The notes beneath the pieces are model-generated. The model saw only the letters and a program-made list of their open reading frames with translations, was not told the origin of the DNA and ran no database searches. 64,000 nucleotides of DNA from Blastomonas sp. AAP53 (lineage in GTDB: Bacteria > Pseudomonadota > Alphaproteobacteria > Sphingomonadales > Sphingomonadaceae): NCBI RefSeq assembly GCF_000331245.1, contig NZ_ANFZ01000004.1:1-64000 (forward strand), in the 5' to 3' direction. The stretch's first letter is position 1, and each line of letters opens with the position of its first letter. This document shows positions 1 to 64,000 of this stretch, piece by piece. Made by a program: the position numbers and the translations under genes.

Positions 1-612
1 GGTTCGTCGGGCTCGAGCGGTTCGTCTGGCTCGAGCGGTTCGTCGGGCTCGAGCGGCTCTTCGGGCTCGAGCGGTTCGTCAGGTTCGAGCGGTTCGTCGG
101 GCTCCAGCGGCTCTTCGGGCTCGAGCGGTTCGTCCTCTTCGTCCTCGTCGAGCAGCTCTTCCAGCTCGTCGTCCAGCAGCGGCTCGTCGGGCTCTAGCGG
201 TTCTTCGGGTTCGACCGGTTCTTCGGGTTCGACCGGTTCCTCGGGTTCGACCGGTTCTTCGGGTTCCACAGGTTCCAGCGGATCGTCTTCGTCTTCGTCG
301 AGCAGCTCGTCGTCGTCGAGCACCTCATCGGGTGCGACTTCGACCGGCAGCTCGTCCAGCTTCGGCGGCACCAGCAGCGGCAGCAGTGGCTCGACCGGGT
401 CGAGCAGCAGCACCGGCTCCTCCGGCTCGTCCAGTTCCTCGTCCTCGTCGTCGAGCAGCTCTTCCAGCTCCAGCGGCGGCAGCAGCTCGACCGGTGGTAC
501 GGACGTTCCTGCTCCGCCAGCGATCCTGCTCTTCGGTGCAGGCGCGGTGGCCCTGGCAGCACGGCGTCGCTTTGCCAAGCGCAAGGACGATGCAAAGCGT
601 AAGGCGGCCTGA
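1..612 (+). CDS. Gly/Ser-repeat surface protein with PEP-CTERM-like anchor (5' partial)
   Basis: This is the 3' end of a gene that begins outside the window; 203 codons are visible. The first ~165 residues are almost only Gly and Ser (with some Thr), built from Gly-Ser-Ser triplets and pure Ser runs near residues 43-60, 94-107 and 424-470 nt-equivalents further on. The C-terminus has a VPAPP motif, a hydrophobic segment (AILLFGAGAVALAA) and a basic tail starting RRR. That order (motif, membrane helix, arginines) is the pattern of PEP-CTERM/VPxxP signals recognised by exosortase, so the protein is probably processed at the inner membrane and sent to the cell surface or exopolysaccharide. The Gly/Ser tract is probably a flexible, possibly glycosylated stalk (inference). 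No N-terminal domain is visible, so the function is unknown. Confidence 0.75.
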   Translation, partial: GSSGSSGSSGSSGSSGSSGSSGSSGSSGSSGSSGSSGSSGSSGSSSSSSSSSSSSSSSSSGSSGSSGSSGSTGSSGSTGSSGSTGSSGSTGSSGSSSSSSSSSSSSSTSSGATSTGSSSSFGGTSSGSSGSTGSSSSTGSSGSSSSSSSSSSSSSSSSGGSSSTGGTDVPAPPAILLFGAGAVALAARRRFAKRKDDAKRKAA

Positions 613-661
613 TCGGTCGGCAGCGTCCGTCACCGCTGCCTGATCATCAGCCGTTTTTCAG

Positions 662-699
662 AAAGGGCGATCCCGGCACAGCCAGGGTCGCCCTTTTTT
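662..699 (+). terminator. Rho-independent terminator
   Basis: The sequence AAAGGGCGAtCCC pairs with GGGtCGCCCTTT across a short loop and is followed by a T run. It lies about 50 bp after the stop of the Gly/Ser protein and separates it from serS. Confidence 0.85.
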
Positions 700-762
700 G
701 CTGCGCGGCGCGCGCGATTGCGCATTGCATCCGGGCAGGCGGGCAGGGCATAGGCTGGGCGC

Positions 763-2034
763 ATGCACGACATCAAATTCATCCGCGAAAACCCCGAAGC
801 CTTTGACGCTGCCCTCGCGCGCAAGGGGCTCGATCCCGTAGCTGCCGAGATTATCGCGCTTGATGCCAGGCGCCGCGAAGCGCTGAACGAATCGCAGGCT
901 GGCCAGGCCCGCCGCAACGAGGCGTCCAAGCTGATCGGTCAGGCGATGGCGCAGAAGGATACGGCGAAGGCTGATGCGCTCAAGGCGGAGGTCGCAGACC
1001 TCAAGACACGGCTGGCCGATCTGGAAGAACAGGCCAGGGCTGCCGACGCGGCGCTCACCGAACGGTTGGCGATTCTGCCCAACCTGCCTGCCGCCGATGT
1101 ACCCGAAGGCGCGGACGAGGCCGGCAATGTCGAGATCAGCCGCTGGGGCGACCAGCCGCAGTTCGATTTCGATCCGAAGGAACATGCCGATATCGGCCCT
1201 GCTCTGGGCATGGATTTCGAGACAGCAGCCAGGATTGCAGGGGCGCGGTTCACCTTCATGCGCGGCGGCATCGCCCGGATGAACCGGGCTTTGGGCCAGT
1301 TCATGCTCGATGCCCAGGTGGCGCGCGGCTATCACGAGTGCGCAACGCCCTATCTGGTGCGCGACGAGGCCGTGTTCGGCGTCGGTCAGCTGCCCAAGTT
1401 TGCCGAAGACCTGTTCCAGACCACCGATGGCCGCTGGCTGATTTCCACATCCGAGGTCAGCCTGACCAACAGCGTGCGCGAGCAGATCCTCACGGCGGCC
1501 GAGCTGCCGATCCGGCTGACCGCGCTGACCCCGTGCTTCCGGTCTGAAGCCGGCTCTGCCGGGCGTGACACGCGTGGGCTGATCCGCCAGCACCAGTTCG
1601 AGAAGGTCGAGCTGGTCACCATCGCCGCGCCCGACCAGTCCGAAGCCGAGCATGAGCGGATGTGCGCCGCCTCCGAGGCAATCCTCCAGGCGCTGGGTCT
1701 GCCGTATCGCAAGATGCTGCTGTGCGCGGGCGACATGGGCCAGGCAAGCCGCAAGACCTATGACCTCGAGGTCTGGCTGCCGGGCCAGAATGCCTATCGG
1801 GAAATCGCCAGCATCTCCAACTGCGGCGATTATCAGGCGCGGCGGATGAACACCCGCTTCCGTCCCGACGGCGAGAAGGGCACCGAGTTCGTCCACACGC
1901 TCAACGGTTCGGCGCTCGCGATCGGACGCACGCTGGTGGCGATCGTCGAGAACTATCAGCAGGCCGATGGCTCGGTGCGGGTGCCGCCTGCGCTGGTGCC
2001 GTATATGGGCGGGGTTGACGTTCTGACGGCCTGA
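763..2034 (+). CDS. serS: Serine--tRNA ligase
   Basis: Class II aminoacyl-tRNA synthetase (423 aa, normal length) that charges tRNA-Ser, and tRNA-Sec where present, with serine in the cytosol. The N-terminal ~100 residues form the expected long coiled-coil arm (charged Ala/Glu/Arg/Lys helices after [14 protein letters not shown]). Motif 2 appears as [17 protein letters not shown] near residues 250-266. Motif 3 appears as [19 protein letters not shown] near the C-terminus. It is monocistronic here. Its 3' end faces a TonB receptor gene across a hairpin-rich repeat. The ATG has only a weak purine-rich stretch upstream, but the N-terminus matches the family exactly. Confidence 0.97.
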
Positions 2035-2041
2035 GGTATCT

Positions 2042-2167
2042 CCCCTCCCTTCAGGGAGGGGAAGGTTCAGCTTGCTGAACCGGGGTGGGCTGGGAGCACG
2101 ATATCCTGCTCAGGCCCACCCCGGCTTCGGCTGCGCCTCCGCCCCCCCCTCCCGCAAGCGGGAGGGG
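2042..2167. repeat. Intergenic hairpin repeat between convergent genes (copy 1)
   Basis: Several nested inverted repeats sit here. CCCCTCCCT/AGGGAGGGG is at 2042-2061, GGTTCAGC/GCTGAACC at 2064-2081, GGGGTGGGC pairs with GCCCACCCC (2082-2090 with 2114-2122), and CCCCTCCCGC/GCGGGAGGGG is at 2146-2167. The same plan recurs at 44643-44751. The position between two convergent stops suggests it also acts as a two-way terminator. Confidence 0.75.
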
Positions 2168-2177
2168 AGAGAGACGA

Positions 2178-4580
2178 TCAGAACTTCGCGCCGACCTGGA
2201 CGCCGTACATGCGCGGTTCGCCCGCGATGAACGTCGCCGTACCGAATGCGCCGCCGGTGTTGCCCGCGTCGATCAGGTACTTCTCGTTGAACAGGTTGCG
2301 TGCAAACGCGGTGACCTCGAATGCGCCGTCGTTGAAGCGGACGCCCGCGCGGGCATGTGCCAGCACATAGCCGTCTTCGCTGATCGCAGGGGTATTGGGA
2401 ATCTCGAAGAACTGCTCGCTGCTATAGGTAACGGTGGGCACGAAGAAGATCGACGCGCTGTCGCTCACCGGCACGTTGACGTCGATTCCGGCAGCGGCGG
2501 TGTGCTTCGACTGCAGACGGAAGCGATTGTCCTGGAACGCCGGGTCGGGCGATTCGATCTTCGCATCGATGAACGCATAGTTGGCAAACATGCGGACATT
2601 GGGGCTCAGTCGCAGCGCAGCTTCGACCTCGACGCCGAAATTGCCAGCATTGCCTGCATTCACCGGGACGACCTGGCCCTGCTCGTTGAAGAAGCTGGTC
2701 TGGAAGTTAGAGTAATCCTGGTAGAACGCGCCAACCGAGCCGCTGAACGCGCCGAACGCGCCCTTGATGCCGCCTTCATAGTTCCACACCGTTTCCTGGG
2801 CGACCAGGGTATAGGCGGGAACAGGACCGGTTGCCGTGGCACGTGCGCTCAGGTTGAGCACCGGCGCACGGCGGCCATTCGACACAGTGGCATAGACGTT
2901 GACCGCATCGCTGATCCGGTAGAGCACGTTGAAGCGCGGTAGCCATGCGTCGAAATTGTCGCTCTCGCGGAACGTCTGGCCGGCTGTGTCAACCGCGCCA
3001 AGCAGCGACACGCCACGAGCACCCAGTCCCGCAAAGATCTGGCTGCCCGGCTGGATCGCGCTGTATGTCGATGTGCGCTCTTCATAGAGATAGCGCAGGC
3101 CTGCGGTCAGCTCGAGACGTTCGGTGACATCGAACGTCATATCGGCAAAGGCCGAATAGCTGGTGTTCTTGCCGCCGTTGGTGAACTCGCTCGAATAGGG
3201 CAGTACGCTGGCCGCACCACGGGTCAGGATCGTGGTGGCACCAAGCGAGCGCGTCGGGCTGTTGAGTGCGGCGCACGTCTGGCTGGGCGCGACTCCGAGT
3301 GCACCGGCTACGCCTGCCCGAACGGGAGCAAAGGCGGCAAACGGCGCGCAGCTGATGTACGTGCCTTCGTCGGTGACGAACGGGACGCGCTGGGTGCCCT
3401 GTTCATGGAAGACGTTGAAGCCGAAGAAGCCGCGCAGGCGATCGCTGTTATAGGCAAAGCGGGTCTCGTAGCTGAACTGCTCGCCCTCGGCGTCTTCCGA
3501 AAATTCGAGGAAGAACAGGCCCGAGCCGTCGGCGTCGAACACCTCGAGGCTGTCGAACTTGCGATAGCCGCCGATCGCGGTCAGCGACCAGTTGTCGCTC
3601 ATCGGGGTCTCGAAGGTCACGCTGGCGTCATAGACTTCGCGCTTGAGGCCCAGCTCGGGCAGGCCGAGGATTGCCTCGCTGAGCGCGCGCGGCGCACCGC
3701 CGACTTCGCCGACACGGAACGGGTCGGTATTGCCGCCGCTGCGCGGCAAGGTTCCGGAGATGAATGCGGTGCCCGGGTTGCGCTGCTGTTCATAGTTGAA
3801 AACGAAATCCATCGTGCTGCTGTCGGTCGGCCAGATGCGCAGCGAGCCACGCACCGCGAGCTGATCGATGCCGTTGAGATCATCCTGACCTGAACGGATG
3901 TCGCGTGCCGAGACGGTACCGGGATCGTTGGCGATGTTGCGGATATAGCCATCGCGCTTCTTGTACGATGCAGCGATGCGGCCGGCGATCTTGTCGTTGC
4001 CCGCGTTGATCATCGCGCGGCCTTCATACAGGTTGAAATTGCCATAGCTGCCACGAATGTCGGCCTTGAAACCCGGTTCGGGCTTGGCGGTGATCACTGA
4101 AATTGCGCCGATCGTTGCCGCCGTGCCGAACAGGGTCGCCTGCGGTCCCTTGACCACCTCGATCCGGTCGATGTCGAACAGGTCGAAATACGATCCGCGC
4201 GAACGCGAGACGTCGATGCCGTTGAGGTAGATCGTCACGCGCGGCGCGACCTGCGCGCTGCCCGAATCCGAAGTGATGCCGCGGATCACGAAGCCGGGGT
4301 TGTTGGCGCTCTGCTCCTGGATGTTGAGACCGGGAATGAACGCCGAGAGCTCGTCGAATTCGTCGATGCCGATGCTGTCCATCTGATCGCCAGTGATGGC
4401 CGAGACCGTGATCGGCACATCCTTGATAGACTGTTCGCGCTTCTGTGCGGTGACGATGATGAGATCATCATTGGTCGCATCGGCATCGGCCTGTTCCTGC
4501 GCGAGCGCGGGGCTGGCGGACAGCGCCATGGCGAGCGCAAACAGCGAAGCTTGAAGGGGATACGAAGGCGAGTGACGCAT
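2178..4580 (-). CDS. TonB-dependent receptor
   Basis: Outer-membrane active transporter of 800 aa. A signal peptide ends at about residue 27 (ALAQ). It is followed by the TonB-box-like stretch DDLIIVTAQKR, a plug domain (about residues 45-165, with RIEVVKGPQATLFG as the conserved plug motif) and a 22-strand barrel that ends in an aromatic residue (VGAKF), as outer-membrane barrels do. The type resembles the large sphingomonad receptor group for organic substrates rather than classical siderophore receptors; the substrate cannot be told from sequence. It is a single gene, convergent with serS and separated from the next operon by about 230 bp (4581-4807), in which I see no other feature. Confidence 0.93.
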   Translation of the reverse strand: MRHSPSYPLQASLFALAMALSASPALAQEQADADATNDDLIIVTAQKREQSIKDVPITVSAITGDQMDSIGIDEFDELSAFIPGLNIQEQSANNPGFVIRGITSDSGSAQVAPRVTIYLNGIDVSRSRGSYFDLFDIDRIEVVKGPQATLFGTAATIGAISVITAKPEPGFKADIRGSYGNFNLYEGRAMINAGNDKIAGRIAASYKKRDGYIRNIANDPGTVSARDIRSGQDDLNGIDQLAVRGSLRIWPTDSSTMDFVFNYEQQRNPGTAFISGTLPRSGGNTDPFRVGEVGGAPRALSEAILGLPELGLKREVYDASVTFETPMSDNWSLTAIGGYRKFDSLEVFDADGSGLFFLEFSEDAEGEQFSYETRFAYNSDRLRGFFGFNVFHEQGTQRVPFVTDEGTYISCAPFAAFAPVRAGVAGALGVAPSQTCAALNSPTRSLGATTILTRGAASVLPYSSEFTNGGKNTSYSAFADMTFDVTERLELTAGLRYLYEERTSTYSAIQPGSQIFAGLGARGVSLLGAVDTAGQTFRESDNFDAWLPRFNVLYRISDAVNVYATVSNGRRAPVLNLSARATATGPVPAYTLVAQETVWNYEGGIKGAFGAFSGSVGAFYQDYSNFQTSFFNEQGQVVPVNAGNAGNFGVEVEAALRLSPNVRMFANYAFIDAKIESPDPAFQDNRFRLQSKHTAAAGIDVNVPVSDSASIFFVPTVTYSSEQFFEIPNTPAISEDGYVLAHARAGVRFNDGAFEVTAFARNLFNEKYLIDAGNTGGAFGTATFIAGEPRMYGVQVGAKF

Positions 4581-4807
4581 CGGGGCAAATCCTCAGATTG
4601 GAGTGAATGCCCGCGCCTTGCCCGCAACCGGCGACTTTTGTGCGTCGCATCAATTACCGATTTGTGGCGGTTTGGAGTTTCATTTGTAACATGCGGAGGC
4701 GCGCACAGGTGCCGTAGCGGAAAGCGCTTCAACGTTTCCTCACGACAAGGCGCCACCTCTCCCACGGCAGGAGAGGCGAGCGGGGAAAATGCAATCGGAA
4801 AAGGGGC

Positions 4808-5521
4808 TTAGCCCTGAAGCACCAGCCTGTGGTTGGTGTCGAAATCGCCCGAGACCAGCTCGGCAATCGCTTCGGCCACGACTTCAGGCTGCTTGACCGT
4901 GCTGGGGTCTTCGCCGGGATAGGCCTTGGCGCGCATATTGGTGCGGGTGCGGGCGGGGTCGACAATGGCGGTGCGGATGCCGCTCAGGTTGCGCATTTCC
5001 TCGCCATAGGATTGCAGCAATATCTCGAGCGCGGCCTTGGAGGCACCATAGGCACCCCAGAACGCGCGAGGGGCAGTGCCGACTGAGCTGGTGAGGGCGA
5101 CGACGCGGGCCTTGCCGCTCTTGCGCAGCATCGGATCGAAATGCGCGATCATCGCCTGGCTGCTCAGCACGTTGAGCGTCATCAGCCGGTTGAACTCGGC
5201 ACCGTCGATGGTGGTGACCGGACCCAGTGTGCCCAGCATCGCGGCGTTGAGCACCAGCATGTCGAGCGCCTCCCAGCGTCCGCTGATCGCGACCGCGAGC
5301 CGGGCAATGCTCTCGCCGTCCGACAGGTCGAGCGGCGCAATCGTCGCGCTGCCGCCCGCTTCGAAGATCGCATCTTCGACAGCTTCGAGATCCTTGGCGG
5401 TACGCGCCGTAAGGATCACGTGCGCGCCGCGTGCGGCCAGCGCCTTGGCAGTCGCGGCACCAATGCCACGGCTTGCACCTGTCACCAGGGCGAGCTGCCC
5501 ATCCAGTACCTTGTCCGTCAT
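4808..5521 (-). CDS. SDR family NAD(P)-dependent oxidoreductase
   Basis: Short-chain dehydrogenase/reductase of 237 aa. The cofactor motif TGASRGIG is near residues 13-20, NAG appears as LNAAML, and the catalytic Tyr/Lys are in YGASK near residue 150. The chosen ATG at 5521 follows GAGGA with 8 bases spacing; a longer reading frame starts inside purF and is rejected. It is 11 bp downstream of purF on the same strand, so the two are probably co-transcribed, although no biochemical link to purine synthesis is evident. Substrate unknown. Confidence 0.92.
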   Translation of the reverse strand: MTDKVLDGQLALVTGASRGIGAATAKALAARGAHVILTARTAKDLEAVEDAIFEAGGSATIAPLDLSDGESIARLAVAISGRWEALDMLVLNAAMLGTLGPVTTIDGAEFNRLMTLNVLSSQAMIAHFDPMLRKSGKARVVALTSSVGTAPRAFWGAYGASKAALEILLQSYGEEMRNLSGIRTAIVDPARTRTNMRAKAYPGEDPSTVKQPEVVAEAIAELVSGDFDTNHRLVLQG

Positions 5522-5532
5522 GAAGAGTGTCC

Positions 5533-6993
5533 TCAGCCAGCGACCCGTTCGGCCAGCAGGGTCAGCTGGTTGGGCTGATCGCGCTCGGCAAGGTCGGTGA
5601 GGGTGGTGGGATAATCGCCAGTGAAGCAGGCGTCGCAATAGCGCGGGCGGTTGTCGTCGCGGCTGGCTTCTCCCAGTGCGCGATACAGGCCGTCGATCGA
5701 CAGGAACGACAGCGAATCCGCCTGGATGAACTGACGCATTTCCTCGATCGACTTCTGCGCGGCGAGCAGCTTGGAGCGTTCGGGCGTATCGACGCCATAA
5801 TAGCAGCTGTGCATCGTTGGCGGGCTGGCGATGCGCATGTGCACCTCTGCCGCGCCTGCATCGCGCATCATCTGCACGATCTTGAGCGAGGTGGTGCCGC
5901 GCACGATGGAGTCATCGATCAGCACCAGCCGTTTGCCGCTGATCAGCGGCTTGTTGGCATTGTGCTTCAGCTTCACGCCCAGATGGCGCACGCCGTCGCC
6001 CGGCTGGATGAAGGTGCGACCGACATAATGCGAGCGGATGATGCCGAGTTCGAATGGCAGGCCGGATTGCTGGGCATAGCCGATCGCTGCCGGCGTTCCG
6101 CTGTCGGGCACGGGGACGACCAGATCGACATCGACCGGGTTTTCCATCGCCAGCTGCGCGCCGATGGCCTTGCGCACCGAATAGACCGACGAGCCGTCGA
6201 CGATCGAATCGGGGCGCGAGAAATAGACATGCTCGAAGATGCAGGGGCGCGATGCCTTGTCGGCAAACGGCCGGTGCGAGCGGATTTCGCCATCGCTGAC
6301 GATCACCAGTTCGCCCGGATCGACACTGCGGACGAATTCCGCGCCGACAATGTCGAGCGCGACGGTTTCCGACGCGAAGATCACGGCATCACCGATACGG
6401 CCCATCACCAGCGGACGGATGCCCAGCGGGTCGCGACAGGCGATCATGCCGGCCTCGGTCAGGCAGATCAGCGAATATGCGCCTTCGACCTGCTTGAGCG
6501 CATCGATGAACTTGTCGAGCAAGGTCCGGTAGCGCGACGTGGCGACCAGGTGGATGATCGTCTCGGTGTCCGACGTCGACTGGAAGATCGATCCGGTCTG
6601 CACCAGATCGTGCCGCAGCTTCATGGCGTTGGAGATATTGCCATTGTGCGCGATGGCAAAGCCGCCCGATGACAGCTCGGCATATAGCGGCTGCACATTG
6701 CGCAGCGCGGTCTCGCCGGTGGTGGCATAGCGGACATGGCCGATCGCCGAATCGCCCTTGAGCGCGCGCATCGTATCTTCGGAATCGAAGTTGCCCGCCA
6801 CATGGCCCAGGGCCTTGTGGTTGTGGAAATGGCGACCATCAAAGCTGCTGATGCCAGCGGCCTCCTGCCCGCGATGCTGCAGCGCATGCAGCCCCAATGC
6901 GGCCATCGCGGCGGCATCGGTGGCTCCGGCCACGCCAAACACGCCGCACTCTTCGCGCAGCTTGTCGTCTTCAAAAGGATGTGTGGTGATCAT
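5533..6993 (-). CDS. purF: Amidophosphoribosyltransferase
   Basis: First committed enzyme of de novo purine synthesis (PRPP + glutamine to phosphoribosylamine), 486 aa. The N-terminal nucleophile is Cys16 (EE|CGVFG), so a 15-residue propeptide is removed, as in the Bacillus-type enzyme. Glutaminase residues follow (HRGQEAAGI). The PRPP loop is VLIDDSIVRGTTS near residue 355. Four Cys that can hold a 4Fe-4S cluster are present (PCIFEHV, HSCYYG and the C-terminal YCDAC), which marks the Fe-S, O2-sensitive subgroup. It is the first gene of a two-gene operon with the SDR gene. Confidence 0.97.
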   Translation of the reverse strand: MITTHPFEDDKLREECGVFGVAGATDAAAMAALGLHALQHRGQEAAGISSFDGRHFHNHKALGHVAGNFDSEDTMRALKGDSAIGHVRYATTGETALRNVQPLYAELSSGGFAIAHNGNISNAMKLRHDLVQTGSIFQSTSDTETIIHLVATSRYRTLLDKFIDALKQVEGAYSLICLTEAGMIACRDPLGIRPLVMGRIGDAVIFASETVALDIVGAEFVRSVDPGELVIVSDGEIRSHRPFADKASRPCIFEHVYFSRPDSIVDGSSVYSVRKAIGAQLAMENPVDVDLVVPVPDSGTPAAIGYAQQSGLPFELGIIRSHYVGRTFIQPGDGVRHLGVKLKHNANKPLISGKRLVLIDDSIVRGTTSLKIVQMMRDAGAAEVHMRIASPPTMHSCYYGVDTPERSKLLAAQKSIEEMRQFIQADSLSFLSIDGLYRALGEASRDDNRPRYCDACFTGDYPTTLTDLAERDQPNQLTLLAERVAG

Positions 6994-7132
6994 GTCGCGC
7001 GCCCGATTCGGTTGTCGCTGGCTGGTTCGCGACCCCCTATAGGCAGGGGAAAGGCGTTTGTCTTGCTTTTGTCACAGGTCATTTTTCGTTAACCGTGTTG
7101 CACGCCGCGCTGGGTGCGATTAACCGGGCGGA

Positions 7133-7498
7133 ATGGCGGATGTGCGTGAAACCGGGCTGGCCCTGGACCCCAGATATGATGCTGCAGGGCTGATCACGGC
7201 CTGCGTCACCGATGCAGGCAGCGGCGCCTTGCTGATGGTCGCGCATATGAATGCGCAGGCGCTGCAGCTGACGCTGGACACCGGCGAGGTGCATTTCTGG
7301 TCCCGGTCGCGCAAGAGCCTTTGGAAGAAGGGCGAGTCCTCAGGCAACGTGCTCAAGCTGGTCGAGCTGCGGATCGACTGCGATCAGGACGCGGTCTGGG
7401 TGATGGCTTCGCCCGCCGGGCCGACCTGCCACACCGGTGCGTCGTCGTGCTTCTATCGCCGGGTGGCGAGCGACGGGTCGCTGGAGCGGATTGCATGA
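7133..7498 (+). CDS. hisI: Phosphoribosyl-AMP cyclohydrolase
   Basis: Third step of histidine synthesis: opens the adenine ring of phosphoribosyl-AMP. It is 121 aa, the monofunctional length without the HisE domain. Visible family motifs are [17 protein letters not shown] and the metal-binding Cys set (DCDQDAVW, then [10 protein letters not shown]). The gene is divergent from purF, with about 140 bp between the two starts. Its stop overlaps the ATG of the next gene (ATGA), so the two are translationally coupled. Confidence 0.96.
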
Positions 7499-8025
7499 AC
7501 CGCGCGCTCGCTCTGGTCTGCCTTTTGGTGGCGGCGTGCAGCGAGACCCAGGCCGGTGGCGAGGTGGACATGGTGACCCCGCTGGATGCGGCCGCGATCG
7601 ATGCCGGCGTGATCGCCGATCCGCAGGTGATCGACCTTTCCGGCAGCTATGCCGATACCGGCGGGACCGGGAACGATGCCTTTTGCGCGCGGGGCAGCCG
7701 CGATCAGGGGTACAAGGTTGGCGTGCTGGTGACCTTTGGCAGCGGCACTCAGTGCGAGGGCACGGGTCGCGCGGCGTTGCAGGGCGAACGAGCCCGCATC
7801 AGCCTCAGCCGCACGGCCAATGGCGAGGCGATCGCCGGATGCAGCTTTGACGCGTATTTCGATGGCAGCGCGCTGGCTTTGCCCGGCAGCGTGCCCGCTG
7901 CCTGTGCTGCGGTCTGCAGCGACCGCGCCAGCCTGGCTGGGGCATCGTTCGCGTTGATCGAACAGGGCGATGCTGCCGCACGTGGCGCTGCGGGGCGTGA
8001 CATGCAGAAGCTGTGCGCAGACTGA
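7495..8025 (+). CDS. Putative lipoprotein, hypothetical
   Basis: A 176-aa protein with a lipoprotein signal: [15 protein letters not shown], lipobox LVAAC with Cys15 as the lipidated residue. The mature part has further Cys residues (about residues 62, 82, 115, 137, 141 and the C-terminus), consistent with disulfides in the periplasm. No family recognised. The ATG overlaps the hisI stop, so it is read from the hisI message, but a histidine role is not implied. Confidence 0.75.
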
Positions 8026-8031
8026 TTCTGC

Positions 8032-8047
8032 TTGACGTTTACGTCAA
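8032..8047. promoter_or_regulatory. Palindromic MerR-type operator
   Basis: TTGACGT-TT-ACGTCAA is a 7-bp perfect inverted repeat 20 bp upstream of the MerR-family ATG. Similar ACGT-rich palindromes are known for MerR regulators of acyl-CoA and branched-chain amino acid catabolism (LiuR-like), which fits the acyl-CoA dehydrogenase just downstream. Confidence 0.6.
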
Positions 8048-8067
8048 GGGAATGTAGCTCAGCTCTC

Positions 8068-8496
8068 ATGCACGACCGTTCGACACTTGGCCGCATCGAC
8101 ACCCCCGATCTTCAGAACCGGGATAGCTACACCATCTCCGATCTTTCGGACGAGTTCGGTGTGACCGCCCGGGCGCTGCGCTTTTACGAGGACGAGGGCC
8201 TGATCGCGCCCGAGCGCAAGGGCCTGACCCGGGTGTATTCCAAGCGCGACCGCGCGCGGCTCGCCTGGATCATGCGTGCGAAGAACGTGGGCTTCAGCCT
8301 CGGCGAAATCCGCGAGATGATCGATCTGTACGACATCGGGGACGGCCGCCGCGAACAGCGCCGCGTCACGCTGCAGCGCTGCAAGGAGCGCATCGCGCTG
8401 ATGCGCAAGCAGAAGAAGGATATCGAGAGCTCGATCCAGGAGCTTTCGCAGTTCGTGAAGATGGTCGAGCAGGTGGAACGCGCCGACCTCGCCTGA
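8068..8496 (+). CDS. MerR family transcriptional regulator (acyl-CoA metabolism type)
   Basis: A 142-aa regulator with an N-terminal winged HTH (about residues 20-90: YTISDLSDEFGVTARALRFYEDEGL, then a wing ending at RVYSKRDRARL) and a C-terminal dimerisation helix rich in Lys/Gln/Glu. It lacks the metal-binding Cys of metal sensors. The start at 8068 is preferred because the longer frame would begin inside the palindrome at 8032-8047. It lies directly upstream of an acyl-CoA dehydrogenase in the same direction. Auto-control and control of the dehydrogenase through the palindrome are inferred. Confidence 0.9.
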   Translation: MHDRSTLGRIDTPDLQNRDSYTISDLSDEFGVTARALRFYEDEGLIAPERKGLTRVYSKRDRARLAWIMRAKNVGFSLGEIREMIDLYDIGDGRREQRRVTLQRCKERIALMRKQKKDIESSIQELSQFVKMVEQVERADLA

Positions 8497-8597
8497 CCGA
8501 CCAGTGCGTTTCCGGGCGGTTGCCAGCAAGGACCACGCCCGCATTTCCAGGCCACACACGGCCTGCTTTTGACGTTGAACCTTGAGAGGACAGCCAG

Positions 8598-10400
8598 ATG
8601 CCCAAATATACCGCCCCTGTGCGCGATACGCAGTTCATTCTGACCGAAGTTCTGGGAATCGAGAAATATTCGAACCTGCCGGGTTTCGACAACGCCGCTC
8701 CTGACGTGCTGTCCGCCGTGCTCGAAGAAGCCGGCAAGTTTGTCGAGGAAGTGCTGTTCCCGCTCAACCAGGTCGGCGACCTCCAGGGCTGCACCCGCCA
8801 CGCGGACGGCACCGTGACCACGCCCGATGGCTTCAAGGCTGCGTACGAGCAATATTGCGAAGCGGGCTGGGGCACGCTGGCCGCACCCGAAGAGTTCGGC
8901 GGACAGGGCATGCCGCATGTCGTCGGCATCGCGTTCGAAGAGTTCATGTCGTCGAGCAATATGGCGTTTGCCATGTATCCCGGCCTCACCCACGGCGCAG
9001 TCTCGGCCATCCTTGCCAAGGGCAGCCAGGAGCAGAAGGAAAAGTTCGCTCCTAACATGATCAGCGGCAAGTGGAGCGGCACGATGAACCTCACCGAGCC
9101 GCAGTGCGGCACGGACCTGGGTCTCATCCGCACCAAGGCTGTTCCGCAGCCCGGCGGCACCTATGCCATCACCGGCACCAAGATCTTCATCTCGTCGGGT
9201 GAGCATGACCTGACCGAGAACATCATCCACCTCGTCCTCGCCAAGACCCCCGACGCGCCCGACAGCGTCAAGGGCATCTCGCTGTTCATCGTGCCCAAGT
9301 TCATCGTCAACGACGATGGCTCGCTGGGTGAACGCAACGCGGTGTCGTGCGGATCGATCGAGCACAAGATGGGCATCCACGGCAACTCCACCTGCGTGAT
9401 GAACTATGACGGCGCGACCGGCTATCTGGTGGGCGAAGAGAACAAGGGCTTGGCTGCGATGTTCATCATGATGAACGCCGCACGCCTCGGCGTCGGCGGG
9501 CAGGGCCTGTCGATGGGCGAAGTCTCGTACCAGAACGCGGTGCAGTATGCCGGCGACCGTCGCCAGGGCCGCGCGCTCACCGGTGCGCAGGATGCCGATG
9601 AAAAGGCCGACACATTGTTCGTCCACCCGGATGTCCGCCGCATGCTGATGGAAGCCAAGGCGATCAACGAAGGCCTGCGTGCGCTCATCCTGTGGGGCGG
9701 CCTGCAGGTCGATCTGACGCACAAGGCGCAGACCGAGGAAGAACGCGTCGCCGCCGACGACATCATCAGCCTGCTGACCCCGGTGATCAAGGGCTATGGC
9801 ACCGACAAGGGCTATGAGATCGCCACCAACATGCAGCAGGTCTATGGCGGCCATGGCTATATCGCCGAATGGGGCATGGAACAGTATGTCCGCGATGCCC
9901 GCATCGCCATGATCTACGAAGGCACCAACGGCGTGCAGGCGATGGATCTGGTCGGCCGCAAGCTGGCGCAGAACGGTGGCCGTGCGGTGCAGACATTCTT
10001 CGGCATCCTTGACAGCGAATGCGCCGAGGCCAATGGCGACGAGCGCCTGGCCGATTTCGCCGGGCGTCTGGAAAAGGCGGCGGGCGAGCTCAAGGCCGCC
10101 ACGATGTGGTTCATGCAGAACGGCATGATGAACCCCAACAATGTCGGCGCAGGCGCGCACAGCTACATGCACATAATGGGCATCGTGGCGCTGGGCCTGA
10201 TGTGGCTGCGCATGATGCGCGCTTCGATTGCCGCGCTGGATGCGGGCACGGGCAACGCGGTGTTCTATGAGACCAAGCTCAAGACCGCGCGCTACTTCGC
10301 CGAGCGGATCATGCCCGATGCCGGCGCGCTGCGTCGCAAGATCGAGGCGGGATCGGAGGCGATCATGGCGCTTGAGCCCGAGCTTTTTGCTGCCGCATAA
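8598..10400 (+). CDS. Acyl-CoA dehydrogenase (long form with extra C-terminal domain)
   Basis: FAD enzyme of fatty acid beta-oxidation, 600 aa, of the large class with an N-terminal extension (MPKYTAPVRDTQFIL) and an extra C-terminal helical domain. The FAD/substrate motif appears as MNLTEPQCGTDLGLIRTKA (residues ~160) and the catalytic-base segment as YEGTNGVQAMDLVGR (residues ~440). An AGGAC stretch precedes the ATG. It sits 100 bp after the MerR gene and ends with a terminator, so the pair forms a small regulon. Confidence 0.95.
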   Translation: MPKYTAPVRDTQFILTEVLGIEKYSNLPGFDNAAPDVLSAVLEEAGKFVEEVLFPLNQVGDLQGCTRHADGTVTTPDGFKAAYEQYCEAGWGTLAAPEEFGGQGMPHVVGIAFEEFMSSSNMAFAMYPGLTHGAVSAILAKGSQEQKEKFAPNMISGKWSGTMNLTEPQCGTDLGLIRTKAVPQPGGTYAITGTKIFISSGEHDLTENIIHLVLAKTPDAPDSVKGISLFIVPKFIVNDDGSLGERNAVSCGSIEHKMGIHGNSTCVMNYDGATGYLVGEENKGLAAMFIMMNAARLGVGGQGLSMGEVSYQNAVQYAGDRRQGRALTGAQDADEKADTLFVHPDVRRMLMEAKAINEGLRALILWGGLQVDLTHKAQTEEERVAADDIISLLTPVIKGYGTDKGYEIATNMQQVYGGHGYIAEWGMEQYVRDARIAMIYEGTNGVQAMDLVGRKLAQNGGRAVQTFFGILDSECAEANGDERLADFAGRLEKAAGELKAATMWFMQNGMMNPNNVGAGAHSYMHIMGIVALGLMWLRMMRASIAALDAGTGNAVFYETKLKTARYFAERIMPDAGALRRKIEAGSEAIMALEPELFAAA

Positions 10401-10428
10401 CCGTCAAAACAGCTGCTAGCTGTTCTCA

Positions 10429-10460
10429 GGGGCGCTTCCGGGAGACCGGGAGCGCCCTTG
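10429..10460 (+). terminator. Terminator hairpin after acyl-CoA dehydrogenase
   Basis: GGGCGCTTCCGG pairs with CCGGGAGCGCCC (one G-T pair) around a short loop, followed by a T-rich stretch. The rest of the gap to 10716 (about 250 bp) shows no convincing gene; a 60-codon frame in it lacks a ribosome site and family features. Confidence 0.7.
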
Positions 10461-10716
10461 TCATTTGGTTTTGCGATGAACCGAGCAGATCTTTGGTCGC
10501 TGATTGAAAACCGAGTGGCGCAGACGGCCCGTGTGGTGCGCGCCGGACAGACGCGCATTTGCGCCACTCTGCCGGAACCTGCTTTCCTCGCGTCCGGGCG
10601 CCCCAGCCGGGCAGGAACACAGGCATGGCTCTCTCGTTGATGCTGCGGAGCGAAGATGACCCTCCACAATATCTTAAAGGCCCTGCCGAGGGGTCACATA
10701 ACGAGGAGTAAATCTC

Positions 10717-11001
10717 ATGAAGAACACGATTTTTGGAGCCCTGATTGCAGCCGGCGCACTGGCCGCAACCCCCGCCATGGCACAGGAAATGACGCCTGAG
10801 ACCCCGGCCACACCAACCCAGGAAGCGCCAATGACCGAAGCGCCGGCCACCGACAGCCAGGTTCCGCCCGCCACCCTCGATTCGAACGGCGACGGCACGA
10901 TGGACGCCTGGGATCGCAACGGTGACGGCACTGCTGATGCCTGGGACACCGACGGCGATGGCAAGCCTGACAAGGCCGATCCGATGGAAGCCGCCGAATA
11001 A
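10717..11001 (+). CDS. Small secreted protein with tandem Ca-binding-like DxNGDG repeats
   Basis: A 94-aa protein with a good signal peptide (cleavage after AMAQ, residue ~23), a Pro/Thr/Glu-rich linker (residues 24-54) and three 11-residue repeats starting at D55, D66 and D77 (DSNGDGTMDAW, DRNGDGTADAW, DTDGDGKPDKA). This spacing is that of the calcium-binding loops in thrombospondin type 3 and EF-hand-like repeats. A strong GAGGAG site precedes the ATG. It is single, between terminators. The role may be periplasmic calcium binding (inference). Confidence 0.8.
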   Translation: MKNTIFGALIAAGALAATPAMAQEMTPETPATPTQEAPMTEAPATDSQVPPATLDSNGDGTMDAWDRNGDGTADAWDTDGDGKPDKADPMEAAE

Positions 11002-11027
11002 CAGTTGCCCTCATCGGGTCGCAACGG

Positions 11028-11060
11028 AAGGCTGGGAGAGCAATCTCCCAGCCTTTTGTT
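11028..11060 (+). terminator. Rho-independent terminator
   Basis: A perfect 12-bp stem AAGGCTGGGAGA/TCTCCCAGCCTT with a GCAA tetraloop, then a T run, placed 27 bp after the small secreted protein. Confidence 0.95.
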
Positions 11061-11269
11061 TATTCGTCCCCCTTTGTCGGGGAACAACAATAACGGAAAA
11101 TTTTTTGGTGCTAACAGCACTTTAGCTGCGCCACGCTTTCCTGATGGCGGATGTGTTAATACCTGTTTACCACCAAAATTGATCTTTTTGCATGCCGGAA
11201 ACGCCTGATTAACCCGCTTTGGCTATGTCGTCTCCCACGAGTTGTTTTACCTTTTTTGGGAGAAAAGGA

Positions 11270-12784
11270 ATGCAATCAGGATTGCAGGAGAGGCTTGAGT
11301 TTTACGGACTGGACCACAACGATCGTTCCACCTTCCGTCGGGTCAAACGGTCACTGAGCCGCCACGTCAACCGCGCTTTGGAAAAATTCTATCGCAAGGT
11401 CGGGGCTCTGCCCGAACTGAAGACGTTTTTCTCCGATCCTTCGCGGCTCGACTACGCCAAGAACGCACAGCACAGCCACTGGATGAAGATCTTCGGTGAT
11501 GGCCTTACCGACGACTACATGAAGCGTGCAGTCGGTGTCGGCCAGGTCCATGCGCGGATCGGCCTGGAACCCAAATGGTATGTCGGCGGCTATGCGCTGA
11601 TCCTGGAAGAGATGATCCACGGGATGATCTCGCCAGGCTACCTTCGTTTCATGCCGGGTCGTCGCAAGCTGGCACGCGATGTCGCAGCGCTGGTCAAGGT
11701 CTCGCTGCTCGACATCGATGTCGCGCTGTCGACATATTTCGTCGAAGCCGAAGAAAAGGTCCGTGGTGTCGTACTGGGCCAGATGGGCACTGCACTCAAG
11801 CAGCTCGCACAGGGCGATCTGACGGCCCGGATGGACGGCCTGCCGGTCGATTATGCGCAGGTCGAGACAGATTTCAACGCGGCGACGGCTGCGTTGCGCG
11901 AAACTCTGATGGCGGTGAGTTCCAGCGTGGGCGTCATCTCGTCGGGCAGCGGTGAAATCCGCTCCGGCGCAGATGATCTGGCCTCGCGGACCGAAGAACA
12001 GGCCGCATCGCTTGAGGAAACCGCCGCAGCGATGCGCGCAGCGACCGACATGGTGCAGGAAACCACCCGCAGCGCGGTTGCGGTCAATGCCGAAATGGCA
12101 AAGATGCAGGCCGAAGCAACCGAGGGCGGCGTTATCGTCGGCAAGGCAGTGGGTGCAATGGACTCGATCGAGAAATCGTCGAGCGAGATCGGCAAGATCA
12201 TCACCGTGATCGATGGCATCGCGTTCCAGACCAACCTTCTGGCGCTCAACGCCGGTGTCGAGGCGGCGCGTGCGGGTGATGCCGGCAAGGGCTTTGCCGT
12301 CGTTGCGCACGAGGTGCGGGCGTTGGCCCAGCGCTGCGCTGATGCCGCACATGAAATCAAGGTGCTGATCAGCAACAGCACCGAACATGTCGACAATGGC
12401 GTGAAGCTGGTGGGCGAGACCGGAACCATGCTCACCCGCATTGTCGAACGCGTCGGCGAAGTCAGCCATGTGATTACCCGGATCGCTTCCTCGGCAGAAA
12501 GTCAGTCGGCCAGCATGATCCAGGTCAACTCTGCCGTGGGCGACATGGACAAGATGACCCAGCAGAACGCGGCCATGGTCGAAGAGACTGCGGCATCTGC
12601 GCGCAGCCTGGCCAGCGAAGCAGAAGAGCTGGCGACCAAGGTTGCTCGCTTCCGGTTGGGTGAAGTGCCGATGGCCCCCATCCAGCGCAGAAGCTATGCC
12701 GCCGCGCCCAGAAAGCAGGCGCGTGTCCCGATGGTCAGCGGCAATCTGGCCTTGAAGGACGAGGACGACTGGTCCGAGTTCTGA
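11270..12784 (+). CDS. Globin-coupled methyl-accepting chemotaxis protein
   Basis: Soluble 504-aa sensor. The N-terminal ~170 residues are a protoglobin domain with proximal His94 in [19 protein letters not shown], so it probably binds haem and senses O2 or another gas. A HAMP-like segment follows ([11 protein letters not shown]), then a methyl-accepting signalling domain whose hairpin tip carries [17 protein letters not shown] and [15 protein letters not shown]. No membrane helices. The C-terminus DDWSEF fits the xWxxF tether for CheR/CheB. The ATG at 11270 is chosen because GGAG lies 7 bases upstream; longer frames from 11219 or 11225 lack one. No che genes are nearby, so it works with a system elsewhere. 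Confidence 0.93.
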
Positions 12785-12806
12785 TCGCAGTCCAGTTCCG
12801 CATCAG

Positions 12807-12845
12807 CAGTCGCCGGAACCCGTGCTCCGGCGACTGAATTGCGCA
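12807..12845 (+). terminator. Strong hairpin after chemoreceptor gene
   Basis: CAGTCGCCGGA pairs perfectly (11 bp) with TCCGGCGACTG. The T tract is poor (AATTGCGCAAATTTTC), so termination may be partial. Confidence 0.65.
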
Positions 12846-12924
12846 AATTTTCAGCTATGGTTTACCTTCGCTTATTGTCTCGCTGGCATAGCTGGCACGG
12901 CGTTTGTCCCATAGGAGGCGTCTG

Positions 12925-14145
12925 ATGATGCACATCGATCCCAAGCAGCTCCGCGCCGAATCTGTCGCGCTGGGTGCGATCGAGTGCAGCTTGGTTCCTG
13001 GTGTTTCTTCTGCGGTTGGCAGGCTGGCCGCGCTGGCACCAGCCAGCCATGCATTCCTGCGAGACGGCTGGTTCTGCCGGGGTGAGCCGGAGGCGCTGAC
13101 GACGCTGGTGGCCCGGCGCGGCGATGGGAGCGAAATTCTGGCCCTGCCGATGCGCCAGCTTGGCCCGCCAGGGTTCAGGGCGCGTTCGCTGGCGGGAAGC
13201 TATTGGCCGTTTCGCAGTGCCGCGATCGATCCGAGCATCGGCGTGGGCGATATGCGCGCGGTGCTCGATCATCCGATAACGCAGGCGGCCATCGGTCCGC
13301 TGCTGCGGATCGGCCCGGTCTATCAGGACGATCGTCTGGCCCAGCTGGTGGTCGCGGGCGCCGATGCCGCAGGTTGGCATGTGCTGATCCGCGACATGGG
13401 GCAGAGCTTTGTGCAGGATCTGCCCGAGCCCGGCGCGCCGGATGCATGGCCCAGCAAGTCGCGCCGAAAGAAGGTGCGGCGCATGGCGGCACGGCTCGAG
13501 GAGCAGGGGCCACTGACTGTGCGGATTGTGCGCGGCAGGGACTGGTCCGACGGCATTTTTCAGGATCTTGTGCGGATCGAAGAGAACAGCTGGGTCGGCA
13601 AGCGTACTGATCGCAGCGGCGCGAAGTTCCTCAATCCGCACATGCTGGCGCATTGGCAACGTGCCGTTGTCGACCCGAAGCTGGCCAGCATGCTGTCTGC
13701 GGCGCTTTTGTATGTCGGCGACCGGCCAATCGCCTTCTCGCTCGATCTCACCTGCGGTACCGTGCAATACGGCATTGCCAGCAGCTATGACGAAGAGTTC
13801 GCCGCCTATTCGCCGGGCCAGATCGTCACCGTCCATGCGATCGATGACAGCATCGCCCATGGCGTCCGCACCATCGACTGGGGCGCAGGCGACAGCGGCT
13901 ACAAGCAGGAGCTGGGCGCACGCCCAGGTTCGCGCATTCACGACATGCTGCTGGTCCGCAGCGCATCGGTGGCCGCCGCCTTGCGCCCCCGGTGGGAGGA
14001 ATCGAGCGGCTCGGGTACACGCGCCATCGTGGCTGGCCTCGCCGATGCCATCAAGGTCTCGGGGCTCCCGTCCAGCCTCACCCTGCGGCGGCTGCTGATG
14101 TCGGGCCTTGCGCTGTCGGCGGCAGCATCGATGCTGGCCGACTAG
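12925..14145 (+). CDS. GNAT-type acyltransferase, CelD/BcsL-like
   Basis: A 406-aa protein of the double-GNAT fold family (Acetyltransf_6, CelD). The C-terminal half carries the typical segments, e.g. FSLDLTCGTVQYGIASSYD and IDWGAGDSGYKQELG (about residues 270-340). Such proteins are linked with exopolysaccharide or cell-envelope acylation, but the substrate here is unknown. The start is set by AGGAGG six bases before the first of two ATGs at 12925. Neighbours give no operon context. Confidence 0.8.
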   Translation: MMHIDPKQLRAESVALGAIECSLVPGVSSAVGRLAALAPASHAFLRDGWFCRGEPEALTTLVARRGDGSEILALPMRQLGPPGFRARSLAGSYWPFRSAAIDPSIGVGDMRAVLDHPITQAAIGPLLRIGPVYQDDRLAQLVVAGADAAGWHVLIRDMGQSFVQDLPEPGAPDAWPSKSRRKKVRRMAARLEEQGPLTVRIVRGRDWSDGIFQDLVRIEENSWVGKRTDRSGAKFLNPHMLAHWQRAVVDPKLASMLSAALLYVGDRPIAFSLDLTCGTVQYGIASSYDEEFAAYSPGQIVTVHAIDDSIAHGVRTIDWGAGDSGYKQELGARPGSRIHDMLLVRSASVAAALRPRWEESSGSGTRAIVAGLADAIKVSGLPSSLTLRRLLMSGLALSAAASMLAD

Positions 14146-14223
14146 CCCTCGGGCTGCACGATCGGGGGCGTGGCTGCACCGCGCCGCTTGCGCCAGCGCC
14201 GTCGCTGCCGGTAAGGGTGGCGA

Positions 14224-15888
14224 ATGCTGAAACCGCTTTTGCTCCTCGCCGCAGCCAGCGCTGCCTTGTCATTCCCCGCTTTTGCCCAGACACCGATCTC
14301 GGTCGATCCCGATCAGCTGACGCAAACCGTTCGAACTTTGGCCTCTGACACGTTCGAGGGGCGCGCCCCCGGCACGCGCGGCGAGGACCGGACATTGGGC
14401 TATCTGATCGCGCGGTTCGAAGCTTTGGGGCTCGAGCCTGCAGGCCCCGACGGCGGCTGGCTGCAGAAGGTGCCGCTGCTCCACACGCGGCTGCAGACCG
14501 CGCGTCGGCTTGATTTTGAAACGCCAGGCGGCGCTGTTCCGGCAAAGCCCGCCGAAGACATCTATATCTCGACCATCCGGCCCGAAGACACAGCGAAGAT
14601 CGACAACGCGCCCCTGGTCTTTGTCGGCTATGGCGTGAAGGCGGACGAGCGCGGCTGGGACGATTTCAAGGGTGCAGACCTCAAGGGCAAGGTCGCGGTG
14701 TTCCTGATCAACGATCCCGATTTCGCCGCCCAGCCGGGAGAGCCCGCTGCGGGCAAGTTCGGCGATCGCACGATGACCTATTACGGGCGCTGGACCTACA
14801 AGTTCGAGGAAGCCGCGCGCCAGGGTGCGGTTGCTGCGCTCATTGTCCACAACGCCGCGGGCGTCGGCTATGGCTGGAACGTGGTCATCAGCGCCGGCGG
14901 CGAGAATTACGATATCGTTCGCGCGCCCGAGGCGCTGACCAGCCTGAAGCTGCAGGGCTGGCTCTCTGCCGAGATGTCGACCCGGCTGTTTGCGGCAGCA
15001 GGGCTGGATCTGGCGAAGCTCGAGGTCGCTGCCCGCTCGCCCGGATTTCGTCCGGTCGAGCTGAAGGGCGTGAGCTTGAACGCCGACATTCCCGTCGTGC
15101 CTGAGGTCGTCACCAGCCACAATGTGCTGGCGAAAATCCCCGGCATCGTTCAGCCCGAAGAGGTCGTGATGATCGGTGCCCACTGGGATGCCTATGGCGA
15201 GGGCAAGCCGGATGCGCAGGGCCGCATCTACCGCGCCGGTGCCAATGACGACGCTCTGGGCATCGCCGGCATGATCGAGATCGCGCGCGCGATGAAGGCG
15301 CAGCCCGCGCCTCGACGGTCGGTGGTGTTCGGTGTCTGGACGGCAGAAGAACGCGGTCTGCTGGGCTCTGAATATTATGCTGCCAACCCCGTCTATCCGA
15401 TGGCGCAAACGGTCGCCAATCTGGGGCTCGACATTCTGCAGACCGCAGGCGCTGCGAATGATGTCGTGCTGGTGGGCAAGGGGCAGAATACGCTGGAAGA
15501 CGATATGGCGCGCGTCGCGGCCACCCAGGGCCGCACCGTGACGCCCGAAAGCCTGCCTGAACGCGGGCTGTTCTACCGCGCCGACCATTTCTCGTTCGCC
15601 AAGCGCGGCGTGCCGGTGATGCTGCTGATGGGCATCGCGGGCGCTTCCGACCTCAAACAGGGCGGTAGCGCGGCCGGGCAGGCGTGGATCGATGCCTATA
15701 CCGGCCGGTGCTATCACCAGGCCTGCGATGCGTGGGGGCCGGACTGGAACCTCGACGGCGCGGTGCAGGATATCGAACTGGTCGGAGTGATCGGTGCGGA
15801 ACTGGCCAATTCCGCGCGCTGGCCGCAATGGAAGGCTGGATCGGAATTCAAGGCCATCCGCGATAAGGCGGGCGTGCCCACGCAGTAA
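14224..15888 (+). CDS. M28 family metallopeptidase, secreted, with PA domain
   Basis: Zinc aminopeptidase-like enzyme of 554 aa with a signal peptide (cleaved after AFAQ, residue ~22). A PA-type insert occupies about residues 130-280. The metal site follows the M28 order: His in GAHWDAYG, Asp in GANDDALG, Glu pair in WTAEERGLLGSEYY, Asp in LGLDILQ, and His in RADHFSFAKRG. Probably periplasmic or secreted peptide degradation. Its stop is 14 bp from the 3' end of a degraded oxidoreductase gene on the other strand. Confidence 0.93.
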   Translation: MLKPLLLLAAASAALSFPAFAQTPISVDPDQLTQTVRTLASDTFEGRAPGTRGEDRTLGYLIARFEALGLEPAGPDGGWLQKVPLLHTRLQTARRLDFETPGGAVPAKPAEDIYISTIRPEDTAKIDNAPLVFVGYGVKADERGWDDFKGADLKGKVAVFLINDPDFAAQPGEPAAGKFGDRTMTYYGRWTYKFEEAARQGAVAALIVHNAAGVGYGWNVVISAGGENYDIVRAPEALTSLKLQGWLSAEMSTRLFAAAGLDLAKLEVAARSPGFRPVELKGVSLNADIPVVPEVVTSHNVLAKIPGIVQPEEVVMIGAHWDAYGEGKPDAQGRIYRAGANDDALGIAGMIEIARAMKAQPAPRRSVVFGVWTAEERGLLGSEYYAANPVYPMAQTVANLGLDILQTAGAANDVVLVGKGQNTLEDDMARVAATQGRTVTPESLPERGLFYRADHFSFAKRGVPVMLLMGIAGASDLKQGGSAAGQAWIDAYTGRCYHQACDAWGPDWNLDGAVQDIELVGVIGAELANSARWPQWKAGSEFKAIRDKAGVPTQ

Positions 15889-15902
15889 GGTCGCCCTGTT
15901 GG

Positions 15903-16191
15903 TCAGGCGAGCGCGGCGGCCGAAATCACGTGACGCCCAAGCCTCGCCGCCACAGCCGCCTCGATCAGGGCATGAGCGATATTCTCGGCCGGGCTGATCC
16001 GCCATCCGCGCGGCAGCACGGGGCCAGCACGCGCAGGATCGCTTCCGACATGCGCTCGGCGGCGCGGAACTCGTCACGCTCGCCACCGATCAGCCCGGGG
16101 CGGTGACCTAGGTGATACGCGGGTCGGCCTGCGCCCTGGCAAGTACGATACCGCCTCCACGCCCGGTAGCCCCTGCAATCAGCAATGTCGC
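15903..16191 (-). pseudogene. NAD(P)-binding oxidoreductase remnant (C-terminal piece joined to a foreign N-terminal piece)
   Basis: Read from 16191 down, the first ~28 codons resemble the Rossmann start of an HTATIP2/YwnB-like oxidoreductase (TLLIAGATGRGGG, LARAQADPRIT), then a TAG stop at about 16110. At about 16100 the sequence jumps to a C-terminal part (PGLIGGERDEFRAAERM, then AEILRVLAP-like). A single missing base near 16020 shifts the frame; restoring it gives PVLPRGWRISPAENIAHALIEA and a normal end at 15903. The C-terminal part continues exactly where the fragment at 20977-21408 breaks off (...SYTIV | RPGLIGG), so it probably belonged to that gene before the insertion. Not functional. 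Confidence 0.7.
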
Positions 16192-16293
16192 CCGGCATTC
16201 GCCGCGCAGCTTGCGGTTGGACGCTTCGATGAACGCATTGTCTATCGGCTTGACAGGGCGGGATAGGTCCAAGACCACACCGCGCTGGTAAGC
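16192..16293 (-). mobile_element. IS3-family transposase remnant
   Basis: The minus-strand frame reads AYQRGVVLDLSRPVKPIDNA followed by FIEASNRKLRGECR. This is the conserved stretch around the last catalytic Glu of IS3-type OrfB transposases (family pattern QRGV-LDFSRPGKPTDNAFIE-FN-R-R-EC). Only ~34 codons remain, fused in frame to the oxidoreductase fragment at 16191. The sequence between 16294 and 16419 has no recognisable gene. Confidence 0.75.
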
Positions 16294-16419
16294 TCGTTGC
16301 GCAGCCGCAGCCCCAATGGCCCAAAATTCAGGTGGCAGAGCAGCGGCACTCCCCAGAATTCGAACGAATGCCTTGCCGCTAGCGGGGCCATGATTTTCAT
16401 CGCAGACAGACGACCACCG

Positions 16420-17046
16420 TTACTCCGGCGTTGAGGTAAATTGCTGCAGTCGATCGACCGCACCATCGGGTGAGGCTAGCAGCAGCATGTTTGCAAGCAA
16501 GTTGACTGCGCCAAGAGTGGCCGGCCTGTCTGGGAGAATCATGTCCGACAGCGTCAGTCCGCGAATGGCCCAGACCATCAATCGCATGACAGAACGCGCG
16601 GTTGCTTCGTTACCGCCATATTCTGCACGCAACTTGCTCAAAGCTCCTTCTTCAGCGGCCTTTTGCGTTGGGCCGACCATACGGGCCAGATCAGGATCAC
16701 TGCGTGCCGCCTGAAGGATTTCAAGCACCGCCACGCCTGACGGCCGGGACAGTACGGACCAGAGAATATTTGGCCATTGCGAAAGCCGGTCCATTTCAGG
16801 CGATTGCACAATATCCTGATATTGTGCCATTTCATCCTCGAAAACCATCTTGACCACCGCCGCCATCAACTCCGCCTTGGTGTGGAAGTGATGCAGAAAC
16901 GCCCCGCGCGAAAGACCCGCACGTTCTGAGATTATCGCTGTGGTGACAGCGGAATAGCCAAGATCATAGATCGCCGAAACCGAGGCACGGAGCAGTGCTG
17001 CCCTTGTCTCGGCTGATCGTTCTTCCTGCGTGCGACGTATCTTCAA
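16420..17046 (-). CDS. TetR/AcrR family transcriptional regulator
   Basis: A 208-aa repressor. The N-terminal HTH covers about residues 8-55 (ETRAALLRASVSAIYDLGYS, ISERAGLSRGAFLHHFHTKAEL) and a helical ligand-binding domain follows. The TTG at 17046 is preferred: GGAGG lies 9 bases upstream and the length is typical. A longer frame from ATG 17124 would start inside the inverted repeat 17119-17144 and add 26 non-family residues. It is divergent from a TonB receptor gene, which it probably controls together with the GH1 gene. The gene is part of the inserted 16.1-21.0 kb segment. Confidence 0.9.
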   Translation of the reverse strand: MKIRRTQEERSAETRAALLRASVSAIYDLGYSAVTTAIISERAGLSRGAFLHHFHTKAELMAAVVKMVFEDEMAQYQDIVQSPEMDRLSQWPNILWSVLSRPSGVAVLEILQAARSDPDLARMVGPTQKAAEEGALSKLRAEYGGNEATARSVMRLMVWAIRGLTLSDMILPDRPATLGAVNLLANMLLLASPDGAVDRLQQFTSTPE

Positions 17047-17118
17047 GCCCTGATCCCTCCGGCTGCAACCTGCATGAAGCTCTTCCACGCATCCACCGAA
17101 TTGTTCAAGGTACAGAAA

Positions 17119-17144
17119 AAACATTCATGCTTGAATGAATGTTT
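17119..17144. promoter_or_regulatory. TetR operator in the divergent promoter region
   Basis: A perfect 9-bp inverted repeat AAACATTCA-N8-TGAATGTTT lies between the TetR gene and the TonB receptor gene. The spacer TGCTTGAA makes it nearly continuous TGAATGAATG. Such ATTCA/TGAAT repeats are typical TetR-family sites. Confidence 0.7.
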
Positions 17145-17194
17145 GTTTGTCTATAACCGGCAGCCGAGTTCAAAAGGACTGAAGGGAGAGTGAT

Positions 17195-19549
17195 GTGAAA
17201 GCGTTAAAACTGTTTTTGGGGGTAAGTGCCGCAGCGATTGCCATGCCGGTCTGCGCGCAGGACGCCAGCGATGGCGCTGAAGGTGGCTTGGGCGAGATCG
17301 TTGTGACTGCGCAGCGCCGCAGTGAGAGCATTCAGAAAATCCCGGTCAGCCTTACGGCCGTAGGCGCCGATGAATTGCGCACGCGTCAGATCAACGATCT
17401 GGTCGGTGTGGCTCAGGCCGCGCCCAGCTTGCAAATCGGCCTTGATGCCAGCTTTTCGGTTCGCGGGGTCGGTACGCTGGCTTTTGCAGGAACGATTGAT
17501 TCAAGCGTGGCGTTGGCGATTGACGAGGTAAACCTCGGACGTCCGAATTTGGGTACCCCGCTGCTGATGGATGTAGAACGGGTCGAAGTGCTCAACGGCC
17601 CACAAGGGCTGCTGTTCGGAAAGAACGCCTCGGCCGGCCTGCTCAACATCGTCACCGCAAAGCCGCGTCTGGGCGAGTATTCGGGTGGCAGCGATGTTGA
17701 GCTGACTTTCCGCGAAACGCCCGGGGCCGATCGCAACGCGCCCGGCATCATTGCACGACAGGTCCTGAACATCCCGGTCAGTGAAAATTCCGCACTGCGT
17801 GTCAACGCGCTCTACGGCTATCAGGAGCCGCCGGTGACGCGGATCGATACTGTCCAGCCAGGCCGTCGCGATGATCGCAACCGTCGCAATCTTCAGCTCA
17901 AGGCCAAGTATCTGCTCGAAGCGACCGACGCGCTCTCGCTTTATGTTATCGGCGATTACAATCAATTGACCGGCGCAGGCGCATTCTTTGACACGACGTG
18001 GCGAGCTTTTGGTGCCGGCAGCACCCGCCGCGAGATTTACGAGAATGCGGGTGGCACCGCAGGCCCGGACAACTTTCTGCTCACCGGCGATGGTGGCGCC
18101 TTCCGTGATATCGATACCGGCGGAGCGCAAGCGACAATAAGCTATGAACTGGATTCTGGCCTTGAACTGTCGAACATCTTTGCTTGGCGCTATTTTTCGA
18201 ACAAGCAAAGCCTCGATGTCGATTTTCTCCCGGTTGACGAAGTCAACGTCAACGCCACCGATGCGCGCTATGACCAATATTCCAACGAACTGCGTCTTGC
18301 ACTGCCCGCCGATGCACCACTCAGCGGGCAGGTTGGCCTGTTCTACTTCAAATCCACGCTCGACCAGTCGAGCGAAATTTACGGAAACATAGGCTTTCCG
18401 TCGTTCCTGCTGCCACAATATCCATTCTGCGTCGGTGCAGTGGCAACGCCCGGAGCTCCTCCGGGAACCTGCTCGGTCAGCAACAGCTTCTTCCTGGGCC
18501 GCGATGCCGACCTTGTGCTCGATACACAAAGCTACGCGGCGTTTGGTCAGCTAACCTACGAAGTGTCGCCTGGCCTGCGCCTGATCGCTGGTGGACGCTA
18601 TACGCGTGATGAAATTCGTCTCGACCTTGCTCACGGACGTCGCAACTATTTCGTCACCCTATCTGGCCCCAACGGGCGCTATCGCGAAGCCTTCGATGTC
18701 AATAACTTCAGTTGGAAGCTTGGCGCGCAATACCAGGTAACCCCCGATATTCTGCTCTTCGGCTTCCAGGGCCGTGGGTACAAGGGGCCGGGTTTTAACG
18801 ACACCGCCATCGCCGCTGCAAACGGCACGGCCTTTGTGCCCGCGATCCAGCCCGAAATATCGAACACCACCGAACTTGGCATCAAAACGGCCTTTTTTGA
18901 TCGCAAGTTGACACTGAACGTTTCGCTCTACCGCACCATATTCGACGATTATCAGGTCCAGTCACTCGATACCGTGCTGCAGACGTTCGTTGTGCAGAAT
19001 GCGGCAAAGGTGAAAACGCAAGGCATCGAGGTGGGCTTTACCGCCCGTCCGGTGCCCGGACTTTCGATCAATGGCGGCATGTCGTTCCTAGATGCCAAAT
19101 TCCAGAGCTTCTCCGGCGCGCAGTGCTATTCAAGCCAGCCAACGCCAAGCTGCGCAACATCGGGTACGTTCGATGCCGCGGGCCTGAGCCTGCCGGTTTC
19201 GCCAAAATTCACATCAACCGTGCAGGCAGTCTACGATCTGCCGGTAAGCGGTGATGTGGTGCCGTTTCTGCAGGGCAACTGGTATCACCGCTCGTCGGTG
19301 AACTACATCCTGAATGGTGCGCCCGGTGGTTTATTCCGGGCGGTAGACACGTTCGGTGCAAACATTGGCGTGAAGGTGGGCAGCACCTTGCAGGCCAGCC
19401 TGTTCTGCAAGAACTGCACAAACCAGCATATTCCTCAAAGTATCGGGTTGAATTCTGGCGAGGAAAATGACGGTATCACATCATACGGACAGGTCTTCGG
19501 GTTGGATTCTGTGAGGTCTTTCGGACTTTCTCTGTCCCTGCGATACTAA
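17195..19549 (+). CDS. TonB-dependent receptor of the inserted glycoside cassette
   Basis: Outer-membrane receptor of 784 aa. Signal peptide to about residue 21 (PVCAQ), TonB-box-like GEIVVTAQRR at 32-41, plug to about residue 160 with the motif RVEVLNGPQGLLFGKNASAG, then the barrel, ending in an aromatic-rich strand (SLSLRY). Start is GTG, with AGGGAG six bases upstream. It is divergent from the TetR gene and followed by a GH1 glycosidase, so a glycoside or aryl-glycoside ligand is a reasonable inference. Codon use looks less GC-biased than in the flanking genes. Confidence 0.92.
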   Translation: MKALKLFLGVSAAAIAMPVCAQDASDGAEGGLGEIVVTAQRRSESIQKIPVSLTAVGADELRTRQINDLVGVAQAAPSLQIGLDASFSVRGVGTLAFAGTIDSSVALAIDEVNLGRPNLGTPLLMDVERVEVLNGPQGLLFGKNASAGLLNIVTAKPRLGEYSGGSDVELTFRETPGADRNAPGIIARQVLNIPVSENSALRVNALYGYQEPPVTRIDTVQPGRRDDRNRRNLQLKAKYLLEATDALSLYVIGDYNQLTGAGAFFDTTWRAFGAGSTRREIYENAGGTAGPDNFLLTGDGGAFRDIDTGGAQATISYELDSGLELSNIFAWRYFSNKQSLDVDFLPVDEVNVNATDARYDQYSNELRLALPADAPLSGQVGLFYFKSTLDQSSEIYGNIGFPSFLLPQYPFCVGAVATPGAPPGTCSVSNSFFLGRDADLVLDTQSYAAFGQLTYEVSPGLRLIAGGRYTRDEIRLDLAHGRRNYFVTLSGPNGRYREAFDVNNFSWKLGAQYQVTPDILLFGFQGRGYKGPGFNDTAIAAANGTAFVPAIQPEISNTTELGIKTAFFDRKLTLNVSLYRTIFDDYQVQSLDTVLQTFVVQNAAKVKTQGIEVGFTARPVPGLSINGGMSFLDAKFQSFSGAQCYSSQPTPSCATSGTFDAAGLSLPVSPKFTSTVQAVYDLPVSGDVVPFLQGNWYHRSSVNYILNGAPGGLFRAVDTFGANIGVKVGSTLQASLFCKNCTNQHIPQSIGLNSGEENDGITSYGQVFGLDSVRSFGLSLSLRY

Positions 19550-19559
19550 AAGCCAAGGG

Positions 19560-19590
19560 CCGGGGTGGAAGGTCCACCCCGGTCTATTCT
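19560..19590 (+). terminator. Hairpin between TonB receptor and GH1 gene
   Basis: CCGGGGTGGA pairs perfectly with TCCACCCCGG around AGG, then TCTATTCT. It may reduce read-through from the receptor into the glycosidase gene or stabilise the receptor mRNA. Confidence 0.6.
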
Positions 19591-19637
19591 GCATGATGGT
19601 GCAAACGTACCTAACGAAGCAGCGAGTTTTACACATC

Positions 19638-20954
19638 ATGATGATCACCCGGCGAGCCTTTTCCGGCCTTGTGGCAACTGCAGCGCTCGGGGCTGCCAGC
19701 CCTGCTATCGGCACCGCCAGGTCCCGCACCCCGTTCCCCAAGGGCTTCCAGTGGGGCGTTGCCACATCCGGACACCAAACGGAGGGTGACAATACTGCCA
19801 GCGACATCTGGTGGATGGAACATGCTGAACCCACGCTCTTTGCCGAGCCTTCCGGCTCAGCCACCGCCAGCTTTGATCTATGGCCTGCCGATCTTGATCT
19901 TGTCAAAAGCCTAGGTTTCAACACCTATCGCTTCTCGCTCGAATGGGCCCGGATCGAGCCTGAAGAGGGCCTGTTTTCGCAAGGCATGATCGCGCACTAC
20001 CGCCGCATCATTGAAGGGTGCCACACCCGCGGGCTGGCCCCGGTCGTCACTTTCAACCACTTCTCGTGCCCGCGCTGGTTTGCGGCACTCGGTGGATGGA
20101 CCAATCCAGCTGCGCCAGACCTGTTTGCGCGCTATTGCGAACGTGCCACTCAGGACCTCGGTGCCGGTATCAGCCATGCGGTGACTTTGAACGAACCGAA
20201 CCTGCCCACGATCCTCTCGTGGATTGGCCTTCCACCTGCGCTTTACGAGGGTCACGCTGCCATGCTCAAAGCAGCAGGCGCAGCACTGGGGAGCCATAAC
20301 TTCTCGGGCGGCTTCATGCTTTCGCGAGATGAACATCTCCCCATGATCCCGATCATGGGCGCAGCCCACCGCAAGGCGCGGGAAGCGATCAAGAATTTGC
20401 GGCCCGACCTTCCGGTCGGCCTTAGTCTGGCGGTGTCAGACGATCAGGCCACTGGCGTGACCACGATCCGCGACCGCAAGCGCGCCGAAGCCTATGAACC
20501 ATGGTTTGCCTTTGCCGCGGATGATGATTTTATCGGTGTTCAGAATTATGACCGGACACGGTTCGATGCCAAGGGCGCACTCCCGCCGCCTGCCGGCGCC
20601 GTGCTGAACCAGATGGGGGCCGAGGTCCATGCCCCGTCGCTCGGCGGTGCGGTGCGCTATGTCCATCGCGCATCAGGCAAACCGGTTCTCGTCACTGAAC
20701 ATGGTGTAGGCATTGCCGACGATGCTGTACGGGTGCCATTCATTCTCGATGCGCTGGAAAGTCTGCGCGTGGCGATGGCGGATGGCGCAGAGGTGCTTGG
20801 CTACATTCACTGGTCCTTGTTCGACAATTTTGAATGGTATTCAGGCTATACGCCCCGGTTCGGACTGGTGGAAGTGGATCGCCAGACGTTCAAGCGCACG
20901 CCGAAGCCCAGCGCGTTTGCACTTGGGGCCATAGCAAGAAACAACGGTCATTAG
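19638..20954 (+). CDS. Glycoside hydrolase family 1 (beta-glucosidase-like), Tat-exported
   Basis: A 438-aa GH1 enzyme. The N-terminus MMITRRAFSG with a following hydrophobic stretch and cleavage after AIGTA is a twin-arginine signal, so it probably acts in the periplasm after folding. The acid/base Glu186 is in TLNEPN and the nucleophile Glu354 in VTEHG. Other GH1 marks are FQWGVATSGHQTEG, TFNHFSCPRWF and the late SLFDNFEWYSGY. The substitutions in the -1 site (TSGHQTEG for SAYQIEG) suggest a substrate other than cellobiose. A frame from 19593 adds 15 residues but would bury the Tat motif. It is downstream of, and probably partner to, the TonB receptor. Confidence 0.92.
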   Translation: MMITRRAFSGLVATAALGAASPAIGTARSRTPFPKGFQWGVATSGHQTEGDNTASDIWWMEHAEPTLFAEPSGSATASFDLWPADLDLVKSLGFNTYRFSLEWARIEPEEGLFSQGMIAHYRRIIEGCHTRGLAPVVTFNHFSCPRWFAALGGWTNPAAPDLFARYCERATQDLGAGISHAVTLNEPNLPTILSWIGLPPALYEGHAAMLKAAGAALGSHNFSGGFMLSRDEHLPMIPIMGAAHRKAREAIKNLRPDLPVGLSLAVSDDQATGVTTIRDRKRAEAYEPWFAFAADDDFIGVQNYDRTRFDAKGALPPPAGAVLNQMGAEVHAPSLGGAVRYVHRASGKPVLVTEHGVGIADDAVRVPFILDALESLRVAMADGAEVLGYIHWSLFDNFEWYSGYTPRFGLVEVDRQTFKRTPKPSAFALGAIARNNGH

Positions 20955-20976
20955 ACGCTCGAGGATGCACCATGCA

Positions 20977-21408
20977 GACGATGGTGTAGCTGAGATAATC
21001 GAGAGCTGCGATGCTCGCCTCGACCTCGCCCTTGGTGCGGTTTTAGAGCAGGCTGGAGGTCGCATCCGCGCCGATGGCGGAGACCAATGCAAAGCCCTGC
21101 GCGCCGTGCGCCCTGGCTGCGCGCGCGACAGCGAGCGGATAGTCATGATCGACGCGGACAAACGCCTCAGCCGCCCCCGCCTTGGCGCGCGTCGTCCCCA
21201 GCGCGCAGATGACGGCATCGCAGCGCCACCAATCGGCATTCAGCGGTAGCGCCTCGAAATCGGCGATGGGATTGGTGAGCTTCGCATGCGGCGGCAATGC
21301 GCGGCGTGTCGGTGCGATGACGTGGGTGATCCGCGGGTCATCCAGCGCGCGTGCGAGGGTTTCTCGCCCGACCAGGCCCGTTGCGCCAGCGATGAGAAGG
21401 GTGCTCAT
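20977..21408 (-). pseudogene. NAD(P)-binding oxidoreductase, N-terminal part (interrupted gene)
   Basis: From ATG 21408 the frame gives MSTLLIAGATGLVGRETLA, a Rossmann start of the HTATIP2/YwnB atypical SDR group, and runs to SAIGADATSSLL. There a TAA at 21043 replaces the catalytic Tyr of YNRTK (Y-x-x-x-K). The frame continues after it as NRTKGEVEASIAALDYLSYT and IV, then homology stops at about 20977. The missing C-terminus lies 4.9 kb away at 15903-16100. A frame from 21492 adds 28 non-family residues. The gene is broken by both the stop codon and the insertion. Confidence 0.8.
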
Positions 21409-21510
21409 GGGCGTGCCTCCGTCGAGCCATTCATGCGCCGATACGGCGAAACATGAAAGCTGCCCAATCCGCACTCTCGCGAAACAGAACATGTGCGACG
21501 AAAGGAAAAA

Positions 21511-21586
21511 TGGTGGAGCCTAGCGGGATCGAACCGCTGACCTCTACACTGCCAGTGTAGCGCTCTCCCAGCTGAGCTAAGGCCCC
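21511..21586 (-). tRNA. tRNA-Ala (anticodon GGC)
   Basis: The cloverleaf reads 5' GGGGCCT acceptor, D-arm TAGCTCAGCTGGGAGAGC, anticodon stem CTACA with loop CTGGCAG and TGTAG, T-arm with GGTTCGATCC, and encoded CCA. Anticodon GGC gives alanine. The gene is intact. No integrase or attachment repeat was seen next to it, although the inserted segment ends about 530 bp away. Confidence 0.96.
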
Positions 21587-21703
21587 ATATGCGCCGGTTT
21601 TGGGTCCCCGGCGTCGGGAAGGACAGCCCTTTAATCGAGCCATCGAGTGGTGGCAAGGGGCTAATTTCGCCCCTTGCCGATATTTCCGTGAAGCCCGATG
21701 GCC

Positions 21704-22018
21704 TCAGGTTTCCTCGTCCTTGTCGTCGGCTGCCGCCACGCCCAGGTCGTCGTCTCCGCCCAGGTCGACATCGTTGTCCGGCGAATCGCCGTCCTCGTCG
21801 ATGTCCAGATCCTCATCGGCCAGATCCACGTCCTCCTTCTCGATGACCTTCTTCTTCTCTTCCTCGAAGGGCAGCGGCTGCTTGGACTTCAATACCGGTT
21901 CGGGCGTCCAGCTGTTGCCGCAATTGATGCAGGAAACAGGGTCGTCCTTGCCAAGATCGTAGAAGCGGGTGCCGCATTTCGGGCAACTGTGTTTGGCGCC
22001 CCATTCAGCCTTGATCAT
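21704..22018 (-). CDS. TIGR02300 / FYDLN-acid family protein
   Basis: A 104-aa protein. Residues ~8-32 hold a rubredoxin-like zinc knuckle (CPKCGTRFYDLGKDDPVSCINC). The rest is a highly acidic tail of Asp/Glu. This is the family signature; the function is unknown, with nucleic acid or metal binding possible from the knuckle. The start at 22018 gives the standard N-terminus MIKAEWGAKHSCPKCG; the longer frame is unrelated sequence. Divergent from aroA, with ~185 bp between the two starts. Confidence 0.9.
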   Translation of the reverse strand: MIKAEWGAKHSCPKCGTRFYDLGKDDPVSCINCGNSWTPEPVLKSKQPLPFEEEKKKVIEKEDVDLADEDLDIDEDGDSPDNDVDLGGDDDLGVAAADDKDEET

Positions 22019-22204
22019 GAATAATGCCTCGGTTTTGGTAGGTGTTTGACAATGTGTGGAGAGCTGCATGCTTCCGCAAGGCGGCACGCGCCATGTTCGG
22101 AAAATCGGCGTGCGCCTTGCCATAGCTTTGCGCCGCTGTCAAAAGCTGCGTCGTTTTTCCTCCCCGCAGCAGACGCCTGCCCAAACCGGATTGCTTTGAA
22201 CATC

Positions 22205-23548
22205 ATGGCCCATCACACTCAGGAGGCCGCAACCCCGCGCCGCTTTTCCGCAGGCTCTGCGCTGACCGGAACGATCCGCGTGCCCGGCGACAAGTCGATA
22301 TCGCACCGCGCGCTGATGCTGTCGGCGCTGTGCGTGGGCACCAGCCGCATATCGGGGCTGCTGGAAGGCGAGGACGTGCTGGCCACCGCCGCTGCCATGC
22401 GGGCCATGGGCGCGGATATCGTGCGCGGGGATGACGGCATCTGGACCGTGCACGGCGTTGGCGTGGGCGGGCTGATGCAGCCTGCGACCGCGCTCGACAT
22501 GGGCAACAGCGGCACGTCGACCCGGCTGCTGATGGGGCTGGTCGCCAGCCACCCCATCACCGCGATGTTCACCGGCGATGCGTCACTGAGCCGCCGCCCG
22601 ATGGCGCGCGTCACCGATCCGCTGGGCCTGATGGGGGCAGAGTTCAACGCCAGCCCCGGCGGCACGCTGCCGCTGATGGTGCGCGGCATGCACCCGGCGG
22701 TGCCGATCAGCTATCGTCTGCCGGTGGCGTCGGCGCAGGTGAAATCGGCAATCCTGCTCGCAGCATTGAACACGCCGGGCACCACCACGGTGATCGAGCC
22801 GGTGGCGACACGCGACCACAGCGAAAAGATGCTCAAGGGCTTTGGGGCGGACCTGGTGGTGGAGACCGATGCGGACGGCGTACGGCACATCTCGGTCACC
22901 GGGCCGTGCGACCTTGCCGCGCAGGACATTGTCGTGCCTGGCGACCCCTCCTCGGCGGCGTTCTTTATCGTTGCCGCGCTGATCGTGCCGGGATCGGACC
23001 TGACAATCGAGAATGTCGGCATGAACGTCACCCGCACCGGGCTGATCACGATGCTCGAGCAGATGGGCGGGCAGATCGAACGACTGAACGAGCGCACCGT
23101 GGGCGGTGAGCCGGTGGCGGACCTGCGCGTGCGGGCCAGTGCGCTGAAGGGCATCACGGTTGACCCCGTGATCGTGCCGAGCATGGTCGACGAGTTTCCG
23201 GTGGCCTTCATCGCGGCAGCCATGGCGGAGGGGACCACGATCACCAGCGGGCTCGACGAGCTGCGGGTCAAGGAATCGGATCGGCTTGCCACCATGGCAC
23301 GCGGGCTGGAGGCCATCGGCGTTGCGGTCGAAGAGCGCGAGGACGGATTGGTCATCACCGGCAGCGGCGGTGCGTCTTTGCGGGGCGGCGGCCTGGTCGC
23401 AACGCTGCTCGATCACCGCATCGCGATGAGCTTTGCCGTGGCAGGGCTCGTCAGCGCCGATGGCGTCGAGGTCGACGACACCCGGCCGATCGCGACCAGC
23501 TTCCCCGATTTTCTCAGCCTGCTCGATAGCGCGCAGGGACAGACATGA
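22205..23548 (+). CDS. aroA: 3-phosphoshikimate 1-carboxyvinyltransferase (EPSP synthase, class II)
   Basis: Sixth step of the shikimate pathway, 447 aa. Residues follow the class II (Agrobacterium CP4-like) plan: K30/S31/R35 in [55 protein letters not shown], and [19 protein letters not shown]. At the glyphosate-relevant loop it reads GNSGTSTR, with Gly103 where, as I recall, CP4 has Ala100. The start MAHHTQEA at 22205 matches the family. Its stop overlaps the next start (ATGA), giving an aroA-membrane protein-cmk operon. Confidence 0.96.
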
Positions 23549-23802
23549 ACCCGCTGCTGGCCAATGTCATCGGCGTCATCGGCAGCGTGCTGTTCATGGG
23601 CGCGTTCGTCTATGCCAACCGGGTCGAGCAGATCGACAAGCTGCTGTTCAACGCGGTCAATCTGGTGGGCGCGGTGCTGTTGCTGATCTCGCTGTCGGTG
23701 CATTTCAACCTCGCGGCGGTGGTGCTGGAAACCGCCTGGGCGCTCATCGCCCTGGCGGGGATCGTCAAGGCGCTCCGCGAGCGGCGGGGGACAGCGAAAT
23801 GA
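23545..23802 (+). CDS. CBU_0592 family small membrane protein
   Basis: An 85-aa protein with three predicted membrane helices (about residues 5-22, 34-52, 56-75) and a basic C-terminus. It matches the pattern of the CBU_0592-like family of unknown function. It overlaps aroA by ATGA upstream and cmk by ATGA downstream, so the three are translated in a coupled series. Confidence 0.85.
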
Positions 23803-24437
23803 TCATCGCGGTGGATGGCCCCACGGCCAGCGGCAAGGGAACGATCGCCAAGGCACTGGCCGCGCATTTCGGCCTGCCGCATCTCGACACCGGGCTGCTC
23901 TACCGCGCCGTGGGGGTGATGACGGTGCGGCTGGGCGGCGATCCCGACAATCCGGACGAGGCGCTGGCGGGCTGTGCATTCGACGATGCGCTGCTGGACG
24001 ACGAGCATCTGCGCTCCGAAATGGCCGGCGGGCTCGCCAGCCGCGCCTCGCGCCATCCGGCAGTGCGTGCAGCCCTGCTCGAGCGGCAGCGCGCGTTTGC
24101 CGCGCAACCTGGCGGCGCTGTGCTCGACGGGCGCGATATCGGCACGGTGATCGCGCCCGGGGCCGAGGCCAAGCTGTTCGTCACCGCCAGCGTCGCGGCG
24201 CGCGCCGGGCGCCGTTTCAACGAGATGCTGCGGCGGGGCGAGGCGGTGACGCTGGAAGAGATTGCGGCCGATCTCGCCGCGCGCGACGCCCGCGATTCGA
24301 GCCGTGCGGTGGCGCCGCTTAAGCCTGCGGACGACGCGGTGCGGCTCGATACCAGCGACCTGACGGTGGGCGCGGCGATCAATTGCGCGATCCAGATCGT
24401 CGTCGATGCACTTGCCCGTTCAGGCAAGCCCGTCTGA
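23799..24437 (+). CDS. cmk: Cytidylate kinase
   Basis: CMP/dCMP kinase of nucleotide salvage, 212 aa. The P-loop is DGPTASGKGT near residues 6-15; LDTGLLYRAV and LDGRDIGTVIAP are the substrate-binding motifs. The start overlaps the membrane-protein stop. In many alphaproteobacteria aroA-cmk is followed directly by rpsA; here a glycosyltransferase operon lies between them. Confidence 0.96.
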   Translation: MIIAVDGPTASGKGTIAKALAAHFGLPHLDTGLLYRAVGVMTVRLGGDPDNPDEALAGCAFDDALLDDEHLRSEMAGGLASRASRHPAVRAALLERQRAFAAQPGGAVLDGRDIGTVIAPGAEAKLFVTASVAARAGRRFNEMLRRGEAVTLEEIAADLAARDARDSSRAVAPLKPADDAVRLDTSDLTVGAAINCAIQIVVDALARSGKPV

Positions 24438-24581
24438 CGCGCTGGAATCACGGCGTATTCTTTCCGCGCCGCGGATTGTTACGATGTAGCGTCAAACCAT
24501 CACAATAAGTTCACACAACCGCCGCTGAACTATTATCAACGCACGCTACGCCCCTGCAACAGTCTATGCGCGGGGAGTGGC

Positions 24582-25361
24582 ATGCAGCGTTGGTCAGCAC
24601 TTGTTGCATGTTACAATGAACAGGCATTTCTGCCCGAGATGCTCGCCTCGCTTCTGGCGCAGTCGGTCCCGTGCCGGATTGTCGTCGTCGACAACGGGTC
24701 GACCGACCTCACGCTGACGCTTGCCAAGGATCTGTTGAGCGGAGTGCCGGGGGCGACAGTCCTCAGCGAGACGCGGCCGGGGCAGGTGCATGCCCTGGCG
24801 CACGGGCTGCGGCATATCGACACCGAATTCGTTGCGATATGCGATGCAGATACCCTTTATCCCGCCAATTATCTCGCGTCTGCCACGCGCCTGCTCGACC
24901 GACCGAACCGCAACATCGTTGCCGCCTGTGCCTGGCCGCGGACCCAAGCGTCGTCGGTGCTGGCCAATGTGCTTGCTGCCGGTCACAGGTTGGCCGCGCA
25001 GCGGCTGATGCCGCGGCAGAACCATGTCAATGGCGGCAGCCAGACCTTTCGCACCGCCGCGTTGCTTGCCGCCGGGGGCTATGACGCCGCGATCTGGCCC
25101 TATGTCCTCAAGGACCATGAACTGATGAACCGGGTGCTGCATTTCGGTGACCAGGCGATGTCGGGCGACTTCTGGTGCAGCCCATCGCCCAGGCGCGGCG
25201 ACCGGCGCCGGGTCCGTTGGACGCTGACCGAGCGGCTGGCCTATCACACGTCGCGGTTTCGGGCGCGCGATGCGTTCTTTCACGACTGGCTGGCCCCGCG
25301 GCTCGAAATGCGCGGACAGCGCGACACGGTGCTGCGCGACCAGCCCTGGAACGCGGCATGA
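24582..25361 (+). CDS. Glycosyltransferase family 2
   Basis: A 259-aa GT-A fold enzyme. The N-terminal nucleotide-sugar fold shows VACYNEQAFLPEML and VVVDNGSTD, with the metal motif in CDADTLYP near residue 90. No membrane anchor. It follows a GGGGAG site and starts a five-gene series in which each start overlaps the previous stop. The product probably adds a sugar to an envelope lipid or glycan; donor and acceptor are unknown. Confidence 0.9.
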   Translation: MQRWSALVACYNEQAFLPEMLASLLAQSVPCRIVVVDNGSTDLTLTLAKDLLSGVPGATVLSETRPGQVHALAHGLRHIDTEFVAICDADTLYPANYLASATRLLDRPNRNIVAACAWPRTQASSVLANVLAAGHRLAAQRLMPRQNHVNGGSQTFRTAALLAAGGYDAAIWPYVLKDHELMNRVLHFGDQAMSGDFWCSPSPRRGDRRRVRWTLTERLAYHTSRFRARDAFFHDWLAPRLEMRGQRDTVLRDQPWNAA

Positions 25362-26311
25362 CCCGGCCGGCATCGCCCACTGCAGAGCTGACGTTGCCGG
25401 GACTCAACGGAGCGGCCTTGGCCCTGCCGCGGCTTGATCCGGACCGGCAGTGGCGCGCGCGCTGGTTCACCCGCGCGGTGTCGCTGGCGCTGCTGGCACT
25501 GGTCGCAGTACAGATCAGCGCGCTCGACCTGTCGGTGCTGACCAGCTTGAAGACCCAGCACCCGGGCTTCTGGCTGGCGTTTCTGGCGATGTATTTCACG
25601 TTGCCGGTGGCCGACCTGATCATCTTTCGTGGGCTATGGGGGCTACCGCTCCAGGGCTTCGGGCCGATCCTGCGCAAGCGGATCGGCAACGAGCTGTTCC
25701 TGTCCTATTCGGGCGAGGTCTATTTCTATTTCTGGGCCCGCCGCCATGCCGGCCTCACCAGTGCCCCGTTCGGAGCGATCAAGGACGTCAACATCCTCTC
25801 GGCGCTGGTGGCGAACTTCGCGACGCTGGCGCTGCTCTGGCTGGCATGGCCCTATATGGCAGGGCTCTTCCCCGGTCGGTTCGATTCCATCATCTGGGGG
25901 TCGGTCGCGCTGGTCCTCGCGCTGACGATGATTGCCTTCTTTTTCAGGGGCCGCCTGTTCACGCTTTCGCAGCGACAGCTCGTCTGGGTGGCGCTGGTGC
26001 ATCTTGTCCGCATCACGCTGACGACGGCGTTGCTGGCCCTGGTGTGGCATCTGGCCATGCCCGACGGCCCGATCGGCCTGTGGCTTGAGCTGTCGGCGCT
26101 CCGGCTGGTGGTGATGCGGCTGCCGATGCTGCCTTCCAAGGACCTTGTTTTTACCGGGATCGCGATTTTCCTGTTCGGGTCCGATGACGAGATCGCGGTG
26201 CTGATCGCGCTCACGGCCGGGCTGACGCTGGTGACGCATATCCTGCTTGCGACGGTGCTGGCGATCACCGGGCTGTTCGATTCCAACGACAAGCCGGGAG
26301 AAGCGGCATGA
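25358..26311 (+). CDS. Polytopic membrane protein in glycosyltransferase operon
   Basis: A 317-aa protein with about eight hydrophobic helices (first around residues 43-60, then 70-90, 150-170, 182-200, 215-235, 245-265, 275-300). The overall plan resembles lysylphosphatidylglycerol-synthase/YbhN-type membrane proteins, but I do not see a decisive motif. Overlaps the GT2 stop (ATGA) and the next start (ATGA). In this context it may be a flippase or lipid-handling partner (inference). Confidence 0.75.
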   Translation: MTRPASPTAELTLPGLNGAALALPRLDPDRQWRARWFTRAVSLALLALVAVQISALDLSVLTSLKTQHPGFWLAFLAMYFTLPVADLIIFRGLWGLPLQGFGPILRKRIGNELFLSYSGEVYFYFWARRHAGLTSAPFGAIKDVNILSALVANFATLALLWLAWPYMAGLFPGRFDSIIWGSVALVLALTMIAFFFRGRLFTLSQRQLVWVALVHLVRITLTTALLALVWHLAMPDGPIGLWLELSALRLVVMRLPMLPSKDLVFTGIAIFLFGSDDEIAVLIALTAGLTLVTHILLATVLAITGLFDSNDKPGEAA

Positions 26312-26847
26312 CCCGGGGCATCGCTGTTGCGTTCATGCTCGCCCTTGCGCCGATGGTGGCGGGCAACAGCTTTCCCGTGCCGCCAAGGGCGGAGCGCGGC
26401 AAGGCGGGCGCCCCCTGCCGACCCGGCGAAACGGGGCCGGCGGTGCGCGTGACCATAGCGGGGATCAAGGATGCCAAAGGCACGTTGCGGCTTGAACTGT
26501 ACCCCGCCAATGACGCGGATTTCCTCGCGCCCGACAAGGTGCTGATTGCCTCCGGCAAGCCCTTTCGCAGGATCGATCATACCGGGTTTGGCAAAGGCAG
26601 CAGCGTGCTGTGCATCCGCGTCCCAGAAGCGGGAACCTACGCGTTGTCGGTGCTGCATGACCGTGATGGCGACGGCAAGTTCAGCTTTCTGGGCGATGGT
26701 GTCGGGTTCTCGCGCAATCCCAAGCTGACCCGCTCGAAGCCCAAGGCCAGCAGCGTGGCGCTGCGTGTTGGCCCGGGGGTCGAGGAGGCGCGGATCGTGA
26801 TGAACTACCGGCGGGGACTGGGCTTTGGCCCGGTCGGGAATTCCTGA
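26308..26847 (+). CDS. DUF2141 domain protein, exported
   Basis: A 179-aa protein with a signal peptide (residues 1-19) and a DUF2141 beta-sandwich: VRVTIAGIKDAKGTLRLELYP early, then YALSVLHDRDGDGKFSF and GDGVGFSRNP (about residues 110-135). Families of this kind are periplasmic; the function is unknown. The HDRDGDGKF stretch could bind Ca. It is coupled to genes on both sides. Confidence 0.85.
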   Translation: MTRGIAVAFMLALAPMVAGNSFPVPPRAERGKAGAPCRPGETGPAVRVTIAGIKDAKGTLRLELYPANDADFLAPDKVLIASGKPFRRIDHTGFGKGSSVLCIRVPEAGTYALSVLHDRDGDGKFSFLGDGVGFSRNPKLTRSKPKASSVALRVGPGVEEARIVMNYRRGLGFGPVGNS

Positions 26848-28025
26848 TGCGGATCGTCGACGTCTGCGAGTTCTACGCCCCCCAGGGTGGCGGTGTGCGC
26901 ACCTATATTCACGCCAAGCTCAATGCCGCTGCGCAGATGGGCCACCAGGTCGTGGTCATCGCGCCGGGGCCGGAGGACAGGATCGAGCACTGGCCGGGCG
27001 GCGGGCAGATCATCACGCTCAAATCGCCGCCGCTCCCGTTCGACCCGCGCTATGGCATGTTCTGGCACGAGGCTCCCGTGCATGCGCTGCTCGACCGGTT
27101 GCAGCCCGACGTTCTCGAAGCCTCCTCGCCGTGGCGCGGGGCCTGGGTGGCGGCGTCCTGGCGCGGCGCGGCGATGCGATCTTTGTTCATGCACCATGAC
27201 CCTCTGTCTGCCTGGGCCTATCGCTGGTTCGATGCGATGGCGCCGCGCGACACCATAGACCGGCATATCGGCTGGTTCTGGCGCTATCTGCAGCGGATGT
27301 GCGGCAGTTTTTACACGGTCATCTGCGCCGCCCCCAGTCTGTCGGCCCGGCTGACGCAAGGCGGGATCGGCAACACGATAACGATCCCGATGGGTGTGGA
27401 TGCCGGGGTGTTCTCGCCGTTGCTGCGCGATGAAGCGTTGCGCGCCGAGATGCTGGCGCTCACCCGGCTTCCACCTGCAGCCACGCTGGCCATTGCGGTT
27501 GGGCGTCATACGCCCGAAAAGCGGCTGCCCTTGATCATCGATGCCAGCACCCATGTCGCAGCAGAGGTGCCTTTGGGCCTTGTGCTGATCGGGGACGGGC
27601 ATCAGCGCGCCCAGACGCTCGACCATATCGGCCACAATCCGCATATCTACGCGATGGCCCCGACGCGCGATCGCGGCTTGCTCGCGCGCATTCTCGCCAG
27701 CGGCGACCTGCTGCTGCACGGTTCGTCTGCCGAGACCTTCGGGCTGGTGGCTGCCGAAGCACGTGCCTCCGGTCTGCCGCTGGTTCTGCCCGATCAGGGC
27801 GCGGCCTGCGATCTGGCGCATGCCGATCATTGCGAGCTGTACCAGTCGGGCAATCGCCGGTCGGCAGCCGACGCCATCCGCCGCATGCTGGCGCGCGATC
27901 AGGCCGTGCTGCGTGCAGCGGCGAGGGATCGGGCGCTGGTGGCGCGCACTTTGACCGCACATTTCGAAGATCTGTTCGCCCATTATGCGGCCAGGCTGTC
28001 ACCCTGCCAGGAGCAGGCGGCATGA
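26847..28025 (+). CDS. Glycosyltransferase family 4 (GT-B)
   Basis: A 392-aa GT-B enzyme. The N-terminal domain opens with the Gly-rich acceptor loop FYAPQGGGVRTYI. The donor-binding C-terminal half has AVGRHTPEKRLPLI (residues ~212) and the family E-x7-E region HGSSAETFGLVAAEARASG (~292-310). Its ATG shares one base with the DUF2141 stop (TGATG). Probably acts with the GT2 on the same glycan or glycolipid. Confidence 0.92.
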   Translation: MRIVDVCEFYAPQGGGVRTYIHAKLNAAAQMGHQVVVIAPGPEDRIEHWPGGGQIITLKSPPLPFDPRYGMFWHEAPVHALLDRLQPDVLEASSPWRGAWVAASWRGAAMRSLFMHHDPLSAWAYRWFDAMAPRDTIDRHIGWFWRYLQRMCGSFYTVICAAPSLSARLTQGGIGNTITIPMGVDAGVFSPLLRDEALRAEMLALTRLPPAATLAIAVGRHTPEKRLPLIIDASTHVAAEVPLGLVLIGDGHQRAQTLDHIGHNPHIYAMAPTRDRGLLARILASGDLLLHGSSAETFGLVAAEARASGLPLVLPDQGAACDLAHADHCELYQSGNRRSAADAIRRMLARDQAVLRAAARDRALVARTLTAHFEDLFAHYAARLSPCQEQAA

Positions 28026-28255
28026 CCGGGCCGCTTGGGCCAGCGCGCATGCGCCCGAAGCGTTCGGCGGGCGCGGCATGGTGGCAGCTCGTCATGGGGC
28101 CCGGCCCGCTGCTCATTCGCGTGCTGATCTGGAGCCAGCGCAACGCCCGCCCCCAAGATCTGGCCGATGATGCTGTGCAAGCCGAAACCCCGCAGGTGGT
28201 TTCATCCCAGCCCAGTTCGAACTGCCCCGACCGCACCGCGACGCGCTCTTGCTAG
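28022..28255 (+). CDS. Small hypothetical protein, coupled to glycosyltransferase operon
   Basis: A 77-aa frame whose ATG overlaps the GT4 stop (ATGA), which is the main support. The first half is basic with one weakly hydrophobic stretch (WWQLVMGPGPLLIRVLIW, residues ~21-38); the second half is polar (Asp/Glu/Gln/Ser). No family recognised. Too short for certainty. Confidence 0.5.
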   Translation: MTGPLGPARMRPKRSAGAAWWQLVMGPGPLLIRVLIWSQRNARPQDLADDAVQAETPQVVSSQPSSNCPDRTATRSC

Positions 28256-28547
28256 ATACCGGTGATTTGACTATAGGGCAGGCCGTCCAAAGAGCCGTAG
28301 AGCTGGTGGACGGCAGGACGCAGGGCGAACAATCGCTCAAGTCTTAGATGTGTCGATCATCGTGAACATCGCCCGCGCCGATCACGGCCCGCGCGAGTGT
28401 TTGCGCTTTTCCCATATCCAGCTGCCGCCGTCAGAATGCACGCTTTTCGGGCGCTTTCCGGTGCATTCGGCTCGGGGGGCAGGTTGGGCCAAGACCGCCG
28501 GAGACAACCGGCTGGCCGGACAAAACAGTTTAAGGAATACAGGATTT

Positions 28548-30260
28548 ATGGCCTCTACGGCATTTCCCAGCCGCGATGATTTCGCAGCACTTCTCGACGA
28601 ATCACTGGGCGGCGGCGCTGCTACCGACGGTGGATTCGAAGGCCGCGTCGTCAAGGGCACGGTTACCGCAATTGAAAACGACAAGGCTGTCATCGACGTT
28701 GGCCTGAAGTCGGAAGGCCGCGTGGCACTGCGTGAATTCGCAGCGCCCGGCCAGGACCACGGCCTGAAGGTCGGTGACGAAGTCGAAGTCTATGTCGACC
28801 GCATCGAAAATGCCGATGGCGAAGCGATGCTGTCGCGCGACCGCGCACGCCGCGAAGCCGCATGGGACAAGCTGGAAAGCGAATTTGGCGAAGGCAAGCG
28901 CGTCGAAGGCGTGATCTTCGGTCGCGTCAAGGGCGGCTTCACCGTCGATCTCGACGGCGCCGTGGCCTTCCTTCCCGGCAGCCAGGTCGATATCCGCCCC
29001 GTGCGCGATGTCACCCCGCTGATGGACATTCCGCAGCCGTTCCAGATCCTCAAGATGGACCGTCGTCGCGGCAACATCGTTGTCTCGCGTCGCGCCGTTC
29101 TGGAAGAAACCCGCGCAGAACAGCGCACCGGCCTCATCCAGTCGCTGGCCGAAGGTCAGATCATCGACGGTATCGTCAAGAACATCACCGATTACGGTGC
29201 GTTCGTCGATCTGGGCGGCATCGATGGCCTGCTGCATGTCACCGACATCAGCTACAAGCGCATCAACCACCCCAGCGAAGCGATCACCATCGGTGAGACC
29301 GTCAAGGTGCAGATCATCCGCATCAACTCGGAAACGCAGCGTATCTCGCTGGGCATGAAGCAGCTCGAAAGCGATCCGTGGGAAGGCGCCAGCGTCAAGT
29401 ATCCCGTGGGTGCCAAGCTCACCGGCGCTGTCACCAACATCACCGAATATGGTGCGTTCGTCGAGCTGGAACCCGGCATCGAAGGCTTGGTGCACGTTTC
29501 GGAAATGTCGTGGACCAAGAAGAACGTCCACCCCGGCAAGATCGTTTCGACCAGCCAGGAAGTCGATGTCATCGTTCTGGAAGTCGATGCCGAAAAGCGT
29601 CGCATTTCGCTGGGCCTCAAGCAGGCACAGTCGAACCCCTGGGACGCCTTTGCAGACAAGCACCCCGTGGGCAGCGTCGTCGAAGGCGAAGTCAAGAACG
29701 CGACCGAATTCGGTCTGTTCATCGGCCTGGATGGCGACGTCGACGGCATGGTTCACATGTCGGACATCGCCTGGGGCATTTCGGGTGAAGACGCGCTCAA
29801 CCTCCACCTCAAGGGTGAGCAGGTCAAGGCGATCGTTCTGGACGTCGATGTCGAAAAGGAGCGTATCTCGCTCGGCATGAAGCAGCTGGAAAAGGGTGCC
29901 CCTGCCGTTGGCGGTTCGGACAGCTCGAACCTGCGCAAGAACGAAGTCGTCACCGTCACCGTGCTCGAAGTGCGCGACGGTGGTCTGGAAGTCCAGGTTG
30001 GCGAAGACGGAGCCACCGGCTTCATCAAGCGCAACGATCTGGGCCGCGATCGCGACGAACAGCGTCCCGACCGCTTCCAGGTTGGCCAGAAGCTCGATGC
30101 GATGGTCACCGGTTTCGATCGCTCGCGCAAGCCGACCTTCTCGGTCAAGGCCCATCAGCTGGCTGAAGAAAAGCAGGCTGTTGCTCAGTACGGTTCGTCC
30201 GACTCGGGTGCGTCGCTGGGCGACATCCTGGGTGCCGCGCTCAAGCAGCGCGAGGACTAA
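28548..30260 (+). CDS. rpsA: 30S ribosomal protein S1
   Basis: A 570-aa S1 protein with six S1 RNA-binding repeats, e.g. IIDGIVKNITDYGAFVDLGG and AKLTGAVTNITEYGAFVELE. It binds mRNA on the 30S subunit during initiation. MASTAFPSRDDF at 28548 is the standard start, with AAGGA upstream; the frame from 28350 adds 66 unrelated residues. The 290-bp leader (28256-28547) presumably holds its own promoter, since it is cut off from cmk by the glycosyltransferase operon; I see no gene in it. Confidence 0.97.
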   Translation: MASTAFPSRDDFAALLDESLGGGAATDGGFEGRVVKGTVTAIENDKAVIDVGLKSEGRVALREFAAPGQDHGLKVGDEVEVYVDRIENADGEAMLSRDRARREAAWDKLESEFGEGKRVEGVIFGRVKGGFTVDLDGAVAFLPGSQVDIRPVRDVTPLMDIPQPFQILKMDRRRGNIVVSRRAVLEETRAEQRTGLIQSLAEGQIIDGIVKNITDYGAFVDLGGIDGLLHVTDISYKRINHPSEAITIGETVKVQIIRINSETQRISLGMKQLESDPWEGASVKYPVGAKLTGAVTNITEYGAFVELEPGIEGLVHVSEMSWTKKNVHPGKIVSTSQEVDVIVLEVDAEKRRISLGLKQAQSNPWDAFADKHPVGSVVEGEVKNATEFGLFIGLDGDVDGMVHMSDIAWGISGEDALNLHLKGEQVKAIVLDVDVEKERISLGMKQLEKGAPAVGGSDSSNLRKNEVVTVTVLEVRDGGLEVQVGEDGATGFIKRNDLGRDRDEQRPDRFQVGQKLDAMVTGFDRSRKPTFSVKAHQLAEEKQAVAQYGSSDSGASLGDILGAALKQRED

Positions 30261-30301
30261 GCACAAGTCCCGGCTCGCCCCATCCGGGCGGACCTTGTTT
30301 C

Positions 30302-30338
30302 AAAAGGGGGCATCGGCGAGCAGCCGGTGCCCCTTTTT
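30302..30338 (+). terminator. Rho-independent terminator after rpsA
   Basis: GGGGCATCGGC pairs with GCCGGTGCCCC (one G-T), flanked by AAAA before and TTTTT after. The stretch from here to 30581 (240 bp) shows only the ihfB leader and no further gene. Confidence 0.92.
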
Positions 30339-30581
30339 ACATCTGTCGGCCCCATCTGGGCGGCCTTTGCCAAGAACGGCGTTGAACTGAGCCGCGATTT
30401 CTGACAGCATAAAGCCGTTGGACTTCCGTTCGCGGCCGTCCGGCACATGCACCTGCGCCAACCGTTTGACGGCACGGCGTATTGGCTTGTCGGGGGGCTG
30501 GTCAATTGATTAACGGGCGGAGCTTCTGGGCGTGCTTCGTTGTACCCATCCCGTCGTGTAATCGATTGCAGGAGATTGGCC

Positions 30582-30863
30582 ATGATACGATCGGAGCTTC
30601 TGGAACATCTTGCGGACGAAAATCCGGAGCTGCGGCCTGAAGAAATCGAAAAGATCCTCGACATTTTCTTCCAGAATATCATCCAGCGCCTGTCGGAAGG
30701 TGGACGCGTCGAATTGCGCGGGTTTGGCGCATTTTCCACTCGCGCGCGCGAGCCGCGCAAGGGCCGCAACCCGCGCACCGGGGAAGCGGTGGACGTGCCC
30801 GCCAAGCGCGTGCCCTATTTCAAGCCAGGCAAGGAAATGCGCGCCAGGCTCAATACGGACTGA
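30582..30863 (+). CDS. ihfB: Integration host factor subunit beta
   Basis: DNA-bending nucleoid protein, 93 aa. It has the HU/IHF fold: [18 protein letters not shown], then the beta arm region [25 protein letters not shown] with the conserved Pro that intercalates. AGGAG precedes the ATG at 30582. Position after rpsA is the usual order in alphaproteobacteria. Confidence 0.95.
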
Positions 30864-30948
30864 CGCGACCGAAAGCGTCCAAATGCGCCGCAGTCGCGAT
30901 CGGGCTTGCCGCGCAATTCGTTCCCGGACTATAGACGCAGCCGTTCGT

Positions 30949-31257
30949 GCGGGCGTGGCGGAATGGTAGACGCAACGGACTTGAAGACAAACTGAGTGCA
31001 CGCGGAGAAATCTGCGCTGTAGAACTGCTCAAATTCGGGGAACCCTGTCAGATGGCAATCCCGAGCCAAGCCCGGTCGAACAGCCGGGAAGGTGTAGAGA
31101 CTAGACGGGCAGCACCTAAACCCTGCGTGATGCAGGGCAGGGTGAAGGGATAGTCCAGACCCCGAACGCTTCGGACGGAGCGGCGGCGAAAGCCGTAGCG
31201 GGTAAGAAAATCCGTCGGGCTTTGCCCGTGGGGGTTCGAGTCCCCCCGCCCGCACCA
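30949..31257 (+). tRNA. tRNA-Leu (UAA) interrupted by a group I intron
   Basis: Exon 1 is 30949-30982 (acceptor GCGGGCG, D-arm TGGCGGAATGGTAGACGC, anticodon stem ACGGA, then CTT). Exon 2 is 31207-31257 (AAAATCCGT, variable arm CGGGCTTTGCCCG, T-arm GGGGGTTCGAGTCCCCC, CGCCCGC, A73, encoded CCA). Joined, the anticodon loop is CT-TAA-AA, so anticodon UAA, in an 85-nt type II tRNA with leucine features. The long variable arm and A73 exclude serine. Without removing the intron the anticodon would read TGA. Confidence 0.93.
30983..31206 (+). other. Group I intron within tRNA-Leu(UAA)
   Basis: A 224-nt element without a reading frame. The 5' exon ends in U (CTT) and the intron ends in G (GGTAAG), as group I splicing requires. 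Core pieces are visible: a Q-like AATCCCGAGCC, an R-like GTGTAGAGACTAGACGGGC and an S-like GGGATAGTCC, in which AGACTA and TAGTC can form P7. A P1 pairing of ACTT (30979-30982) with GAGT (30994-30997) gives the U-G at the splice site. Size and core suggest the small subgroup found in tRNA genes (IC3-like; inference). Confidence 0.88.
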
Positions 31258-31298
31258 ACATCCCAGGCGGCTTTGCCCCCAGGCAGCTTCAATTAGCA

Positions 31299-33242
31299 TC
31301 AGGCGGCGCTGCGTTTGCCTGCGGAATGATCGTAGGAGCTAATGGCGCAGTTACGCCCGGCCGCCTTGGCCTGGTACAAGGCCTGGTCTGCCCGCGCGTA
31401 CAGTGCCTTTGCGGTATCACCCGGCCGCCATCCCGCCACGCCCAGGCTGGCGGTGATATCCAGCGCCAGATTGCCGTGCACATGGAAAGGCTGCTGCGCA
31501 ATCGCTGCGCGAACCCGTTCGGCAATGGCATCGGCGACTGCGGGGCGGGCGCGATCGAGGACGATCATGAACTCCTCGCCCCCCATCCGGCCCAGCGCGT
31601 CACCGGGTCGCAAAAGCGCCTGTACGCGAATGGCAAGGGCGCGCAGCGCATCGTCACCTGCGACATGGCCATAACGGTCGTTGATCGATTTGAAACTGTC
31701 GATATCGAGGATCAGTACCGCCAGCGCACTTGCCGGGCTCATCCGTTCGATGCGGCCTTCCAGTTCAGCCAGAATCTTGCGCCGGTTGGCGACGCCGGTA
31801 AGGCCGTCCAGCTCTGACAACAGCCTCAGTTTTTCATTGGCATCGTTGAGCGCGCGGGTGCGTTCTGCGACCCGTTCTTCCAGCTGGGAGTGCGATTGCC
31901 GAATGGCGCAGGCCATGGTCTCGAAGCGGCCAACCAGTTCGCTGACCTCATTGCCCCTGCGCGGGCCCTGGGGCAGTTCCAGCATCGATTCAGCCGCCAG
32001 GCCACGGGTGATGCGATTGGCATCGCGTGACAGGCGGCGCAGGGGCTTGGCCACCAGCTGGCGAAGCACCAGGGTCACGATCAGCAGGCAGATCGACAGC
32101 GCAATGACCGCCATCGCGGCAATCCGCGGGATCGGTCGCAGTGCTTCTTCAAGGATCAACTGTTGCGGCTTGACCGTCAGCGCATACCAGCCTGCTCCGG
32201 GGATCGGGCGCAGCGATACAAACGCTTCCAGCGCGGTTGCCTCGCCGGTGTAGCCTGTCTTGCCGTGTTTGCTGACCAGCTTCCACAAGGCGGCCAGCTC
32301 GGGCGTGTCGCTGGTGGTGATATCCAGATAGCCAGCGGTTTCCTGGCTGTGCTGCAGCGTGTAGCTGGGGTGATAGATCAGCCGGCCCTCGCGCGAGATG
32401 AGGATGACGTTTTCATCGACGGGTCCGGCAAAGCGGCCTGCTGGTGCAATCTGGTCAAGCGGTATCGAGGTGCCAAAGGTGCCTGCATGCATCCCGTCGC
32501 GATCGACGGGGGTCATGCACCCGGTTGTCCAAACCTCCTGATCCGCAAGCGAAATCAGCGATTGCAGCCCGGTGCACATCATCTTGCGCGCAGGGTTGGC
32601 GGGCAGCGTCGAGATGGTGGCAAATTCGCGGTCCTGGAAATCGAAATTCGCAGGCGCCGTCTTGCGATAGTATTCCAGCCGGTCGGCCCTGTCGGGCGCG
32701 AAGATCACGATGCCGTTGCGGGGCGTGAAATAATACAGGCTTTCCAGTTCGAAGCGGCTGCCTTCGCCCAGCCTGCGAACGGCATGAGTGGCAGCGACGA
32801 GATCGCGCACCGCCTCGTCATCGCGTTCGATCGCTGCGGGAATGAACCCAGCCATGCCCTGCGTCATGCCGATCGCCGATGGCCCGCCTTCAAACATCGC
32901 ATCGGTGCTGCGCCGTGTGCCGTCGCGATAGCGCGGATACAGCAGATCGAATTCGCGGCGGGCCTGCGCCGTCGACAGCGCTGCCCGCTCTGTCCGGAAC
33001 AGTGCGATCGCCTGGGTCTGGGTCTTGGCGATCCGGTCAAACTGGTCGGCGAGCTCTTCCACGACCTTCGCATTGCGCTGGTCCAGCCGCGCGAGCGATT
33101 CGTCGATGGCTATGGCATGTTCCTGCTCGAATGCGATCAGTGCCGTTGCAGCGATCACAAGCGTAAATCCGGCAGCGAGGCTCAGTGCGGTGCGCGTGCT
33201 GACCGATAACGTGCGAGACCAGGATGACAGGCGGGCGAGCAT
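31299..33242 (-). CDS. Membrane diguanylate cyclase with extracytoplasmic sensor and HAMP
   Basis: A 647-aa protein predicted to make c-di-GMP. TM1 is near residues 18-38; a large periplasmic, Cache-like sensor region follows to ~ residue 370; TM2 (AAMAVIALSICLLIVTLVL) comes next, then HAMP, a short coiled coil (HSQLEERVAERTRALNDANE) and GGDEF. The active site is GGEEF in RMGGEEFMIVL. An RxxD inhibitory site, RPGD, sits five residues before it, so product feedback is likely. The ATG at 33242 is preferred over 33290, which has no ribosome site. Its ligand is unknown. Confidence 0.93.
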   Translation of the reverse strand: MLARLSSWSRTLSVSTRTALSLAAGFTLVIAATALIAFEQEHAIAIDESLARLDQRNAKVVEELADQFDRIAKTQTQAIALFRTERAALSTAQARREFDLLYPRYRDGTRRSTDAMFEGGPSAIGMTQGMAGFIPAAIERDDEAVRDLVAATHAVRRLGEGSRFELESLYYFTPRNGIVIFAPDRADRLEYYRKTAPANFDFQDREFATISTLPANPARKMMCTGLQSLISLADQEVWTTGCMTPVDRDGMHAGTFGTSIPLDQIAPAGRFAGPVDENVILISREGRLIYHPSYTLQHSQETAGYLDITTSDTPELAALWKLVSKHGKTGYTGEATALEAFVSLRPIPGAGWYALTVKPQQLILEEALRPIPRIAAMAVIALSICLLIVTLVLRQLVAKPLRRLSRDANRITRGLAAESMLELPQGPRRGNEVSELVGRFETMACAIRQSHSQLEERVAERTRALNDANEKLRLLSELDGLTGVANRRKILAELEGRIERMSPASALAVLILDIDSFKSINDRYGHVAGDDALRALAIRVQALLRPGDALGRMGGEEFMIVLDRARPAVADAIAERVRAAIAQQPFHVHGNLALDITASLGVAGWRPGDTAKALYARADQALYQAKAAGRNCAISSYDHSAGKRSAA

Positions 33243-33451
33243 GGCGCCTTGTGCATGCTTTTGGTTAATTAACTGCAAATACAGACACATTGGTGGTCAA
33301 TTGCCGGTAATATCCTATCGTTGCGAGCAGGAACGGCCGATGTTCCGACGGCTGGCAACGGGTGTGATGCGGGTCATGGTTTGACCGGTCAAGTCGGCTA
33401 CGGTAGCATGTAACAGGGTCGTGAGCGGTTCCTGTATGGAGAGGCTTGGCG

Positions 33452-34003
33452 ATGGGTAGAACAATCTTGAACTCTGCAGTTCGGGCAGCAGGTTTCGCTG
33501 CGATCATCGCGCTGGCGCTTCCCGTGCCGGCGCAGGCGCAGTTTGGCGGTCTTTTGCGATCCAAGCCCAGGGCAAGCGGCAAGACCGCGACGGGCTGTGA
33601 CGACAGCGCAGGCAAGGCGGTGGGGCGTTCGGTGCTGGGCGGCGTCCTGGGCGGGCTGGCAAGCCGGGCAGGGCTGCCCAGCTTTCTGCCGACGCCCGAA
33701 GTCGCCGGGCTTCTGACCGATGCCATCGCCTGCAAGCTGGAGCCCGAGGAGCAGAAACAGGCGGCCGACGCGACGCTGGAGGCAACGCGCGGCGAAGAGG
33801 TGGGCAGCACCTCTACCTGGACCAGCGATACCCGCCAGAACGTATCGGGCACCTCTACCGTGCTGGGCAAGACCCAGCTGGCCGATGGCTCGACCTGCAT
33901 GAACGTCAACGATGTCATCATCGTCGAGGGCGAGGAGACCACGGTATCGAAGCGCATGTGCAAGAAGCCGGGTGCGGCGCGCTATGAAATCGCGCAGGCC
34001 TGA
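33452..34003 (+). CDS. Secreted surface-antigen-like protein
   Basis: A 183-aa protein with a signal peptide (cleavage after AQAQ, residue ~30) and a Gly-rich segment (GRSVLGGVLGGLASRAG) like the glycine-zipper of 17-kDa surface antigens. The C-terminal part has paired Cys (STCMNVNDVIIVEGEETTVS, then KRMCKKPG), like the C-terminus of that family. GGAGAGG precedes the ATG at 33452; a TTG two codons earlier is less likely. It overlaps the next gene by about 20 bp. Confidence 0.7.
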   Translation: MGRTILNSAVRAAGFAAIIALALPVPAQAQFGGLLRSKPRASGKTATGCDDSAGKAVGRSVLGGVLGGLASRAGLPSFLPTPEVAGLLTDAIACKLEPEEQKQAADATLEATRGEEVGSTSTWTSDTRQNVSGTSTVLGKTQLADGSTCMNVNDVIIVEGEETTVSKRMCKKPGAARYEIAQA

Positions 34004-34721
34004 CAGCGTGCGAGTCCTGCACCGGATAGGCTTGAGCGTTGTGGCAGCGGCGCTGCTGTGCGGCCAGTCGCCGGTGAAGATGGACCCGGCCAACCCCAGC
34101 TGCCCGCAGTCGCCCGACTGGTCAGCGAACAAGATCATGGCGCTCAAGGTCGTCAAGAAGGGCGGGGCGCAGGTGCTGCTCGCCGAAGGGCCGATCGACC
34201 AGACGCTGCCCGACCGGCTGAAAAAGGCGCTCGCCGACAATCCCGATATTGCCGAGATCTGGCTGCGTTCGCCCGGCGGCAACGCGCGCGCTGGCAATGC
34301 GGCAGGCCGCCTGATCCGCGGCGCGCCGGGGCTGGTGACGCGCATTCCGGCGGGCTGGACGTGCTTTAGCGCGTGCAATTTCGTGTTCATGGGCGGCCAG
34401 CTGCGCGTGGTGGAGCCCGGCGGCAACTTCATGGTGCACATGTTCACGATGACGGGCGACCGCGATGCGATCGATCAATCGGTGGCGCTGGGCACCGAGA
34501 CCACGGTCGAGCTGATCGGCGATATCGAACAGGAAAGCGCATTGCTCGCCAGCGAGGACAACGACTTCCTCATCCGTATGGGCGTCTCGCGCAAGCTGCT
34601 CACCGACATCATGTACAAGCAGAAGGCGGTGGCGAGCGGCGGAGGCGGCGACCAGTCCACCCGCCGGTGCCTGACGCAGGACGAGGTGTTCAAGTACAAC
34701 GTGGCGAACGTGCAGGAGTGA
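33984..34721 (+). CDS. ClpP/crotonase-fold periplasmic protein (COG3904-like)
   Basis: About 245 aa with an N-terminal hydrophobic segment (RIGLSVVAAALLCG) that looks like a signal or lipoprotein-like sequence. The body resembles ClpP-like proteins: EIWLRSPGGNARAGNAAGRL, then a possible nucleophile Ser in TCFSACNFVFMGG and His in FMVHMF. Such proteins are predicted periplasmic serine hydrolases of unknown target. A GTG at 34008 is an equally possible start. It is co-directional with, and overlaps, the surface-antigen-like gene. Confidence 0.75.
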   Translation: MKSRRPDSVRVLHRIGLSVVAAALLCGQSPVKMDPANPSCPQSPDWSANKIMALKVVKKGGAQVLLAEGPIDQTLPDRLKKALADNPDIAEIWLRSPGGNARAGNAAGRLIRGAPGLVTRIPAGWTCFSACNFVFMGGQLRVVEPGGNFMVHMFTMTGDRDAIDQSVALGTETTVELIGDIEQESALLASEDNDFLIRMGVSRKLLTDIMYKQKAVASGGGGDQSTRRCLTQDEVFKYNVANVQE

Positions 34722-34736
34722 GGCGCGTGCGCGGCT

Positions 34737-35591
34737 TCAGGCCCGCGCGCTGAGCAGCCACACCTTGTTGGCCATCATCACGCCCTTGCCCGGCACATGC
34801 CGCTGCCCGAACAGGCTGACGAGGTCGCTGTGGGCGCGGGCGAGCGTGTCTGCGCCTGCCTCAGCCAGCGCGCGGCCGATCGCCATCGAAGCCAGCGCAA
34901 AGTCCGCTGCTTCGTCCGGCGTGGCACCGGGGCCGCCGATCGCCTGCTCGCCCTGATACGGCTCAATGTCGGGCGCGGAAAACCCGGCGTGCGCCAGGAT
35001 GTCGCGGACATAGTCCAGATCGGCAAAGGCGAATGGGCCGGGTGCGCGCGGATCGGGCGAGGGGATGTCGATATGCGACCGTGCGACGCCCATCAGCTCC
35101 ATCATCCACGGATTGTCGCGCGGCGCCGCCCAGATGGCCAGGTCGATCCGCCCGCCGGACCTGATCAGGCCGTGCAGGTTGGTGAAGGCGGCATAGGGAT
35201 CGGCAAAGAACATCGACCCGAAGCGCGAGATCAGCCGGTCATATGGCGCATCGTCGAGCGCGACGGTGGCGGCATCGGCGCAGATGAAGCTGACATTGGG
35301 ATGATCCGTAGCGCGGCGGCGCGCCTCGTCGATCAGATCGGGCGAGATATCCAGCCCCAGCACCGCACCCTCCGGCCCGGTCGCGCGCGCGGCGGCGAGC
35401 GAGGTCAACCCCCCGCCACAGCCCAGATCAATCACCCGCTCCCCCTGAGCAATGCCTGCGCGCGCGAGCAGCGCGTCCCCGATGGGCGCGATCATGCCCT
35501 CGAACAGGTCGATATGGGTAAGCCACTTGCGCCCCATCTCGCCCGCCCAATCCTCGCCCTTGAGTTCGTTGGGGTCGGCGGTGGCGGTCAT
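34737..35591 (-). CDS. Class I SAM-dependent methyltransferase
   Basis: A 284-aa enzyme with a Rossmann-like SAM site: motif I VIDLGCGGGLTSLAA (residues ~53-67), the acidic end of strand 2 in LGLDISPDLID, and ICADAATVALDD. Resembles UbiE/COQ5-like small-molecule methyltransferases, but the substrate is unknown. It converges on the ClpP-like gene. The 247 bp to the next gene start hold no gene that I can support. Confidence 0.88.
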   Translation of the reverse strand: MTATADPNELKGEDWAGEMGRKWLTHIDLFEGMIAPIGDALLARAGIAQGERVIDLGCGGGLTSLAAARATGPEGAVLGLDISPDLIDEARRRATDHPNVSFICADAATVALDDAPYDRLISRFGSMFFADPYAAFTNLHGLIRSGGRIDLAIWAAPRDNPWMMELMGVARSHIDIPSPDPRAPGPFAFADLDYVRDILAHAGFSAPDIEPYQGEQAIGGPGATPDEAADFALASMAIGRALAEAGADTLARAHSDLVSLFGQRHVPGKGVMMANKVWLLSARA

Positions 35592-35838
35592 GGCGGGCTC
35601 TCCTGTGGTTATGTCGGAGAGGTTAGGGGGTGGTGGGGCGAGGTCAATGGGGAAGGTGCGCGCTCAAGCGGCCTTCAACGCCTCACGCGCGGCAGTGCCA
35701 ATATCGGCGTTTGGCAGAATGCAAATTTCGGTATATCAACTGCAAAGCAATTGGTTCTGAAATTAAGGACTGCAGCATGTTGGCAACGCAGGGCACCGTA
35801 GGCATGGCCTGCTCTTATCTGGACTCGTTGACGCCGTC

Positions 35839-36573
35839 ATGAACGCTCCCTTCAACCCTCTCTCTCTCGGATTTTACACCGTCCAAGACGCAGCGCGTCT
35901 GATTGAAGTCGGTAGTGCTCAACGCATTCGCGGGTGGCTTTCCGGCTATCCTCGCCGAAAGGTGGGGCCATTGCTCGTGCGTGACTACGAGCCGATAGGG
36001 ATTGCCCAAGAAATGAGCTTCCTTGATCTAATGGAAGTTCGGTTCGTAGAGCATTTTAGAGATATTGGCGTGAAGCCTCAAACGCTCCGTCGTTGTATCG
36101 AAGTTGCTAGAGAAAAATTCAACGAGGATAAGCCCCTTCTAAAGCAAGGTGTCTTGTTTATCCCGACTGATGATCGACGTAAAGTTGTTGTCGAGGAGGT
36201 TCTAAAGCCGGTAGCAAAGGAACATAGGGACCGGAAGCTTTGGAATCTGGTCGATAGAAATTATGAATTTAACGACTTTATAGAAGGTTCTCTCGCCCGA
36301 GGCTTGGCGTTTGACCCGACAACTGAAATGACGTCGGAATGGCGGCCTAGGGTTATCGATTTCCCGCATGTTGTCATCGACCCTCGTGTCGCCTACGGTC
36401 AACCAACTGTGCCGAGCGGGGTTCCAACTAGCGTCCTATTTGACGCGTGGCGTGCAGAAGGCGAAGAAGTCAATCCCGTCGCTGATTGGTTTAATGTGCC
36501 AGTGGATCAGGTTCAAATGGCTGTGGGCTTCGAAAAGCTATTGATGCACGAGGAGCAGGCGCTCACTCCGTGA
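35839..36573 (+). CDS. DUF433-type antitoxin, VapB45-like
   Basis: A 244-aa protein. The N-terminal part has an HTH-like region (YTVQDAARLIEVGSAQRIRGWL) and FLDLMEVRFVEHFRDIGVK. The C-terminal ~70 residues are DUF433-like (VVIDPRVAYGQPTVPSGVPT, then ADWFNVPVDQVQMAV). This pairing is known for antitoxins of the VapB45 type. The next gene overlaps its stop. Base composition is much more AT-rich (about 40-50 % GC in sampled lines) than the flanking ~65 %, which signals transfer. No clear ribosome site. Confidence 0.85.
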   Translation: MNAPFNPLSLGFYTVQDAARLIEVGSAQRIRGWLSGYPRRKVGPLLVRDYEPIGIAQEMSFLDLMEVRFVEHFRDIGVKPQTLRRCIEVAREKFNEDKPLLKQGVLFIPTDDRRKVVVEEVLKPVAKEHRDRKLWNLVDRNYEFNDFIEGSLARGLAFDPTTEMTSEWRPRVIDFPHVVIDPRVAYGQPTVPSGVPTSVLFDAWRAEGEEVNPVADWFNVPVDQVQMAVGFEKLLMHEEQALTP

Positions 36574-37058
36574 CAAGAACGCGTGTGGCCTTGGACAGTT
36601 GCTTGTCGGAGCGATTAGTAGGGGTTCTAAATACACTCTACGGCCATAACGGATTCGAGTTTCTTCACGTAGGTAATCTTGTTCCTCCAAAAACAAAAGA
36701 TGAGCACTGGGCGGATGTCTACAAAACATTTGGTGGTAAGATTGTTATTTCCGGAGATTGCAAAATAGCCTATAGACCGCATGAAGCGGTTGCATTTATT
36801 GACAATGGGTTTGTGTGTTTCTTCCCTTGTAAAGGGTGGGGTGATTTGCGCGGGCATGAGCAGGCAGCAGTTCTTGTACACCAGTGGCCCACTATGGTTC
36901 GTTGGGCGAAAGAAAATCCTGAGCCTGCATGTTGGCGGTTCAGCTTTGGCGGGAAGAATGGCGATCTTAGGTTGATCGACGCTCCCATGAGGAAATTAGA
37001 GATTCCCGATGATGTGCTCGAAGCAACTCCCCGGCGCGTTGCGAAGCGAAAAACTTAA
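36570..37058 (+). CDS. PIN-like toxin, VapC45-like
   Basis: A 162-aa predicted RNase toxin. The acidic positions expected in PIN-like (VapC45/DUF5615-like) proteins are D9 (ALDSCLSERLV), D44/E45 (KTKDEHWADV) and D63 (IVISGDCKI). GTG start overlaps the antitoxin stop (GTGA), so translation is coupled. It lies in the same AT-rich stretch as its partner. The RNA target is unknown. Confidence 0.85.
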   Translation: MTRTRVALDSCLSERLVGVLNTLYGHNGFEFLHVGNLVPPKTKDEHWADVYKTFGGKIVISGDCKIAYRPHEAVAFIDNGFVCFFPCKGWGDLRGHEQAAVLVHQWPTMVRWAKENPEPACWRFSFGGKNGDLRLIDAPMRKLEIPDDVLEATPRRVAKRKT

Positions 37059-37154
37059 GAATTGGTGCAAGAGTCAGAGGCGGACCGAAAAAAATCCTGC
37101 TGGGGAGAGCAGCTAGGTAGGGCCTCCAATTACAAACCGGTAGAGTGAGCCAGA

Positions 37155-37418
37155 ATGACCAAAACAACACTGATTTTGTTGGCTACAGTCGGCGTTACGA
37201 TTCCTGCGGCTGCATCCGCCGGATATGATTGTGAGAGTTCTGTTGAGGAATATAACTCCGCACTTGACGATATAAGTTCGTACCTACGTCGCTATTCGAC
37301 CTGCGTGTCGTCGAGCAAGGGGACTGATGATTGCTCTACCGAATTCCGGCGATTGAGATATGCGCAAGACGCGTTTGAATCTGCCGTGTCGGATGTATCG
37401 TCTTACTGCGAGCTTTAG
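37155..37418 (+). CDS. Small exported Cys-containing protein, hypothetical
   Basis: An 87-aa protein with a clear signal peptide (cleavage after ASAG, residue ~22) and four Cys in the mature part (YDCESS, STCVSS, DDCSTE, SYCEL) that could form two disulfides. Helical, Ser-rich. No family recognised. AT-rich like the toxin-antitoxin genes before it, so probably acquired with them. Confidence 0.65.
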   Translation: MTKTTLILLATVGVTIPAAASAGYDCESSVEEYNSALDDISSYLRRYSTCVSSSKGTDDCSTEFRRLRYAQDAFESAVSDVSSYCEL

Positions 37419-37454
37419 CGTCGCAAATTATGAACCTGCCAATATGCCCCCCCC

Positions 37455-40400
37455 TCAATGAAAATCCCGCGACTTCGGCAGTACCCTGGCATCCCGCGGA
37501 TGGCGTGAGGGCACCGGCCGCGCCACCTCATCCCCCCGCGCCAGTGGTGGCGTGATCGCGCCATCGCCGCGCACCTGCGTCAGCGTCGCGAGCAGGTCCG
37601 TCCGATCCACCACGCGGTTGGCCATCAGGTGGACCACGCCTTCGCGGCTGCGTTGGAGGACGCCTTCGACCTGCATGAGCCGTGAGGCCATCACCGCGCG
37701 GCGGTAGCGTTCGAACAGGCGGGCCCATAGCACGATGTTGGTGACGCCGGTTTCGTCCTCGATCGTCACGAAGATCGCGTTGCCCTTGCCGGGGCGCTGG
37801 CGGACGAGGACGATGCCGGCGGTGCGCACGGTCTTGCCCGCCTTGGAATTGTTGGTGTCCTCGCACGACAGCACGCCGTCTTCGCGAAGGCCTGCGCGCA
37901 GGAAGGCCATCGGGTGGTCCTTCAGCGACAAGCGCAGCGTCTGGTAATCGGTCACCACCTCTTCGGACGCGGGCATGATCGGCAGCTGCATGTCGGGCTC
38001 GTCGCCCAATTCACTGACGAGGGGCTCGCGCGCACGCGCTGCAGCGAACAGCGGCAGTTCGCCCGAGGGCGTACGCCGCACCTCCCACAGCGCCTGCCGC
38101 CGCGACAGCCCAAGCGATCCGAACGCATCGGCATCGGCGAGCAGGCGCAAGGCGGCAGACGGCAGGTCGGCGCGGCGCGCGAGCATCTCGACCGAGGTGA
38201 AGCGGCCTTGTTGCTCGCGCGCGGCGACCAGAGCCTCGGCCCAGGCGATGCGGAAGCCATCCATCTGGCGATAGCCCAGCCGCAGCGCCAGCCGCCCGTG
38301 GCCATCGCGCTCGAGCGCATTGTCCCAGCCGCTCATGTTGATATCGATCGGGCGCACCTCGACCTGATGCTCGCGCACATCGCGCACGATCTGCGCAGGC
38401 GCGTAAAACCCCATCGGCTGCGAATTGAGCAAAGCGCAGGCGAAGACCGCAGGCTGGTGGCACTTGATCCAGGACGACACATAGACCAGCCGCGCGAACG
38501 ACAAAGCGTGGCTCTCGGGGAAACCATAGCTGCCGAAACCCTCGATCTGCTTGAAGCAGCGCTCGGCAAACTCGGCGGTATAGCCGCGCGCGGTCATGCC
38601 CTTGACCAGCTTCTCGCGGAAATTGTGCATCGTGCCCACGTTGCGGAAGGTCGCCATCGCGCGGCGCAGATGGTTGGCCTCGCCCGGGGTAAAGTCCGCC
38701 GCGACGATCGCCAGCTTCATCGCCTGTTCCTGAAACAGCGGCACGCCATAGGTCTGGCCGAGCAGCGTCTTCAATTCATCCGGGTCGTGCGGCGGCGCGG
38801 GCGAGGGGTATTCGACCGGATCGATGCCCGAACGGCGGCGCAGATAGGGGTGGACCATGTCGCCCTCGATCGGCCCGGGGCGCACGATCGCGACCTGCAC
38901 GGTGAGGTCGTAGAGCGTGCGGGGGCGCAGGCGCGGCAGCATGTTCATCTGCGCGCGGCTTTCCACCTGGAACACGCCGATGCTGTCGCCGCGGCACAGC
39001 ATGTCGTACACCGCCGGGTCGTCTGCCTCGAGATCGACGGTGAGGTCGTGCTCGCCCAGGCCATGCTGGCGCATCAGCGCGAACGCCTTGCGGATGCAGG
39101 TGAGCATGCCCAAGGCCAGCACATCGACCTTCATCAGCCCGAGCGCATCGATATCGTCCTTGTCCCACTCGATGAAGGTGCGGTCCTCCATCGCGGCGTT
39201 GTGGATCGGCACGGTCTCGTCAAGCCGGTCCTCGGTGAGCACGAAACCGCCGACATGCTGCGACAGATGCCGGGGGAAGTGCAGGATCTGGTCGACCAGA
39301 TCGCGCAGCCGCACGATCGCGGGATTGTCGGGCTCGAACCCGGCCTCTTCATAGCGTTTTTCCGCCATCGAGGACGAGAAGCTGCCCCAGATCGTGCTGG
39401 TCAGCCGCGCGGTGACATCCTCGGAAAAGCCCAGCACCTTGCCGACCTCGCGCACCGCGCTGCGCGGGCGATAATGGATCACGGTCGCGGCGATCCCGGC
39501 GCGGTGGCGGCCGTAACGCTGGTAGATGTACTGCATCACCTCTTCGCGCCGCTCGTGCTCGAAATCGACATCGATATCGGGCGGCTCGGCGCGCTCTTCG
39601 GAGACGAAGCGCGAGAACAGCAGGTCGTGCGTCACCGGATCGACCGAGGTGACGCCGAGCAGGAAGCAGACGATCGAGTTGGCCGCAGACCCGCGCCCCT
39701 GGCACAATATCGGCGGATCGCGGGTGCGGGCGAAGCGCACCAGATCGTGCACGGTGAGGAAATAGCAGGCGTATTTCTGCTGTGCGATGAGCGCGAACTC
39801 CTCGTCGAGCATCTTGCGGACCTTTTGGGGCAGCTCCCTACCGTACCGATCGCGCGCCGCCTCAGTCACCATATGCTCGAGCCAGGCCTGCGCCTCCCAG
39901 CCTTCGGGAACGGGTTCGAGCGGATATTGGTAGCGCAGGTCGTCGAGGGTGAAGGTGATGCGGGCGAGGAGAGCGGTGGTCTGTTTGACCGCTTGCGGAC
40001 AGTCGGCGAACAGGCGGGCCATCTCGGTGGGTGGCTTGATATGGCGCTCGGCATTGCCCTCCAGCACGCGACCGGCGTTGGCGAGCGTGGTGCCCGCGCC
40101 GATGCAGGTCAGCACATCGTGCAGCGGACGCTGCTCAGGCGCGGCGTAAAGCGCGTCGTTGGTGGCGAGCAAAGGCACGCCGGTGGCCTCGGCAAGGCGG
40201 ATCATCCGGGCGAGGTGGCGGCGGTCGGCGCCCTTGCGCGGCATGGTGACGCCGATCCAGACACGATCCGGCGCGGCGGCGTGGAGCGTCTGCAGGACGG
40301 GGGCATCATGGGCTGAGGCCATCACGATCAGCAGCAGGTCGTCGAGGTGACCCAGCAGATCGGGCAGGTGCAGCGTGCAATCGCCCTTGGTCGCGCGCAG

Positions 40401-40733
40401 GTTGCCGATCGTCAGCAGCCGGGTCAGCCGCCCCCAGCCGTGGCGCGTCGCGGGATAGGCGATAATGTCCGGCGTTCCATCGGCGAACACCAGTCGCGCG
40501 CCGACCACCAGCCGGAGTGGGGGCGGGGGCACGCCGATCTCGGCGGCGGCCTTGTGCGCATCGCGCAGCGCGATATGCGCGCGGACCACGCCGGCCACCG
40601 TGTTGCGGTCGGCGATACCGATGCCTGCAAGCCCCAGTTCGATCGCGCGCGCGACCAGATCCGCCGGGTGCGATGCCCCGCGCAGGAACGAGTAATTGCT
40701 CGCGGCGACCAGCTCGGCGAAGGCGGCAGTCAT
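37455..40733 (-). CDS. dnaE2: Error-prone DNA polymerase DnaE2
   Basis: C-family polymerase of the SOS mutasome, 1092 aa from ATG 40733. The PHP domain is at the N-terminus (FAELVAASNYSFLRGASHP). The polymerase active site has PDIDVDFEHERREEV (catalytic Asps) and GRGSAANSIVCF upstream. An OB fold lies near residues 985-1060. It does translesion synthesis with ImuB and the beta clamp. MTAAFAEL at 40733 fits the family; an 18-codon longer frame from 40787 overlaps imuB. Last gene of the imuA-imuB-dnaE2 operon. Confidence 0.96.
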   Translation of the reverse strand: MTAAFAELVAASNYSFLRGASHPADLVARAIELGLAGIGIADRNTVAGVVRAHIALRDAHKAAAEIGVPPPPLRLVVGARLVFADGTPDIIAYPATRHGWGRLTRLLTIGNLRATKGDCTLHLPDLLGHLDDLLLIVMASAHDAPVLQTLHAAAPDRVWIGVTMPRKGADRRHLARMIRLAEATGVPLLATNDALYAAPEQRPLHDVLTCIGAGTTLANAGRVLEGNAERHIKPPTEMARLFADCPQAVKQTTALLARITFTLDDLRYQYPLEPVPEGWEAQAWLEHMVTEAARDRYGRELPQKVRKMLDEEFALIAQQKYACYFLTVHDLVRFARTRDPPILCQGRGSAANSIVCFLLGVTSVDPVTHDLLFSRFVSEERAEPPDIDVDFEHERREEVMQYIYQRYGRHRAGIAATVIHYRPRSAVREVGKVLGFSEDVTARLTSTIWGSFSSSMAEKRYEEAGFEPDNPAIVRLRDLVDQILHFPRHLSQHVGGFVLTEDRLDETVPIHNAAMEDRTFIEWDKDDIDALGLMKVDVLALGMLTCIRKAFALMRQHGLGEHDLTVDLEADDPAVYDMLCRGDSIGVFQVESRAQMNMLPRLRPRTLYDLTVQVAIVRPGPIEGDMVHPYLRRRSGIDPVEYPSPAPPHDPDELKTLLGQTYGVPLFQEQAMKLAIVAADFTPGEANHLRRAMATFRNVGTMHNFREKLVKGMTARGYTAEFAERCFKQIEGFGSYGFPESHALSFARLVYVSSWIKCHQPAVFACALLNSQPMGFYAPAQIVRDVREHQVEVRPIDINMSGWDNALERDGHGRLALRLGYRQMDGFRIAWAEALVAAREQQGRFTSVEMLARRADLPSAALRLLADADAFGSLGLSRRQALWEVRRTPSGELPLFAAARAREPLVSELGDEPDMQLPIMPASEEVVTDYQTLRLSLKDHPMAFLRAGLREDGVLSCEDTNNSKAGKTVRTAGIVLVRQRPGKGNAIFVTIEDETGVTNIVLWARLFERYRRAVMASRLMQVEGVLQRSREGVVHLMANRVVDRTDLLATLTQVRGDGAITPPLARGDEVARPVPSRHPRDARVLPKSRDFH

Positions 40734-40735
40734 GC

Positions 40736-40751
40736 AAACAACGCGTTGTTT
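40736..40751. promoter_or_regulatory. Perfect 16-bp palindrome at the dnaE2 start
   Basis: AAACAACGCGTTGTTT ends three bases before the dnaE2 ATG (minus strand), in the gap after the imuB stop. It could fold in the mRNA or bind a protein; no known site is matched. Confidence 0.35.
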
Positions 40752-40764
40752 ATGGGCCTTTTTG

Positions 40765-42411
40765 TCATGCGAAAAGGCCGTGGACATACCAGCGCGGATC
40801 GGGCTTTTCGGCCTCGTACAGGCCGTGGCGGAAGATCCAGAAGCGCCGTCCGCGCGCGTCTTCCACCCGGTAGTAATCGCGCGTCAGGCCGGGGCTCTTG
40901 CCCGGCGCGTGCTTCCACCATTGCGCCGCGATCCGCTCGGGCCCCTCGAAGCGCACGACATGATGCTGCTGCCGCCGCCAGCGGAAGCGGTGCGGCGGGC
41001 CGTCGGGCACCTCGGCGATCACCTCGATCGGCTGTGGCGGATCGAACAGATGAATGGGCCGGCTCGGCGGTTCGCCTGCTTGCGGGGCGTCCCATGCGGC
41101 GGGAGCGGGCAGATCGACCGCGGGCAAAGTGAGCGCTGCCTGTTCGGGGACATGGCTGTCGCGCGGCTGGAAACGGCGGATCGCGCCGCGCCCCAGCCGG
41201 CTGCTCAACCGATCGACCAGCGCGGCCATGGCTTCGTCGGCTGTGCTGCCGCCCTCCAGCTGCAACTGCGCCGGGGTCAGCGGCTCGATGCGCGGCACCG
41301 CCAGCCGGATCATGTCGAAGCCGAAGCCGGGATCGATCGGATCGGACAGCGCATCGAGCCGCTCGTGCAGCAGCCGCATCAGCACATCCGGATCGCGCAT
41401 CGGCAGGCTGCTCTCGGTCGCCAGGTCGAAGGTGCGGCCATCGCTGCGATAGAAGCGAGCGGTGAACCGCCGCCCGCCCATGCCGCGCTGTTCGAGCGCG
41501 ATCTCTGCCTCTTGCGCGAGCTCGCCGATCGCTGCCATCGCCGCTTCGGTGCGCGCGATCGGCTCGGCAAAGCGGCGCTCGAAGCGCAGGGCAGGCGCGG
41601 TGCGGCGCGGGGTGATGCGGCTGTCGGCGCTGCCCAGCAGCCGGTCGAGGCTGTCGACCAGATCCGCGCCAAAGCGCGCGGCGAGCGGCGCGCTGGGCCG
41701 CATCGCAAGGTCGCCGATGGTCTTGAGCCCGGCGCGGATCAAGGCGGTCTGCGTCTCTTCCTCGATGCCCAGGGCGGCGACCGGCAGGCGACGCAGCAGC
41801 GCATCGGCGTCTTCCGGGCGCGCCGAGGGCAGACCGGGGGCAAAGCGCGCCAGCGCCTGCGCCGCTTCGGGCGTATCGCCGCAGCCGGGGCGGCAATCGT
41901 CGGAAAAGCGCGCGAGATACTGCTCCGCCGCCGCAACCAGCGCCGCCTCGCCGCCGAACAGATGCGCGCAGCCGGTGATGTCGAGCACCAGCATGTCGGG
42001 CGGATCGGTGGTAACCAGAGGCGTGAACCGGTCGCAATGATCGGCCAGCCGCTCGATCCACGCCAGGTCGGCCAGCGGATCGTGGTGCAGCACGCGCAAG
42101 TGCGGAACCTGCGCGCGCGCATCGGCGAGCATCAGGCCCGGCGCGATGCTGAGCGCGTGCGCCTGCGGGCAGGCAGCGGCGATGCGCATCGCGCCGCGCA
42201 CCTTCTCCACCAGCACCAAAGGCGCAGCGCCGTCCCCTATGCTACCGGGAGCGCTATCCGGCGCGTCGCAGGGGAGTTGCTGCCGGGCCAGCCGGTCGAC
42301 CGGCAGAAAGGGGAAGAACAGCGCCAGATAGCGCCGCTGCGCCTCCCGTTCCGGCGGTGTTTCCGGCTGCCCCTCCACTGGGGGAGGCATCTGCAAGACA
42401 GGCTTGTTCAC
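40765..42411 (-). CDS. imuB: ImuB, Y-family-like mutasome hub protein
   Basis: A 548-aa inactive Y-family polymerase homologue that links DnaE2, ImuA and the beta clamp. The N-terminus RRYLALFFPFLPVDRLAR is typical, and the catalytic acidic residues of true Y polymerases are not in place. The helix-hairpin region LGIEEETQTALIRAGLKTIGDL follows. GTG at 42411 is supported by GGAG seven bases upstream. It overlaps the end of imuA by about 158 bp in another frame; no later start codon could avoid most of that overlap. Confidence 0.92.
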   Translation of the reverse strand: MNKPVLQMPPPVEGQPETPPEREAQRRYLALFFPFLPVDRLARQQLPCDAPDSAPGSIGDGAAPLVLVEKVRGAMRIAAACPQAHALSIAPGLMLADARAQVPHLRVLHHDPLADLAWIERLADHCDRFTPLVTTDPPDMLVLDITGCAHLFGGEAALVAAAEQYLARFSDDCRPGCGDTPEAAQALARFAPGLPSARPEDADALLRRLPVAALGIEEETQTALIRAGLKTIGDLAMRPSAPLAARFGADLVDSLDRLLGSADSRITPRRTAPALRFERRFAEPIARTEAAMAAIGELAQEAEIALEQRGMGGRRFTARFYRSDGRTFDLATESSLPMRDPDVLMRLLHERLDALSDPIDPGFGFDMIRLAVPRIEPLTPAQLQLEGGSTADEAMAALVDRLSSRLGRGAIRRFQPRDSHVPEQAALTLPAVDLPAPAAWDAPQAGEPPSRPIHLFDPPQPIEVIAEVPDGPPHRFRWRRQQHHVVRFEGPERIAAQWWKHAPGKSPGLTRDYYRVEDARGRRFWIFRHGLYEAEKPDPRWYVHGLFA

Positions 42412-43099
42412 GGTTCCACTCCACGCGCCATCGGCCGCCCGCCGGGCGTCCGCGCTGGCGCAGCAATTCTATTCCCCAGGCAGGATAGCCTGGCGCATTG
42501 GCTTCCATCGGCAGCGATGGCGCGGCGGCCACCTGCCAGCGGGTCTGTGCGGCGCTGGGTGAGGGCACAGCGGCGATGCGCAATGCGATCACCGTGACGC
42601 CCGAGGCCTCCGCCGCCAGCGCCAGCCGCCGGCTCGCGGTGAGGTCGAGCAGCCGGGGTTCGCGCCACAGCTCGACCACCGCCACGCTCACCTCGGGGCA
42701 GCGCACCACATCGGCAGCCGCGCGCAGCACCGCCAGCGGATCGGGCATGATGCCCAGAATGACCTGCGCGGGGTGCAGACCGATCTCGGCCAGCCCCGGC
42801 GCGTGCAGCCTGCCGCCCTGTTTTTCCGCCTGGCTCTCGCGCAGCCAGACCAGGGTTCCGCCCAGCCGCAGCGCGAGCGCGACGACAAACCCGGTTGCGC
42901 ACCCGGCGTCGTCGGCCTCGCCCGCAAACACCTCGTGCACCCGCCCACGCGCCAGCCCGCCGCCCAAAGCCGCATCGATGCCATCATGCCCCGTCCGCAC
43001 ATATCCTGCGGCCTGCGCCTGCGCGCCTGCCGCCTGCACCCGCTCGATCCGGGCAATCCGGCTTTTGAGAGACTCGAGGGAATCGCGGAACGGGGACAT
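42254..43099 (-). CDS. imuA: ImuA, RecA-like mutasome protein
   Basis: First gene of the mutasome operon, 281 aa. It has the RecA-fold start GHDGIDAALGGGLARGRVHEVF and SRRLALAAEASGVTVIALR, without a full Walker A, as in ImuA. The C-terminal ~50 residues are Gly/Ala/Pro-rich and encoded in the region that overlaps imuB. Its ATG lies two bases after a LexA box, and no Shine-Dalgarno fits between, so the mRNA may be leaderless. Confidence 0.9.
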   Translation of the reverse strand: MSPFRDSLESLKSRIARIERVQAAGAQAQAAGYVRTGHDGIDAALGGGLARGRVHEVFAGEADDAGCATGFVVALALRLGGTLVWLRESQAEKQGGRLHAPGLAEIGLHPAQVILGIMPDPLAVLRAAADVVRCPEVSVAVVELWREPRLLDLTASRRLALAAEASGVTVIALRIAAVPSPSAAQTRWQVAAAPSLPMEANAPGYPAWGIELLRQRGRPAGGRWRVEWNREQACLADASPSGGAAGNTAGTGGAAALSGAVLPLSAGRPAGPAATPLRRAG

Positions 43100-43101
43100 T
43101 T

Positions 43102-43116
43102 GTTCTTATTATGTTC
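43102..43116 (-). promoter_or_regulatory. LexA (SOS) box of the imuA-imuB-dnaE2 operon
   Basis: GTTC-TTATTAT-GTTC on the plus strand is the exact alphaproteobacterial LexA direct repeat GTTC-N7-GTTC. A -35-like TTGACG (43129-43134, minus) and TAATAA at 17-bp spacing place the box over the -10 region, so LexA would block RNA polymerase. Confidence 0.9.
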
Positions 43117-43241
43117 CATTTTGCGGAACGTCAAATGTCTGTCGCACCAGCGCAGCCAAGCCCTTGTGCTGCTTACGAATTGTTAACCCTTCACGTTAAT
43201 AGTCTGTTGAACTGAGTTAACAGGCCTCAACGGGGGACAGC

Positions 43242-44627
43242 ATGACGCATACCGATCAAGACATCGCCATCGCACGGACCCTGCTGCAAGAGGCGATGCT
43301 GCTTCAGGAGGCGGGCAATGTGCTCGCCGCCGAAGAGCGCTACCGCATAGTCATCGATTATGGCTATCGCACCGCAGAGGTGCTGCCGATCCTGGCGTGC
43401 CTGCTGGGCCAGCGCGGCGCGAATGCCGAGGCGCTGGAGCTGTGGGATACGCTGCTCGCGATCAACCCCGAACATGCCGTGGCGCATCATGAAAAGGCGC
43501 TGATCTACAGCCGCACTGGCCGGATCGATCTTGCCATCACCGCGCTCAAGGCGAGCTGCGCTGCCGACAACACCAACCCTGTTGCCGCCAACAATCTGGC
43601 GGTGATGCTGTCCGATGCCGGTCGCAGGGCCGAGGCGCTCGAGCAGTTCCAGCGCGCATTGGCTCTGCAGCCGGGCAACATCCATATCGAACACCAGATC
43701 CGCCGTCTGAGCGCCGAGATGGTGCCGTTCTGGCATATCCCGATGCTCAACGACGTGCGCCGCAACGATGCGTTCGAAGCCGCCATCATCGCCGCGCTGG
43801 CCGAGACCGGCCCGGACGCCCGCGTGCTCGACATCGGCACCGGCAGCGGCTTGCTCTCGATGATGGCGGCGCGCGCAGGCGCACAATCGGTCACCGCGTG
43901 CGAGATGGTGCCGATCATCGCCGACATGGCGCGCAAGATCATCGCCGACAACGGTTATTCGGAACAGATCACCGTCCACACCGCGCCATCGAACGAGCTC
44001 AAGGTCGGCGAGCATCTCGACGAGCGCGCGGACATTCTGGTCTCCGAAATCCTCTCGAGCGATCTGCTCACCGAGCATGTCATCGATACCTTTGAAGACG
44101 CGCACGCGCGCCTGCTCAAGCCCGATGCGATCGTCATCCCGCGTGCCGCCTCGGCGATCGGCTGTCTGGTCGAAAGCCAGGTTCTCGCCGATTATGTCTT
44201 CGTCGATCAGGTCTCGGGCTTCGATATCTCGCGCTTCGGCGCGCTAGCCTCGCCCCGGCTGCCGATCCACGGCACGATGACCGACTGGAAGCGGCTGTCT
44301 GCCGATGTCGAGCTGGTCCATATCGACCTTACCCGCAAAGCCCATGCCAGCGACCTGCACCTGCTGCAGATCAACGTGCTCGAAGACGGCATCGCCAGCG
44401 GCATCGTCCAGTGGATGCATGTCGACCTCGCCGAAGGCATCACCTTCGACAACCATCCCGACGGCTATACCGACGGCGGCTGGCTGCAGATGCTGCACAA
44501 TTTCCCCGAACCGATCGCGGTCAAGGCGGGCGATGTGCTCAACGTCGCGGTGGGCCACGACCGCGTGACGCTGATCGTACGCCCGCTCGAGGTGATTGCT
44601 GCGGTGGCACAGGCGCAGGTGGCGTAA
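43242..44627 (+). CDS. TPR protein with arginine-methyltransferase-like domain
   Basis: A 461-aa protein. Residues ~10-150 are TPR-like helical repeats (e.g. AEALELWDTLLAINPEHAVA, NPVAANNLAVMLSDAGRRAE). A SAM-binding domain follows: motif I LDIGTGSGLLSMMAARAG (196-213), Glu221 in TACE, and SEILSSDLLTEH with Glu269 and Glu278, which matches the double-Glu loop of PRMTs. The following AHARLLKPDAIVIPRAAS and C-terminal beta-barrel-like region fit the PRMT7/PRMT9 plan. It may methylate protein arginines (inference). GGGGGAC lies before the ATG. Single gene, divergent from imuA. Confidence 0.85.
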   Translation: MTHTDQDIAIARTLLQEAMLLQEAGNVLAAEERYRIVIDYGYRTAEVLPILACLLGQRGANAEALELWDTLLAINPEHAVAHHEKALIYSRTGRIDLAITALKASCAADNTNPVAANNLAVMLSDAGRRAEALEQFQRALALQPGNIHIEHQIRRLSAEMVPFWHIPMLNDVRRNDAFEAAIIAALAETGPDARVLDIGTGSGLLSMMAARAGAQSVTACEMVPIIADMARKIIADNGYSEQITVHTAPSNELKVGEHLDERADILVSEILSSDLLTEHVIDTFEDAHARLLKPDAIVIPRAASAIGCLVESQVLADYVFVDQVSGFDISRFGALASPRLPIHGTMTDWKRLSADVELVHIDLTRKAHASDLHLLQINVLEDGIASGIVQWMHVDLAEGITFDNHPDGYTDGGWLQMLHNFPEPIAVKAGDVLNVAVGHDRVTLIVRPLEVIAAVAQAQVA

Positions 44628-44642
44628 CGCACACCCAAAACT

Positions 44643-44751
44643 CCCCTCCCTGCAAGGGAGGGGCAGGGGGTGGGTCAGCACCGCTGGCGTCTATTCGCCC
44701 CGGCTCGCTGACGCTCGCACCCACCCCTAACCCCTCCCTTGCAGGGAGGGG
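44643..44751. repeat. Intergenic hairpin repeat (copy 2)
   Basis: CCCCTCCCT/AGGGAGGGG hairpins at 44643-44663 and 44731-44751 flank GGGGGTGGGT and ACCCACCCC, which can pair over ~60 bp. This is the same plan as 2042-2167. Confidence 0.75.
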
Positions 44752-44824
44752 AACGCGCATTGATGCGCCCGTTCAATCATCACGCCACCGCTTTTCCGTG
44801 GGAACGCCCTACTACCCACACCCG

Positions 44825-44920
44825 CTCATCCTGAGCCGCGGGCTTCAGCCCGCGAAGTCGAAGGACCCGCGCCCACGCTGGCCGTATAGCGGGGCCTTCG
44901 ACAGGCTCAGGCTGAGCGGA
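44825..44920. repeat. Inverted repeat with GTCGAAGG/CCTTCGAC arms
   Basis: TCATCCTGAGC at 44826 faces CAGGCTCAGGCTGAGC at the other end. Inside are CGCGGGCT/AGCCCGCG (44837-44854) and GTCGAAGG/CCTTCGAC (44857-44864 with 44895-44902). This resembles the dispersed CTTCGACAGGCTCAGG repeat common in sphingomonad genomes. Together with the preceding element it fills the 300-bp gap after the TPR gene. Confidence 0.75.
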
Positions 44921-44927
44921 GCATGGC

Positions 44928-45182
44928 ATGGAAGATCGCCGCGAGATCAGCCGATCGGTAACAGACCCTATTGCGGAAATGGGGCTGCAAAGCGATATTC
45001 AAGCAATGGTTAGCCGAGCAAGAAGCCTGCTATTGATAGCGATTTCTGTGATCGCAGGAATATGTGCTGGCTGGTATCTCAGAGAACAACGGGACATCGA
45101 CGCTTGTTTGCATGCAGGCGGCCGTTGGGAAATGCCTGGCGGTTATTGCATGGGCGCCATGTTCGGTTCACCTGAATACTAA
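44928..45182 (+). CDS. Small single-pass membrane protein, hypothetical
   Basis: An 84-aa frame with one membrane helix (LLLIAISVIAGICAGWYL, residues ~34-51) and a short outer part with two Cys (ACLHAGGRWEMPGGYCMG), which may form a disulfide. Small proteins with this CLxAGGRW...C pattern occur in proteobacteria, with unknown function. GGAG six bases before ATG 44928 belongs to the repeat; an internal ATG at 45006 would still keep the helix and may be the true start. Confidence 0.6.
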   Translation: MEDRREISRSVTDPIAEMGLQSDIQAMVSRARSLLLIAISVIAGICAGWYLREQRDIDACLHAGGRWEMPGGYCMGAMFGSPEY

Positions 45183-45247
45183 GTCCGCTTTTCTTCAACG
45201 GCTCTTGTGAACACACCCGCACAACGCGCTGACAGCCGAGTACACCC

Positions 45248-45850
45248 TCAAGCCTCCAGCTCGACATCCCAATACAGCCAGTCGTGCCAGCTCTCGTGCA
45301 GGTAATTCGGCGGAAACGCGCGGCCGCGTTCCTGGAGTTGCCAGCTGGTCGGGCGGATCGGTTGGACCATCAGGCGCATGTTCGCTTGCGCCGGCGTGCG
45401 CCCGCCCTTGCGCATGTTACAGGGTGCACACGCGGTGGCGACGTTCTGCCAGGTGGTCTTGCCGCCCAGGCGGCGCGGGACGACGTGGTCGAAGGTGAGA
45501 TTGTGCGGCGATCCGCAATACTGGCAGTGGAAGCGGTCGCGCAGGAACAGGTTGAAGCGGGTGAAGGCGGGATATTCGGACGGCTTCACATATTGCTTCA
45601 ATGCGATCACCGAGGGGATCTTCATCTGGATCGTGGGTGAGTGCACCTCGCGCTCATAGGTCTCGATCACATCGACCCGGTCGAGGAAAATGGCCTTGAT
45701 CGCGGTCTGCCACGGCCAAAGGCTGAGCGGGTAATAGCTCAAGGGGGTGTAATCGGCGTTGAGAACGAGGGCGGGGCAGCTATCCGGGTGCCGGATAAAG
45801 TCGGGGTGCGGGTCCCTTATGGCCCGTTCAATCAAATCGGGATGAAACAT
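45248..45850 (-). CDS. HNH endonuclease family protein
   Basis: A 200-aa protein with a central HNH/zinc fold: FHCQYCG, then LTFDHVVPRRLGG, WQNVATACAPCNMRKGG (about residues 110-150). The N-terminal part (LVLNADYTPLSYYPLSLWPW) is typical of this chromosomal HNH group common in alphaproteobacteria, outside phages. Cleavage target unknown; probably DNA. No partner methylase or phage gene is near. Confidence 0.9.
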   Translation of the reverse strand: MFHPDLIERAIRDPHPDFIRHPDSCPALVLNADYTPLSYYPLSLWPWQTAIKAIFLDRVDVIETYEREVHSPTIQMKIPSVIALKQYVKPSEYPAFTRFNLFLRDRFHCQYCGSPHNLTFDHVVPRRLGGKTTWQNVATACAPCNMRKGGRTPAQANMRLMVQPIRPTSWQLQERGRAFPPNYLHESWHDWLYWDVELEA

Positions 45851-46043
45851 GGTCGGCTTAAACCCTCTCCCATTCGTCCGCGCTGCTTCCTATAAACCCA
45901 AGTGCGTGACAGCCCCATGACAAAAATGCGGTAACAGAATTTACGGTTAATCAGCATGCCGACACGACCAAGGTCAAGAGGGCACACCCACGATATATGG
46001 TGATAACTGCGCACATTACACCCAAGCCATGGAAGTGCAGGCC

Positions 46044-46910
46044 ATGATGCGCACCCGCTTTGCCCCCAGCCCCAATGGGGCGCTGCACCTGGGCCATGCT
46101 TATGCCGCGATGTGCGCGCATGACTTGGCGCGCCAGATAGGCGGCGCATTCCTGCTGCGGATCGAGGATATCGATGGGGTGCGCTCGCGTCCCGATCTGG
46201 TCGAGGCGATTTTCGCGGACCTCAGTTGGCTGGGGCTGACCTGGGATGGCGCGGTGCTGTTCCAGTCGACGCGCCTTCCCGCCTATGACGCGGCGCTGGC
46301 GGAACTGAAGGCACGCGGCCTGCTCTACCCCTGTTTCTGCACGCGCAGCCAGATCGCTGCGGCGGGCGCGCAGCCGGGGCCGGAGGGTCTGGTCTATCCC
46401 GGCACCTGCCGTGCGCTGGGCGAGGATGAACGCGCCCATCGAGTCGCGCTGGAACCGCACGCCTGGCGGCTCGATATGGCCGGCGCCATCGCGCAGACCG
46501 GGCCGCTCGTCTGGCACGACATGCAGGCGGGCGATCAGGCCGCAAGGCCCGAACTGTTCGGCGATGTCGTGCTGGCGCGCAAGGATGCGCCCGCGAGCTA
46601 TCATCTGGCGGTGACACTCGACGATGCGCACCAGCAGATCAGCCATGTCGTGCGCGGCGCAGACCTGTTTGCGGCCACTCATGTGCACCGGTTGCTGCAG
46701 GCTCTGTTCAGCCTTCCGGCGCCGGTTTACAATCACCACCGGCTGCTTGCAGGTGCAGACGGGCGCAAGCTCGCCAAGAGCGAGGGGGCCGCTGCCCTGG
46801 CGTCATTGCGCGAGGCCGGAGCGGACGGACTGGCGCTGCTGGAAATTTTGCGAAAGCCGTTGCTTCCTTCTGGCATTTCATGGGCCGAGCCCTCATATAC
46901 CTCCCCATGA
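46044..46910 (+). CDS. gluQRS: Glutamyl-Q tRNA(Asp) synthetase
   Basis: A 288-aa short paralogue of GluRS without the anticodon-binding domain. It attaches glutamate to queuosine in the tRNA-Asp anticodon. HIGH appears as HLGH in RFAPSPNGALHLGHAYAA, KMSKS as KLAKS in GRKLAKSEGA, and a zinc site as YPCFC...YPGTC. ATG 46044 follows GGAAG at eight bases; a frame from 46029 is also possible. The stop overlaps the next start (ATGA). Confidence 0.94.
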   Translation: MMRTRFAPSPNGALHLGHAYAAMCAHDLARQIGGAFLLRIEDIDGVRSRPDLVEAIFADLSWLGLTWDGAVLFQSTRLPAYDAALAELKARGLLYPCFCTRSQIAAAGAQPGPEGLVYPGTCRALGEDERAHRVALEPHAWRLDMAGAIAQTGPLVWHDMQAGDQAARPELFGDVVLARKDAPASYHLAVTLDDAHQQISHVVRGADLFAATHVHRLLQALFSLPAPVYNHHRLLAGADGRKLAKSEGAAALASLREAGADGLALLEILRKPLLPSGISWAEPSYTSP

Positions 46911-47128
46911 ACATCATCATCATCCTGGCGATTGTCGCTCTGGCAGTCATGGTTCTGGTCAGCCTTGTGCGTGGCCTCGTTTCCTTCATCCAGATGACCG
47001 AGGAAGACCTCAAATCGCCCGGCGTCGGTCGCAGCCACCAGATGCAGAACAAGATGATGTTCGCGCGCGTCAAATATCAGGCGATGGCGATCGCTGCGGT
47101 TGCCGTGCTGATGCTGGTGAACCGCTGA
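46907..47128 (+). CDS. HIG1 domain small membrane protein
   Basis: A 73-aa protein with two membrane helices (residues ~3-25 and 55-71) joined by a polar loop (EEDLKSPGVGRSHQMQNKMMFARVKYQ split here only for description), the plan of hypoxia-induced HIG_1 proteins. In bacteria these may assist respiratory complexes. Its ATG overlaps the gluQRS stop. Confidence 0.85.
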   Translation: MNIIIILAIVALAVMVLVSLVRGLVSFIQMTEEDLKSPGVGRSHQMQNKMMFARVKYQAMAIAAVAVLMLVNR

Positions 47129-47158
47129 GCCCTTCGGGTCGACAGGCGGCAACAGCAG

Positions 47159-47722
47159 ATGGTCAAGCTCAACAAGATCTATACCCGTACCGGCGATGAT
47201 GGCACCTCGGGCCTTGTCGATGGCTCGCGCGTCGCCAAGGATTGCCCGCGCATGGCCGCAATCGGCGATATCGACGAACTCAACAGCGCGCTCGGCCTTG
47301 CCGTGGTCGCCTTGGGCGAGAGCGAATTCACCGCCGATCTGGTGCGCGTTCAGAACGACCTGTTCGATCTGGGCGCTGACATTGCAACGCCGGGCGACGA
47401 TTTCACGCCGTCCGAAATGGTGCTTCGGATCGTGCCCCAGCAGGTCGAGTGGATCGAACAGCGGATCGATGCGGTCAACGATTCCTTGCCGCCGCTGCGC
47501 AGCTTCATCCTGCCCGGTGGAAGCCCTGGCGCTGCCGCCGTGCATCTCGCCCGCGCCATCGCGCGCCGTGCCGAACGCACCCTGGTTTCGGCCTCGCACG
47601 ACGGATCGATCAATCCGTCGGCGCGTATCTACGTGAACCGGCTGTCGGACTTCCTGTTCGTCCTCGCGCGCCGGATCAACAATGGCGATGATCCCCTTTG
47701 GGTGCCCGGCGCGTCGCGGTAA
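47159..47722 (+). CDS. Cob(I)yrinic acid a,c-diamide adenosyltransferase, PduO type
   Basis: A 187-aa enzyme that moves adenosyl from ATP to cob(I)alamin. The ATP loop is KIYTRTGDDGTSGLVDGSR. The second motif is FILPGGSPGAAAVHLARAIARRAER, followed by NRLSDFLFVLAR. It is 30 bp after the HIG1 gene. No other cobalamin gene is in the window, so it fits corrinoid salvage. Confidence 0.94.
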   Translation: MVKLNKIYTRTGDDGTSGLVDGSRVAKDCPRMAAIGDIDELNSALGLAVVALGESEFTADLVRVQNDLFDLGADIATPGDDFTPSEMVLRIVPQQVEWIEQRIDAVNDSLPPLRSFILPGGSPGAAAVHLARAIARRAERTLVSASHDGSINPSARIYVNRLSDFLFVLARRINNGDDPLWVPGASR

Positions 47723-47766
47723 ACTGCCGTTCGCCGGTCAGCGATAAACGGGGAGACAGGACGATT

Positions 47767-49032
47767 ATGAACGCAACGGCCTCCACCACCCCGATAGCCC
47801 ATAGCTCGGCACTGATCGGCCAGTTTGCCCAGGTCCGCGCATTGTCTCTCGCGCTGACCGAGCCGCTGTCCGATGCCGACGCCACGGTGCAGTCGATGGA
47901 CGATGCCTCGCCCGCCAAATGGCATCTGGCGCACACCAGCTGGTTCTTCGAGACCTTCATCCTGCGCGACCATGTACCGGGTTATCAGCCGTTCGATCCG
48001 GCCTATCATTTTCTGTTCAACAGCTATTACGAGGCCGAGGGCGCGCGCCATGCGCGGCCGATGCGCGGCATGCTCACCCGGCCAACGCTGGAAAACATCC
48101 GCGCCTATCGGGCGCATGTCGATGCGGCGATGGTCGAGGCGATGCCCGCTTTCGGTAACGAAGTGCTGGCGCTGATCGAACTGGGGCTCAACCACGAACA
48201 GCAGCACCAGGAACTTTTGCTGACCGACATCCTGCACCTTTTTGCGCAGAACCCGCTGAACCCCGCGATCTGGCCGCCTGCGCCGATCGCATCGGTTGAG
48301 CCGCAGCCGGTGGAATGGATCGAAGGCCCGGTGGGGCGCGTCGAGATCGGCCATCATGGCGACAGGTTTGCGTTCGACTGCGAAGGGCCGCGCCATTCGG
48401 TGTGGCTCACCCCCTATGCGCTCGCCAATCGGCCTGTCAGCAATGGCGAATGGGCCGCGTTCATCGCCGATGGCGGTTACAGCCAATCGCGCCACTGGCT
48501 GTCCGACGGCTGGGCCTGGGTGCAGGCGAACGGTATCACCGCACCGCTGTACTGGCACAAGGATGCCGAAGGCGGCTGGCAGCAGTTCGGTCTCGATGGT
48601 TTGCGCAGCGTCGATCCCGCAGCGCCTGTGTGTCACATCAGCCTCTATGAGGCGGACGCCTATGCCGCATGGGCCGGCGCAAGGCTCCCGACCGAAGCGG
48701 AGTGGGAAGCGGTTGCCGCCAGCTGCGATCCGCTGGGCGGCAACCAGCTCGAGATCGCTGGTCCGGTGCGGCCTCGCGCCGATGCGGCATCCGCGATGTT
48801 CGGCAATGTCTGGCAATGGACCGGGAGTGCCTATCGTCCCTATCCCGGCTTCAAGGCGGCAGAGGGCGCGGTGGGCGAATATAACGGCAAGTTCATGTCC
48901 GGCCAGTTCGTGCTGCGCGGCGCCAGCTGTGCAACCCCGCGCGGATCGGTGCGTCCTAGTTATCGCAACTTCTTCTACCCCCATCAAAGATGGCAGTTCA
49001 CCGGCCTCAGGCTGGCCAAAGACCTGAGCTGA
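47767..49032 (+). CDS. egtB: Ergothioneine biosynthesis protein EgtB
   Basis: Iron-dependent sulfoxide synthase, 421 aa. The N-terminal DinB-like domain has the His ligands in KWHLAHTSWFFE (His53 or His56) and NHEQQHQE (His143, His147). The C-terminal FGE-sulfatase-like domain has TEAEWEAVAAS, FGNVWQWTGSAYRPYPGF and RGASCATPRGSVRPSYRNFF. It couples trimethylhistidine to a thiol. It is directly followed by egtD, and no egtC or egtA is visible. Confidence 0.95.
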   Translation: MNATASTTPIAHSSALIGQFAQVRALSLALTEPLSDADATVQSMDDASPAKWHLAHTSWFFETFILRDHVPGYQPFDPAYHFLFNSYYEAEGARHARPMRGMLTRPTLENIRAYRAHVDAAMVEAMPAFGNEVLALIELGLNHEQQHQELLLTDILHLFAQNPLNPAIWPPAPIASVEPQPVEWIEGPVGRVEIGHHGDRFAFDCEGPRHSVWLTPYALANRPVSNGEWAAFIADGGYSQSRHWLSDGWAWVQANGITAPLYWHKDAEGGWQQFGLDGLRSVDPAAPVCHISLYEADAYAAWAGARLPTEAEWEAVAASCDPLGGNQLEIAGPVRPRADAASAMFGNVWQWTGSAYRPYPGFKAAEGAVGEYNGKFMSGQFVLRGASCATPRGSVRPSYRNFFYPHQRWQFTGLRLAKDLS

Positions 49033-49053
49033 ACGACCGCAGGAGCGCATCCC

Positions 49054-50046
49054 TTGGCTACCATGTTCCAGACCTCCGACGTTTCGGATCAGGCACCATC
49101 GGGAGAGGCGGATCCTGCCTTTCGGGATGATGTGCTGGCCTGTTTCCGCAGCTCGCGCCGCGCCATTCCGGCGCGCTGGCTGTATGACATGGCGGGCTCA
49201 GAGCTGTTCGAGGCGATTACCGATCTGCCCGAATATTACCCCACGCGCACCGAGACGGCACTGCTGAAGCAATACTGCGGCGAGGTGGCTGCGCACGGCG
49301 GGGCAGGCCGCGCGGTGGTGGAATTCGGATCAGGCTCTTCGGTCAAGACGCCGCATCTGCTGCGCGCGATCCAGGGCGAGCACTATGTGCCGATCGACAT
49401 TTCCGGCGATTTCCTGCGCGAATCCGCGGCCTCGCTGGCAGCTGATTTTCCAGCGCTGCAGGTACATCCGCTTGAGGGTGATTTCATGCACCCGCTCCAG
49501 CTGCCCGATGAAATTGCCGATGTGCCCAAGCTGGGCTTCTTCCCCGGCTCCACGATCGGCAACATGGTCGCGCGCACCTCGCTAGACCTGTTGCGTTCGA
49601 TGCGCGAGACGCTGGGCGAGGGGGCGATGCTGCTGATCGGGATGGACCGGATCAAGTCGCCCGATATCCTGATCCCCGCCTATGACGATGCCCAAGGCGT
49701 GACGGCCGAGTTCAACCTCAACCTGCTGCGCCGCATCAACCGCGAGCTGGACGGCGACATTCCGGTCGAACGTTTCCGCCATGTTGCGCGCTGGAACGAC
49801 AGCTACGCCCGGATCGAGATGCATCTGGAGGCGCTGGAGGATGTCGCGTTCGAGGTGCTGGGCGAACGCTTCAGCATGACCAGGGGCGAGACCATCCACA
49901 CCGAAAACAGCCACAAATACGGTGCCCGGGACGCGCGGCTGCTGCTCCGCTCGGGCGGCTGGACGACCTGTGCCGAATGGACCGATCCGGATGACTGGTT
50001 CGCGCTGATCCTGGCCGAGGCCAAGCCTTTCCAGCGCGCGCCCTGA
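49054..50046 (+). CDS. egtD: L-histidine N(alpha)-methyltransferase EgtD
   Basis: SAM-dependent enzyme (330 aa) that trimethylates histidine to hercynine, the substrate of EgtB. The SAM site is VEFGSGSSVKTPHLL; PIDISGDFLRESA and FFPGSTIGN are further family motifs. The start is probably TTG 49054, since AGGAG at 49041-49045 lies eight bases from it but seventeen from the ATG at 49063. Gap to egtB 21 bp: one operon. Confidence 0.95.
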   Translation: MATMFQTSDVSDQAPSGEADPAFRDDVLACFRSSRRAIPARWLYDMAGSELFEAITDLPEYYPTRTETALLKQYCGEVAAHGGAGRAVVEFGSGSSVKTPHLLRAIQGEHYVPIDISGDFLRESAASLAADFPALQVHPLEGDFMHPLQLPDEIADVPKLGFFPGSTIGNMVARTSLDLLRSMRETLGEGAMLLIGMDRIKSPDILIPAYDDAQGVTAEFNLNLLRRINRELDGDIPVERFRHVARWNDSYARIEMHLEALEDVAFEVLGERFSMTRGETIHTENSHKYGARDARLLLRSGGWTTCAEWTDPDDWFALILAEAKPFQRAP

Positions 50047-50053
50047 GCGCCGG

Positions 50054-50716
50054 TTACCAGTCCAGCCTGTTGCCCTGATAGTCGAGGAACGAGCCGGTCG
50101 CCGACGGCGTCAGACCTGCGATGACATTGCGCAGGCCGGTGACGCTGGTGGTCGCATCGATCTGCGCGCCCGGGCCGCCCATGTCGGTCTTGACCCAGCC
50201 GGGATGGACCATAGCCAGTGCCAGCCCCATGTCCTTCCAGTCGATGCTGAGCGAGCGCCAGGCCGCGTTGAGCGCCGCCTTGGAGCTGCGATAAGCCAGA
50301 AGGCCGCCGCTGTCGTTGCCTGCAATGCTGCCCAGCGTCGATGACAGCGCGATCATCTTGCGCTGCTGCGAGGCGAGAACGTTGTCCTTGAGCCGGATCG
50401 CGAGTTCGGTTGGCGCGATCACGTTGGTCGACAGCGCCTCGGCCCAGCCTGCACGATCGAACGCCTGAGGGCCGAGCATGCCGGCATTGGCGATCAGCAC
50501 ATCGATCGGTCGGTCGCCCAGCGCGACCTGCAAGGCATCGAGCCCCGCCGGATCATTTGTCTCCAGCGCATGCACCTCGGCACCGGTGGCTTGCAGCGCC
50601 GTCGCTGCCTCGGGATCGCGCGCCGTGGCGATGACGGTCCAGCCATCGGCCGCATATTGCCGCGCGAATTCGAGGCCGAGGCCGCGATTGGCGCCGGTGA
50701 TCAGGACGGTAGGCAT
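50054..50716 (-). CDS. SDR family oxidoreductase (C-factor-like)
   Basis: A 220-aa short-chain dehydrogenase with VLITGANRGLGLEFARQYA at the N-terminus, LIANAGMLG, and the catalytic pair in YRSSKAAL near residue 145. The short form resembles the CsgA-like group. It converges on egtD with only 7 bp between the two stops. Gap of 20 bp to the M20 peptidase gene upstream on its strand: probably one operon. Substrate unknown. Confidence 0.9.
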   Translation of the reverse strand: MPTVLITGANRGLGLEFARQYAADGWTVIATARDPEAATALQATGAEVHALETNDPAGLDALQVALGDRPIDVLIANAGMLGPQAFDRAGWAEALSTNVIAPTELAIRLKDNVLASQQRKMIALSSTLGSIAGNDSGGLLAYRSSKAALNAAWRSLSIDWKDMGLALAMVHPGWVKTDMGGPGAQIDATTSVTGLRNVIAGLTPSATGSFLDYQGNRLDW

Positions 50717-50736
50717 ATGGTGTCTCCGGGTTGGCT

Positions 50737-52158
50737 TCAGTTGGCCAGATGCTTGAGGATCAGGTACCAGTGGTCCAGTCCGGCGTAGAAATCCTCGACG
50801 CGAATGCGTTCGTTGAGGCCGTGTGCGAACATGTCGGCATCGCGCATAGCAGCGCCGCTGATCGCGACGGTGTTCAGTCCCAGGGCGCGATAGTGCATGC
50901 CATCGGTACCGCCCGACTCCATGTACGGTGCTATCACCATGTCGGGGAAGCGCGCGTGCACCCCTGCCTTCACCGCGCCAAGCACTTCGGCGTTCAGGCT
51001 CGAGGCTGGGCTTTCGACGACATCCGTGGCCAGCTTGAAGGTGACCTTGTCGTTGCCGATGACCTTCTTCAGCGTTGCCTCGGTCGCAGCTGCGCCACCT
51101 TCGCCGGGGAAGATGCGGCAGTTGACCGTGGCGGTCGCCGATTGCGGCAGCGCGTTTTCGGCATGGCCGCCCTTGAGCATCGTGGCGACGCAGGTGGTCG
51201 ACAGCATGTTCGATGTGGCGGGCGAGGCGAGCAACGTCGCACGCGCAGCCTCGTCAGCCGGGTTGCGCGCAAACGTGAGCATCGCTTCCCCCAGCGGGCC
51301 GGGCGTGATCTTGCCGAGTTCTGCAAACGAGCCGCGTGTAATCGCGTTGTCGCGCACCGGGAAGCGATAGGCCTCGATCGCCTTCAGGGCCGAGGCGAGC
51401 TCATAGATCGCGTTGTCGGGCCGGGGGCGCGAGGAATGGCCGCCGGGGTTGGTCACGGTCAGCTCGAACGTGGCGAAGGTCTTTTCCGCCGCCTGAACGC
51501 CGAACATGATCGGCTTGAAGTCCTCGGTCAGCCGGATGCCACCGGCATCGCTGTTGAGCACCAGCGCCGGCTTGATCGTTTCGGCGACCTGCTTGGCCTG
51601 CGCGCGGGTGCTGATCATCCCGGTTTCCTCATCGCCGGAAAAGACGAGGATCAGGTCGCGACTGGGCGTCCAGCCTTCCTTCTTCAGCCGGATGAAATTG
51701 TGCGACAGGCTGGCGATGCCATATTTGTTGTCCAGCGTGCCGCGCCCGAAGAAATAGCCGTCCTCTTCGGTCAGCGTGAACGGAGGGCGCTCCCAGTCTT
51801 CGGGCAGCGCCTCGACGACATCCATATGGCCCAGCAGCACGATGGGCCCGGCCTTGGGCTTTCCCTTTGCGCGGTAGGTGACCATCAGGCCCTGGGTGGC
51901 CTCGCCATCGCTGTCGTAATCGGTGATCGCAATGTCGGCTTCGGGAAAGCCGGCCTTGACGAATTCGCCCTTCAGGTACGCGACCATGGCCGGAACCTGC
52001 TTGTGACCGCGTGCTGTGCGGAAACCGACGATGTTGCGATACAGCTCGCGCGCGGCCTGTTCGTGGGCGGTGCGCTCCTGGGCCTGCGCGGGAAGGGCGG
52101 TCGTGCCCGCCATCGCCATCATGCTGGTTGCCAGCGCCAGTTTGATCATCATCTTCAT
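50737..52158 (-). CDS. M20/M25/M40 family metallopeptidase, secreted
   Basis: A 473-aa di-zinc peptidase with a signal peptide (to about residue 27, AQAQ). Metal ligands in order: His/Asp in LLGHMDVVEA, Asp in FGRGTLDNKYG, Glu pair in SGDEETG, Asp in LNSDAGGIR and His in MFAHGLNERI. The dimerisation domain lies between. Chosen start is MKMMIKLAL at 52158, which begins the signal; the frame from TTG 52188 adds ten polar residues. Acts in the periplasm on peptides, exact substrate unknown. Confidence 0.92.
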   Translation of the reverse strand: MKMMIKLALATSMMAMAGTTALPAQAQERTAHEQAARELYRNIVGFRTARGHKQVPAMVAYLKGEFVKAGFPEADIAITDYDSDGEATQGLMVTYRAKGKPKAGPIVLLGHMDVVEALPEDWERPPFTLTEEDGYFFGRGTLDNKYGIASLSHNFIRLKKEGWTPSRDLILVFSGDEETGMISTRAQAKQVAETIKPALVLNSDAGGIRLTEDFKPIMFGVQAAEKTFATFELTVTNPGGHSSRPRPDNAIYELASALKAIEAYRFPVRDNAITRGSFAELGKITPGPLGEAMLTFARNPADEAARATLLASPATSNMLSTTCVATMLKGGHAENALPQSATATVNCRIFPGEGGAAATEATLKKVIGNDKVTFKLATDVVESPASSLNAEVLGAVKAGVHARFPDMVIAPYMESGGTDGMHYRALGLNTVAISGAAMRDADMFAHGLNERIRVEDFYAGLDHWYLILKHLAN

Positions 52159-52236
52159 GTCGATACCCATCCCCTGATGTCTCGCCAAAGCGCATTGAAG
52201 CGCCTATAGCGGTGCCACACTCTTGGAGAGCAATTT

Positions 52237-53388
52237 ATGTCGGCCCACAACCCTTCTCTGCGTCCCTGGCGGGATATCGATCGGCGCAAGTGTCGCCAGA
52301 TCATGGTGGGTAACGTGCCCGTAGGCGGAGACGCACCCGTCACCGTGCAGACGATGACCAACACGCTGACCTCCGACGCGAAGGCGACGATCGACCAGAT
52401 CCGCCGCTGCGAAGAGGCTGGCGTCGATATCATCCGCGTGTCGTGCCCCGATATCGAATCCACTGCCGCGATGAAGCAGATTGTGCGCGCCTCGAAGGTG
52501 CCGATCGTCGCGGACATCCATTTCCACTACAAGCGCGCGCTGGAAGCTGCTGATGCGGGCGCGGCGTGCCTGCGCATCAACCCAGGCAATATCGGCTCGT
52601 CCGACCGGGTCCGCGAGGTCGTCAACGCCGCCAAGGCCAACGGCTGCGCGATCCGCATCGGCGTCAACGCCGGGAGCCTCGAGAAGGACCTGCTCGAAAA
52701 GTACGGCGAGCCATGCCCCGAAGCCCTGGTCGAAAGCGCGCTCGACCATATCAGGCTGCTGCAGGACCACGACTTTCACGAGTTCAAGGTGGCGGTGAAG
52801 GCGAGCGACGTGTTCCTTGCGGTCGCAGCGTACCAGCAGCTCGCCGATGCGGTCGACTGTCCGCTGCACCTGGGGATCACCGAGGCCGGCGGTCTGATTG
52901 GCGGCACGGTCAAGAGTGCGATCGGCATCGGCAATCTGCTCTGGGCCGGCATCGGCGATACCATCCGCGTCTCGCTCTCGGCAGAGCCCGAGGAAGAGGT
53001 TCGCGTCGGCTATGAAATCCTGAAATCGCTGGGCATCCGCACCCGCGGCGTTCGCATCGTGAGCTGCCCCAGCTGCGCGCGGCAGGGCTTCGACGTCATC
53101 CGCACGGTGCAGAAGCTCGAAGAGCGGCTGCAGCACATCAACACGCCGCTGTCGCTTTCGGTGCTCGGCTGCGTGGTCAACGGACCCGGCGAAGCGCGCG
53201 AGACCGATATCGGCCTGACCGGTGGCGGCAAGGGCAAGCACATGGTGTATCTCTCGGGCATCACCGATCACACGGTCGAGGATGAAGGCATGGTCGATCA
53301 CATCGTCCGGCTGGTCGAGGCCAAGGCCGCAGAGATCGAGGCAGAAGCCAGCGATGCCGGCAATGCAGAGGTCGTGGCGGCGGAATGA
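52237..53388 (+). CDS. ispG: 4-hydroxy-3-methylbut-2-en-1-yl diphosphate synthase (flavodoxin)
   Basis: Penultimate MEP-pathway enzyme of isoprenoid synthesis, 383 aa. The TIM-barrel part shows [19 protein letters not shown] and [11 protein letters not shown]. The 4Fe-4S ligands are the Cys pair in [12 protein letters not shown] and the Cys of [16 protein letters not shown] lies before the ATG. Its stop overlaps the GNAT gene (ATGA). Confidence 0.97.
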
Positions 53389-53864
53389 CCATCTCGATAC
53401 GGCTGGCAGAGCCCGGCGACGAAGGCGAAATCCTGCGGATGGTCATCGCGCTCGCGGTCTATGAGCGTGAGCCCGATGCGGTGCAGGCAACCGTGGATTC
53501 GCTGCGGACGACGCTGTTCTGCGACAACCCCCAGGTGTTCGCGCATCTGGCCGAGATGGATGGCGAAGTTGTTGGGCTGGCTTTGTGGCTGCTGACCTAC
53601 TCGACCTGGACCGGGGCGCCCTCGCTGTATCTGGAAGACCTGTTCGTTGCTCGCCGGGCACGCGGCACCGGCCTTGGCCGGGCGCTGCTCTCGACGCTGG
53701 CGCGCGAGGCCAAGGCGCGCGGCTGCGCGCGCATGGACTGGGCGGTGCTCGACTGGAACGAGAAGGCCAAGGACTTCTACCATCATATCGGCGCGCACCA
53801 TTCGCAAGGCTGGGAGCCGTGGCGGATCGATGGCGAAGCGCTGGACCGGCTGGCGGAGGGCTAG
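53385..53864 (+). CDS. GNAT N-acetyltransferase, SSAT/thialysine-like
   Basis: A 159-aa acetyltransferase. The acetyl-CoA loop is [21 protein letters not shown] (about residues 85-105), preceded by SLYLED and followed by [21 protein letters not shown]. These fit the diamine/thialysine acetyltransferase subgroup. Translationally coupled to ispG. Confidence 0.9.
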
Positions 53865-53918
53865 GTCGTTGCGGTCAAACAGGTCTCGTGTTAGCCTTCG
53901 GGACCCAAGGAGGCCAGC

Positions 53919-54209
53919 ATGACCTATTCGGCGAAACTGATCAAAGGCGGCAAAATCGTTATCCCGGCCGAATTGCGCCACGAACTTGGTTTTGCTGATG
54001 GCGACCGACTGGTGTTCGAGCGCGACGGCGAGACATTGGTTATCAAAAGCTATCGGCAGGTGGTGCGCGAAGTTCAGGACGTCTTTCGTCCTTTCCGACC
54101 CACCGATGGCCGCCATGTGGTTGACGAGCTGATTGCCGAGCGTCGGTCGGAAGTGCGCCGGGAGGAAGCGGAATCAGCGGTACAGCAAGGGCTTGAGACG
54201 CGGGAATGA
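53919..54209 (+). CDS. AbrB/MazE-type antitoxin
   Basis: A 96-aa protein. The N-terminal ~45 residues are a swapped-hairpin AbrB fold (AKLIKGGKIVIPAELRHELG, then DGDRLVFERDGETLVIKSY). The C-terminal part is charged and would wrap the toxin. Its stop overlaps the toxin start (ATGA). The base composition matches the chromosome, unlike the pair at 36 kb. Confidence 0.9.
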   Translation: MTYSAKLIKGGKIVIPAELRHELGFADGDRLVFERDGETLVIKSYRQVVREVQDVFRPFRPTDGRHVVDELIAERRSEVRREEAESAVQQGLETRE

Positions 54210-54586
54210 TCTTTGCTCTGGACGCCTCTGTTGTCTTGGCCGTGATCTTTGACGAGCCTGGCGGCGAGGAAGCTGTCGATCTGATGAGCGAAGGCATCAT
54301 GTCGAGCATCAATTACTGTGAAGTGATGACGCGGTGCCTTGAGCGTGGCGCTGATGGTGCGGTGGTCGAACGCCAATTGGCGCGCCTGGGCATCGCCATT
54401 GTACCGTTTTCCATCGCCGAGGCGCGTCTTGCAGCCGAGTTGCGCAAGCCGACGCGCCATCACGGGCTGTCTTTGGGGGATCGTGCCTGTCTCGCCTTGG
54501 CGCTGCACCGCAACATAGGAGCGCTCACGGCAGACCGGCAGTGGCATGGTCTTGAGCTTGGCATGGATATCCGACTGATCCGCTGA
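54206..54586 (+). CDS. vapC: PIN-domain toxin, VapC family
   Basis: A 126-aa predicted RNase. The acidic residues of the PIN site are D6 (FALDASVVLAV), Glu in SSINYCEVMTRC, and Asp in LSLGDRACLALAL and LTADRQW. Coupled to its AbrB-type antitoxin. RNA target unknown. Confidence 0.92.
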   Translation: MIFALDASVVLAVIFDEPGGEEAVDLMSEGIMSSINYCEVMTRCLERGADGAVVERQLARLGIAIVPFSIAEARLAAELRKPTRHHGLSLGDRACLALALHRNIGALTADRQWHGLELGMDIRLIR

Positions 54587-54637
54587 TCCACGCCGCGCCT
54601 TAACGGTTTTTTAGCCGATAACGCCCATCGTCGCTGC

Positions 54638-54766
54638 ATGCACAAAGCCGCAACCCTCGCCAAGCCCTCGCGCCAAGATGTCGCCCTTCTGGCGGTGCTG
54701 CGCTTCGTCGTGGTTTCCGGATGCGCAAGCGCGCTGATCCTGGCGCGCTACCCGCTGCCGCTTTAA
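54638..54766 (+). CDS. Small hypothetical protein
   Basis: A 42-codon frame with a basic start (MHKAATLAKPSRQD) and a hydrophobic segment (VALLAVLRFVVVSGCASAL) that would span a membrane. It converges on the ParA gene and overlaps its stop by about 4 bp. No convincing ribosome site; may be chance. Confidence 0.3.
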   Translation: MHKAATLAKPSRQDVALLAVLRFVVVSGCASALILARYPLPL

Positions 54767-55503
54767 TCCGCGAGCTTGCGCTCGATACCCTGCCACAATT
54801 TCGCATAGGCTTGCGCCGCCGGACTTTTCGGATCGAACGCGCCCACTGGCTTGCGCTCTTCGGCCATCCGTTCGACCGAGCTTGCCATCGGGATGACCGG
54901 CCAGTCGGGATAGGTTTCCAGCGCCTGCTTGTGCAGTGCGCGCCTGCGATCGACCATCACGAACACCGGCAGCATCGGGGCGTGCCTGCCAGACTTGCCA
55001 TCGAGATAGGTCTGGACCTCGACGAAGGCACGCTGGGAAAGCGGCGAGGGGATGATCGGCACGATCACCAGATCAGCCGCGCGCAGCACCTGATCGGATG
55101 TTTCACTGAGGCCCGGCGGGCAATCGAGGATGATCCGGTCATAGCTCTTGCCAAGGCCATCGAGCAGCTTTTTCAGCCTTTTGGCCTTGCCGATCTCGAA
55201 CAGCAGCCGGTCTAGCCCGCGCAGTGAATGGTCCGCCGCGAGCAGATCGAGCCCTTCGATCTGCGATGGCCGCACCAGCTTGTCCGGTGAAACGTCGCGT
55301 GCGAAGATCGACCGTGCCTCGTCCTTCACCGCGCGGTCGTTGCCGATCAGATGGGTGGCCGCGCCCTGCGGGTCGAGATCCCACAACAGGGTTCGCCGGG
55401 ACGAGAGGACCGCCGAGCACCAAGCCAGATTCACCGCGCTGGTGGTCTTGCCGACGCCGCCTTTCAGATTGTAGACGGCGATGCTGTGCATCCGGTCCCC
55501 CAT
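54763..55503 (-). CDS. ParA family ATPase (orphan)
   Basis: A 246-aa deviant-Walker ATPase: VYNLKGGVGKTTSAVNLAW near the start, ILDCPPGLSETSD as switch II and VIVPIIPSPLS. No ParB or parS is visible, so this is an orphan member that may position a protein complex rather than DNA. Alternative start ATG 55491 has a better GGGGGA site. The ATG at 55503 is 1 bp after the stop of the upstream hydrolase gene, so they are co-transcribed. Confidence 0.9.
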   Translation of the reverse strand: MGDRMHSIAVYNLKGGVGKTTSAVNLAWCSAVLSSRRTLLWDLDPQGAATHLIGNDRAVKDEARSIFARDVSPDKLVRPSQIEGLDLLAADHSLRGLDRLLFEIGKAKRLKKLLDGLGKSYDRIILDCPPGLSETSDQVLRAADLVIVPIIPSPLSQRAFVEVQTYLDGKSGRHAPMLPVFVMVDRRRALHKQALETYPDWPVIPMASSVERMAEERKPVGAFDPKSPAAQAYAKLWQGIERKLAD

Positions 55504-55504
55504 G

Positions 55505-56539
55505 TCAGCCCCCCGGTTGCGCTGCCGGTGGGGCAGCGGGCGCGGCAGCACCGCTAGCCGCAGATTGTGTCACTGCTGTTTCAGGCAGGTTCAATCCGGT
55601 CTTGTCCAGCCAGGCGCGCAGATCGGCGACCGTGCGGACAGGGTCTTCTTCCATCGGCAAGTGGGCGAGATCGTCATAGGTCACCAGAGTGTCGTTGGGC
55701 AGCTGGCGCGCAAACCAGACGGCGTTGGCGAGCGGGATCAGCGTGTCCTTCTTCCCCCACAGGATCAGCGAGGGCATGGTCAGCCCGGCAAATTCCATCG
55801 CATCGGCCGGACGGCGGGGAAAGTCGCCGCGCGCCACGGTGGCCTCGCGGTTGCCGGGGTGGCGCAGCAGCTTCCAGTACAGATCGACCATTTCAGGCGT
55901 GATGATGGATGGATCGCCAACCGATTGCTCGAGGCTCTGCTTGATGATCACGCGCGGGGTGAAAACCTTCAGGATCGGGCGAACCGCCGCGCTCTGCGCC
56001 AGCTTGAAGCCGATCGGGATCTTGGTGGGCTTCGCCTCGGGCGCGCCCGAGGCGTCGATCAGCACCAGCCCTGTCACCCGCGCGGGGTATTTCAGCGCCA
56101 TGTTCCACGCGACCCAGCCGCCCATCGAGTTGCCCGCCACCACATAGCGGTTGATGCCCAGCCGGTTCATCACTTCTGCGCCGGTGTCACGAAAGGCTTC
56201 GGTGCTGTAATCGCCCTTGACCTGCGCGCCCGTCAGGCCGTGGCCCGGCTGGTCATAGCGCACGACGCGATAATCCTTCTTCAGGTCATCGACCCATCCC
56301 TGCCAGGTGTGCAGCGAGGCATTGGAGCCATGAATGAGCAGAATGGCCGGAGCATCGCGCGGCCCCTCATCGCGCACATGTACGCTCTGGCCATTGGGCA
56401 GTTCGATGAATTGCGAGGGCGGCTGGCCATATTGCGCCTGCAGCTCGCTCGGTTCGATATCGGGCGCATAGCCCCAGATGCCGAGGCCGATGGCGGCGAC
56501 GATCACCAGAATAAGCAGCCATTTCAGGAATTTGAGCAT
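55505..56539 (-). CDS. Alpha/beta hydrolase, membrane anchored
   Basis: A 344-aa hydrolase with one N-terminal helix (LLILVIVAAIGLGIWGYAP, residues ~8-26) as anchor. Oxyanion motif ILLIHGSNASLHTW, nucleophile Ser in VAGNSMGGW, Asp in LILWGKKDTLIP and His in LAHLPMEED. The C-terminus is Ala/Pro-rich. Active site predicted on the periplasmic side. ATG 56539 follows GAGGA; a longer frame from 56572 lacks support. Substrate unknown. Confidence 0.9.
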   Translation of the reverse strand: MLKFLKWLLILVIVAAIGLGIWGYAPDIEPSELQAQYGQPPSQFIELPNGQSVHVRDEGPRDAPAILLIHGSNASLHTWQGWVDDLKKDYRVVRYDQPGHGLTGAQVKGDYSTEAFRDTGAEVMNRLGINRYVVAGNSMGGWVAWNMALKYPARVTGLVLIDASGAPEAKPTKIPIGFKLAQSAAVRPILKVFTPRVIIKQSLEQSVGDPSIITPEMVDLYWKLLRHPGNREATVARGDFPRRPADAMEFAGLTMPSLILWGKKDTLIPLANAVWFARQLPNDTLVTYDDLAHLPMEEDPVRTVADLRAWLDKTGLNLPETAVTQSAASGAAAPAAPPAAQPGG

Positions 56540-56700
56540 AGAGGTTCGGTCCTCGCGGCGGCACTGCAGCATCTTGATGCTAGGACTATCGCGCTGTCAA
56601 TTCCAGCAGATTGCCATCGCTCCGGGTGCCAGCCCCCCAGAGAGAGGTAGGCGTTATTTTCTGTTGCAGTTAAGAATGCCTATCATTAGTGCGAAGCTCG

Positions 56701-56717
56701 TTGAGAACGAGAATCGC
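56701..56717 (+). promoter_or_regulatory. Possible Fur box upstream of siderophore receptor
   Basis: TTGAGAACGAGAATCGC, read on the other strand as GCGATTCTCGTTCTCAA, partly fits the NATNAT hexamer repeats of Fur sites. It lies ~40 bp before the receptor start. The match is imperfect. Confidence 0.35.
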
Positions 56718-56758
56718 TGGCATATGGTTGCAGCGAAATGGGGCAAGGCTTCACACAG

Positions 56759-58906
56759 ATGAATTTGCGGATTGCGGGCGTGTTGGGCGCGGTGTCGGTT
56801 CTGGCCATCGCTTCGGGCTTGGCGCCTGCCTATGCTGCCGATGCCGGCACGACTGCTGCCACCGACGACATCGATAGCGTGGAAGACCAGCGCGAGATCA
56901 TCGTGACCGGACGCAGCGAAGGCTATCTGGCGCTGGATATCGTGCGTGCAGCCAAGACGCCGACCCCACTGGTCGATATTCCCCAGGCGATTTCGGTCTA
57001 TACCCGCGAGCAGATCGAGGATCAGGCGCTACAGGATCTGGCCGATGTGCTGCGCTATACGCCCGGCGTTTCATCGAACCAGGGTGAAGGGCATCGCGAC
57101 CAGATTTCGATCCGTGGTCAGGATACCACGGCGGACTTCTTCGTCGATGGCGTGCGCGACGACGTGCAATATTATCGCCCGCTCTATAATCTGGAACGCG
57201 TGGAAGTTCTCAAGGGCTCCAACGCTCTGCTCTTCGGGCGCGGCGGCGGGGGCGGGGTGATCAACCGCGTCAGCAAGACCCCGGTACTGGGCGAAACCTT
57301 CTATGGCGGTTCCGCCTCGGTCGACAGTTTTGGTGCTTTTGCCCTCACCAGCGACATCAACGCAGCGCTGGGCGAGACCGTCGGCCTGCGGCTCAACGCG
57401 ATGTACGAGGAGTTTGACAACCATCGCGACGTGTATGAAGGCAACCGCATTGCCATCAATCCGACTGCAGGTTTCAGTATCGGTGAGAAGACACGCCTGC
57501 TGCTCTCCTACGAATTTGTCGATGACGACCGCATTGTTGATCGCGGCATCCCCTCGACCACCGGTGGGACCATTGCAAACCCTGCGCGGCCGGTAAGCGG
57601 TTTCTATCGCACCTTCTTCGGCTCGCCCGAGGCGAACCTGGCGTCGCTGGAAGCACACATCCTGCGTGGGCGGCTGGAACACAGCTTCACGGATGATCTG
57701 CGTTACGACATGACCGTGCAATATGCGGATTTCGACAAGTCGTACGGCAACCTGTTTGCCGCAGCCAGCAATCTGGCTGGCGGACGCGTCACGCTCGATT
57801 CCTATCGCGATGCCACGCAGCGCGAGAATTTCTTTGTTCAGGGCAATCTGGTGTGGACGGGCCAGACCGGGCCGTTCAGCCACACTTTGCTGGCCGGTTA
57901 TGAATATGGCGACCAGCAGTCGGCCAATAGCCGGCAGAACGGCCGTTTTGCCACCAGCGGCACGAACACGGCGACGTTCGCGTTTTCCGACCCGCTGGTC
58001 ATTCCGGCGGTGACCTTTCCGGTCACCAACCGCAACACGGTGTCAAACGTCACCTTCTATTCGGTCTACCTCCAGGACCAGATCGGCATCGGCGAGCATT
58101 TCGATGTGGTGCTGGGCGCGCGCTACGACCGGTTCGAGATCGACGTCAACGATATCCAGGCCGGGCGGCAGCTGTCGCGGACGGATACCGAATGGTCGCC
58201 CCGGCTGGGCCTGATCTTCAAGCCGTTCGAGGCGATGTCGTTCTATGCCAGCTATACCAAGACCTTCCTGCCGCGATCGGGCGACCAGTTCCTCAGCCTG
58301 ACGCCGGCACAGGCGACGCTGGCCCCCGAAGCGTTCGACAATTACGAGATCGGCGCAAAGTGGGACATTGCGAGCAACCTGCGTGTCTCGGCCGCCGTGT
58401 TCCAGCTCGATCGCGAGAACGGCGTCGTCGTCGATCCCGCCAATCCTGCCAACTCGCTGCTCACCGGCAGCCGCACGCGCGGCTTCGAGGCGCAGTTTAC
58501 CGGCCAGATCACGTCTGCCTGGCAGGTCAATGCGGGCTATTCGTACCTCGATGCTGATGAGCGCGGCCGCGTGGTCGCAGGGGCCATCGCCAACCGTTCG
58601 ATCGGTCAGGTGCCGCGTCACATGGCCAGCCTGTGGAACCGCTATGATGTTAGCGACCGGCTGGGCTTTGGTCTGGGTCTCACGCACCAGGCCAGCCAGT
58701 TCGCCAGCATTTCGAACACGGTCAAGCTGCCTGCCTTCACTCGCGTCGATGCAGCGGTGTTCTTCAAGCTCAGCGACCAGATCGAGGCGCAGATCAACGT
58801 CGAGAACCTGTTCGACGAACGTTATTTCCCTGCCTCGCACAACGACAACAACATCACCACGGGCGAACCGATCAACGCCCGCTTCACGGTCCGCGCGCGC
58901 TTCTGA
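56759..58906 (+). CDS. TonB-dependent siderophore receptor
   Basis: Outer-membrane receptor of 715 aa of the catecholate/ferrichrome type. Signal peptide to about residue 27 (AYAAD), TonB box-like REIIVTGR, plug motifs DIPQAISVYTREQIED, DVLRYTPGVSS, FFVDGVRDDVQYYRPLYNLE and RVEVLKGSNALLFGRGGGGG, then a barrel ending in FTVRARF with terminal Phe. These plug motifs mark siderophore receptors. ATG 56759 starts a normal signal peptide; a frame from 56738 adds seven residues. Probably iron regulated (see the site upstream). Confidence 0.94.
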   Translation: MNLRIAGVLGAVSVLAIASGLAPAYAADAGTTAATDDIDSVEDQREIIVTGRSEGYLALDIVRAAKTPTPLVDIPQAISVYTREQIEDQALQDLADVLRYTPGVSSNQGEGHRDQISIRGQDTTADFFVDGVRDDVQYYRPLYNLERVEVLKGSNALLFGRGGGGGVINRVSKTPVLGETFYGGSASVDSFGAFALTSDINAALGETVGLRLNAMYEEFDNHRDVYEGNRIAINPTAGFSIGEKTRLLLSYEFVDDDRIVDRGIPSTTGGTIANPARPVSGFYRTFFGSPEANLASLEAHILRGRLEHSFTDDLRYDMTVQYADFDKSYGNLFAAASNLAGGRVTLDSYRDATQRENFFVQGNLVWTGQTGPFSHTLLAGYEYGDQQSANSRQNGRFATSGTNTATFAFSDPLVIPAVTFPVTNRNTVSNVTFYSVYLQDQIGIGEHFDVVLGARYDRFEIDVNDIQAGRQLSRTDTEWSPRLGLIFKPFEAMSFYASYTKTFLPRSGDQFLSLTPAQATLAPEAFDNYEIGAKWDIASNLRVSAAVFQLDRENGVVVDPANPANSLLTGSRTRGFEAQFTGQITSAWQVNAGYSYLDADERGRVVAGAIANRSIGQVPRHMASLWNRYDVSDRLGFGLGLTHQASQFASISNTVKLPAFTRVDAAVFFKLSDQIEAQINVENLFDERYFPASHNDNNITTGEPINARFTVRARF

Positions 58907-58932
58907 TCGCGCGCGGAAGGCCTGCCTTGGCG

Positions 58933-59751
58933 TCAGTGCGCCAGCAGCAGTGGGATGTTTGAATCCTTGAGGAAATAGCGCGTCACGCCGCCCAGCAGCA
59001 CCTCGCGCAACCGGCTGTGCCCGAACGCGCCCATGACCAGCATGTCCGCGCCGATCTCGCCGGCGACATTCTCGATCACCTCCTCGATCGACAGCAGGCC
59101 GCGCTCGCGTTCGATCAACTCGCTGCACACGCCATGGCGCGAGAGATATTCGTTCGCCTCGGTCGACGGGAAGCCGCCAGCCTTCTTGGGCTCGACGATC
59201 GAGACCAGGTGCACCGACTGCGCGTTCCTGAGCAACGGCACGGCCTGACGCACGGCGCTGGCCGCTTCATGGCTGCCGTCCCATGCGATCAGCACCTTGC
59301 CGCCGGTGTGAAGCGCCTTGAGCGTGGTCGGCACTGCCAGCACCGGGCAGCGCGTTTCCACCGCCACATCGGCGATCGAGAGCAGCGGATGCGGGCGAAC
59401 GTTGCGCTGGGTGTTGTCCAGCGACAGCACGATGACATCGGCCAGCCGCGAGGCGCTGATCACCGCCTGGGTGACATCGCCGTCATAGGCCGTCCAGTCC
59501 CAGGGCAGGCCCTCGATGCTCATCTGCGCTTCGACCACAGCGCGCAGCTTGTCCTCATCGGCGCGCAGCTGCTCCAGCATGCCGCTGGGCACGTAACTGC
59601 CGCCCATGGGGTCCATCACGATAAAGCCGGACAGAGGCGTGGCCTGCAGAAAGGTGATGTGCCCGTTCTGGCTGCGCGCCAGATCCAGTGCGACCTGCAA
59701 GCGGGATTCGAATGCCTTGCCGCCATCGGCGTAAACCAGAATGGATTTCAT
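58933..59751 (-). CDS. Universal stress protein, tandem Usp domains
   Basis: A 272-aa protein with two Usp folds (residues ~1-140 and 150-272). The second has the ATP-binding signature GAFGHSRLREVLLGGVTRYFL (G-2x-G-9x-G pattern); the first lacks it (SLDNTQRN region). Such proteins help survival under low oxygen or stress in the cytosol. A perfect FNR/FixK box 56 bp upstream points to control by oxygen. Confidence 0.93.
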   Translation of the reverse strand: MKSILVYADGGKAFESRLQVALDLARSQNGHITFLQATPLSGFIVMDPMGGSYVPSGMLEQLRADEDKLRAVVEAQMSIEGLPWDWTAYDGDVTQAVISASRLADVIVLSLDNTQRNVRPHPLLSIADVAVETRCPVLAVPTTLKALHTGGKVLIAWDGSHEAASAVRQAVPLLRNAQSVHLVSIVEPKKAGGFPSTEANEYLSRHGVCSELIERERGLLSIEEVIENVAGEIGADMLVMGAFGHSRLREVLLGGVTRYFLKDSNIPLLLAH

Positions 59752-59806
59752 CGCGCTCTCTCCTGTTTTGATGTTCGCAGCCTGCGCCTTTGTGTCGCCG
59801 GATGCA

Positions 59807-59820
59807 TTGATTCAAATCAA
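59807..59820. promoter_or_regulatory. FNR/FixK (CRP-family) box
   Basis: TTGAT-TCAA-ATCAA matches the FNR/ANR/FixK consensus exactly. It lies 56 bp before the Usp gene (minus strand) and 114 bp before the CoA-transferase gene (plus strand). The distance favours activation of the Usp gene. Confidence 0.8.
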
Positions 59821-59933
59821 GCGGGTGCTGGAAAAAGCGCAGCCGGGCCGCTAGGGCTTGGGCGATAACGCGAATCACGGAATCCTGCCGCCGAGCGGCT
59901 GTTTTTCACCTCATGCTCCGGAGACATCTCGTC

Positions 59934-60641
59934 ATGCAGAAAATCTATCCCGATGCCGCATCCGCTCTGGAAGGTCTGCTGTTCGATGGGATGCATATTT
60001 GCGCCGGTGGTTTTGGCCTGTGCGGCATTCCCGAGCGCCTGATCGATGCGATCCGCGATGCCGGCACCAAGGACCTCACCATCGCCAGCAACAACGCCGG
60101 TATCGATGGCGAGGGGCTGGGCAAGCTGCTGCGCACCCGCCAGGTCAAGAAGATGATCTCGAGCTATGTCGGCGAGAACAAGGAGTTCGAGCGGCAGTAT
60201 CTGGCGGGCGAGCTCGAAGTCGAGTTCTGCCCCCAGGGCACGCTCGCCGAACGCTGCCGCGCGGGCGGCGCGGGCATTCCCGGCTTCTACACCAAGACCG
60301 GCGTCGGCACCCAGGTGGCCGAGGGCAAGGCGCACAAGGATTTCGACGGCCAGACCTATATTCTGGAACGCGGCATCTATGCCGACCTGTGCATCATCAA
60401 GGGCTGGAAGGCCGACACATCGGGCAACCTGATCTTCCGCAAGACCGCACGCAATTTCAACCAGCCGATGGCAACCGCGGGCAAGATCTGCGTCGCCGAG
60501 GTCGAGGAAATCGTCGAGACCGGCAGCCTTGACCCTGATTGCATCCATCTGCCTGGCATCTATGTGAAGCGCCTGATCTGCGGCGCGCCGTACGACAAGA
60601 AGATCGAGTTCAAGACCGTCCGCGAGCGGGCTGCAGCGTGA
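59934..60641 (+). CDS. scoA: 3-oxoacid CoA-transferase subunit A
   Basis: Alpha subunit of succinyl-CoA:3-ketoacid CoA-transferase, 235 aa. It has the CoA motif [13 protein letters not shown] near residues 25-37 and [20 protein letters not shown]. It works with subunit B (61551) to activate acetoacetate or a related 3-oxoacid. ATG 59934 follows GGAG at ten bases. Its stop overlaps a phosphatase gene (GTGA) placed between the two subunits. Confidence 0.94.
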
Positions 60642-61549
60642 CAGGCGCCAACCTTCTCCCCGGCTGTGGGAGGACCAAGGCTATCGCTGTCCTCGCTGCC
60701 CTGTCTCTGTCCGCCTGCACCATGACCGTCGTCGAGGCGCCCGCCGCTCCGACTGCGCCTGCTGCCGCCGCTGTACCGTCCGTCCCGATGGGCCAGCAAT
60801 GGCTCTACGGTTCGGCAGAAGGCGCGATCTCGATCCGGCAGACGTACGCCCAGCTGACCAGCTACGCGCTTGCCAAGGCCAAGGCACGTCCCGCCGACAG
60901 CGTGATCATCGACGAGGCCACCGGCAAGCCCTTCGCCTGCGGCAACAAACCGCTCGCAGCGGTGTTCGATGCCGATGAAACGCTGATATGGAATATCGGC
61001 CCGATGCGCTGGTTCGCGCTGACCGGCAGCGAATTCGACGCCAAGACCTGGGACCAGTGGGAAAAGACCGGCACCGGCAAGGCGGCCGCGATGCCCGGCG
61101 CTCTCGAGGCGATGGCCGCGTTGCGCGCCGCCGGCATCACGCCGATCGCCAACACCAACCGCTCGGCCACCAACGCCGCTGGCAGTGAGCAGACGCTCGC
61201 CGCAGCTGGGCTGGGCGAATTCAAGCATGGCGAAACCTTGTTCCTGATGGGCGACGATGCCACCGGATCGAGCAAGGACCAGCGCCGTGCCACCATCGCT
61301 TCGCGCTGGTGCGTGGTGGCAATGGCGGGCGACCAGCTTGGCGATTTCCGCAATGCGTTCAACAAGCCCGAAGCCCCACCGCTCGCGCGCCGGACCATGG
61401 CCACTGCCGCGCCTTTCGATGGCCTGTGGGGCAATGGCTGGTTCCTGTTTGCCAACCCGGTGTACGGCCCGTCCATCCGGGGTGGCTTCGACGATATCTT
61501 CCCGCCGGAAACGCGCTGGGAACCCCAAGACCAGCAAGGAGCGAGATAA
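60638..61549 (+). CDS. HAD-family acid phosphatase lipoprotein, e(P4)-like
   Basis: A 303-aa class C acid phosphatase/5'-nucleotidase-like protein. GTG start overlapping the scoA stop; lipobox LSLSAC gives Cys near residue 23, then a Pro/Ala linker. HAD motif I is [12 protein letters not shown]; motif III/IV region is [15 protein letters not shown]. It probably removes phosphate from nucleotides in the periplasm. Its place between CoA-transferase subunits is unusual. Confidence 0.9.
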
Positions 61550-61550
61550 C

Positions 61551-62186
61551 ATGCCCTGGACCCGTGACGACATGGCGGCGCGCGCCGCAAAGGAACTCAA
61601 GGACGGCTATTACGTCAACCTCGGCATCGGCATCCCGACCCTGGTCGCAAACCACGTGCCTGAAGGCATCGAGGTGACGCTGCAGTCGGAAAACGGCATG
61701 CTGGGCATCGGTCCGTTCCCGTTCGATGGCGATGAAGACCCCGACCTCATCAACGCGGGCAAGCAGACGATCAGCGAGCTGGCCTCGTCGAGCTATTTCA
61801 GCTCGTCGGACAGCTTTGCCATGATCCGCGGCGGGCATATCGACTTGACCGTGCTGGGCGCGATGGAAATCGCCGAGAATGGTGACATCGCCAACTGGAT
61901 GATCCCGGGCAAGATGATCAAGGGCATGGGCGGCGCGATGGATCTGGTCGCGGGCGTGAAGAAGATCATCGTGGTGATGGAGCACACCTCCAAGAACGGC
62001 GATCCCAAGTTCATCCCGGCCTGCACGCTGCCGCTGACCGGCAAGAACGTGGTCGACATGATCATTACCGACCTGTGCGTGTTCCAGCGCCCCGATCACG
62101 ACAGCCCATTCAAGCTGATCGAACTGGCCCCGGGCGTCACGGCAGAGGATGTCGCGGCCAAGACGACGGCACATTATACCACGTGA
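61551..62186 (+). CDS. scoB: 3-oxoacid CoA-transferase subunit B
   Basis: Beta subunit, 211 aa. The catalytic Glu that forms the CoA thioester is in LQSENGMLGIGP near residue 48; GGHIDLTVLGAMEI and GAMDLVAGVKKIIV are further family motifs. AAGGAG lies before the ATG at 61551, one base after the phosphatase stop. The stop overlaps the next gene (GTGA). Confidence 0.95.
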   Translation: MPWTRDDMAARAAKELKDGYYVNLGIGIPTLVANHVPEGIEVTLQSENGMLGIGPFPFDGDEDPDLINAGKQTISELASSSYFSSSDSFAMIRGGHIDLTVLGAMEIAENGDIANWMIPGKMIKGMGGAMDLVAGVKKIIVVMEHTSKNGDPKFIPACTLPLTGKNVVDMIITDLCVFQRPDHDSPFKLIELAPGVTAEDVAAKTTAHYTT

Positions 62187-63085
62187 AGCGCGGCACGAAG
62201 CTGGGCCTGGGCGCGCTGCTGGCCGCACTGGGCGGCTTCGGAGCTTATGCTGCCACGACGTCGCCGCCACTGCTGCTGAGCCAGCTCGATGCCGTCATGG
62301 GTGGCGGCAAGGGGGCTGCTCTGGTCGCCGAGGCGGTACCGTTCGGCGACCACGGCCAGACGCTCGATGTCTGGCGCGCCGCCGATGCCAGGGATGGCGA
62401 CAAGCGCCCGGTCTTGATCTTCTGGCACGGCGGAGGCTGGGTGAAAGGCGCGCGCGCCGATTACGCCTTTGCCGGGCGTGCCTTTGCCCGGCAGGGGTTT
62501 GTGGTCGTCGTGCCCGATTACCGCAAGGTGCCGCAGGTGCGCTTCCCCGCGTTCATCGAGGACGGGGCCGATGCGGTCGCCTGGACCCGCGACAATATCG
62601 CCCGCTTCGGCGGCGATCCCGATACCATCGGCTTTTCCGGCCATTCGGCGGGCGCGCATACCGCGGTGCTGCTGGCGCTCGATCCGCGCTGGCTGACCGC
62701 GGCGGGCGTCGATCCCGGCATCGTCAAGGCGGTGGTGGGATTGAGCGGGCCGTATGATTTCTACCCGTTCACCACCAAACGCTCGATCGATGCCATGGCG
62801 GACTATCCCCAGCCCGATGTGACGCAGCCGATCACCTTCGCGCGGGCCGATGCGCCGCCGATGCTGCTGATCACCAGCAGCAACGATACCACGGTGCGCC
62901 CGCGCAATGCCATCAACCTGCATGCGCGGCTCAAGCAGGAGGGGGCGGTGGCCGAGTTGATCAACTATCGGGGGCTCGATCACGAAGAGGTGGTGATGGC
63001 ATTGTCCAAGCCGTTCCGCGGCAAGGGACCGGTGCTCGCCGACAGCACCCGCTTCCTCAAGCAGCACCTGAAACGTCCGGAGTAA
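62183..63085 (+). CDS. Alpha/beta hydrolase, HSL/BD-FAE type
   Basis: A 300-aa esterase-like enzyme with an N-terminal hydrophobic segment (LGALLAALGGFGAYAA), probably an anchor or signal. Oxyanion motif FWHGGGWVKGARADY, nucleophile Ser in GFSGHSAGAHTA, Asp in SSNDTTVRPRN and His in GLDHEEVV. GTG start coupled to scoB. Carboxylester substrate unknown. Confidence 0.88.
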   Translation: MKRGTKLGLGALLAALGGFGAYAATTSPPLLLSQLDAVMGGGKGAALVAEAVPFGDHGQTLDVWRAADARDGDKRPVLIFWHGGGWVKGARADYAFAGRAFARQGFVVVVPDYRKVPQVRFPAFIEDGADAVAWTRDNIARFGGDPDTIGFSGHSAGAHTAVLLALDPRWLTAAGVDPGIVKAVVGLSGPYDFYPFTTKRSIDAMADYPQPDVTQPITFARADAPPMLLITSSNDTTVRPRNAINLHARLKQEGAVAELINYRGLDHEEVVMALSKPFRGKGPVLADSTRFLKQHLKRPE

Positions 63086-63087
63086 CC

Positions 63088-63777
63088 ATGGCGTACGCAT
63101 TGTTCACCGCGAACCGCAATTATTCGAGCTGGTCGCTGCGGCCATGGCTGCTGATGCATGCGCTCGATATTCCGTTCGATGACCGGCTGGTGCCCTTTGC
63201 CGGGCCGGACAACGCGGAAGAGTTTCGCGCCTTCGCGCCCAACGGCAAGGTCCCGTGTCTGCACGACGATGGCGTGATCGTCTGGGATTCGCTCGCCATC
63301 ACCGAATATCTGGCCGAACGCCATGCCGGCGTCTGGCCGAGCGATCCAGTCGCACGGGCCTGGGCGCGGTGTGCGGCGGCCGAGATGCACTCGGGCTTTT
63401 CGGCGCTGCGTAACATCTGCCCGATGAGCGTGGGTGTCCGCGCCGACCTGATCGCCATTCCTGCTGCCCTGCAAGCCGATATCGACCGGATTTCAGAGCT
63501 GTTCACCGAAGGGCTTGATCGGTTTGGCGGCCCCTGGTTGGCAGGCGCCGAGTTCAGCGCGGTCGACGCGTTCTTCGCTCCGGTCGCCTTCCGGGTGCGC
63601 AGCTTCGGCCTGATCCTGTCCGATGCCGCCAATGGCTGGCTCGGACGGGTGCTGGGTCACCCGGCGATGATGGAATGGGAAGCAATGGCGCTCGCAGAGA
63701 CCTGGCGTGACCCGGCGCATGAAGATGAAATTGCGGCAGTTGCAACAATCTCGGCGGATTATCGGGCGACGGCCTGA
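63088..63777 (+). CDS. Glutathione S-transferase family protein
   Basis: A 229-aa GST. The N-terminal thioredoxin fold has YSSWSLRPWLLMHAL with a candidate Ser, cis-Pro in NGKVPCLHD and the glutathione-binding WDSLAITEYLAE. The C-terminal helical domain follows. It is 2 bp after the hydrolase stop, so the last gene of the scoA operon. The plan resembles GST-like (zeta/YfcF-type) proteins. Confidence 0.92.
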   Translation: MAYALFTANRNYSSWSLRPWLLMHALDIPFDDRLVPFAGPDNAEEFRAFAPNGKVPCLHDDGVIVWDSLAITEYLAERHAGVWPSDPVARAWARCAAAEMHSGFSALRNICPMSVGVRADLIAIPAALQADIDRISELFTEGLDRFGGPWLAGAEFSAVDAFFAPVAFRVRSFGLILSDAANGWLGRVLGHPAMMEWEAMALAETWRDPAHEDEIAAVATISADYRATA

Positions 63778-63799
63778 GCGATCTGCGCGGATCTGCCGA

Positions 63800-64000
63800 T
63801 CATTTGATCCGCTTGCCGTTCCACACCGCCCCTTCGACATATTCATAGTCGCAATACGACCAGATTCCGGTCCAGCCGGTGCCCGCACTGTTCAGCTCGA
63901 AGCGGATGCGGCCCCAATAGCGGCTGCCCATCTTCTGCGTGTCGCAGGCGTAGTCAGACGCGGACTCTACCCAGAACCCTTCGATCACACCATTTTCGAT
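63800..64000 (-). CDS. Hypothetical protein (5' partial)
   Basis: The C-terminal ~66 codons of a gene that continues beyond the window. Visible residues include WVESASDYACDT and WTGIWSYCDYEYV, with two Cys and many aromatic residues, as in a small exported beta-protein. No family recognised. A GTG at 63988 is in frame but is probably internal. Confidence 0.55.
   Translation of the reverse strand: MENGVIEGFWVESASDYACDTQKMGSRYWGRIRFELNSAGTGWTGIWSYCDYEYVEGAVWNGKRIK

Follow-up and report, generated by a model that had tools for sequence, protein, structure and literature searches.

Agrobacterium and Azoarcus carry short group I introns in the anticodon loops of tRNA-Arg(CCU) and tRNA-Ile(CAU), and in cyanobacteria the tRNA-Leu(UAA) gene is interrupted by a group I intron between U34 and A35. 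A tRNA-Leu(UAA) intron of a deep-subsurface Pseudomonas, which Vepritskiy is said to have described in 2002, reportedly occupies the same site, is about 231 nt in length and has an 11-nt receptor motif in P8. The intron considered here lies in the tRNA-Leu(UAA) gene of the alphaproteobacterium Blastomonas sp. AAP53. It shares the gene, the U34/A35 site and the core elements with the cyanobacterial intron, as a preliminary description of this DNA had claimed for the insertion site, while the cyanobacterial introns sampled were 221 to 312 nt long, compared with 224 nt here, came from another host group and formed a separate cluster (100/100). The Pseudomonas intron comes from a gammaproteobacterial host. 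The tRNA-Arg(CCU) and tRNA-Ile(CAU) introns are similarly short, group I and located in the anticodon loop, but differ in host tRNA and insertion position. Introns of Ile2 tRNA are also named for Acidovorax and Burkholderia in one study (PMC8450103).

A group I intron splits the tRNA-Leu(UAA) gene of Blastomonas sp. AAP53

The DNA analysed was a stretch of 64,000 nucleotides, referred to as the window. When introns were allowed, ARAGORN, run on positions 30901-31320, recognised a tRNA-Leu(taa) gene on the forward strand (30949-31257) in which 224 nt of intron separate positions 34 and 35. The 5' exon (30949-30982, +) runs from the 5' strand of the acceptor stem to U34, as the sequence also reads, the intron occupies 30983-31206 (+), and the 3' exon (31207-31257, +) extends from A35 to the encoded CCA end, in agreement with the sequence and with comparison to an uninterrupted gene. 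The preliminary description had placed a group I intron after the first anticodon base at 30983-31206, and ARAGORN returned exactly these coordinates. The presence of the intron is confirmed by this call together with the Rfam Intron_gpI model and an alignment of 40 introns.

The Intron_gpI match covered 30973-31175 with a score of 49.0 bits (E 1.3e-11 for a 421-base stretch), and was the sole match in the whole assembly of 28 contigs and 3.6 Mb (E 2.6e-11). The match given by the covariance search that the preliminary description had proposed was significant, but its score fell 1 bit short of the gathering score of 50, so that default scans overlook the intron. The Rfam scan at the default gathering score reported nothing at the intron site, and ARAGORN without introns called no tRNA at 30949-31257. 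Default tRNA and Rfam settings thus conceal a tRNA gene that is very likely needed, and genomes of this kind consequently appear to be without a UUA-reading tRNA.

The gene is flanked upstream by a forward-strand gene for an HU/IHF-type DNA-binding protein, here called ihfB-like (30585-30860, +; Pfam PF00216), which served to locate the orthologous position in related genomes, and downstream by a gene for a GGDEF-domain protein on the opposite strand (31299-33290, -; Pfam PF00990). Among the named loci listed, the proteins around the intron had matches at E 1e-25 or better only on Sphingomonadales contigs; the protein encoded at 28350-30260 reads as a putative ribosomal protein S1, with a best neighbour identity of 83.5% (Sphingomonadales). 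These matches make Sphingomonadaceae the most likely family of the host. A homing endonuclease gene within the intron is ruled out by length, 224 nt being too short to hold one.

Predicted structure of the intron

The alignment consisted of 40 hand-selected tRNA-Leu(UAA) introns. They came from the same genus, the family and other alphaproteobacteria, except that one belongs to Bryobacterales and one to a proteobacterium whose class is not stated. When the alignment was scored against a P1-P9 structure with its P3/P7 pseudoknot, the 57 pairs (2279 cells) were standard pairs in 97.4% of cells, compared with 87.8% in shuffles. Changes on both sides were seen in 24 of the 57 pairs (16.4 in shuffles) and in 200 cells (55.2 in shuffles). 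The structure is far from chance, since the covariation score was equalled by none of 500 shuffles and displacement of the 3' partners by 1-3 columns lowered pairing from 97.4% to 28-46%.

All elements lie on the forward strand. P1 (30979-30997) is formed by exon ACUU at 30979-30982 and the internal guide GAGU at 30994-30997, and places a U.G wobble at the 5' splice site in 40/40 introns. P2 (31001-31016) is capped by a GAAA tetraloop at 31007-31010, and all six of its pairs showed both-side changes, with 96.3% of cells paired. P3 (31025-31112) joins 31025-31030 to 31107-31112, is pseudoknotted with P7, and was 100% paired with one pair showing both-side changes. P4 (31035-31040/31059-31064) encloses the two-pair P5 within 31035-31064; the P5 pair 77-103 switched from C-G to G-C in 7/40 introns, while P4 was invariant (100% paired) and is therefore uninformative for or against pairing. 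Within 31065-31093, P6 (31065-31067/31091-31093) was 100% paired and P6a (31071-31075/31084-31088) 91.5% paired with three covarying pairs.

P7, the guanosine-binding helix of group I introns, spans 31099-31155 and pairs GACUA at 31099-31103 with UAGUC at 31151-31155. It was 100% paired, and an A-U pair was replaced by G-C in 3/40 introns; the core elements had been described beforehand as able to form this helix, and the alignment bears this out. P8 (31113-31144) contains a CCUAAA...CAGGG internal loop, which we take to resemble the 11-nt receptor of a GAAA tetraloop; its pairs covary and lower P8 was 100% paired. The 3' domain (31159-31203) comprises P9.0 (31159-31161/31201-31203), P9a (31167-31172/31177-31182), which was the weakest helix at 87.9% paired, and P9 (31184-31187/31192-31195) with a GAAA loop. 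The intron ends in G at 31206, as first noted from the sequence, and this residue was G in all 40 introns. Both-side changes in P3, P7 and P8 thus accompany the P3-P8 core with its P3/P7 pseudoknot, and the splice-site wobble and terminal G are each universal in the alignment. With P2 and P9 each capped by a GAAA loop and with a receptor-like P8, the intron shows features of subgroup IC3, of which it may be a member.

A weak match to LOOT RNA (RF03000) was also found at 31113-31213, covering P8, P9 and the 3' exon and overlapping the P8 helix. Its score of 30.6 bits lies below the cut-off of 46.4, and membership in this family was rejected. The match runs through the CCUAAA hairpin and the GAAA hairpins of P8-P9, and is probably due to the CCUAAA/CAGGG hairpin of P8; a tetraloop-receptor-like hairpin is seemingly common to LOOT RNA and these introns and was judged to be a shared motif.

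Need for the gene and proposed splicing

Rfam matched 39 tRNAs in the assembly, of which nine are long-armed and alone long enough for leucine, and the Leu anticodons among these nine were CAA, TAG, CAG and GAG only. A second, intact tRNA-Leu(UAA), which according to the preliminary description would have made this copy dispensable, was not found in the 28-contig assembly, either by reading of the long-armed tRNAs or with an exact and one-mismatch pattern; the two one-mismatch matches to GGACTTAAAATCC were the CAA tRNA and an unrelated site. A redundant copy is rejected on the strength of this reading and pattern search. UUA codons are rare, yet present: a rough selection of 42 ORFs from the window has 11 of them among 1635 Leu codons. 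As the assembly gave no further tRNA-Leu(UAA), the split gene, and hence its splicing, is very likely needed by the cell.

By analogy with the known group I mechanism, the intron very probably splices itself out. The precursor tRNA would be transcribed whole, with the intron included, and the intron would fold into P1-P9 and bind guanosine at P7. Cleavage would then occur after U34, at the U.G wobble of P1, and the freed 5' exon would attack the 3' splice site behind the terminal G. Ligation of U34 to A35 would then yield an ordinary tRNA-Leu(UAA).

It could be that the intron has lost self-splicing, so that the gene is dead or a protein splicing factor is required. Such a loss would be compatible with an Intron_gpI score below the Rfam threshold, and at so low a frequency of UUA a poor tRNA might be tolerated. 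It is nevertheless most improbable, as the core helices are intact, with many covarying across the 40 introns, the exons make up a whole tRNA with the same sequence as the uninterrupted gene in a congeneric genome (G579), and the assembly yielded no other UAA tRNA. Overall, we conclude with considerable confidence that a group I ribozyme interrupts the only tRNA-Leu(UAA) found, and that it was probably inherited in most of the genus and is patchy and partly horizontal in its distribution beyond it.

Empty sites and descent within the genus

The ihfB-like neighbour was present in 30/30 family genomes searched, and ARAGORN called a tRNA downstream of it at 23 of these loci and none there at seven. 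In the same genus, a tRNA lay directly downstream of ihfB in all nine genomes, seven with the intron and two uninterrupted. The uninterrupted gene of G579 is identical to the joined exons of Blastomonas sp. AAP53 at 85/85 bases, and that of G157 at 82/85 bases. A tree of the surrounding genes (up to 11.5 kb, with outgroups represented by ihfB only) paired intron-bearing G583 with intronless G579 (SH-aLRT/bootstrap 98.8/98) and joined both with intronless G157 (100/100). This grouping requires two losses, or one loss and a regain, within the genus.

Six of the seven genus introns clustered together (bootstrap/SH-aLRT 96/85 in a tree of 153 introns and 91/51 in a second intron tree), and their order is close to that of the gene tree. 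The intron of G583 fell outside the other six in both of these larger trees, but a single genus clade was not rejected (p-AU 0.326). In a poorly supported ten-intron tree, two further sphingomonad introns even fell within the group of six, at support values no higher than 30. The 21 sphingomonad introns likewise did not form one group, and a one-group constraint was not rejected (p-AU 0.0995). The intron was probably inherited in most of its genus. In a brown alga, the homologous intron of the plastid is reported to have been lost precisely, with the tRNA-Leu gene otherwise intact (PMC2765969). With split and uninterrupted genes that have identical exons and the same neighbours, the genus offers a clean natural pair for study of the cost or benefit of a tRNA intron.

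Distribution in the family, the class and other bacteria

A pattern scan found split tRNA-Leu(UAA) genes in at least 19 of 199 family genomes, a lower bound because the pattern misses known cases and, within the genus, recovered 5 of 7. An intact gene was found in 173 of the same 199 genomes. Only G012 had both forms, the other 18 split genomes being without an intact copy; eight genomes matched neither pattern, and three of these (G027, G029 and G030) were uninterrupted by ARAGORN. Among named genomes with a split copy, 19/20 showed no intact copy, and the two forms are thus nearly mutually exclusive. Split and intact members occur side by side in genera such as g15, g50, g53 and g90. Matches to RF00028 were present in 18/199 family genomes, where 16 of 21 loci were tRNA-Leu(UAA), and in 31/385 genomes of the class, where at least 13 of the 29 loci examined were.

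Pattern scanning of named species genomes gave at least 119 loci, and a strict script parsed 96 as tRNA-Leu(UAA) introns. Those 96 listed were distributed over Pseudomonadota (66), Cyanobacteriota (18), Acidobacteriota (7), Planctomycetota (2) and others (3), proportions that are biased since the pattern had been tuned on proteobacterial introns. Introns of tRNA-Leu(UAA) had been thought rare outside cyanobacteria, a view that does not survive the count of at least 19/199 family genomes and, with the biased pattern, of 66 Pseudomonadota against 18 Cyanobacteriota among the loci listed. Related introns are widespread in alphaproteobacteria and occur also in Acidobacteriota, viral contigs and plasmids. 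The intron is accordingly less unusual for its host than first thought and of an already-known kind, and a presumed oddity becomes a widespread alphaproteobacterial feature with phage and plasmid carriers. A literature search by title and start of abstract, which left subscription journals mostly uncovered and so does not imply absence, returned no report of alphaproteobacterial tRNA-Leu(UAA) introns.

Two further kinds of group I match were observed. In G149 (L015:1482-1777), a group I intron lies inside the anticodon of a tRNA that ARAGORN called Thr(tgt) and that we read as Lys(UUU). In three genomes of one other family genus (L019, L020 and L021), there is an additional group I match of greater length, located outside any tRNA and perhaps within a gene for a phage-like protein.

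Relationship to cyanobacterial introns

The tree of 153 introns was built from the distinct members of 183 parsed introns, duplicates and repeat loci being left out. The cyanobacterial rows separated with 100/100 support and the AAP53 intron fell outside them, among Sphingomonadaceae introns. On the same side of this split were the sphingomonad and plasmid rows, every one of the 22 viral rows and the remaining proteobacterial rows with few exceptions. Inside, the tree was weak, with 36 of 150 inner branches starred and bootstrap not settled. A direct, recent transfer from cyanobacteria would account for the same gene, the same site and a similar core, but is given next to no credence in view of the separate cyanobacterial cluster, obtained in a sample without plastid introns. 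The preliminary description had left both transfer and independent insertion open; recent cyanobacterial origin of the AAP53 intron is now disfavoured, and beyond the genus either process could have operated.

One alphaproteobacterial tRNA-Leu(UAA) intron (L034:1475-1820) has a very long branch and was placed among the cyanobacterial rows. This placement may reflect transfer, contamination or a tree artefact, and it makes such transfer possible elsewhere.

Plasmid carriers and movement of whole loci

When plasmids were searched with the AAP53 intron, 1271 of 72,556 records gave matches at 60-80% identity. Near-identical split tRNA-Leu(UAA) genes were found in 635 of 5426 complete E. coli genomes, and 589 of the 670 places were on plasmids (e.g. 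L063:2964-3265); none of the 15 matches listed coincided with an annotated feature. In three of four E. coli and Acinetobacter regions that were read, the split tRNA lay within about 1 kb of aac(3)-IId; in the fourth it was followed by IS26 and macrolide-resistance genes. The split tRNA on the E. coli plasmids has probably spread as a passenger.

The introns nearest to that of the E. coli plasmids came from Bradyrhizobiaceae and Enterovirga, a sequence-level hint as to where the plasmid segment may have originated. A tRNA-Leu(taa) is also present on a conjugative Bradyrhizobium plasmid (L062:2966-3256), and its 204-nt intron shares 78.9% identity with that of AAP53.

Between an E. coli plasmid and a Bradyrhizobiaceae genome, the intron was identical at 95.3% of aligned bases and the exons at 85/86. 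As exons and intron are both near-identical, there is good evidence, from sequence comparison, that whole split tRNA loci can move between hosts. In the intron tree, this pair belongs to a group of 26 rows, mostly of the other exon type (GCAGACTT/AAAATCTGC), that spans several orders, and the flanks of 25 split-tRNA loci of the GCAGACTT type share some neighbours, none common to all. The wider patchy spread probably reflects loss on several occasions, combined with transfer either of introns or of complete split tRNA loci.

Alternatively, the lineages could have acquired the intron independently, with reverse splicing favouring the same tRNA site as its target, in place of shared descent and whole-locus transfer. 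Its patchiness even within genera, seen in its own genus (7/9) and in the mixed genera, would agree with this, as would introns with the same R element in other tRNAs; three loci (L035, L036 and L046) are tRNA-Arg(cct) introns that have the R element AAGGTGTAGAGACT of the tRNA-Leu(UAA) introns. We nonetheless regard independent insertion as rather unlikely, since the six genus introns roughly track gene relationships and since, in the GCAGACTT-type group, introns move along with their exons.

Viral contigs and phages

The pattern search of viral contigs gave 37 matches of the tRNA-Leu(UAA) type and at least 120 of the general type. ARAGORN, applied to 114 of 152 viral loci, gave 88 tRNA calls whose introns measure at least 150 nt, 46 of them named Leu(taa), its anticodon names for these loci being sometimes wrong; the strict script parsed 26 of the 152 as tRNA-Leu(UAA) introns. 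Among the viral loci L067-L180, many (e.g. L070, L126, L143 and L152) have tRNA genes with group I introns of about 200 nt, and some of these genes belong to arrays in which as many as 26 tRNAs were called. Seven of the viral contigs were checked by comparing ten of their proteins with PHROGs. L081 and L102 encode virion structural proteins, L087 encodes an integrase and L100 has families of unknown function, while the proteins of L070, L126 and L152 gave no match. According to a 2014 review, the phage introns known at that time are all in protein genes (PMC3984707).

One interpretation of these data is that split tRNA genes are a mobile unit, with phage tRNA arrays, plasmids and prophages that insert next to tRNA genes serving as a reservoir from which tRNA introns without an endonuclease would pass from one bacterial order to another by whole-locus replacement, the AAP53 intron being a resident descendant. 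We put this forward tentatively, as possible and somewhat doubtful. When three phage introns were ranked, their nearest introns were other phage introns, which so far speaks against a reservoir. The phage and plasmid copies are the stronger lead, their distribution is likely to be what a specialist would find most surprising, and it bears on how tRNA introns without a homing endonuclease move.

On a provirus-type contig (L087:1839-3531), an integrase gene (phrog_1) lies about 170 bases from an intron-bearing tRNA-Leu(UAA), which suggests that integration took place beside this gene. In Daredevil, a cultured Gordonia phage (L065:1389-1700), ARAGORN reads an unannotated tRNA as Lys(ttt) with a 238-nt intron, and this tRNA lies near the phage's integrase and an HNH gene.
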